Origin: Pelotomaculum sp. UBA3103
GTDB taxonomy: Bacteria; Bacillota; Desulfotomaculia; Desulfotomaculales; Pelotomaculaceae
NCBI GenBank assembly: GCA_002365855.1
Contig: DFAP01000099.1
Span: 1-27,586 of the forward strand
DNA length: 27,586 nt
Direction of reading: 5' to 3'
In this document: piece after piece, positions 1 through 27,586 of the stretch
Position numbering within the stretch: the first letter of the stretch is position 1
Layout of the letters: every line of letters starts with the position of its first letter
The notes under the pieces: generated by a model
The model's input: the letters and a program-made list of their open reading frames with translations, nothing else
Told to the model about the DNA's origin: nothing
Databases searched by the model: none
Translations under genes and position numbers: made by a program

Positions 1-206
1 TATTTAAACATAGCTTCACCGAGATAAAGTAATAATATTCTACAAAAAACCTTGGCTTTATTTCTATGCTGTAATTATAGTGGGGTTGGCATTAGCGATT
101 TTCACTTTTTTGGGTGGGGAAATATAAGAACTCTGTTTCTGGCGCTAGTGAAACTGCCCTGGTCTTGGAATTGCTTTACTTTGTCACTCTGCTATTATCA
201 CTATTG

Positions 207-1490
207 TCACTGGCGCATTTCAAGCTTTTCCTCGTAAACTGGCCGTACTATTTCCATCAGCATCTTAACTTTCCCGGCGAAGATCAGCGAAAAAATAAAA
301 CTGGCAATACCTCCAATCAGCACGGTACCCGGCGCTCCGATTCTGTTGGCCAGCGCGCCGGCAAAGAGGCTGCCGATGGGCACCATGCCCATAAACGCCA
401 TGGTATAGAGGCTCATAATCCGGCCCCGCTTATCATCGTCAACAACAGTCTGAACCACCGTATTGCACGAGGCCATAAAAACCATCATGCCGAATCCCGA
501 CACCAGCATCAAAAGCAGGGACAACCACAGCTCCCGTGACAGCGAGAAAAATACCAGGCAAACGCCAAAGAGGCCGGCAGCAAAAGGTATGTTTTTTTCC
601 AGCCCCCTCACGCTTTTTCTTGAAGCAAGGTATGCCGCGCCTGCAAGCGCCCCCATCCCGGAAAACCCGATCAAAAAACCCAGGGTTTGCGGGCCTCCAT
701 GCAGCACATCCCCGGCAAAAACCGGCATCAGCACAGAGTACGGCATCCCCACCAAGCTGATTGCCGCTACAAGCAGCAGGATATATCTGATTGGCGCGAA
801 ACCGGCAGCGTAAACAAACCCCTCTTTCAGCCCTTCCAAAACATGGCTGTGCGAAACGTTAATTTCCCTTGGCTTGACCTTCATGGCCAGAAGGGCCATA
901 ATCACAGCAAGGTAACTGATGCCGTTAATCAAAAAACAGAATCCCTCGCCCACGAGATAAATCAAGATGCCCGCAATGGAAGGCCCCACCAGCCTGGCGC
1001 CGTTAAACATGGATGAATTCAGAGCGATGGCGTTCCCCAGGTCATTTTTGTCCTCAACCATTTCTACGACAAAGGACTGGCGAACGGGGATATCCATGGC
1101 GTTGACAAACCCCAGAAAGGTGGCAAGCACAAAGACATGCCAGACCTCTACTCTCCCTGTGAGGACCAAAAAAGATAAAATAAATGCCTGCAGCAAAGCC
1201 AGGGACTGTGTGGCTACCAGGATGCGGTGTCGGTTCCAGCGGTCGGCAAGCACACCCGCAAAGGGCGTGAACAGGAAAGTCGGGATCTGGCTGGCAAAGC
1301 CCACCAGGCCAAGGATCAGGGGTGAACCAGTAAGACGGTACACCAGCCAGCTCATGGCAATATTCTGAATCCAGGTGCCGATCACGGATACGGCCTGCCC
1401 GCTGAAAAAGAGGCGGTAATTATGGTAGTGGAAAGACCTGAACATTAATTTCAGGGGCTGTTCGCCGTGGGAAACCGTGTTGGTTTTCAT
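207..1490 (-). CDS. MFS exporter, DHA3-type
   Basis: This 427-residue protein is a probable proton-driven efflux carrier in the cytoplasmic membrane. The start has the look of DHA3/MFS_3 exporters: a short cytoplasmic lead with an FRSFHYHNYRLFFSGQ segment, then a first helix containing IGTWIQNIAMSWLVYRLTGS. The loop between helices 2 and 3 carries GVLADRWNRHRIL, the classic MFS motif A (G-x-L-a-D-r-x-x-r). About 12 hydrophobic segments run to near residue 415, which is the normal family length. The substrate cannot be read from the sequence; family members export macrolides, siderophores or other drugs. It starts with ATG behind a weak GGAG about 13 bases upstream. It stands alone: the next minus-strand gene upstream ends at 1781 and has its own terminator, so it is probably monocistronic. 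A palindrome about 30 bases upstream of the start may be its operator. Confidence 0.9.
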   Translation of the reverse strand: MKTNTVSHGEQPLKLMFRSFHYHNYRLFFSGQAVSVIGTWIQNIAMSWLVYRLTGSPLILGLVGFASQIPTFLFTPFAGVLADRWNRHRILVATQSLALLQAFILSFLVLTGRVEVWHVFVLATFLGFVNAMDIPVRQSFVVEMVEDKNDLGNAIALNSSMFNGARLVGPSIAGILIYLVGEGFCFLINGISYLAVIMALLAMKVKPREINVSHSHVLEGLKEGFVYAAGFAPIRYILLLVAAISLVGMPYSVLMPVFAGDVLHGGPQTLGFLIGFSGMGALAGAAYLASRKSVRGLEKNIPFAAGLFGVCLVFFSLSRELWLSLLLMLVSGFGMMVFMASCNTVVQTVVDDDKRGRIMSLYTMAFMGMVPIGSLFAGALANRIGAPGTVLIGGIASFIFSLIFAGKVKMLMEIVRPVYEEKLEMRQ

Positions 1491-1519
1491 TTGGTGATAA
1501 CCGCTCCAGTTCTATTGTT

Positions 1520-1531
1520 TGATTGCAATCA
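1520..1531. promoter_or_regulatory. 12-bp perfect palindrome upstream of the MFS gene
   Basis: TGATTGCAATCA is a perfect inverted repeat about 30 bases upstream of the exporter start codon, inside an AT-rich stretch. Its position and symmetry fit an operator for a dimeric repressor. No regulator gene is adjacent, so the binding protein is unknown. A 12-base palindrome in AT-rich DNA can also arise by chance. Confidence 0.3.
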
Positions 1532-1709
1532 TAATAACATTAAACACCTGTAGAGAATATACCCCAGGAAGTGGTAAACCCTGATTGCCGCACATGGATT
1601 ACCATACTTTTTCATAACTGCCCTCTCTGCGATTTAAAAACAACGGAAATTATTCTAAACCAGATTACAGGGCACGATCACTTCTTGCGATGCACATTTA
1701 TTATCGCAT

Positions 1710-1751
1710 AAAAAAACTGACCCGCCGGCTTATCGTCCTGCTGCCTGCGGG
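1710..1751 (-). terminator. Intrinsic terminator of the molybdopterin operon
   Basis: On the minus strand a GC-rich hairpin (CCCGC-a-GGC pairing with GCC-g-GCGGG) is followed within a few bases by seven T residues. It lies about 30 bases past the stop codon of the moeA fusion gene at 1781, so it probably ends the long minus-strand molybdopterin transcript. Confidence 0.75.
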
Positions 1752-1780
1752 CATGATTAGTCTTATTATATTTGATTTGC

Positions 1781-3703
1781 TCAGGACCGCCACATGACCC
1801 CGCCGCAATCACGCAGGTCGTAGCCCCCGAGCTTTTCGACCTCCCGCTTGAATTCCGGCAATGCCATTACTTCCAGCAGTCTTTTGATGTAAGGTGTGTC
1901 CCAGTGCTCTGCGGGAATGCAGAGGTCGTAGCGTTCCTCAGCTATGCTGATAAAATCAAGCTCCAGCGCCTGGGCTGCCGCCCGGATGCCCAGCCCGGCA
2001 TCCACCGCGCCGGACTTAACCGCCGCCGCAACGCCCATGTGGGTGTACTCTTCGTGCTCATACCCGTGTATGCTTTCAGGATCGAGGCCTCGCTGCTTCA
2101 GGAGGTAATCCAGGAGGATCCTGGTGCCTGCCCCTCGCTGGCGGTTGACGAAGCTGACGCCGCCACCCGCCAGGTCTTCCAGACCTTTGATTCCTTTTGG
2201 ATTGCCCGTAGCCAGGATCAGTCCCTGCTCACGGTAGACCAGGTTGACCAGGACCAGGTCCCGCCCTTTCAACAGCCTTTTAATATAGGGAACATTGTAT
2301 TCCCCGGTTTGCTCGTCCAGCAGGTGCGTGCCGGCGCAGTGGGCCTCTTCCCGCCTCAAAGCGGTGAGCCCCCCCAGGCTGCCAACGTGGGCAGAGGAAA
2401 GTGTCGCCGCGGGATAAGCCTGGCGAAGGAAATTAGCCAGAACATCCAGGGCAATGTCATGGCTGCCGATAATAACAGTGGTTTCCCTGATTTCCTGCGC
2501 GGACCTGAACAGTTCCACGGTTGCTTTCTCCCCGGCGTTAAAGCCCTCCGAGGAACGTGGCACACGGATCATCCCGTCCGCCCGCACCAGGGACATCATA
2601 ATTCCCGCGCCCCGGGAAATGGGGGTTGCGACCACCCGGTCGCCAACCTGCCCCAGCTTGACCCGGACAAATTCCTCCACGCCGATTGGAGACACCATTT
2701 TCCTGGAAACTGTGGCCTCGATGGTTTCCACGGGGGGAGGCACTAAACCGAGCTTTTTAAACACAACAGGTTTAACAAAAAGGTCCATCCCGAGATAAGC
2801 TGAAACGGGATAGCCCGGCACACCAACCACCGGCTTGCCTTTGATCTCGCCAAGAATTACGGGCTTGCCGGGCTTGGTGGCCACACCGTGCACAAGAACG
2901 GCGCCAAGAGATTTAATCACATCTGCCGTGTAGTCCTCGCTGCCTGCAGAAGAACCTGCGTTGATCAGAACAATATCAGCTTCATGCACGGCTGCACTTA
3001 TAGTTGCTCTCAGGCTTTCAAAGTTGTCTTCAGTAATCTCCCGGCGCAGGGCGGACCCGCCCCACCGCTCGACCATGGCCCCCAGCATCCGCGAGTTGAA
3101 CTCGATGATATCCCCCGGCCTCATTTCAGAGTCAGGCTGGACAAGTTCCGTACCCGTGGGCAGTATGGCTACCCTCGGGCGCGGTCGTACGCACATATTA
3201 TTTATTCCTCCCGCCAGCATGGCGCCGATGTCAACGGGGCGCACCTGGTGGTTAGCGGGCATGATCATTTCGGTAGCGACGATGTCCTCCCCAACCACCC
3301 GGACATGCTGCCAGGGCGGCACGGCGTGAATTATCTCGATAACATCGGGCTGCGCGAAATGCACATCCTCGATCATGATTACGGCATCGCATCCCGGCGG
3401 CATCAGGTCGCCAGTATCAACAGCAACCGCTTCCAGGCCAACTTTCAGCCGGCGCGGGGATGTTTCAGACGCGCCAAACGTGTCGGCCGACTGCACGGCA
3501 AACCCGTCCATGGCCGAGGCATGATAATGCGGTGAGGATATCCGGGCATAGACAGGAGATGCCGTCACCCTGCCCAGCGCCAGTTCCGACGGTAGCAGCT
3601 CCGGCTGGCCGGGTTGAAGTGCCCCAACCTCCTGCAGGTGCTCGAGGAAGCGCTCAAGCGCGTCTTCCCAGGGCAGGTCGTCAAGGTAAACCTTACGCTT
3701 CAT
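1781..3703 (-). CDS. moeA: MoeA molybdenum/tungsten insertase fused to PBP-like domain
   Basis: This 640-residue protein has two parts. Residues 1-402 are a full MoeA, the enzyme that inserts molybdate or tungstate into adenylylated molybdopterin. Visible MoeA motifs are SAMDGFAV (63-70), GDLMPPGCDAV (98-108), a GSSAGSEDYT loop (250-259), KPGKPV (277-282) and GVPGYPVSA (294-302). Residues about 408-640 match the LysR-substrate-binding/periplasmic-binding-like domain (PF12727 type) often fused to MoeA in anaerobes and archaea, with a GAGTRILLDY segment near 530. It has no signal peptide, so it acts in the cytoplasm, and the extra domain may sense or hand over an oxyanion (inference). It starts with ATG and is the last gene before the terminator at 1710. 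With the degenerate MoeA just upstream, this is the copy likely to be catalytically competent. Confidence 0.92.
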   Translation of the reverse strand: MKRKVYLDDLPWEDALERFLEHLQEVGALQPGQPELLPSELALGRVTASPVYARISSPHYHASAMDGFAVQSADTFGASETSPRRLKVGLEAVAVDTGDLMPPGCDAVIMIEDVHFAQPDVIEIIHAVPPWQHVRVVGEDIVATEMIMPANHQVRPVDIGAMLAGGINNMCVRPRPRVAILPTGTELVQPDSEMRPGDIIEFNSRMLGAMVERWGGSALRREITEDNFESLRATISAAVHEADIVLINAGSSAGSEDYTADVIKSLGAVLVHGVATKPGKPVILGEIKGKPVVGVPGYPVSAYLGMDLFVKPVVFKKLGLVPPPVETIEATVSRKMVSPIGVEEFVRVKLGQVGDRVVATPISRGAGIMMSLVRADGMIRVPRSSEGFNAGEKATVELFRSAQEIRETTVIIGSHDIALDVLANFLRQAYPAATLSSAHVGSLGGLTALRREEAHCAGTHLLDEQTGEYNVPYIKRLLKGRDLVLVNLVYREQGLILATGNPKGIKGLEDLAGGGVSFVNRQRGAGTRILLDYLLKQRGLDPESIHGYEHEEYTHMGVAAAVKSGAVDAGLGIRAAAQALELDFISIAEERYDLCIPAEHWDTPYIKRLLEVMALPEFKREVEKLGGYDLRDCGGVMWRS

Positions 3704-3743
3704 GTACCCAACTCCCTAAACCTATAAAATATGTATATCTGGT

Positions 3744-4985
3744 TTAAAACAATTTCACTTCCACCGTGTCACCGGCTTTTAGCACTTTACTGCCTGCCGG
3801 GATCCGGGCCAGGCCGTCCGCCTGGATCATTGCTTGAATCATCCCGGACATTACCAGCACCGGTTCAGATAAAAGCACACCTTCCCTGCTGGTCACTCTC
3901 ACCACGATAAACTCTTCGAGACCGGCAGAGGAGCTAAGGCCATGGGTGAGCACCGCCCGCAGCGGGAACTCCAGACCTGATTCCAGTTCATCCGGGTAAC
4001 CTCCTGCCTGGATCAGGGGAGCCGCCAACAGCTCGAAGACGATCATAGCCGCGACAGGTTGAACCGGCATTACAAATACCGGTTTACCATCAATTACAGC
4101 TCCTGCTGTCGTGCTGCCCGGGCTGATCGACAGGCCGTGAAAAAGCACACCAGGCTGACCTGTGGAATCGATCGCCCTGAAAATAATGTCACTTACGGAT
4201 GCTGAAATGTCCACGCACAGAAACACCAGGTCGTTTTCCTCCGCCGCTCTCTTCAGCGCTCTTTTGAGATCTGTGAAGTCGTCCCTGGTGAATCTGTAAA
4301 TACGGGACTTCCCGCCGCATGCCGCAGCCGACCCGAAAATAATGTTAGAACTGATATCGCTGCTGCTCAGGGACTGCGGAGAGCAATTAATAGGGCCCGC
4401 CAGGTCATCGCCCGCCGAAATAATCCCAACCCGGGCGGGCAGCAACACCGGAACCTCAGTGGCTCCAACGGAGGAAAGCATCCCCAGGTCCTGCGGCCTG
4501 ATCCGGTGGCCGGCCGTTAGGGCGATACCGCCAGCCGCGATGTCCTCGCCCCTGCGGACGATGTTTTCCCCGGGAGCTGCCGGCCTTGTTATCCCGACTG
4601 TTTGACCGTCGAGGTCTTCGGTGTATTCCACCATGACCACCGCGTCAGCGCCGGAAGGCAGCATGCCCCCCGTTGCGATGCGCCAGGCCTGCCCCGGGCC
4701 GATCTCACCGCGCGGCTCCTGGCCCATCAGGACCTCGCCGCTCACATCCACATATGATGGCAGCCCCTCTGAGGCCCCATAGGTGTCCCTTGCCCGGACC
4801 GCGAACCCGTCCATGGTGGAGCGGTCGAACCCCGGCACATCTTCACGGGCCAGGACATTCGAGGCCAGGCAGCGTCCCAGGCTTTGCAAAACCGGTAACT
4901 TCGCCTCAGCTCTTTTTACGGTCATTTCCATGGTTAAGATCTTCCTGGCCTCTTCCACTGTCAAGACTTGCTTAAGATCGGCCAT
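3744..4985 (-). CDS. Degenerate MoeA paralogue
   Basis: This 413-residue protein has the MoeA fold from end to end. Domain I shows FDRSTMDGFAV and the next domain shows TGGMLPSGADAVVMVEYTED, both well conserved. The molybdopterin/metal-binding heart is not conserved. Where active MoeA has a GG-S-x-G-x-x-D loop, this has VDISASVSD. The K-P-G-K-P segment is replaced by ISPGSTTAG, and G-x-P-G-N/Y-P-V-S-A by VMPVQPVAA. It may therefore be a non-catalytic partner of the other MoeA, or be specialised for another ligand. A longer reading frame begins at 5009, but ATG at 4985 has a strong GGGGAGTGGGG just upstream and gives the usual MADLKQVLTVEEA start. It lies 40 bases upstream of the fused moeA and is probably co-transcribed with it. 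Confidence 0.85.
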   Translation of the reverse strand: MADLKQVLTVEEARKILTMEMTVKRAEAKLPVLQSLGRCLASNVLAREDVPGFDRSTMDGFAVRARDTYGASEGLPSYVDVSGEVLMGQEPRGEIGPGQAWRIATGGMLPSGADAVVMVEYTEDLDGQTVGITRPAAPGENIVRRGEDIAAGGIALTAGHRIRPQDLGMLSSVGATEVPVLLPARVGIISAGDDLAGPINCSPQSLSSSDISSNIIFGSAAACGGKSRIYRFTRDDFTDLKRALKRAAEENDLVFLCVDISASVSDIIFRAIDSTGQPGVLFHGLSISPGSTTAGAVIDGKPVFVMPVQPVAAMIVFELLAAPLIQAGGYPDELESGLEFPLRAVLTHGLSSSAGLEEFIVVRVTSREGVLLSEPVLVMSGMIQAMIQADGLARIPAGSKVLKAGDTVEVKLF

Positions 4986-5075
4986 ACCCCACTCCCCTAA
5001 AAAAACCAATGTACTACGACAAGTAAGTTGTAAAATTTATCTTAGCACTGGCAGCGCTTTCTGATTAATACTGTT

Positions 5076-5261
5076 CTAGAAACAACCTAACTCGCAAGAA
5101 TGGATTTTAATTTTAAGCTCATCGGCAGCTTCTCCTATAACCCGGTAGGGAACCTTAAACTCCTCGGCCAGTTTCCTGGCCGCCGCGCAGGCGATCCGCC
5201 CTTCCTTGGCCTGCTGTTTTACCGCCTCTAGCACTTCCGGCTTTATATCCGCCATTATCAT
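5076..5261 (-). CDS. Small HTH-like protein with C-terminal CXXXC
   Basis: A protein of about 61 residues that I do not assign to a named family. The middle (AAARKLAEEFKVPYRVIGEA) reads like a helix-turn-helix: an alanine-rich helix, a KVP turn and a second amphipathic helix. The last residues, SCELGCF, place two cysteines four apart at the very C-terminus, suggesting metal or sulfur binding, or redox response. ATG at 5261 has AAGGGG five bases upstream; GTG at 5267 overlaps that site, and ATG at 5255 is also possible. It sits between the moeB-like gene and the degenerate moeA with short gaps, so it is probably in the same transcript. A role as a small regulator or accessory factor in cofactor synthesis is inference from context. 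Confidence 0.75.
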   Translation of the reverse strand: MIMADIKPEVLEAVKQQAKEGRIACAAARKLAEEFKVPYRVIGEAADELKIKIHSCELGCF

Positions 5262-5294
5262 GCTCACCCCTTCTAAAAAATATAGAGTTTTTAC

Positions 5295-6062
5295 CTACTC
5301 CCTGCCGGCGCTTGCGCATACCGGGCAGTCCGGGTCACTTTTTATTTCAACCTCATAGAACCTGGTTGAGAGAGCATCAAAGGTCAAAATCCTGCCCACC
5401 AGCAGTTCTCCCAAGCCAAGGATATACCGTATCGCTTCAGAAGCCTGGATCGCTCCAATCACACCCGTCACCACGCCGAGGACCCCCGTTTCTGAAGTGG
5501 AGGCAGCCGGCGCAGGCTGATCAGGAAAGATACAGCTAAAACAGGGTCCTTTTCCGGGCAAAATTGTAAAAACCTGACCCGCCCAGGACAATACCCCGCC
5601 GTATACAAAAGGTTTGTTCAGCTTAACGCAGGTCTCATTGATCATATACCTGGCCTGCAAGTTGTCGGTGCAGTCAACGATGAAGTCATAGCCGCCAACA
5701 AGGTCTCCGGCGGTCTCCCGGCTGAAGTTTTCTCTGTAGAGTTCCAGCTTTAAACCGGGGTTCAGCGCTTTAAGTTTGTCTCCTGCCGAATCAACCTTGG
5801 GGCGCCCGAGGTCAGGCGTGGCGTGAAGGATCTGGCGCTGCAGGTTTGACAGCGAAACATGGTCCCCATCAACCAGGCCGATCCTCCCCACCCCGGAAGC
5901 AGCGAGGTATAAAGCGGCCGGTGATCCCAGGCCTCCCGCTCCGACAAGGAGCACCGAGGAGCGTAGCAGTTTTTTCTGCCCTCCCGTCCCGAAACCGGGC
6001 AGCAGGATGCTGCGCAGGTAGCGTTGCTGCTGTTCACCTGTGAAACCTTTACTTGCCTGCAT
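5295..6062 (-). CDS. moeB: MoeB/HesA/ThiF-family adenylyltransferase
   Basis: This 255-residue E1-like enzyme would adenylate the C-terminal glycine of a MoaD/ThiS-type carrier so that it can be charged with sulfur. It shows the nucleotide-binding VGAGGLGSPAALYLAASGVG, the VDGDHVSLSNLQRQ segment with the conserved Asp and Arg residues, and a DCTDNLQARY segment. Two CXXC pairs (CFSC near 177 and CPVC near the end) form the structural zinc site of MoeB/ThiF. The loop that usually carries a cysteine (C-a-E-x-G-V-L-G) reads STSETGVLG; that cysteine is known to be dispensable in MoeB. There is no rhodanese domain. Likely substrates are the MoaD-like proteins at 9336-9575 and perhaps 18057-18350. 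ATG at 6062 has an AGGGGTG site upstream. ThiF or HesA specificity cannot be excluded. Confidence 0.88.
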   Translation of the reverse strand: MQASKGFTGEQQQRYLRSILLPGFGTGGQKKLLRSSVLLVGAGGLGSPAALYLAASGVGRIGLVDGDHVSLSNLQRQILHATPDLGRPKVDSAGDKLKALNPGLKLELYRENFSRETAGDLVGGYDFIVDCTDNLQARYMINETCVKLNKPFVYGGVLSWAGQVFTILPGKGPCFSCIFPDQPAPAASTSETGVLGVVTGVIGAIQASEAIRYILGLGELLVGRILTFDALSTRFYEVEIKSDPDCPVCASAGRE

Positions 6063-6091
6063 CCCAACACCCCTGGTAATAGGCGTTTACC

Positions 6092-6586
6092 CTATTTTAA
6101 AAATGCCTGCTCAATCAAATCGGCCACGCCTGAGGCATCTTCCAGGCTGAAGTGCGGCACATCCATATCCTGCTCCATGTCACTTACGACAGCAAGCAGC
6201 TCTTCCGCAGGAATATCCGGCCGCACCGGCGCCTCGCGCCTGAATACGGCAATCTTCGGCCAGCTGCCAGTTTTGTACCCTTCGATAATGACCAGGTCAA
6301 CACCTCTGACCATGGATATTACTTCCTCCGGCCCGGGGTCGCCCTCGAATTTTCTGACCAGAAAAACACCTCCGGGCGTGGCCAGGGCCACGACATCGGC
6401 GCCGGCTTTAGCGTGCCGCCAGGTGTCTTTGCCCGGTTGGTCAAAGTCCACCAGGTGGTGGGTATGTTTGATGACACCTACCCGGCGGCCCCGGTGTTTC
6501 AACTCAGCGATCAGCTTTTCTAAAAAAGTGGTCTTACCTGAGCCGGAATAGCCTGCCAGACCCAGTACTGGAACTGTCCTTTTCAT
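6092..6586 (-). CDS. mobB: Molybdopterin-guanine dinucleotide biosynthesis adaptor MobB
   Basis: This 164-residue P-loop GTPase has the normal MobB length. Residues 8-17 carry GLAGYSGSGKTT (Walker A), followed by GVIKHTHH, then DFDQPGKDTWRHAKAGA, the MobB signature, and VDLVIIEGYKTGSWPKI, the Walker B and 'EGxK' region. MobB assists dinucleotide formation on molybdopterin, but the catalytic partner MobA is not in this window. AOR-family enzymes use a bis-molybdopterin without nucleotide, so MobB here either serves other enzymes or has another helper role (inference). ATG at 6586 follows AAGAGG at good spacing. It lies between the moeB-like and MOSC genes with short gaps, consistent with one operon. 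Confidence 0.93.
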   Translation of the reverse strand: MKRTVPVLGLAGYSGSGKTTFLEKLIAELKHRGRRVGVIKHTHHLVDFDQPGKDTWRHAKAGADVVALATPGGVFLVRKFEGDPGPEEVISMVRGVDLVIIEGYKTGSWPKIAVFRREAPVRPDIPAEELLAVVSDMEQDMDVPHFSLEDASGVADLIEQAFLK

Positions 6587-6602
6587 AATAACCTCTTAAA
6601 TG

Positions 6603-7037
6603 CTAAGGTGTAATCTCCACTGTATCTCCAACCCTGACTTTTCCGCCTTCCAGAACCCGGATAAAGATTCCTTCCCTGGGCATGACACAGTCACCTGCCT
6701 GGTAGTAGATGGCACAACGAGTGTGGCATTCCTTCCCGATCTGGGTTACCTCTCCCATAGCCTCGGAACCAATTTTTAGCTTTGTGCCCAGGGGAAGGCT
6801 TACCAGTTCTATGCCTTCCGTGGTAATATTCTCAGCAAAATCACCTGGCCCTACGTCAAGCCCCATTGCCCTCATTTTATCAATACTTTCGATAGCCAGG
6901 AGGCTCACCTGGCGGTGCCATGGTCCGGCATGGGCATCATCCTGCAGGCCATGCTCCTTAACCAGCAGCCCCTCACCTGAATCTTTCTTGCGCATCCCTT
7001 TTTTGGGACTGGTGCATACCGCTTTTATTATTCCCAC
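6603..7037 (-). CDS. MOSC-domain protein
   Basis: A 144-residue stand-alone MOSC domain, the beta-barrel found at the C-terminus of molybdenum cofactor sulfurases and in YiiM/YuaD proteins. Visible are GIIKAVCTSPKKGMRKK at the start, LLVKEHGLQDDAHAGPWHRQV in the middle, GPGDFAENITTEG, and GKECHTRCAIYYQAGDC, whose cysteines are typical of the MOSC sulfur-handling region. The reading frame is open to 7145, but that extension reads into the end of moaA. GTG at 7037 has AGAGGGAAACTTC upstream and gives the family's usual start. Such short MOSC proteins commonly lie beside moaA/moaC genes in clostridia, where a sulfur-carrier or cofactor-binding role is presumed, not proven. Confidence 0.88.
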   Translation of the reverse strand: MGIIKAVCTSPKKGMRKKDSGEGLLVKEHGLQDDAHAGPWHRQVSLLAIESIDKMRAMGLDVGPGDFAENITTEGIELVSLPLGTKLKIGSEAMGEVTQIGKECHTRCAIYYQAGDCVMPREGIFIRVLEGGKVRVGDTVEITP

Positions 7038-7095
7038 GAAGTTTCCCTCTTTTCTACAGGTATAAATAACAACTTTAAGATACCTCAAACATATA

Positions 7096-8076
7096 TTACC
7101 CGCCGATCTGGGACATAACCCGCCTTTCGTCCCGCCATCCTTCACTCATATGATGCCTGTCCGGCTTTAAGGCAAGGGCGTCCATAAACAGGTCGGCCAG
7201 TTCCCTGGCGCCTGCTCCCTGACGCAGCGGGGTTTTCAGGTCAATCTCCCGGCTGTCATAAAGGCACGGCCTTAAGCCCCCGCCCGACGTGAGGCGCAGC
7301 CGGTTGCAGCGGCTGCAAAAATGCTCGCTCATAGAGGTGATAAAGCCAACGGTGCCTTCAGCGTCCTTGAAACGGTAGTATTTAGCCGGCCCCCCACCCG
7401 CGACCATCTTGGCCGGGTGCAGATGGCCCAGCCGGGCGGTAATCATGTCCATGATTTCATCAGAGGGTACAAATCGCTCTGCTGTCCAGTAGCTCTGCAC
7501 ACCGATGGGCATTAGCTCAATAAAGCGCACATGCAGGGGCCTTTTAATGGTAAGGCGGGCCATTGCCACCACTTCATCGTCATTAAAGTCGCGGACCACC
7601 ACGGTGTTGAGCTTTACAGGGTGCAGCCCTGCCTCCAGGGCAGACTGAATTCCCTTCCAGGCCCTGGATAAATCCCCTCCCCGTGTTATCTCCCTAAAGC
7701 GGTCAGTCTTCAGGGTGTCCAGGCTGATGTTCACCCTGTTTACCCCCGCTTCTTTCAACACCCTGGCCTGGGGAGGCAGGAGCAGCCCGTTGGTCGTCAG
7801 GGTAATGTCATCTATGCCGGGAATGCCTGAAATCCGCCTCACCAGGTCCTCCAGGCCTCTGCGTACCAGGGGTTCACCCCCGGTCAGGCGAATCTTTTTC
7901 ACCCCGATCTGAGCCGCGGCCCTGATGATGCTTTCAAATTCCTCCAACCGAAGGATCTCTTCATGGGGGGATGACGGCACACCTTCCGGGGGCATGCAGT
8001 ACACACACCGCAGGTTGCACCGGTCGGTAACGGATACTCTCAGGTAGTTTATCTCCCTCTGATGGCAATCTTGCAT
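7096..8076 (-). CDS. moaA: GTP 3',8-cyclase MoaA
   Basis: A 326-residue radical SAM enzyme for the first step of molybdopterin synthesis (GTP to 3',8-cyclo-GTP, which MoaC then converts). The N-terminus has CNLRCVYC, the CX3CX2C motif for the SAM-binding cluster, followed by KKIRLTGGEPLVRRGLEDL. The C-terminal cluster motif is CSRCNRLRLTSGGGLRPCLY. The protein ends in GG, the conserved double-glycine tail needed for MoaA activity. ATG at 8076 has AAGG at normal spacing, while GTG at 8085 sits too close to it. The partner MoaC is not in the window. The gene lies between tupB and the MOSC gene with gaps of 83 and 58 bases, so it may share their transcript or have its own promoter. Confidence 0.96.
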   Translation of the reverse strand: MQDCHQREINYLRVSVTDRCNLRCVYCMPPEGVPSSPHEEILRLEEFESIIRAAAQIGVKKIRLTGGEPLVRRGLEDLVRRISGIPGIDDITLTTNGLLLPPQARVLKEAGVNRVNISLDTLKTDRFREITRGGDLSRAWKGIQSALEAGLHPVKLNTVVVRDFNDDEVVAMARLTIKRPLHVRFIELMPIGVQSYWTAERFVPSDEIMDMITARLGHLHPAKMVAGGGPAKYYRFKDAEGTVGFITSMSEHFCSRCNRLRLTSGGGLRPCLYDSREIDLKTPLRQGAGARELADLFMDALALKPDRHHMSEGWRDERRVMSQIGG

Positions 8077-8159
8077 TGTTTTCACCTTCTGCTGTATAAA
8101 TTAGGAGCTTTTATCTTACATCTATTGACCAACCGGCCAATATAAAATTATTTTTATGA

Positions 8160-8870
8160 TTAACGGCCGCTCTGCTGTGCTGAGGTTAACACCGCTGTTA
8201 TCGCGAACGACAGGACCAGGAGAATGATGCTCAGTGCTGTGGCGATTTCCCAATTCCCCTTATTGACCTCCAAAACGATGGATGTGGTAAGCACCATGGT
8301 ATATCCCTTCAGGTTTCCTCCCACCATAATAGAGGCGCCCACTTCTGAAATGGCCCTGCCGAAGCCGGCAATAACAGCAGCCAGAAGTCCGAGCCTGGCC
8401 TCCCTCAGGAGCAGCCAGAGCAACTGCAGGCGCGAAGCCCCCAGGGCCAGGAGCTGAAGCCTGATTTTTGGATTCAGAGACTGGATGGCGGATATAGTTA
8501 AACCGGTTACGATTGGGGCCGCGATGATGCCCTGGGCCACAACCATGGCCGTGGGGGAATACAGCAGCCCCAGCATACCCAGGGGACCATACCGGCTCAG
8601 GGTCAGCCAGACCAAGAGCCCCACCACCACGGGGGGCAGGCCCATACCAAAGTTCACCGTGCTGATCACCAGCCTCCTCCCCCAAAAAGAGGTCAGCGCC
8701 AAAAAGGTGCCCAGCGGCAGTCCAATCAACAAGGCTATTAACGTGGCCGTGCCCGAAACCTGCAGGGTGCGGTATATGACCCCGATAATCTCACTGTCCC
8801 CGCTCGCCAGGAGACGGACAGCCTCTGTCAGACCCTCCCAGTAGACACCCAAAATACATCCCACTTTCAA
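8160..8870 (-). CDS. tupB: Tungstate/molybdate ABC transporter permease, TupB-like
   Basis: A membrane protein of about 236 residues with roughly five or six hydrophobic helices, matching the TupB/WtpB-type permease length. The opening region has the TupB look (a short lead, then LLASGDSEIIGVIYRTLQVS, then SGTATLIALLIGLPLGT). The EAA-type loop that contacts the ATPase reads GFGRAISEVGASIMVGGN near residues 164-181. The frame begins with TTG at 8870, but GTG at 8864 or a downstream TTG are also possible; the ribosome site is weak. No substrate-binding protein (TupA) or ATPase (TupC) is next to it, which is unusual because tupABC normally form one operon. A ModE-like operator candidate lies upstream. 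The surrounding AOR and cofactor genes favour tungstate as the substrate (inference). Confidence 0.85.
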   Translation of the reverse strand: MKVGCILGVYWEGLTEAVRLLASGDSEIIGVIYRTLQVSGTATLIALLIGLPLGTFLALTSFWGRRLVISTVNFGMGLPPVVVGLLVWLTLSRYGPLGMLGLLYSPTAMVVAQGIIAAPIVTGLTISAIQSLNPKIRLQLLALGASRLQLLWLLLREARLGLLAAVIAGFGRAISEVGASIMVGGNLKGYTMVLTTSIVLEVNKGNWEIATALSIILLVLSFAITAVLTSAQQSGR

Positions 8871-8911
8871 ATAATGATTGCTTAATTAACTGATTGTTGG
8901 ATCATACTATT

Positions 8912-8936
8912 GCGATATGCTTAAATATATATAACG
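8912..8936. promoter_or_regulatory. Candidate ModE-type operator upstream of tupB
   Basis: On the minus strand, CGTTATATA and GCATATCGC face each other across a short AT-rich spacer. This resembles the ModE operator described in E. coli (half sites like CG-n-TATATA), although one half is shortened by a base. It lies between the ModE-like gene, which ends at 8948, and the tupB start at 8870, a natural place for oxyanion control of uptake. It is a visual match only. Confidence 0.4.
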
Positions 8937-8947
8937 GTGGGCTAAAT

Positions 8948-9343
8948 TTAAGGGCCCGGCCAGCCCTGAAAACATTCACTATATATTTTCTGCGCTAATT
9001 TGTCGATTTCCTGCCGCAAATTCAAATACCTTTTAAGTAATTCCGAGGCCTGTACCGTCAACCTGGCGCCGCCTCCCATTTCACCACCCACCTGGGTAAT
9101 AACCAGAGGCACCCCCCAGCGCTTTTCCGTGATCTTGATTTTGCCCCAGGCCGCCCGGTAAGACATCCCCAGAACTTTCGCAGCCTGGGATATTGACCCC
9201 AGCCTGTCCACGTTGGAAAGAAGGTCAAACAGCCCGTCACCGAATATGGCGCCGTTTTTCTCAAGCCAGATCTTGCATTCAGCGTTTGGTCTTTCGAGCT
9301 TTTCCATGTTCATTGGCCTTTCGCCCATCATCTTATCAACCAC
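8948..9343 (-). CDS. ModE-type winged-helix regulator, DNA-binding domain only
   Basis: This protein of at most 131 residues matches the N-terminal domain of ModE, the molybdate-responsive regulator. The helix-turn-helix is clear: LSNVDRLGSISQAAKVLGMS followed by YRAAWGKIKITEKRWGVPLV, then the wing (VGGEMGGGARLT) and a long C-terminal dimer helix. The molybdate-binding Mop/TOBE domains of full ModE are absent, so it cannot sense oxyanion in the usual way. Start choice is uncertain: GTG at 9343 overlaps the end of the moaD-like gene by 8 bases (translational coupling), and internal ATG codons at 9331, 9313 and 9307 are alternatives. It probably regulates tungstate/molybdate uptake or the AOR operon, with a candidate operator just downstream. 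Confidence 0.85.
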   Translation of the reverse strand: MVDKMMGERPMNMEKLERPNAECKIWLEKNGAIFGDGLFDLLSNVDRLGSISQAAKVLGMSYRAAWGKIKITEKRWGVPLVITQVGGEMGGGARLTVQASELLKRYLNLRQEIDKLAQKIYSECFQGWPGP

Positions 9344-9575
9344 CGCCCACTGCTGGAAAGATCGACACCCGGTCGCCGTCGGAAAGCACCACCGCGAGGT
9401 CTTTATGCCGCCCGTTCACCAGGAAGGAAAAAGCCTTTTCTTCCGGAATATTCAATGTTTCCAGCAACTTCCTGCCGGTAAATCCATTCGTGATCTCTAC
9501 CGGTATGGGCTGTCCAAAAGTAGCCCCCGGGATATAGCATTCCAGGCCGCAGAAAACTCTCACTTCCACCTGCAA
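9336..9575 (-). CDS. MoaD/ThiS-family sulfur carrier
   Basis: A 79-residue ubiquitin-like beta-grasp protein that ends in VGGG, so it has the C-terminal di-glycine that an MoeB/ThiF-type enzyme adenylates and that then becomes a thiocarboxylate. The middle shows FLVNGRHKDLAVVLSDGDRVSIFPAVGG, the typical carrier ending. The start is TTG at 9575 with GGGGTGGG five bases upstream. It lies 89 bases downstream of the AOR gene and overlaps the ModE-like gene. AOR genes often travel with a moaD-like gene, so this is probably the dithiolene sulfur donor for the AOR's pterin. MoaE, the other half of molybdopterin synthase, is not in the window. Confidence 0.88.
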   Translation of the reverse strand: MQVEVRVFCGLECYIPGATFGQPIPVEITNGFTGRKLLETLNIPEEKAFSFLVNGRHKDLAVVLSDGDRVSIFPAVGGG

Positions 9576-9605
9576 GCTTACCCACCCCCGTTTTATGCGG
9601 GTTTT

Positions 9606-9631
9606 CTGCGGGAGCCGGCAGGCTCCCGCAG
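9606..9631 (-). other. Strong hairpin without T-tract between AOR and moaD
   Basis: An 11-bp perfect stem, CTGCGGGAGCC pairing with GGCTCCCGCAG, closes a 4-base loop just after the AOR stop codon. Neither strand has a T-run behind it, so it is not a normal intrinsic terminator. It may act as an RNA processing or stability element that keeps AOR message more abundant than the downstream cofactor genes (inference). Confidence 0.6.
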
Positions 9632-9664
9632 AATTAACTTACTAGATTCACCTTGACGTACGAA

Positions 9665-11044
9665 TTAGAAGTTAAATACTTCGTCCAGCTCTTCCTTAAA
9701 GGTAAACTTCGTCTTGTGCGGCTCCAACTCTTCATTATAGAAGAATTCCGGCAGCCGGTCATGCTCCTTGGTGAATCCTGCCTTTTCATTGAACTCCCGC
9801 TCCACCTTGAGGATGCTCTGGCCCAGGGCCACAACGTCGTTAATTGTCAACTCAATGCCGTACATGGCGTTCAGCATTTCAACGATGGTGGGGAGGCCTT
9901 CCGGGTTATCCAGCACCGCAAAGGCCACAAACAGGCACAGGCCGGTACTGTCTACAGCAGCGGTGGCAATCTGCAGGTTCCGGGACAGGTCCAGCTGTCC
10001 CTCGTCTTTGGTCGGATCAACGTAGCCGCCGACTTTCAAGATATTGGCGGTCACGGCATAGCCGGCTGTGTGGTCTGCGCCCATAGGTGAAGTGGCATAT
10101 GTGACACCGTTGCCCCTGCAGGACCTGGGGTCGTACGCCGGAATGCCCTGTCCCTTAACCGCCGGAACCCGGGTAACGCCGTAAACTTTGCCGGCAGTAG
10201 TGGCGCCGGCGCCGATTACCCGGCCCAAGGGAGATCCTTTGCCCACTTCTTCCAGGGCGGCGATTGCCGCTTTCCCGTCACCAAACGGGATTACCCCGGC
10301 TTCAGCCAGTACGCCCAGGGTAACGCCTGCTTCAATGGTATCCAGGCCAAGGTCGTTGCAGATGTAGTTCATCTCGGCGACTTGATCCGGGTCACTGACT
10401 TCCAGGTTCGGGCCGAATCCCCAGGCCGTTTCGTACTCCAACGAGCCCATGGAGCGGCCGTCAGGAAGAATATAGATATTGGAGCAGCGCATCACACAGC
10501 CGGGGTGACAGGCGTGAGTGGCCTTACCGCCGCGGGCGTTGCACAATTCAGCGGCTACCTCTCCGCCGACTTCGCCTGCTTTGTCCCAGCGGCCATATTT
10601 GAAGTTGCGAATGGGCAGTGTACCAGCTTCGTTAATGATGTTCATCAGCACGTTGGTTCCATAGGCCGGGAGGCCCTGTCCGGTAACCGGGTGGTCCAAT
10701 AAAATCTTGGCAAACTTCCTGGCTGCCTCTTGGAAGCGGCTCTTGTCTTTAACGGGAACGTCAAACGTCTTTGGGGAGTCCAATACTATGGCCTTTAATC
10801 CCTTGGAGCCCATCACGGCCCCCAGGCCGCCGCGCCCGGCATAGCGGCCCGCGTTTCCTTCCGGGTCGTTGTTGCCGATACCCGCGCCGGTCATCAGCAT
10901 TTCACCGGCGGGACCGATGAAAATGACACCTACATTCTCACCATACTGTTTTTTAAGCATGGTCACGGTCTCGTAGCCGCCTTTGCCCGCCACACCACCT
11001 GCCGGCAAAAGCTCTGCGCCTTCAGGATTGATCTTAAGGATCAT
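9665..11044 (-). CDS. aor: Aldehyde:ferredoxin oxidoreductase, C-terminal part
   Basis: This 459-residue ORF carries the end of the AOR N-terminal domain and all of the later domains. AOR oxidises aldehydes to acids (or runs in reverse) with ferredoxin, using a tungsten bis-pterin and a 4Fe-4S cluster. GRYAGRGGLGAVMGSKGLKAI (from residue 66) is the pterin-binding signature. The cluster ligands are probably Cys179, Cys183 and Cys187 (HACHPGCVMRCSN) plus Cys370 (DSTGLCLF). Spacing is CX3CX3C, where the Pyrococcus AOR has CX2CX3C. The ORF begins with ATG inside an ATGA overlap with the stop codon of the preceding AOR fragment, in the -1 frame. It could be a separately translated subunit, a frameshift product, or half of a broken gene. 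Confidence 0.9.
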   Translation of the reverse strand: MILKINPEGAELLPAGGVAGKGGYETVTMLKKQYGENVGVIFIGPAGEMLMTGAGIGNNDPEGNAGRYAGRGGLGAVMGSKGLKAIVLDSPKTFDVPVKDKSRFQEAARKFAKILLDHPVTGQGLPAYGTNVLMNIINEAGTLPIRNFKYGRWDKAGEVGGEVAAELCNARGGKATHACHPGCVMRCSNIYILPDGRSMGSLEYETAWGFGPNLEVSDPDQVAEMNYICNDLGLDTIEAGVTLGVLAEAGVIPFGDGKAAIAALEEVGKGSPLGRVIGAGATTAGKVYGVTRVPAVKGQGIPAYDPRSCRGNGVTYATSPMGADHTAGYAVTANILKVGGYVDPTKDEGQLDLSRNLQIATAAVDSTGLCLFVAFAVLDNPEGLPTIVEMLNAMYGIELTINDVVALGQSILKVEREFNEKAGFTKEHDRLPEFFYNEELEPHKTKFTFKEELDEVFNF

Positions 11045-11388
11045 TTTTCCTTATCAGCAGGCTGTCCCTCGACCACAATGGCCTTATATCCAAGGTTCGC
11101 CATTTTCTGTGAAGCCACGCCGCCGGCATTAGCTTCTTTGATCCCGCCGGTCAGGGGGCTTTTGGCGCCCACGGAAAATCGGCCGGAAGAGGGAGCGCTG
11201 GTGCCGGAAAGAAGGCCAGGCGCAAAAATCAGCTTGTTCAAGGGGCCCAGCGGTTCGCATGTCGGGTCAACTTCATCGAGAACAACCTGCGAGGTCAGGG
11301 CCCTGCCGCCCAGGGAAGCGTATTTCTCCGGAACATCTTCGACCTTAATCTCTTTAGAACTCATGTTGATCCTAAGTATTTTATCCAC
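11041..11388 (-). CDS. aor: Aldehyde:ferredoxin oxidoreductase, N-terminal part
   Basis: About 115 residues that match the beginning of AOR_N: a beta-strand start (VDKILRINMSSKEIKVEDVP), then SLGGRALTSQVVLDEV, then GPLNKLIFAPGLLSGTSAP, then SSGRFSVGAKSPLTGGIKEA and NAGGVAS, all part of the pterin-binding domain. It stops at TGA after GQPADKEK. The following ORF starts at the overlapping ATG and continues the same domain without loss, so the pair sums to about 574 residues, the normal AOR length. GTG at 11388 has AGGGGG eight bases upstream; TTG at 11394 is too close to that site. The stop lies at a run of five A residues, where one extra A would restore a single frame. A true split gene, slippage or a sequence error are all possible. 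Confidence 0.88.
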   Translation of the reverse strand: MDKILRINMSSKEIKVEDVPEKYASLGGRALTSQVVLDEVDPTCEPLGPLNKLIFAPGLLSGTSAPSSGRFSVGAKSPLTGGIKEANAGGVASQKMANLGYKAIVVEGQPADKEK

Positions 11389-11469
11389 TGTCAATTCCCC
11401 CTTTTATTGAGTTTTAAAAAAATTTCGACAGTCGTTCTTTATACTCCTTTTTCTAAAAAAATTAATCTA

Positions 11470-11480
11470 ATTATATTATA
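11470..11480 (-). promoter_or_regulatory. Candidate -10 region of the AOR operon
   Basis: In the 155-base gap between larC and the AOR start, the minus strand holds TATAATATAAT, two overlapping perfect -10 hexamers, about 85 bases upstream of the start. A good -35 at the right distance was not found (TTTACA lies too close), so an activator may be needed. No -24/-12 sigma-54 element was seen here. Confidence 0.35.
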
Positions 11481-11543
11481 CCTGTCCTGTAAAGGGTTGC
11501 TTTTTCCTTATTAATTAACTAGTTATATGCAGTTACCGCAGGC

Positions 11544-12338
11544 CTAATTCCCGCGTCCTGTTTTATGGTGGTGGTAGTGGTGGTGATGATGATTTTCACA
11601 GCTGGAGTGAATTTTTAACGGCTGCTCCTCGCCAATAATTAACCTTAAAAGGTTGGGCTGATCCATATTTTTCTTCCCCGCGCCATACCCTATTTTCTCA
11701 ATGGCAAGGGAAGGAAGGTCGGTGAAGGCCTCCGCCAGGGACGCTATCAGGGCCGCGCCGGTAGGGGTAACCAGCTCTTCTTCTATGCCGGTCCCGTAAA
11801 TGGGAATGCCTTTTAAAATATCAAGCGCCGCCGGAGCGGGAGAGGGCAGGATACCGTGCATACACCTGACAAACCCCTTGCCGACCGGCAGGGGGGACGA
11901 GTACACCTTTTCCACCTGAAGCAGGCTGATTCCGAGCACCGTACCTGCTACGTCAACGATTGCGTCAACAGCACCCACCTCATGAAAATGGACGCTGTCC
12001 ACAGGAACCCCGTGCACGGCAGCTTCCGCCGCAGCAAGTCGGTTAAATACTTCCATGCTTTTTGCTTGAACTTTTTCAGGAAGCGCGCTGCTGACAATAA
12101 TTTTTTGTATTTCGGGCAGGCGCCTTACCGGCTGGCGGCCTTCAATAAGGTCGACAAAAACATTGGAGGCAGCTATGCCGTTCCGCTGGGCCTTTTCCAG
12201 CCTGAGTTCATAGCCGTCGACCGGCAGCGTCGACAGCCCTTCTTTTATCAGCGATAAATCAACCCCGGCGTCAACCAGGGCGCCCAGGCACATGTCCCCG
12301 CTGATGCCTGAAAAGCAGTCAAAGTAAGCGATTTTCAT
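11544..12338 (-). CDS. larC: LarC, N-terminal (LarC1) part only, with His-rich tail
   Basis: This 264-residue protein matches the first domain of LarC, the nickel insertase that completes the nickel-pincer nucleotide cofactor of lactate racemase-type enzymes. It shows the conserved start MKIAYFDCFSGISGDMCLGA, the VHFHEVGAVDAIVDVAG segment, PLPVGKGFVRCMHGILP and ELVTPTGAALI. It ends in a histidine tract (residues 250-258), which in LarC lies at the junction with the second domain and is thought to bind nickel. Full LarC is about 400 residues; the CTP-binding LarC2 domain is missing. Only about 150 non-coding bases separate the stop from the AOR start, so there is no room for LarC2. ATG follows directly after the larB stop, with GGGAGG upstream. 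Confidence 0.9.
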   Translation of the reverse strand: MKIAYFDCFSGISGDMCLGALVDAGVDLSLIKEGLSTLPVDGYELRLEKAQRNGIAASNVFVDLIEGRQPVRRLPEIQKIIVSSALPEKVQAKSMEVFNRLAAAEAAVHGVPVDSVHFHEVGAVDAIVDVAGTVLGISLLQVEKVYSSPLPVGKGFVRCMHGILPSPAPAALDILKGIPIYGTGIEEELVTPTGAALIASLAEAFTDLPSLAIEKIGYGAGKKNMDQPNLLRLIIGEEQPLKIHSSCENHHHHHYHHHKTGRGN

Positions 12339-13097
12339 TTAAGTCCTCCCTATCATCCGGGTTATGGCGTTGGCCAGCGCTCCCGCACCAAAGCCGTTGT
12401 CAATATTGACTACACCCACTCCCGTGGAGCAGCTGTTCAGCATGCAGAGCAGGGCGGAAAGCCCGTTAAAGCAGGAACCGTAGCCCACGCTCGTAGGCAC
12501 CGCGATAACAGGCTGTTCTGCCAGGCCACCTACCACGCTGGCCAGGGCCCCCTCCATGCCTGCCACCACGATGATCACATGAGCCCAGCGAATCAGTTCA
12601 AGTTTATCCAACAGCCGGTGAATCCCCGCCACTCCCACATCGTAGGCCCTTTGAACTTCATTGCCCATCACTTCCGCGGTGATAGCGGCTTCTTCCGCCA
12701 CTGGCAGGTCGGCAGTTCCCGCGCTCATCACCAGGACATTGCCTTTGTTAACCGGGCGCTCGCCCCGGTACACAACGAGTGTCCTCGCCAGTTCGCTGTA
12801 AACGGCGTCGGGGTAGATCTCCCGCACCGCCTCATAAGCTTCCTTCGCGGCCCTGGTGCCCAGGATGCAGCGGTTTCCACCGCAGATCTTGCTAAAGATC
12901 CGGGATACCTGGCCGGGTGTTTTGCCCTGGCAGAAAACCACTTCGGGGAACCCTTTCCGAAGGCAGCGGTGATGGTCTATAACGGCAAAGCCAAGGTCTT
13001 CATAAGGCAGGTCCTTCAGCTTGTCCAGCGCCTCGCCGACATCAGTCCGGCCGTTCTTTACATCCTCCAGTAATTGACGCAGTTGATCGATCATCAT
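12339..13097 (-). CDS. larB: LarB, pyridinium-3,5-biscarboxylate mononucleotide synthase
   Basis: A 252-residue LarB, the enzyme that carboxylates and hydrolyses nicotinate adenine dinucleotide to start nickel-pincer cofactor synthesis. The N-terminus has the LarB lead (LRQLLEDVKNGRTDVGEALD) and GFPEVVFCQGKT. The C-terminal half is PurE/AIR-carboxylase-like, with VMSAGTADLPVAEEA, GVAGIHRLLD, HVIIVVAGMEGALASVVGGL and AVPTSVGYG. The start has AAGGAG upstream of an ATGATG pair. The stop TAA directly precedes the larC ATG, so the two are translationally coupled. LarE (the sulfur transferase) and any LarA-type racemase are not in the window. A sigma-A type promoter candidate lies about 60 bases upstream. 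Confidence 0.95.
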   Translation of the reverse strand: MMIDQLRQLLEDVKNGRTDVGEALDKLKDLPYEDLGFAVIDHHRCLRKGFPEVVFCQGKTPGQVSRIFSKICGGNRCILGTRAAKEAYEAVREIYPDAVYSELARTLVVYRGERPVNKGNVLVMSAGTADLPVAEEAAITAEVMGNEVQRAYDVGVAGIHRLLDKLELIRWAHVIIVVAGMEGALASVVGGLAEQPVIAVPTSVGYGSCFNGLSALLCMLNSCSTGVGVVNIDNGFGAGALANAITRMIGRT

Positions 13098-13153
13098 AAA
13101 TATGGCTCCTTTGGACTTGTGCCTTCTATTAGTGTTCCTGACATCTATAATCC

Positions 13154-13181
13154 ATTATAAATTGAAAAAGCAAAACAGCAA
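13154..13181 (-). promoter_or_regulatory. Sigma-A type promoter candidate for larBC
   Basis: On the minus strand TTGCTG and TATAAT are separated by 16 bases and lie about 60 bases upstream of the larB start. The -10 is perfect and the -35 moderate. The remaining leader of this roughly 300-base gap (13098-13399) has no ORF; the only other structure seen is the hairpin at 13337. Confidence 0.5.
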
Positions 13182-13336
13182 ATACCTATCGGCTGTTCAA
13201 GGACCTGCTTAAACTGACAGTTTTTTTCAGACCAATATACCGGGTGGAACAAAACCCCGCCAAACAACGCTTGACATTACTCACGGGTGAAAGAGCTGGT
13301 CAAGTCTTTAACTTCTGACACAGGCTGAATTATGAG

Positions 13337-13382
13337 TGAGCCCCTGCTCAGTTCACACCTTCGCGGCAGGGGCTCATTTTTT
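13337..13382. terminator. Hairpin after the sigma-54 regulator; T-run on plus strand
   Basis: TGAGCCCCTGC pairs with GCAGGGGCTCA over 11 bp with an 18-base loop. On the plus strand it is followed by TTTTTT. On the minus strand, where the regulator gene ends 18 bases before the structure, the stem is preceded by As and followed by only scattered Ts. It probably ends the regulator transcript, but the orientation of the T-run is the wrong one, so efficiency on the minus strand is uncertain. Confidence 0.5.
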
Positions 13383-13399
13383 GACCTGTCATGTGCCAG

Positions 13400-14932
13400 T
13401 TATATTTTAATGTTGTAGTCTTTTATTTTCCTGTAAAGAGTATTCCTGCCTATTCCCAGTGTCCTGGCCGCCAGAGTTATATTCCCCTGGCAGTAACTAA
13501 GAGCGTTCCTGATTGCCCCCGCTTCAACCTCCGCCAGCGGCGCGGGATATGCCGGCAAAATACCCTTCCTGCCCATAAATGCGGCCAGTTTATTTTGCTG
13601 ACTGCACATAAGTTCCATCAGTTTAACGAGCCTGCTTTCGCCGAGCGCACCCAACACGTTTTCCTGAAAGCTGGAGTCAAAGATGTCCTCCAACTCCCGC
13701 AATGGTGAGGATCCATTGACTTCCGGCAGTTGCTGGCCGGGCTTAGCGGCAGGATTTTCAAGAGAGGCCAATATCAGCTTATTTCCTAAATGCTCCGGCA
13801 TGATTTTCTTACCTTCACAGAGTGCGACCGCCTGACCGATAGTGTTGGCCAATTCCCTGATATTGCCGTGCCAGTGATAGTCTTTGATCAACTGCAGCGC
13901 TTCCTTGGACAGACGCATTTCCGGGTTCAGTTTATTTATAAAATAGTCTGACAAGAGCGGGATGTCTTCCCTCCGGTTCCTGAGAGGAGGCAGTTCAAGC
14001 CTCACCACATCCAGCCGGTAAAAAAGGTCTTCCCGAAAACTTTTATCTTTTAAAGCCTGTTCAAGATTGGCGTTGGTGGCTGCCAGAACCCGTACATCTG
14101 TTTTTATAGGCCTCTCGCCGCCCACTCTGAAAAACTCTCCTGTTTCCAAAACGCGAAGCAGTTTTACCTGTATAGAAGGGCTTGACTCCCCAACCTCGTC
14201 CAAAAAGAGAGTTCCCCGGTTGGCCATCTCAAAAATTCCGCGGTGCAGGGTATTCGCCCCGGTAAACGCTCCTTTTTCGTGGCCGAACAGCTCGCTCTCG
14301 AGAAGATTTTCCGGCAGCGCCCCGCAGTTTAGCGGAGTAAAGGCCTGCCCTGACCTGTTGCTGGCAGCGTGAATAAACCTGGCCAGGACCTCCTTGCCTG
14401 TCCCGGTCTCGCCCTGGATCAGCACATTGATGTTCTTCCTGGCAATTTTATAGGCAATCGAGGCCAGCCTGTGCATCTCCCGCGAGACACCAACCTGAAA
14501 GCCCACCTTGCTGGCGAGGTCGGCCCATTCAGTCTTGAAAAGATGGCCTTCCTGTCCCTGCAGCTTGTATTCTATGGCTTTTTCTATAAGTCTTTCAACC
14601 TCATCTATGTTGTCAAAAGGTTTTTCCAGGTAATCAAAAGCTCCCAGCTGGATTGCCTTGACTGCGGTTCGGGTTGTACTGTAACCAGTCATAATAATAG
14701 CTTCGCAGCCCGGCTGGTGTTTCTTGATCATCTGCAGCAGGGACAAGCCGTCCGCATCAGGAAGTTTCAGGTCTACCATGGCTACATCAAAGCTTTTACT
14801 CCGGATCAACGCGCCTGCTTCGGCCCCGTTCAAGGCAACAGTTACTTCAAAATCTTTTCTGTGCAGGAGGCGGCGAAAAAAAGAACCCATTTCGACTTCG
14901 TCGTCTATGATCAATATCTGTGGTTCCGCCAA
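13400..14932 (-). CDS. Sigma-54-dependent response regulator, NtrC family
   Basis: This 510-residue activator has a receiver domain (residues 4-125; acidic pair D10/D11, phospho-acceptor D54, conserved Lys in LEKPFDN), a AAA+ sigma-54 activation domain (about 145-380) and a Fis-type helix-turn-helix at the C-terminus (NITLAARTLGIGRNTLYRKI). The Walker A motif is GETGTGKE (174-181), and GAFTGA, which contacts sigma-54, is at about 221-226. It starts with TTG behind GGGGGGTG at normal spacing. It follows the histidine kinase by 31 bases, so the two form a two-component pair. The -24/-12 elements upstream of the kinase and of the alcohol dehydrogenase are its likely targets (inference). An unusual stretch of about 100 residues separates the AAA+ domain from the HTH. 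Confidence 0.93.
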   Translation of the reverse strand: MAEPQILIIDDEVEMGSFFRRLLHRKDFEVTVALNGAEAGALIRSKSFDVAMVDLKLPDADGLSLLQMIKKHQPGCEAIIMTGYSTTRTAVKAIQLGAFDYLEKPFDNIDEVERLIEKAIEYKLQGQEGHLFKTEWADLASKVGFQVGVSREMHRLASIAYKIARKNINVLIQGETGTGKEVLARFIHAASNRSGQAFTPLNCGALPENLLESELFGHEKGAFTGANTLHRGIFEMANRGTLFLDEVGESSPSIQVKLLRVLETGEFFRVGGERPIKTDVRVLAATNANLEQALKDKSFREDLFYRLDVVRLELPPLRNRREDIPLLSDYFINKLNPEMRLSKEALQLIKDYHWHGNIRELANTIGQAVALCEGKKIMPEHLGNKLILASLENPAAKPGQQLPEVNGSSPLRELEDIFDSSFQENVLGALGESRLVKLMELMCSQQNKLAAFMGRKGILPAYPAPLAEVEAGAIRNALSYCQGNITLAARTLGIGRNTLYRKIKDYNIKI

Positions 14933-14963
14933 ATATTACACCCCCCAGTTAATTTTAAATCCA

Positions 14964-16619
14964 TCACTTGCCGGCTTCCACCGGAAGCACCAGCGAAAAG
15001 GAACTGCCTTCATCCAAAACGCTCTCAACCTCAATGGCGCCGCCGTGGGCTTCAGCGATTCCCAGGCTCACCGACAGTCCGAGGCCGGTTCCCTTAACCG
15101 CTCCTTTACTGGTATAAAAGGGATTAAAAATTTTGGGCAGATCCTCGGGAGCTATTCCAGCGCCATTGTCCTTAACAGTAGCCAACACCCATTTTCCCCC
15201 GTCTTCATCTTCGCGTACAGATGTACTTACCTCGATTTTACGCTCCCTCTTAACCCCTTCCAAGGCATCGCGGGCATTAATCAGAAAATTGATTAATACC
15301 TGCTGGAGATGATGGCCGTTGGCATTTATATTGGGCAGACCCTGGGCATAGTTTTTTACAATTTCTATTTCGTTCTTGTTAATCTGGTAGTGAATGAGGC
15401 TGAGAACCCGCTCCAACTCATCATTCAGGTCAGTTTGGGCAATCGGGTATTCGTCTTGCTTGGAAAAAATGAGAAGGTTTTGAATAATTTTTTTGCAGCG
15501 CAGGCCGCAGCCAATGATATCATTCAGTAATTCGTCAGTGCTGTCATCTTTCATGTCCCTCTGCATCAGCTGGGCCGTGCCAATAATTACTGTCATAGGG
15601 TTGTTCAGTTCGTGCGCGACTCCTGCCGCCATTTCTCCAATAGCGGCCAGCTTTGCAGACTGCATCAGCTGCACTTCCATCTTGGTTTTTTCGGTAACAT
15701 CTTTCATATGGTGAATAACACCGGTGATCAGGTTGTGTTCATTAAAGAAAGGATAATAGGAAATATCGTAAACCGAACCGGTGTCTGCCTGGATCTGGCT
15801 GTAAACAGGTTTCCCCGTTTTGAGGGCCTCGTCCATCAGGCATTCCTCGCACCTCTCATCACGACCCCAGATCCAGGCATAACATTTTTGTCCTGCTCCG
15901 TCCTCCTCACCGGGAAGTGTTTCGGCCGGCAGGTACTTATTGCTGCGCAGAATGTTAAAGTCCATGTCGATCAGCACGATTGGCTCGGTTACCGAGTTAA
16001 ACGTCGCCTCCCACTCGCTTTTTGCCCGGGAAACCTGCTTATACAGCCGGACGTTTAAGACACAGATAGCAAGCTGGTCAGCCAGCTGGTGAATAAAGTT
16101 CAGTTCCGAGGGTGAGTACGCGGAAGGCTGCCTGCAGCCAACCAGCAAAACTCCTTCTACCGACGACCTGATGAACAGGGGAGCAACCGCCAGGGACCTG
16201 GCGTATTCTGCCAAATCGGGGTTTTCCCCGAGAAAGGGGTCTTCCATATGGCTCGTATCGAATATACCGGCCTCCCCGCTTTTTAAGACCTGCCATAAGA
16301 AAGACTGCGGGTGGATGGGGTTGGCCCTGTTTAATATGAACGGCATGGCTGCCTTAACAAAAAGATTGTCCTGCCGGAGTAAGGCCAAACCCAAAAAATC
16401 ACAGGGTACAACAAGAGGCATTTTATTGTTGATCCTCTTGATAATATCCGCGATGGTCATGTCGATATTAATGTCCCGTACAAGCTGGTTGATAATCTCC
16501 AGCCGGTTGTTCTGCCTGACAACTTCCTCGTTCCTTTTTTTCAGCTCAGTGTAAAAATTGGGTTTGGATGAATTTACGCCTGTCAGGTTTTCGATCAGTT
16601 TTACTTTTTCATTAAACAT
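14964..16619 (-). CDS. GAF/PAS sensor histidine kinase
   Basis: A 551-residue soluble kinase with no membrane segment. After a short coiled-coil lead it has a GAF-like domain (about 45-195), a PAS domain (about 200-310), then HisKA with the phospho-acceptor His336 (GVAHELNNPMTVI) and a HATPase domain (about 430-551) showing INFLINARDAL and GTGLGLSVSLG. The PAS domain holds a cysteine group, CYAWIWGRDERCEECLMDE, which could bind metal or respond to redox. A longer frame starts at 16664, but ATG at 16619 has AGGGGG seven bases upstream. Its partner is the NtrC-type regulator just downstream. Because it is cytoplasmic and next to an alcohol dehydrogenase, it may sense an internal metabolite or redox state (inference). 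Confidence 0.92.
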   Translation of the reverse strand: MFNEKVKLIENLTGVNSSKPNFYTELKKRNEEVVRQNNRLEIINQLVRDINIDMTIADIIKRINNKMPLVVPCDFLGLALLRQDNLFVKAAMPFILNRANPIHPQSFLWQVLKSGEAGIFDTSHMEDPFLGENPDLAEYARSLAVAPLFIRSSVEGVLLVGCRQPSAYSPSELNFIHQLADQLAICVLNVRLYKQVSRAKSEWEATFNSVTEPIVLIDMDFNILRSNKYLPAETLPGEEDGAGQKCYAWIWGRDERCEECLMDEALKTGKPVYSQIQADTGSVYDISYYPFFNEHNLITGVIHHMKDVTEKTKMEVQLMQSAKLAAIGEMAAGVAHELNNPMTVIIGTAQLMQRDMKDDSTDELLNDIIGCGLRCKKIIQNLLIFSKQDEYPIAQTDLNDELERVLSLIHYQINKNEIEIVKNYAQGLPNINANGHHLQQVLINFLINARDALEGVKRERKIEVSTSVREDEDGGKWVLATVKDNGAGIAPEDLPKIFNPFYTSKGAVKGTGLGLSVSLGIAEAHGGAIEVESVLDEGSSFSLVLPVEAGK

Positions 16620-16670
16620 ATCTTTGCCCCCTGACCTGTCATTTGGTATCCAACCACCTGTCATAAACGG

Positions 16671-16687
16671 TGCAAAAGCAGCGCCTC
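16671..16687 (-). promoter_or_regulatory. Sigma-54 (-24/-12) promoter candidate for the kinase-regulator pair
   Basis: On the minus strand AGGCGC and TTTTGCA are placed with exactly ten bases between the GG and GC doublets, the sigma-54 spacing. The predicted start site near 16660 is about 40 bases upstream of the kinase ATG. The -24 half deviates from TGGCAC at two positions. It would give autoregulation by the encoded NtrC-type activator. Confidence 0.5.
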
Positions 16688-16716
16688 AAAATTATCCTTT
16701 AATTTGACTAAAACGG

Positions 16717-17865
16717 TTACATCGACCTCAGAAAAATCTCCATAATATCTTCCTCGCCGGCATCCCTGGGGTTGGTGATCAGGCACGCGTCGTTCAGCGC
16801 GTTTTTACTGAGAGCGGGCAGGGATTCCTCTTTAAGCCCCACTTTGGCGAGACCTTGGCCCAGACCTATATCGCTGATCATACAGCGCACGGCTTTAACA
16901 GCCTTATCCGCAGCAGTCCGGGCATCCAATCCCGCCACATCCTGGTCCAGGGCCTCGGCCACCCGCTTGTACTTTTTCGGGCAGGCGATTAAATTGAATT
17001 CCATGACATACGGCAACACACAGGCGTTAGATTCACCATGGTGCTTGTCCAGCAACCCGTCCACCTGGTGAACCATGGCATGGGTAGCGCCAAGGATTGC
17101 GTTTGAACAGGACAGGCCTGCCTGCAGGCTGGCCATGGCCATGTTGGTCTTAGCTTCCATGTTGGTGCTGCAGGCCACTGACTCCCTGAGATTCCTGTAG
17201 ATCAGGTTCATGGACTTCAGGGCGTGAACCTGGGTTAAAGGGGTTGCCGCCAGGGATACGTAAGATTCAACTGCGTGGCTCAGGGCGTTAATCCCGGTTG
17301 CGGCAGTCAGTTTCGCGCTTTTTTTCTGGAGCAGCACCGGATCAATGATGGCAATATCTGGTACAAGGGATTTTGATATAATTGTCATCTTTAAGCTTCT
17401 TATCTTATCAACAATTATGGCAAACTGGGTCACTTCAGAACCGGCTCCGGCGGTGGTAGGAACAACAAGCATGGGTGGAAGCGGCCTGGTCACCTTGTTG
17501 ACACCCTCGTAGTCCTGAATAACTCCGCCGTTGGTGGCCAGTATGGCAATGGCCTTGGCGACGTCGGTCGGGCTGCCCCCTCCCACGGCCATGATGGCAT
17601 CGCAGCCTGATTCAATATAGCGGCTCAGCCCCTGAACTACTTCAGAATCCTTGGGGTTGCTGGTAAGACCGCAGAAAACCTCGTACTGGAGACCTGCCGC
17701 CTTGAGATAATCCAGCGTTTTTTCAACATAGCCGGAGTTAATCACCCCTTCATCGCTTACTACAAACACCTTGTTGGCGCCCAGCCTGAGCGCGCTTTCC
17801 CCAACCTGACCAAGAGCGCCGCAGCCAAAAATAATTTCAGGCGCTATATATTTGCTAATGTTCAT
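16717..17865 (-). CDS. Iron-type (group III) alcohol dehydrogenase
   Basis: A 382-residue NAD(P)-dependent alcohol dehydrogenase of the iron-containing family, normal in length. The nucleotide site shows GGGSPTDVAKAIA (from 95) and VVPTTAGAGSEVT (about 134-146). Of the metal ligands, the histidines are present: H198 (LSHAVE), H266 (ATHAMVHQV) and H276 (KHHGESNA). The usual aspartate ligand four residues before the first histidine is Asn194 here (GINALSHAVE). Maleylacetate-reductase-like relatives also differ there, so metal use is uncertain. ATG follows GGAGG at eight bases. A near-consensus sigma-54 promoter lies about 60-80 bases upstream, and the sigma-54 regulator pair is immediately downstream. 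Interplay with the AOR (alcohol to aldehyde to acid) is a reasonable inference. Confidence 0.93.
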   Translation of the reverse strand: MNISKYIAPEIIFGCGALGQVGESALRLGANKVFVVSDEGVINSGYVEKTLDYLKAAGLQYEVFCGLTSNPKDSEVVQGLSRYIESGCDAIMAVGGGSPTDVAKAIAILATNGGVIQDYEGVNKVTRPLPPMLVVPTTAGAGSEVTQFAIIVDKIRSLKMTIISKSLVPDIAIIDPVLLQKKSAKLTAATGINALSHAVESYVSLAATPLTQVHALKSMNLIYRNLRESVACSTNMEAKTNMAMASLQAGLSCSNAILGATHAMVHQVDGLLDKHHGESNACVLPYVMEFNLIACPKKYKRVAEALDQDVAGLDARTAADKAVKAVRCMISDIGLGQGLAKVGLKEESLPALSKNALNDACLITNPRDAGEEDIMEIFLRSM

Positions 17866-17931
17866 TCGTATGTCCTCCAGTCCCCAGATTATATCCCTTC
17901 AGAAGTGAGCTATCATTACTAACTTAACACA

Positions 17932-17947
17932 TGCAATTATTGTTCCA
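17932..17947 (-). promoter_or_regulatory. Sigma-54 (-24/-12) promoter for the alcohol dehydrogenase
   Basis: On the minus strand the element reads TGGAACAATAATTGCA. GG and GC are ten bases apart as sigma-54 requires, and only one base of TGGCAC differs. It lies 67 bases upstream of the start codon. Together with the NtrC-type activator encoded next door, this makes regulated expression of the dehydrogenase likely. Confidence 0.7.
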
Positions 17948-18004
17948 TATTGAAACGCCCCAGTCAAACCTTTTCTAACAGTTAATTTTTACCTTGCGTA
18001 TAAC

Positions 18005-18030
18005 AACAAAAAGCTGCCGGCGTCGGCAGC
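18005..18030 (-). terminator. Intrinsic terminator after the tailed MoaD-like gene
   Basis: On the minus strand GCTGCCG and CGGCAGC form a 7-bp GC-rich stem with a four-base loop, directly followed by TTTTTGTTGTT. It is 26 bases past the stop at 18057, and ends the radical SAM/ACT/cyclo-ligase/MoaD-like transcript before the dehydrogenase promoter. Confidence 0.8.
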
Positions 18031-18056
18031 AGCGTTAAATCTAGGTTTTATATTTA

Positions 18057-18350
18057 TTATTTCTCCCCGCCATTTTCTTTTTGCACAAAACCAAGCAGAA
18101 CTCTGTAGGGTCCGGGCGTGCCCGGCGGTACGAAAGCTACCCGGTCACCCGGGTTGATCAGGCAGTCTAGTCTCTGAGTCTTGCCGTTTAAAAAAACTAT
18201 TTCAATTTTTTCCTTTGGCAGATCCAGTTTTTGGGCCAGGTCAGCCGCACTGATCTCCCCCTCCTGGTCAACCATCAGCGGAAAGCCCCATCCTCTTTGC
18301 TCAAAAAGCTTTTTCAAGTCGCCGAACGCCCGGACCTCAATCTTCTGCAT
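18057..18350 (-). CDS. MoaD/ThiS-like beta-grasp protein with C-terminal tail
   Basis: A 97-residue protein with the MoaD/ThiS fold: a first strand KIEVRAFGDLKKLFE, then KIEIVFLNGKTQRLDCLINPGDRVAFVPPG. A typical carrier would end in GG shortly after this point. Here the chain continues as TPGPYRVLLGF and a charged tail, so the di-glycine is missing and normal activation is not expected unless the tail is removed. The GPYR segment may be a conserved feature of this subgroup. GGAGGAG three bases before ATG supports the start. It is last in the transcript with the cyclo-ligase, and the terminator follows. The function is unknown; a scaffold or cofactor role related to the AOR/pterin block nearby is possible. 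Confidence 0.8.
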   Translation of the reverse strand: MQKIEVRAFGDLKKLFEQRGWGFPLMVDQEGEISAADLAQKLDLPKEKIEIVFLNGKTQRLDCLINPGDRVAFVPPGTPGPYRVLLGFVQKENGGEK

Positions 18351-18424
18351 GGTCTCCTCCAGTTATCTTAATGAAGCTATAAGACTATTATTAGAGAATT
18401 TTACATAGGCCTATATAGAAGAAT

Positions 18425-19018
18425 TCAGGCATCTGCTGTCTTGATCAAGCGCTCCTCTGTCAGCAGGTAGTGTACGGGAATATCATCCGGCCCGGCGCTG
18501 ACGCTGGGAACTACCTGGATTTCGTAGGCCAGGGCAACGAACACGGCATCCTCCCTGGTGCACGGTAAAAAATTGTCGTAAAAACCCCCGCCGTAACCCA
18601 GACGGTTTCCATACGTGTCGAAGGCCACACCGGGCACAACAACCAGGTCGATTTCCTCAGGGTCCAGCGGCCGCATGGCCTCAGGCTTCGGCTCCAGGAT
18701 GCCCCAGGGACCAGGCTTAAGGCCGGCAGGGAAATCAACTATCAAAGATGGTGTCAGGCGGCGGTTTTCAACATCAGTTACAGGCACAGCCACTCTTTTT
18801 CCGGAGGCTATAGCCTTGTCAACAAGCATTCCGGTCTGCACCTCACTGCGGAAACCCAAAAAGAACATTATGGTTGACGCCTTCTGGTATTCTTCCATGG
18901 CCTCCAGCCTTGTCGCGATGCGCATGCTTTTTTCAACCACCTCTGCTGGGGTCAGGGTATTTCTGGCCTTTAATACTTCTTTTCTCAAGTCGCCTTTTGA
19001 TGTATCGCTGCTGTTCAT
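18425..19018 (-). CDS. 5-formyltetrahydrofolate cyclo-ligase
   Basis: A 197-residue enzyme of normal length that converts 5-formyl-THF with ATP to 5,10-methenyl-THF, returning a storage folate to one-carbon metabolism. Seen are the N-terminal DLRKEVLKARNTL (LRK...r pattern of the family), the MFFLGFRSEVQT strand region, and the ATP/folate loop LGYGGGFYDNFL near residues 147-158, preceded by DLVVVPGVAFDTYGNR. ATG follows GGGGG at good spacing. It lies 26 bases past the ACT-domain gene stop and upstream of the tailed MoaD-like gene, so the genes are probably co-transcribed. No other folate gene is in the window. Confidence 0.94.
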   Translation of the reverse strand: MNSSDTSKGDLRKEVLKARNTLTPAEVVEKSMRIATRLEAMEEYQKASTIMFFLGFRSEVQTGMLVDKAIASGKRVAVPVTDVENRRLTPSLIVDFPAGLKPGPWGILEPKPEAMRPLDPEEIDLVVVPGVAFDTYGNRLGYGGGFYDNFLPCTREDAVFVALAYEIQVVPSVSAGPDDIPVHYLLTEERLIKTADA

Positions 19019-19044
19019 GACAATATCCCCCGGTCAATGTTTAT

Positions 19045-19476
19045 TTACAGTTTATATACTTCTTCCCCGCTCAGAATTCGTGTGCCGCTTTCCTGCAATG
19101 TTTTAATCGCTTCCTCCAGTTGCTCAACCCTGAAGACAACCAGGGCAGCGGCAGATGATTTTTGCAAAAAGGCGTAGAGGTACTCAATATTAATTTTCGC
19201 TTGATCCAGGATCTGGAGTACGCCTGCCAGCCCGCCCGGCCTGTCGGTCACTTCCACTGCGATCACATCAGTGGCGCTCAGGGTAAACCCGTCTTGTTTC
19301 AGGACCTGGTAGGCCTTATCGGGGTCGTTAACAATCAACCTTAGTATTCCGAAGTCAGTGGTGTCGGCAATAGACAGGGCCCTGATATTGATTCCGTTTT
19401 CACCCAGCACTTTGGTCACCTGGGCCAGGCGACCGGACTTGTTTTCAAGGAAAATAGAAATCTGCTTGACCTTCAT
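19045..19476 (-). CDS. Tandem ACT-domain protein
   Basis: A 143-residue protein made of two ACT domains, small-molecule binding modules that usually sense amino acids. The first begins [20 protein letters not shown] and contains [20 protein letters not shown]; the second begins [20 protein letters not shown] and contains [20 protein letters not shown]. There is no catalytic domain, so this is likely a regulator or ligand-binding helper. It resembles the COG4747 type, which in clostridia often accompanies arylacetate-CoA ligases; none is here. A longer frame starts at 19521, but ATG at 19476 has AGGGGG nine bases upstream. It lies between the radical SAM gene and the cyclo-ligase gene. Confidence 0.9.
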
Positions 19477-19584
19477 GGCATAACGCCCCCTTTTATGTAT
19501 TGGGATTTTTATAATTGTCATTATTTAATATTCAACAATATCAGGGCAGTTCCCTGCCGCGGTTGGTGAAGCCGTCTCATTATC

Positions 19585-20958
19585 TCAAGAGAGTATTTCC
19601 ACTTTTGTCCCATACTTTTCCTCAAGCTCGTGGTAAGAGCGCCCGGCCAGGTCCCTGCCCCTGCAGTCAAAAGCCAGGCCTGGCAGCAGCAGAAGATCAG
19701 GCTTGTTCCTGATGGAATTCCTGCTGCCGTCCTGCTCCAGCGTACCCAAGAAGTCAGCCACCGTAAGCAGTCCGGCGGCCTTGATCGAACCACCAAAAAA
19801 TTGGTTCTTAACCACCAGCGTTTGAACACCCAGCTTGCCAGCCAAAAATTTGTAAAGCCCCAGATCAATTACCGGTCCGCCCCACTCAGAGGTCAGGGCA
19901 AGGAGATTTGAAGCTCCGCACCGGTGCGCCGCCCTGGCCACCCTGTCGATCAGAGAGGGATCAAGATCGTAATCCATAACCAGGCCCGATCTCTGGCCTG
20001 GGGTTTTTTCGATTCGTACGGCCAGCTGCTGTTCTCCCCGCTTCAGGTTAACTTCACACGGCCCCGCCTTCATAATTCTTTTAAAAGCATGCACCCTTGT
20101 GAGAGAAGGGCGCCCGTTAACCGCCAGAATAACATCTCCATGGCGAATGCCGGCTGCAGACGCCGGAGAGCCGGCGATTACCCCTGCAACTTCGGGATCC
20201 AGGCTGCCTATTTCCGGAGGCTCACAAGTCAGCGGCACATTCACTTCCCCCCGCAGGCGCGCGATTAGTAGATACAGCCTTTCCTGGAGGGACTCTTCAA
20301 AGCGCAGGGCAGGCGCAGCCATGTTGGTGAACCCCGGCAGGAATATGCGAATAGTCTCAGCGCCACAGGCAGCTAGGTATTTGACAGCTTTTTCTATGTC
20401 CTCCCACCCAACCAGGTGGGGCATAGCCACAATACTACCGTGGTACTCCACGTTATAGTCTCTCAGCAGGGCGGCGCTTTTTATGGCGCTGTCCCCAGTG
20501 TCCCCCATGATCAAGGCCCGGCACAATTCTCCGGTACTGTTCAAAGAAAGGCAGACCGTTACCCTGCCAAGCCGGCGTAGAAAAGCGGCCATTGTTTCGT
20601 CCAGCAGGATCCCGTTAGTGGTGACCCGGATTGGGGTCTGGGGCAGGCTTTCACGGACCATCTTGAGTATATCTTTGATCTGGGGATGGGTCAGGGGTTC
20701 GCCCTCTATGATCCTGGTGGCGGACTCCCCTATAACCACAGGCTTTGCCGGGTCCAGGCAGGACAAAACACTCCTTACCTCCGCCAGGCTGCGGGGAGTG
20801 ATATAAAAAGCCTCCACACCGCACGGGTTCTGGTCGTGGGAGCAGAATATACAGTGGGTATTACAGGCTGAGGTAAGAGGCAAAACATTTGCCTCGGAAG
20901 CCCCGTTAAAAATGATGCTGTCAATATATCCAGAATTAACCTTCTTCACTTCACCCAC
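19585..20958 (-). CDS. Radical SAM-PDZ protein with DUF512-like C-terminus
   Basis: A 457-residue protein. Residues 25-245 are a radical SAM domain with CNTHCIFC (Cys32, 36, 39, the CX3CX2C motif), EGEPLTHPQI as the GGE-like segment and RVTTNGIL as a core strand. Residues about 253-317 form a PDZ domain (AGVIAGSPASAAGIRHGDVI, then LAVNGRP). Residues about 340-457 hold KNQFFGGSIKAAGLLTVADF and DLLLLPG, which resemble the end of DUF512 proteins. Those usually run PDZ, degenerate SAM barrel, DUF512, so the order here is different. The frame begins at GTG 20958 behind a weak G-rich stretch; the start is uncertain. The substrate is unknown. It heads the transcript with the ACT and cyclo-ligase genes. 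Confidence 0.82.
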   Translation of the reverse strand: MGEVKKVNSGYIDSIIFNGASEANVLPLTSACNTHCIFCSHDQNPCGVEAFYITPRSLAEVRSVLSCLDPAKPVVIGESATRIIEGEPLTHPQIKDILKMVRESLPQTPIRVTTNGILLDETMAAFLRRLGRVTVCLSLNSTGELCRALIMGDTGDSAIKSAALLRDYNVEYHGSIVAMPHLVGWEDIEKAVKYLAACGAETIRIFLPGFTNMAAPALRFEESLQERLYLLIARLRGEVNVPLTCEPPEIGSLDPEVAGVIAGSPASAAGIRHGDVILAVNGRPSLTRVHAFKRIMKAGPCEVNLKRGEQQLAVRIEKTPGQRSGLVMDYDLDPSLIDRVARAAHRCGASNLLALTSEWGGPVIDLGLYKFLAGKLGVQTLVVKNQFFGGSIKAAGLLTVADFLGTLEQDGSRNSIRNKPDLLLLPGLAFDCRGRDLAGRSYHELEEKYGTKVEILS

Positions 20959-20981
20959 AGGCCAGACCCCTTATTTCATAG

Positions 20982-21025
20982 TTATTAACAAGGTTATTCA
21001 CATAATCCACAGGCCAACATCCACA
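20982..21025 (+). repeat. Cluster of DnaA-box-like 9-mers
   Basis: Within 44 bases the plus strand carries TTATTAACA, TTATTCACA (a perfect TTATNCACA box at 20994-21002), TAATCCACA and ACATCCACA, all in the same orientation. The last two differ from the consensus at one and two positions. They lie between the radical SAM gene start and the tsaD stop. No dnaA or dnaN gene is near, so this is not the usual origin context; it could be a DnaA-titration or regulatory site. Confidence 0.5.
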
Positions 21026-21100
21026 GAACCCCTGTTTTCTGGACATAAGTCATATTTTTCCCAGTATATTTCCACTTAATCCCTGGTAATTTATTGTCAT

Positions 21101-22162
21101 TTATACCTTGCAGCGCGACAGAGTTCCTCTGAAGTTCCCTTCGTACCTATCCTCCCCCAGCTTTAAATCGGGAACCGCATTAAGGGTCAGGGGTGCAAAA
21201 GCGCCTCTCAGGTACTTGTAATATGCCGTGCAGGCAATCATGGCGGCGTTATCGGTACAGAGGACCAGCGGGGGGATCATTACACGAAGGGACTCATCTC
21301 CGGCCCTTTTCGCCAGGTCAGCCCGCAGCCTGGCATTCGCGGCCACCCCTCCGGCCAGCAGAATGGTAGAAACCCCGGTCTCCCTGGCAGCCTCGAGAGT
21401 TTTATCAATCAAAACATCTACCACGGCCTTTTGAAAGCCGGCTGCCAGGTCAGCCTTGTCAACCTCTTTCCCACGCTGGGCGGCCCGGTGCAGGTGATTG
21501 ATCACGGCTGACTTAAGCCCGCTGAAACTGAAGTCCAGGCTACCCTTTTCGAGATAGGCTTTGGGCAGTTTAATCGCTGACGGATCTCCGCTCAAGGCCA
21601 GGCGGTCGATAAGTGGCCCTCCCGGATAGCCCAGGCCCATTGTGCGGGCCACCTTGTCAAAGGCCTCCCCGGCGGCATCGTCCCTTGTTTTGCCTATTAC
21701 CCGGTAACTCCCGTGTTTATCTGCCAGGACCAGGTCCGTATGCCCGCCTGATACCACCAGGCAGAGAAAGGGAAAGCTCAGGCCAGGATGCTCCAGGAAG
21801 TTGGCGTATATATGCCCTTCCAGGTGATTCACCCCGATCAGGGGCACGTCCAGCCCGTAGGCATAAGCCTTAGCAGCTGAAACCCCTACCAGAAGCGCGC
21901 CAACAAGGCCCGGACCGTAGGTGACAGCTACAGCGTCAAGGTCTTTAAACCCCATGCCGGCCTCTGCCAGCGCCTCATCAACCACCAGGTTTAACAGTTC
22001 CAGGTGCTTCCTGGACGCCACCTCAGGCACTACCCCGCCAAACTTGCAGTGAACATCCACCTGGGAAGATATGATATTAGACAGAATTTTAGAACCATCG
22101 GCTATTACTGCAGCCGAGGTTTCATCGCAGGATGTCTCCAAAGCCAGAACTATAACACTCAT
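21101..22162 (-). CDS. tsaD: tRNA N6-threonylcarbamoyladenosine synthase subunit TsaD
   Basis: A 353-residue TsaD, which transfers threonylcarbamoyl from its adenylate to A37 of ANN-decoding tRNAs, working with TsaB and TsaE. The ASKHA-fold signatures are clear: LALETSCDETSAAV at the start, the metal-binding HLEGH in GVNHLEGHIYAN, FLCLVVSGGHTDLV, DDAAGEAFDKVARTMGLGYP and LLAGGVAANARLRADL. The frame is open to 22237, but ATG at 22162 gives the family's usual beginning, and a TGTTATAAT extended -10 element lies inside the longer frame, which argues for the inner start. It appears monocistronic; TsaB, TsaE and TsaC are not in the window. Confidence 0.97.
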   Translation of the reverse strand: MSVIVLALETSCDETSAAVIADGSKILSNIISSQVDVHCKFGGVVPEVASRKHLELLNLVVDEALAEAGMGFKDLDAVAVTYGPGLVGALLVGVSAAKAYAYGLDVPLIGVNHLEGHIYANFLEHPGLSFPFLCLVVSGGHTDLVLADKHGSYRVIGKTRDDAAGEAFDKVARTMGLGYPGGPLIDRLALSGDPSAIKLPKAYLEKGSLDFSFSGLKSAVINHLHRAAQRGKEVDKADLAAGFQKAVVDVLIDKTLEAARETGVSTILLAGGVAANARLRADLAKRAGDESLRVMIPPLVLCTDNAAMIACTAYYKYLRGAFAPLTLNAVPDLKLGEDRYEGNFRGTLSRCKV

Positions 22163-22225
22163 AATGACAGCCACCAGCCATGCTAAATTCTCGTTATTCT
22201 TGATGCAGTTACACTTTATTCCTGT

Positions 22226-22234
22226 ATTATAACA
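22226..22234 (-). promoter_or_regulatory. Extended -10 promoter candidate for tsaD
   Basis: On the minus strand TGTTATAAT is a perfect TGnTATAAT extended -10, about 65 bases upstream of the chosen tsaD ATG. The -35 is weak, which extended -10 promoters tolerate. Confidence 0.5.
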
Positions 22235-22292
22235 CAAAAGGCGGCTAAGATACTCACCTGGCGCCCGTTCAGGCCGTAGATCTTATATATCT

Positions 22293-22321
22293 TTGTTTGT
22301 GCTGGAGATGGACAATAAAAT
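22293..22321 (+). promoter_or_regulatory. Sigma-A promoter candidate for the DUF3243 gene
   Basis: TTGTTT and TAAAAT are separated by exactly 17 bases, about 75 bases upstream of the DUF3243 start, in the gap that diverges from tsaD. The match to consensus is moderate. Confidence 0.4.
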
Positions 22322-22397
22322 AATCCAGAAAATGAATAATAAGGGGGCGGAGGGGGAAACTACATTTTAAATAATGATAAAAAGAGGTGTCCTTAAG

Positions 22398-22649
22398 ATG
22401 AACGCGGTAAACACCAACTGGGATAGCTGGAAGAGAACCCTGGGGCAGGCAGTCGAATACGCGGAGGAAATGGGAATTTCTAAGGATCAGATCACTTCTA
22501 TGGCCCAGCAGTTGGGAGACATCCTGGCCCAAAACGTGCCCCCTGCAAACCCGGAGCAAAAAGCTGTGAAAGAGCTCTGGGATGTGGCCGAAGCTAGTGA
22601 AAGAAAGGTCCTGACAGACCTTATGACCAGGCTGGCTATAAAAAAATAG
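22398..22649 (+). CDS. DUF3243 (YmfJ-type) protein
   Basis: An 83-residue, all-helical protein of the Firmicute DUF3243 family; Bacillus YmfJ is a member. It shows NWDSWKRTLGQAVEYAEEMG at the start, then ITSMAQQLGDILAQNVPPAN and EQKAVKELWDVAEASERKVL, which are the family's conserved blocks. ATG at 22398 has AGAGGTG eight bases upstream; the in-frame ATG at 22374 has no such site. The family's biochemical role is not established. It stands alone on the plus strand, divergent from tsaD, and is followed by a repeat-rich non-coding region. Confidence 0.92.
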   Translation: MNAVNTNWDSWKRTLGQAVEYAEEMGISKDQITSMAQQLGDILAQNVPPANPEQKAVKELWDVAEASERKVLTDLMTRLAIKK

Positions 22650-22690
22650 CTTTTGGACGTTGTGCGTTAGCAGTGGGGATATTCATAAGT

Positions 22691-22747
22691 TGGGAAATTC
22701 CTCACCCATGAGACAGATCAGCTGGGGACATTCCTCACCATTAAGAC
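22691..22747 (+). repeat. Imperfect 24-25-bp direct repeat
   Basis: Two copies, one starting at 22691 (TGGGAAATTCCTCACCCATG) and one at 22723 (TGGGGACATTCCTCACCATT), each ending in a variant of AGAC. The GGGGACATTCCTCACC core looks like the short GGGGAC-type repeats common in Peptococcaceae genomes, which are often left by IS200/RAYT-like activity (inference). Confidence 0.6.
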
Positions 22748-22787
22748 CAGCTCCAATTGAGGGATGTCCCCGTTCCTTTGTCAGAGA

Positions 22788-22822
22788 CGTTAACATTGGG
22801 GACGCCGTTAACATTGGGGACG
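22788..22822 (+). repeat. Tandem 17-bp repeat
   Basis: CGTTAACATTGGGGACG occurs twice, at 22788-22804 and 22806-22822, separated by a single base. The second copy runs directly into the left arm of the inverted repeat described next. Confidence 0.85.
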
Positions 22823-22908
22823 TGCCTGTTTTTGCACAATATTGACTCGCAACATATACTCTCATTACTATTATTTGTAAACAAAACATGCAAAATCAGG
22901 CACGTCCC
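22817..22908. repeat. 20-bp inverted repeat around a 52-bp AT-rich core
   Basis: GGGACGTGCCTGTTTTTGCA at 22817-22836 is matched on the opposite strand by 22889-22908 with one mismatch in 20. The core between them has no ORF. The arrangement resembles a REP/BIME-like unit or a small MITE (a non-autonomous element mobilised by a RAYT or other transposase); no transposase is in the window. Confidence 0.75.
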
Positions 22909-23145
22909 TATATTGTTCACAAGGTCGGCACCCCGGAAGGGTAATTTCGGAGCTCAATGGCTGGCCTGCGTTTTCCCCTGTCAACGCTTCACGTGCAACC
23001 TCGCGGCTGTCCGCGCATGACTCGGGGCCGTGGTGGTGCAGCTACTCCTTCCACGTAGGGCTTCTTTCATCCCCATCTCTATGCCGGTTTAGCCCGGCGC
23101 TTTCAGAACGTCCCTTGCTTCCTTTCTTGCTGCCACTTGCTTCCC
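22909..23145. other. Non-coding GC-rich block of unknown nature
   Basis: About 235 bases with no convincing gene. Frames on both strands are short and lack ribosome sites. The composition changes sharply from the AT-rich DNA before it, and it contains several potential stems, such as GCCGG/CCGGC at about 23081-23095. It looks like a remnant of a mobile or structured RNA element, possibly the leader of an intron-type element, but I could not recognise it. Confidence 0.35.
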
Positions 23146-23952
23146 CTAAGTCCACCCTTTTTTAATTTCCGAGGCTATTACAGCCAGGCTTTCTCTCCTG
23201 ACAAAATACTCCAGGTGTCCCTTAACCGGGTCAAGCGGATTTATGTAAAATTCGATGTTCTCGTCCAGGCTGTGCAGCACCTTTGGGACCATTTGAGGCA
23301 GGGCAATGTCCAGAATACCCGCTATATTAACAAAGCGGCCTACCTGCGGCCTCGCTTCCAGGCCGACTCTTGCCGCCACCCCGTGCTTGAACCAAAATAA
23401 CGGGCTGCCCAGCATGATCAACTGAGAGACCCTGCGGGACACCTCACTGTTTTGGATGAGAGCGCAGTAGCTGACGATGGACCCAAGGCTGTAACCGATC
23501 AGCGTGACCGGCCCGCTGCTGCTTTCGACAGCTTCATACAGGCGGGCATTAACCGCCTGGTGGGTTTCATCTATATACAGGTAGGTCAGAATGTCACCAA
23601 AGCTGTCGACAACCTCATCCGCCAGTTTCTTCACAGACTCCAGACCCCGGACGAGAGGGAAGCGCTGCAGGTTTATTTCTTCCTCTGCCATTTCCCGCAA
23701 AGCCAGAACCAGGATCCTGATATGGTCGGCGCTTGCAACCTCCCTCGGCCCGGGTACCAGGTCGTAATAATAGACCCCTCCGAACTGCTCTTCTTTAATA
23801 TTCAGGCCCTGCCCGGCCAGTTCGGACCTGACCGGCAAGGCCCATTCCTTCCAATAGTACCGGTCATCACTATGACCCATGCCATGTACAAATAAAATTA
23901 CCCCAATGCCCTTACCCCCGGTTAAACATTTTATACATAATATTCTTAGCAA
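23146..23952 (-). CDS. Alpha/beta-hydrolase-like protein
   Basis: A protein of up to 268 residues with an alpha/beta-hydrolase layout. FVHGMGHSDD near residue 23 is the oxyanion-hole strand end. VTLIGYSLGSIVSYC holds the nucleophile elbow G-x-S-x-G with Ser155. LIMLGSPLFWF follows as the next strand, and acids and histidines are available later for the triad (for example the PVKGHLEYF histidine near the end). It has no signal peptide or membrane span, so it is probably cytoplasmic, a lipase-like or esterase-like protein with unknown substrate. The start is unclear: TTG at 23952 opens the frame, and no good ATG with a ribosome site is seen upstream of the HGMG motif. A GGGGACGGTTCTTGCC repeat-like sequence lies immediately upstream. 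Confidence 0.75.
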   Translation of the reverse strand: MLRILCIKCLTGGKGIGVILFVHGMGHSDDRYYWKEWALPVRSELAGQGLNIKEEQFGGVYYYDLVPGPREVASADHIRILVLALREMAEEEINLQRFPLVRGLESVKKLADEVVDSFGDILTYLYIDETHQAVNARLYEAVESSSGPVTLIGYSLGSIVSYCALIQNSEVSRRVSQLIMLGSPLFWFKHGVAARVGLEARPQVGRFVNIAGILDIALPQMVPKVLHSLDENIEFYINPLDPVKGHLEYFVRRESLAVIASEIKKGWT

Positions 23953-24017
23953 GTGGGGACGGTTCTTGCCTTGCCAGGTAAATTATGCCATGCACTTTGC
24001 TATTAATCATTGAGAAA

Positions 24018-24084
24018 ATAAAATTCCAGGTACCTTTTTAAACATGTGAAATGTACCCATTCATACACGAAAAGGACCCATTTG
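24018..24084. repeat. IS-end-like sequence and left copy of a flanking direct repeat
   Basis: Positions 24018-24054 match 27548-27586 (see that entry). Just inside, the sequence continues with ATGTACCCATTC, TACACGAAAAGGACCCATTT: short repeated CCCATT words spaced like the multiple terminal repeats at IS21-type insertion-sequence ends. No transposase gene is present. This is likely a degraded element end; the family call is tentative. Confidence 0.45.
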
Positions 24085-24111
24085 GACAATATCGGTAGAC
24101 TTGGCTAAAAT
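24082..24111 (+). promoter_or_regulatory. Sigma-A promoter candidate for the small ORF/riboswitch/agr leader
   Basis: TTGGAC and TAAAAT are separated by 18 bases. The predicted start near 24118 would place the hairpin, the small ORF, the riboswitch and the terminator in one leader RNA ahead of the agr-like genes. Confidence 0.45.
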
Positions 24112-24142
24112 TATTTGATACGCTTTTTAAAAAAAATAATGG

Positions 24143-24195
24143 GGGTGATAGTGGTTCGTGAGGCAAACCAGGGAAGTCCACAAAAACTATCACCC
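24143..24195 (+). other. Strong leader hairpin upstream of the small ORF
   Basis: GGGTGATAGT pairs perfectly with ACTATCACCC over 10 bp, and GTGG with CCAC can form an alternative inner stem. The large loop contains GAGGCAAACCAGGG. The structure ends 12 bases before a small ORF with a good ribosome site, so it may control that ORF or protect the message. It does not match a riboswitch class I know. Confidence 0.6.
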
Positions 24196-24207
24196 TGAGG
24201 GTTAAAG

Positions 24208-24336
24208 ATGAGATTAATTAAAATTATTTCCTTGCTTGCTGTCCTAGGTTTAATAACAGTAATTGGAAGTAATTCCATTATAGCTAATAAGGCTGTTACG
24301 AGTAATGATGGGTACAAACTGCTAAAGACAGGGTAG
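24208..24336 (+). CDS. Small signal-peptide-like protein (42 residues)
   Basis: A short ORF not assigned to any family. GAGG lies nine bases before ATG. The product starts MRLIKII, then a hydrophobic run (SLLAVLGLITVIGSN) and a short polar end (KAVTSNDGYKLLKTG), like a signal peptide followed by a small secreted tail or a single-span membrane peptide. Its last codons overlap the first 30 bases of the predicted riboswitch aptamer, and the stop TAG lies inside it, so ribosomes translating it would disturb folding. It could be a leader peptide, a secreted peptide, or a chance ORF. It has no AgrD-like signature. Confidence 0.45.
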   Translation: MRLIKIISLLAVLGLITVIGSNSIIANKAVTSNDGYKLLKTG

Positions 24337-24389
24337 TAAAATTACGGGCCTAAAGCACAGTGTCTGTTGATGCAGTCGGGCTCGCCGGA
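24307..24389 (+). promoter_or_regulatory. Probable GEMM-I cyclic-di-GMP riboswitch
   Basis: The order of conserved GEMM-I elements is visible: ACAAACTG, a small CTG/CAG hairpin with a purine-rich loop, GGGTAGTAAAA (in place of GGGACGCAAA), TTACGGGCCTAAAG (tetraloop-receptor region), a variable stem, and the closing GCAGTCGGGCTCGCCGG, which fits the usual AGCCGGGTTGCCG. The 3' half matches better than the 5' half. A terminator follows 33 bases later, as is typical for riboswitch expression platforms. The class ligand is c-di-GMP; a cGAMP-type variant cannot be excluded by eye. It stands upstream of the agr-like kinase gene. Confidence 0.65.
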
Positions 24390-24421
24390 AAAAGAGAAGA
24401 CATAATATATGCAGCTAATAT

Positions 24422-24452
24422 AGCTCATCCCGGTACCGGATGGGCTTTTTTA
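24422..24452 (+). terminator. Riboswitch-associated intrinsic terminator
   Basis: AGCTCATCC pairs with GGATGGGCT (9 bp, one G-U) around a 7-base loop and is followed by TTTTTT. It lies between the aptamer and the kinase gene, so ligand binding could decide whether the agr-like operon is transcribed. The sense of the switch (on or off) cannot be read with certainty. Confidence 0.8.
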
Positions 24453-24492
24453 TTTCAGATCTGAGATTGGCATTCTGTGATTAGATAAGGGG

Positions 24493-24525
24493 ATACCCTT
24501 TCAGACACCGAAAAGACCCTTTCGC
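24493..24525. repeat. Diverged copy of the IS-end-like repeat
   Basis: This segment (ATACCCTTTCAGACACCGAA, then AAGACCCTTTCGC) resembles 24052-24084 (GTACCCATTCATACACGAAA, then AGGACCCATTT) in the same order with small gaps. It suggests that repeat units of the same origin bracket the small ORF and riboswitch. Confidence 0.4.
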
Positions 24526-24580
24526 GCAAACACAGCAGGAATTGTGATAATAAATGATAATTACTTGGAGAGTGAATTTA

Positions 24581-25954
24581 GTGGATCAAATGACTGTCTT
24601 GCAACTATTATTAATATCCCTGCCAGAGGCTATGTTGGTAGCGGCGCTGGGTATCACTCTCGCAGGATTTGGTCCGCGTCCGGGGCAGTTATTTATAATC
24701 GGTATTTTTCATGCGTTAGTTTCTTATATCATCAGGTCGTCCCAAGTGCCCTTCGGCCTGCACACAATAGTACTGCTCTTAGCTTTTATCCTAATAATTT
24801 ACGCGGTCACCCGTCTAAACCTAATAACTTCCACACTGGCGGGTTTGTCAGGACTCACTGTATTTGCTGTGGTAGAAATGCTGATCGCCCCGCAGTTACT
24901 GAAAATAACAGGTTATACATATGAACAGGCTCTTAACGACCCAATATTGAGAATCTACTTCTTTTTGCCGGAAGCCGCTGCCATCATTTTAATAATTATT
25001 TTATGCCGGCGCTATCGTATAAACATTTTGTCTTACTGGAAAAAAACAAAACAAACCGGTGGGTTAACCATGTCGAGGGATGAAGACATGTTGGAGGAAG
25101 ATTTCTATATAAAACAGTACTTCCCGCTAATTGCCCTGGTTCTAAGTCCCATCCTGTTATTGGCAATATTAAATACAGCTTTCTTTTTATCCCGCGTCGG
25201 CAGTATTTCTGATTCATATTTAAATATCTTTACGACTTTTATCAGCTTGGCGGTAGTAATTTTAGCAGGTTTATCTGTAGTAGCAATTAAAAGAATCGCC
25301 AAAGTTGTAGAAGTGGAGTGTACGGCTAGACAAACGGCGGAGATGCTTTCCCGGATGGAAGATCTAATCTATTCCATCCGCCAACAGCGCCACGACTTCA
25401 ATCACCACCTGCAGGCAGTGTACGGCTTCCTTGAAGTCGGCTCTTTCCGGGAAGCCAGAGACTACATAAGAAATACATTTAGCGCGATTACCACCCATGG
25501 GGAACTTATCAAAACCGACAACCATGAAATAAGCGCCCTGTTGTATACAAAAATCGGATTGGCAGAGGCAAAGAATATAGATTTTGAAGTTTTAATAAAC
25601 TGCAGCCTTAAAGATATACCGTTAAAATCTGGAGAAGTCAATTCCGTTCTGGGCAACCTGATTGATAACGCCATGGAGGCAGTAGAAAATGACACCGGAG
25701 ACAGGTGCCTTATAACAGTAGAGTTAATCCGCAAGTCCAATGAGTTTATTTTTACAGTAGCCAACCGGGGCAACCCAATTGAACCGGAAATCATGGACAA
25801 GATCTTTGAACTAAACTTCTCAACTAAAAAAGACAGGCAAGGTTTGGGGCTGGCCATAGTTAAAGAACTAGTTGAACGATGCAATGGTTCAGTAAACGTA
25901 TCTTCAAATAGTGAGGAGACGATTTTTACAGTCCGCATACCCGCAATAAAGTGA
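24581..25954 (+). CDS. AgrC-like GHKL sensor histidine kinase
   Basis: A 457-residue membrane kinase. The first 240 residues or so hold five to seven hydrophobic helices, as in AgrC-type peptide receptors. A coiled segment (MSRMEDLIYSIRQQRHDFNH) includes the phospho-acceptor histidine in RQQRHDFNHHL. The GHKL ATPase shows SVLGNLIDNAMEAV (N box) and RQGLGLAIVKELVERCNG (G box). GTG at 24581 has GGAGAG eight bases upstream, while the ATG at 24554 has no site. It is the first gene of a four-gene operon with AgrB, AgrD and a LytTR regulator, so it most likely senses the peptide made by that AgrB/AgrD. Expression is probably governed by the riboswitch-terminator upstream. The order kinase-first differs from the usual agrBDCA. 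Confidence 0.9.
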   Translation: MDQMTVLQLLLISLPEAMLVAALGITLAGFGPRPGQLFIIGIFHALVSYIIRSSQVPFGLHTIVLLLAFILIIYAVTRLNLITSTLAGLSGLTVFAVVEMLIAPQLLKITGYTYEQALNDPILRIYFFLPEAAAIILIIILCRRYRINILSYWKKTKQTGGLTMSRDEDMLEEDFYIKQYFPLIALVLSPILLLAILNTAFFLSRVGSISDSYLNIFTTFISLAVVILAGLSVVAIKRIAKVVEVECTARQTAEMLSRMEDLIYSIRQQRHDFNHHLQAVYGFLEVGSFREARDYIRNTFSAITTHGELIKTDNHEISALLYTKIGLAEAKNIDFEVLINCSLKDIPLKSGEVNSVLGNLIDNAMEAVENDTGDRCLITVELIRKSNEFIFTVANRGNPIEPEIMDKIFELNFSTKKDRQGLGLAIVKELVERCNGSVNVSSNSEETIFTVRIPAIK

Positions 25955-25963
25955 GGATTTTTA

Positions 25964-26602
25964 ATGAGCCTATATAGCGCTTCAACTAAAATGGCAAAGT
26001 ACATTACCAGGGAATCTGAATTGGGTTCGGGCCAGACTGACCGTGTGCGCTACGGCCTGGAAATTATCCTGGGAACGCTAATTAAAGGAGTCATTCTTTT
26101 AACATCCGCCTGCTTCCTGGGAATCCTGCCGCAGGTAATGATCGCTCTTATTTGTGGTAGCCTGCTGCGCCTGGTGAGCGGCGGCGCACACTGCACCAGT
26201 TATCTGCGTTGCCTGAGTTTTGGTTTGGTTGTCTACCTTTCCGCAGGCAAGATTGCTCTAAGCCTGGAGAAATTCTTAAATCTCGACCAGTTAGCAATAA
26301 TATTATTACTCTGCTTCTTAGCAATGTCTTTATGCGCCTGTCTGTGGGCTCCAGCCGAAGTTCCCTACAGGACAATAAATTATAATGAACAGATTCTTTT
26401 TAAAGGGCTCACTTTAGTATTTCTAACTGTTTTAATAACTGCCGCCTTTTTGTCTGTCGGCCATATCAGAGTATCTTTCATATTGGCCGGACTCTTGGCC
26501 TTGTTGGCGCAGACTTTTAGTTTAACCCCGCCGGGTTACCTGATAATTGGTAAAATTGACGAATTATTATCTATATCATTAAAAGGAAAGGAGGTGCGTT
26601 GA
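25964..26602 (+). CDS. agrB: AgrB-like peptide-processing membrane protease
   Basis: A 212-residue membrane endopeptidase of the AgrB family. AgrB cuts the C-terminal part of AgrD and closes the (thio)lactone ring. The family core RLVSGGAHCTSYLRC is complete: the R near 69, GG, then catalytic His76 and Cys83 with the usual six residues between them. Several hydrophobic helices surround it, as expected. ATG follows GAGGA at about seven bases and lies 9 bases past the kinase stop. The agrD-like gene follows directly. Because the predicted peptide lacks cysteine, this AgrB should make a serine lactone, a less common activity in the family. Confidence 0.93.
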   Translation: MSLYSASTKMAKYITRESELGSGQTDRVRYGLEIILGTLIKGVILLTSACFLGILPQVMIALICGSLLRLVSGGAHCTSYLRCLSFGLVVYLSAGKIALSLEKFLNLDQLAIILLLCFLAMSLCACLWAPAEVPYRTINYNEQILFKGLTLVFLTVLITAAFLSVGHIRVSFILAGLLALLAQTFSLTPPGYLIIGKIDELLSISLKGKEVR

Positions 26603-26604
26603 AT

Positions 26605-26727
26605 ATGTCAAAAATAATGAAGATTTTACTCTCCCCCTTGGTTTTAAGTACTTTGTTTATAGCTGCGGTAGGTATTAAGCCGGCCAGCTTTATACTATGG
26701 TATCAGCCAAAACCGCCTGAAAAATAG
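26605..26727 (+). CDS. agrD: AgrD-like autoinducer peptide precursor without cysteine
   Basis: A 40-residue peptide. MSKIMKILLSPLVLSTLFIA is the amphipathic/hydrophobic N-terminal leader of AgrD. Then VGIKPASFILWY precedes YQPKPPEK, which matches the conserved C-terminal charged tail of AgrD (x-P-x-x-P-E-x). AgrB would cut before the QPKPPEK part. The ring-forming residue is normally cysteine; here no cysteine exists in the precursor, and Ser28 (in ASFILWY) is correctly placed to form a lactone with Trp32 or Tyr33. AAGGAGGTG lies eight bases before ATG, an ideal ribosome site inside the end of agrB. The in-frame ATG at 26617 is an alternative start. Confidence 0.85.
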   Translation: MSKIMKILLSPLVLSTLFIAAVGIKPASFILWYQPKPPEK

Positions 26728-26752
26728 ACCTGGTCAAGGAAGGCTAAAGCTC

Positions 26753-27508
26753 ATGAGCATAACGGTTCTTATCGCGGAAGACGATCCGGCCATGCGCCAT
26801 ATTCTCAGGAAAGCTCTTGAAGAAATACCCGATGTAGAGATTATCGGTGAAGCGGAAGATGGTGTGGAAACAATCCGCCTGGTAGAAGAACTTGCTCCCC
26901 AGGTCATCTTTCTGGACATCGCCATGCCGGAAAAAGATGGGTTGGATGTCGCACGGGAAATATGCGAATCCAGCCCCATGACCAAGATCATCTTTGCTAC
27001 GGCCTATGAAAACTTTACCCATCAGGCTTTTGAAGTTTACGCCTTCGATTATTTAATTAAGCCATTTAAGATCGACCGGATTCGTAAGACCATGGAATGG
27101 ATCAGATCAAGTCATCCTGAATCAGAACAGGCTACACACGAGTTAAACAATCCTTTTCAAGCTGAAGCCGGCCCGGCGAAAATACTGATAAAAGAAGAAG
27201 GAAAGCTAATACTCGTAAATATCAGAGATATTATCTTTTTAACCAGAGAAGGGCGACTCATAGTCATACATACCATTGGAGGCGAATTTAAAACAACAGA
27301 GACATTGGAAGCGCTAGAACGAAAACTGTCAGAGCATTCCTTTTTCCGCAGCCACAGGGGATTCATTATCAATATGAATATGGTAAAGGAAATACAGCCC
27401 TGGGGTAGAAAGACATGCAAGGTAATCTTAAACAATACCGAAGAATCGGTCATAATGACCAAAGCCAGGGCCAGGGAGATGGAAAAAAGATTTGGAATGA
27501 ATTTATGA
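26753..27508 (+). CDS. AgrA-like LytTR response regulator
   Basis: A 251-residue regulator with a receiver domain (residues 1-120; acidic EDD near 9, phospho-acceptor D55 in VIFLDIAMPEKDG, Lys in LIKPFKI) and a C-terminal LytTR DNA-binding domain (about 145-250; LVNIRDIIFLTREGRLIVIH and FFRSHRGFIINMNMV are the family hallmarks). It starts at ATG with GGAAGG about ten bases upstream and lies 25 bases past agrD. It is the cognate regulator for the kinase in this operon and would activate targets that carry paired LytTR sites, probably including this operon. It is followed directly by a terminator. Confidence 0.94.
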   Translation: MSITVLIAEDDPAMRHILRKALEEIPDVEIIGEAEDGVETIRLVEELAPQVIFLDIAMPEKDGLDVAREICESSPMTKIIFATAYENFTHQAFEVYAFDYLIKPFKIDRIRKTMEWIRSSHPESEQATHELNNPFQAEAGPAKILIKEEGKLILVNIRDIIFLTREGRLIVIHTIGGEFKTTETLEALERKLSEHSFFRSHRGFIINMNMVKEIQPWGRKTCKVILNNTEESVIMTKARAREMEKRFGMNL

Positions 27509-27514
27509 TGATCA

Positions 27515-27541
27515 ATAGAGGGGAATGCCCCTCTATTTTTG
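27515..27541 (+). terminator. Intrinsic terminator of the agr-like operon
   Basis: ATAGAGGGG and CCCCTCTAT form a 9-bp stem with loop AATG, followed by TTTTG. It lies six bases past the stop of the LytTR regulator and ends the operon. Confidence 0.9.
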
Positions 27542-27547
27542 TTTCAG

Positions 27548-27586
27548 ATAAAATTCCTAAGTGTACTTTTTAAACATGGGAAATGT
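27548..27586. repeat. Right copy of the flanking direct repeat (cut by window end)
   Basis: This 39-base segment repeats 24018-24054 in the same orientation: both begin ATAAAATTCC, then differ over a few bases, then continue TACTTTTTAAACATG and GAAATGT (the left copy has TACCTTTTT and TGTG for GGGG-type differences). The window ends inside it. Two such copies bracket the 3.5-kb module with the riboswitch and the agr-like genes. Confidence 0.65.

Follow-up and report, generated by a model that had tools for sequence, protein, structure and literature searches.

Peptide signaling of the agr type and the messenger c-di-GMP are global lifestyle regulators of Gram-positive bacteria, and the two are normally joined through proteins. 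In the peptide circuits, direct repeats are the known operator of AgrA/VirR regulators, and AgrA and VirR boxes with a period of about 21 bp adjoin, upstream, the −35 element that is activated. In c-di-GMP-I (GEMM-I) riboswitches, a GNRA loop on P2 docks to a receptor in P3. For C. difficile, excerpts of one study state that transcripts of c-di-GMP phosphodiesterases, and the Cd1 riboswitch region, are lowered when agrA is mutated (PMC3754575). According to the same excerpts, the link herein runs from agr to the c-di-GMP enzymes, i.e., in the opposite direction to the one considered below (PMC3754575). The class I riboswitches of C. difficile act as OFF switches, as stated in excerpts of a second paper (PMC6200980). 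Among the listed, best-ranked open-licence papers on c-di-GMP riboswitches and agr, none was seen to describe a riboswitch in front of agr or the family-level placement given here; an earlier mention is possible.

The window, meaning the whole stretch of DNA analysed, comprises 27,586 nt of contig DFAP01000099.1 from Pelotomaculum sp. UBA3103. An earlier note on this DNA had placed an agr-like operon behind a riboswitch leader, and the operon is borne out by the domain matches of its genes: the full set of agrC, agrB, agrD, and agrA forms one operon (Table 1). The window AgrC reaches 64.8 bits with the staphylococcal AgrC model (cut-off 500) and the window AgrB 38.2 bits with the AgrB-like equivalog (cut-off 282). 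Both scores lie below their cut-offs; hence, the system is agr-like and not staphylococcal. A second agrC copy in the same genome (L128, G000:C45:22500-24200) is broken by in-frame stops; behind it, an agrA-like reading frame stays open as far as the retrieved sequence extends. GGDEF is matched 11 times in the genome (one match is broken), and c-di-GMP-I riboswitches occur intact at six other places in it (48.6–74 bits), so that c-di-GMP signaling likely exists in it. When agrD was compared with 11 relatives, the AgrD motif was found to read PASF in the window and in P. propionicicum, to carry Cys (PACF, PVCF) in the aptamer-bearing loci L061, L062, and L066 as well as in L069, and to carry Ser in the aptamer-bearing L084; Ser versus Cys possibly corresponds to lactone versus thiolactone signals. 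The window ends (27566–27586) in a CTTTTTAAACATGGGAAATGT stretch that resembles 24034–24054, and another AgrA-boxed unit may thus follow the agr operon. At gathering level, the sole Rfam hit in the whole window is a group II intron piece (RF02005, 95.5 bits) at 22922–23064 on the minus strand, between tsaD and an alpha/beta-hydrolase-like gene, and none falls at the leader.

Table 1. Features of the agr leader and operon in the window, followed by the above-threshold aptamers before agrC in relatives
Feature	Position	Strand	Basis or remark
Two LytTR/AgrA-type 13-mer boxes, ACCCATTCATACA and ACCCATTTGGACA, 21 bp apart	24055..24088	+	Upstream of leader unit; putative
Sigma-70-like promoter TGGACA-17-TAAAAT, candidate distal promoter	24083..24111	+	10 of 12 matches
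Shortened leader-element copy, core TGGTTCGTGAGGCAAACCAGGGAAGTCC	24141..24195	+	GGGTGATAG/CTATCACCC stem closes; usual 3' arm missing
42-codon ORF, hydrophobic signal-peptide-like N terminus	24208..24336	+	Translation
Likely c-di-GMP-I (GEMM-I) aptamer relic	24305..24390	+	Infernal match 24317-24389; outer limits by eye
Intrinsic terminator, stem-loop plus T run	24422..24452	+	Hairpin 24422-24446, then TTTTTATTTC
Two LytTR/AgrA-type boxes, ACCCTTTCAGACA and ACCCTTTCGCGCA, 21 bp apart	24495..24528	+	Between terminator and agrC; putative
agrC-like sensor histidine kinase, GTG start	24581..25954	+	SPOB_a, HATPase_c, HATPase_c_5
agrB	25964..26602	+	PF04647, E 4.3e-32
agrD, cyclic-lactone autoinducer precursor, 40 aa	26605..26727	+	TIGR04223, 30.7 bits, cut-off 19
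agrA-like response regulator, receiver plus LytTR	26753..27508	+	PF00072, PF04397
Aptamer, L061, Peptococcaceae BRH_c4b			64 bits, RF01051
Aptamer, L062, Desulfocucumis palustris			64.3 bits, RF03167
Aptamer, L066, Pelotomaculum terephthalicicum JT			65.9 bits, RF03167
Aptamer, L084, Clostridiales K_7_2_bin.50, same contig as G230:C22			80.9 bits, RF03167
Aptamer, L202, G196			75.1 bits, RF01051
Aptamer, L203, G261			75.1 bits, RF01051
Aptamer, L204, G158			77 bits, RF01051
Aptamer, L213, G466			68.9 bits, RF03167

The intrinsic terminator that had been seen before the AgrC-like kinase gene was confirmed. It aligns with the terminator kept in P. propionicicum, and a similar hairpin with a T run is found by eye at the corresponding place in PtaB.Bin104. 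Since shuffles of the same region also yield a mean of 0.8 terminator-like loose matches each, the conservation in P. propionicicum weighs more than the match itself. Weak Rfam hits to PyrG, Thr, and L10 leaders in 24100–24600 were set aside, as all of them span the terminator hairpin and the T run. Downstream of the terminator, direct repeats with a step of 21 bp precede the operon and constitute putative binding sites of a LytTR/AgrA-type regulator; an exact search of the genome for the box pattern returned only this pair and the one at 24055..24088. The score of the latter pair was reached in 0 of 200 shuffles, both of its boxes being part of the weight-matrix training set, as are the boxes before agrC. 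Of 23 leaders examined with the weight matrix, that of the window among them, 17 have repeats before agrC; the step is 21 bp in every case, and at most 6 of 200 shuffles score as well. Seven loci (window, L057, L058, L059, L061, L062, and L066) supplied the training boxes of the matrix, so that the result is descriptive for those. In L072, L073, L078, L080, L082, and L085, the same matrix finds the repeats absent or not clear.

The main evidence for a riboswitch in such leaders comes from relatives. AgrC relatives were gathered from named genomes (33 loci), from 113 genomes of the order, and, as best matches, from 398 genomes of the phylum. The Rfam scan at gathering score covered 65 sources, which represent 59 distinct AgrC-type sites (one source occurring twice, five sharing a site), not all of them full leaders. 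Eight of the 59 sites carry a c-di-GMP-I clan aptamer above cut-off before agrC and on its strand, and 51 carry none. The model given for each aptamer in Table 1 is the winner of the Rfam clan competition, four being RF01051 and four RF03167. By label, the eight operons span five families (f1, f5, f64, f89, and f108); they are non-independent through shared ancestry, and L202 and L203 are nearly identical. In a genome-wide RF01051 search of the order, 3 of 27 agr-bearing genomes show an aptamer in the agrC leader among the matches listed (from ~31 bits up), namely G079, G043, and G001 with 67.9, 64, and 67.1 bits, which are the same three intact leaders inside the order. With 161 matches listed at E ≤ 0.1 in about 90 Mb (27 genomes), we calculate a chance placement of ~0.0002 per site for a 200-base slot on the same strand, before allowing for the preference of riboswitches for leaders. 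In SCADC1_2_3, a 37.7-bit aptamer lies after agrA, not before agrC.

All eight aptamers keep the GAAA loop as well as G20, A47, and C92, which we take to be the ligand-contact positions of the c-di-GMP-I riboswitch; hence, the expected ligand is c-di-GMP and not cGAMP. The label c-di-GMP-I-GGC that RF03167 would imply for L062, L066, L084, and L213 was rejected, since position 47 is A in 8/8 copies and G in none. In L062, the sequence GCAAAGC stands against GCGAAGC in the RF03167 consensus, so that this copy looks canonical and not of the GGC kind. The order aptamer, terminator, boxes, agrC is common to all eight relatives and the window. Relative to agrC, the aptamers lie between −305 and −158, the terminators between −186 and −111, and the repeats between −114 and about −40, the repeats ending about 40–60 nt before agrC; the window element is found at a distance matching these aptamers. 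The layout was determined by script, and repeats missed by the regular expression were added via the weight matrix and inspection. According to the script, a terminator follows the aptamer in 8/8 leaders, that of L066 having a poor T run. Conservation in relatives, on which the earlier proposal partly hung, thus holds for eight other agr operons with an above-threshold aptamer and a terminator at the same place. Judged from these sequence models, the placement of a predicted c-di-GMP riboswitch before the putative agr autoinduction promoter is recurrent across the family.

Compared with these copies, the aptamer-like stretch of the window is degenerate. It shows the conserved order of GEMM-I segments that had been claimed for it, and its 5' half is indeed the deviant part; the claim fails, on the other hand, at the Rfam threshold, as a permissive run over 24100–24600 gives RF01051 only 12.9 bits against a cut-off of 35. 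The earlier note had itself counted the lack of an Infernal hit at threshold as evidence against the riboswitch, and no such RF01051 hit exists in the window. The P2-side hairpin is shortened, and its loop is UAAA instead of GAAA, hence no GNRA loop (CUAAAG, as compared with CGAAAG or UGAAAG in the eight intact copies). By eye, in a register set against L059, the positions of G20, A47, and C92 can be filled with G, A, and C; Infernal aligns the 5' half otherwise. One alternative is that the stretch is a working, diverged GEMM-derived riboswitch that controls the terminator with shifted affinity or toward another ligand. The three placeable residues would fit this, as would the pairing of G21/U22 with A50/U51 that the same register allows by eye, the kept terminator, and the similar diverged aptamers (31.9–37.7 bits) in AgrA-boxed leaders of SCADC1_2_3. 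Nevertheless, a working switch is unlikely, given the low score, the altered loop and hairpin, the overlap of the 5' half with the last codons of the 42-codon ORF, and the loss of that half in P. propionicicum, an 85% relative.

How far the resemblance exceeds chance can be appreciated from several scores. For RF01051 in the 501 bases of the permissive run, the library-wide E is 7.7; removal of the library-wide correction gives a one-family E of ~0.002 by our own arithmetic. Genome-wide, the match has an E of 8.6 and ranks 7 of 7 listed, behind the six intact riboswitches, and about nine chance matches at 12.9 bits are expected in a genome of this size by Infernal's own estimate. It is the sole subthreshold match listed at E ≤ 10, which is weaker than it sounds since 150 of 197 first-look candidates were scored. 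The best local alignment to 12 GEMM-I sequences scores 43 and is equalled by 2 of 200 dinucleotide shuffles. For four aptamer-less control leaders, the same test gives 12, 54, 181, and 195 of 200, and for the P. propionicicum leader 79 of 200, meaning that the latter is not significantly GEMM-like alone. The control with 12 of 200, L063, has a fairly good score. Our own sequence-only GEMM profile R2, which emerged without base pairs, does not report the window stretch at E ≤ 10 with default filters, and minimum free energy folding of 24300–24460 is no better than that of shuffles (z 0.38). These two results, together with the subthreshold score and the genome-wide E, would suit a chance resemblance, wherein the terminator closes the upstream unit of boxes, leader element, and 42-codon ORF, and the AgrA-box promoter alone drives agr. 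Such a coincidence appears quite improbable, as so few shuffles equal the alignment to real aptamers and as the only subthreshold match listed in the genome falls at the position of above-threshold aptamers in eight relatives. We therefore judge the stretch to resemble GEMM-I more than expected by chance, weakly on its own and with the relatives making the case, and to be likely a decayed c-di-GMP-I (GEMM-I) aptamer.

Decay is also what the nearest relatives suggest. P. propionicicum, whose AgrC is 85% identical, keeps the terminator, the repeats, and only the 3' half of the aptamer, a call that rests on alignment to the window; hence, the window copy is best read as a relic. PtaB.Bin104 (AgrC 64%) retains a terminator-like hairpin and repeats. 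Further leaders, from Desulfotruncus arcticus, BM5_bin.10, and G075 (genomes G071, G075, and G049), contain by eye a terminator resembling that of D. palustris and no aptamer. The AgrC tree pairs the window with P. propionicicum (100/99) and places both in a five-row clade (99/98) together with SCADC1_2_3, PtaB.Bin104, and G047. Another clade (100/99) unites the three intact leaders, the three terminator-only leaders, and one without either. The position of L084 in this tree is void, its sensor and kinase lying in two frames and being misframed. The pattern implies either an old arrangement with repeated losses or its gain on more than one occasion. The AgrC of L213 is 78% identical to that of D. 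palustris although the L213 genome lies outside the order, suggesting that the unit was transferred as a whole. The range from intact through half-lost to terminator-only leaders offers a natural experiment in which the riboswitch is shed and the operon kept.

For the intact relatives, we propose that c-di-GMP would bind the aptamer and alter how much upstream transcription passes the terminator into agrC. By analogy with the class I switches of C. difficile, c-di-GMP may favor termination. When partial transcripts of the eight leaders were folded, no antiterminator stood out clearly: the 5' arm of the terminator paired with the aptamer at a mean of 0.16–0.44, so that the polarity is not derivable from the folds. 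Because the repeats stand between terminator and agrC, the AgrA-driven transcript should start downstream of the riboswitch, lack it, and escape its control. The direct transcriptional control proposed in the earlier note needs correction at this point, since only transcription from further upstream would be affected. With the autoinduced promoter beyond the riboswitch, c-di-GMP would gate the priming of the quorum circuit and not its self-sustained state. That the aptamer of the intact relatives also serves an AgrA-controlled transcript, the repeats being the operator of a promoter before the riboswitch or AgrA being a roadblock to read-through, gains from the weak promoter matches upstream of the intact aptamers (best 7–9 of 12 by sigma-70 matching, none found for L213) but is improbable, as AgrA and VirR boxes adjoin the −35 they activate and those of the eight leaders lie so close to agrC.

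A relic aptamer in the window combined with a c-di-GMP gate on priming only in the eight intact relatives is, on balance, the probable explanation. The direct control of agr by c-di-GMP that the earlier note had envisaged is accordingly split: the missing threshold hit and the lost 5' half in the nearest relative make it doubtful for the genome of the window, and the eight intact relatives support it elsewhere. As the 5' half has drifted though the terminator is kept, c-di-GMP has probably lost its control of agr in this genome, and the only remaining role of the terminator is likely to stop transcripts that come from the AgrA-boxed unit further upstream (24055–24336). Taken for itself, the window with its likely relic and plausible terminator is ordinary. 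More tentatively, several Bacillota lineages might use c-di-GMP to gate quorum ignition and not upkeep, and Pelotomaculum-type genomes might be losing this gate with the terminator left behind. If so, c-di-GMP would decide on entry to the quorum state and would be unable to switch off a running loop, and the riboswitch before the autoinduction promoter would be a single-RNA junction of the agr and c-di-GMP networks. A layout wherein the messenger sets entry and the peptide loop holds the state predicts hysteresis.

Upstream of the relic, the window contains a second AgrA-boxed unit (Table 1). Promoter-like sites are about as frequent in this region (three found) as in its shuffles (mean 2.0). 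The 42-codon ORF has no match in NCBIfam; its start resembles, by eye, a secreted protein behind the same leader element in P. propionicicum, and the ORF may represent either a truncated remnant or a gene for a small peptide. When the leader was used as a DNA query, window 24150–24195 proved to be conserved in 14 of 60 genomes at E 0.001, a count that includes the genome itself and G009 (matched by another part of the query) and thus leaves 12 other genomes. The full leader element measures ~100 nt and consists of the almost invariant core and arms able to pair, as in L142 1501-1598, L147 1501-1598, and L148 1501-1603; in most copies, a G-rich stretch is followed by a mini-ORF of 3–9 codons. 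Seventeen loci with the element, scanned at E 1, gave no match of it to any Rfam family. The full-length model R1, built from 19 copies, yields 38 matches in 21 of the 113 genomes of the order, two of these matches being mirror copies on a palindromic contig of G109, and does not report the window copy. A plain hydropathy rule, which has no background rate and also flags the AgrC start, was applied to 33 distinct copies (37 loci minus two without the core and two repeats): the first ORF is signal-peptide-like in 23, doubtful in two more, and acceptable on a more lenient view in L153 and the window, and six copies lack such an ORF. Covariation is thin, with two-sided change in 2 of 13 pairs, so that an RNA structure is a plausible reading.

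The leader element was rejected as the driver of the agr link, its census being wider than agr. AgrA-type boxes precede only some copies; among the regions scored with the matrix, clear pairs stand before those of the window, L145, L146, L148 (mirror L164), L155, and L168 and, by eye, L119 and L120. A diverged GEMM aptamer immediately precedes the leader element in SCADC1_2_3 and in G037, with AgrA-type repeats ahead of the aptamer in SCADC1_2_3. The units of SCADC1_2_3 (L059 2930-3600, L119 250-760, and L120 260-770), which house the 31.9–37.7-bit aptamers mentioned above, run from repeats, promoter, and aptamer to leader element and secreted-protein gene, which gives the impression that quorum and c-di-GMP inputs also converge on target genes. 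In P. propionicicum (L057 8169-10799), two agrA-like matches come after agrC and agrB, and behind the second (residues 38–251) lie AgrA-type repeats and a copy of the leader element.

Compared with the described families, the window shares with RF01051 the order of conserved segments and the intrinsic terminator on the 3' side, and differs from it in the score, the shortened hairpin, and the UAAA loop. The eight relatives pass the thresholds of RF01051 or of its clan sister RF03167 with contact residues and loop intact; those that pass as the GGC variant have A, not G, at the distinguishing place. With VirR/AgrA (LytTR) box pairs, the repeats have in common their occurrence in two or three copies, the step being 21 bp wherever an agrC leader has a clear pair (17 leaders), whereas these putative sites follow a consensus of their own, e.g., ACCCTTTCAGACA. 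The agr systems of S. aureus and C. difficile share AgrC, AgrB, AgrD, a LytTR-type AgrA, and AgrA-type repeats before the operon. The systems described here are set apart from them by the gene order agrC-agrB-agrD-agrA and, in the eight relatives, by a predicted riboswitch and terminator upstream of the repeats.
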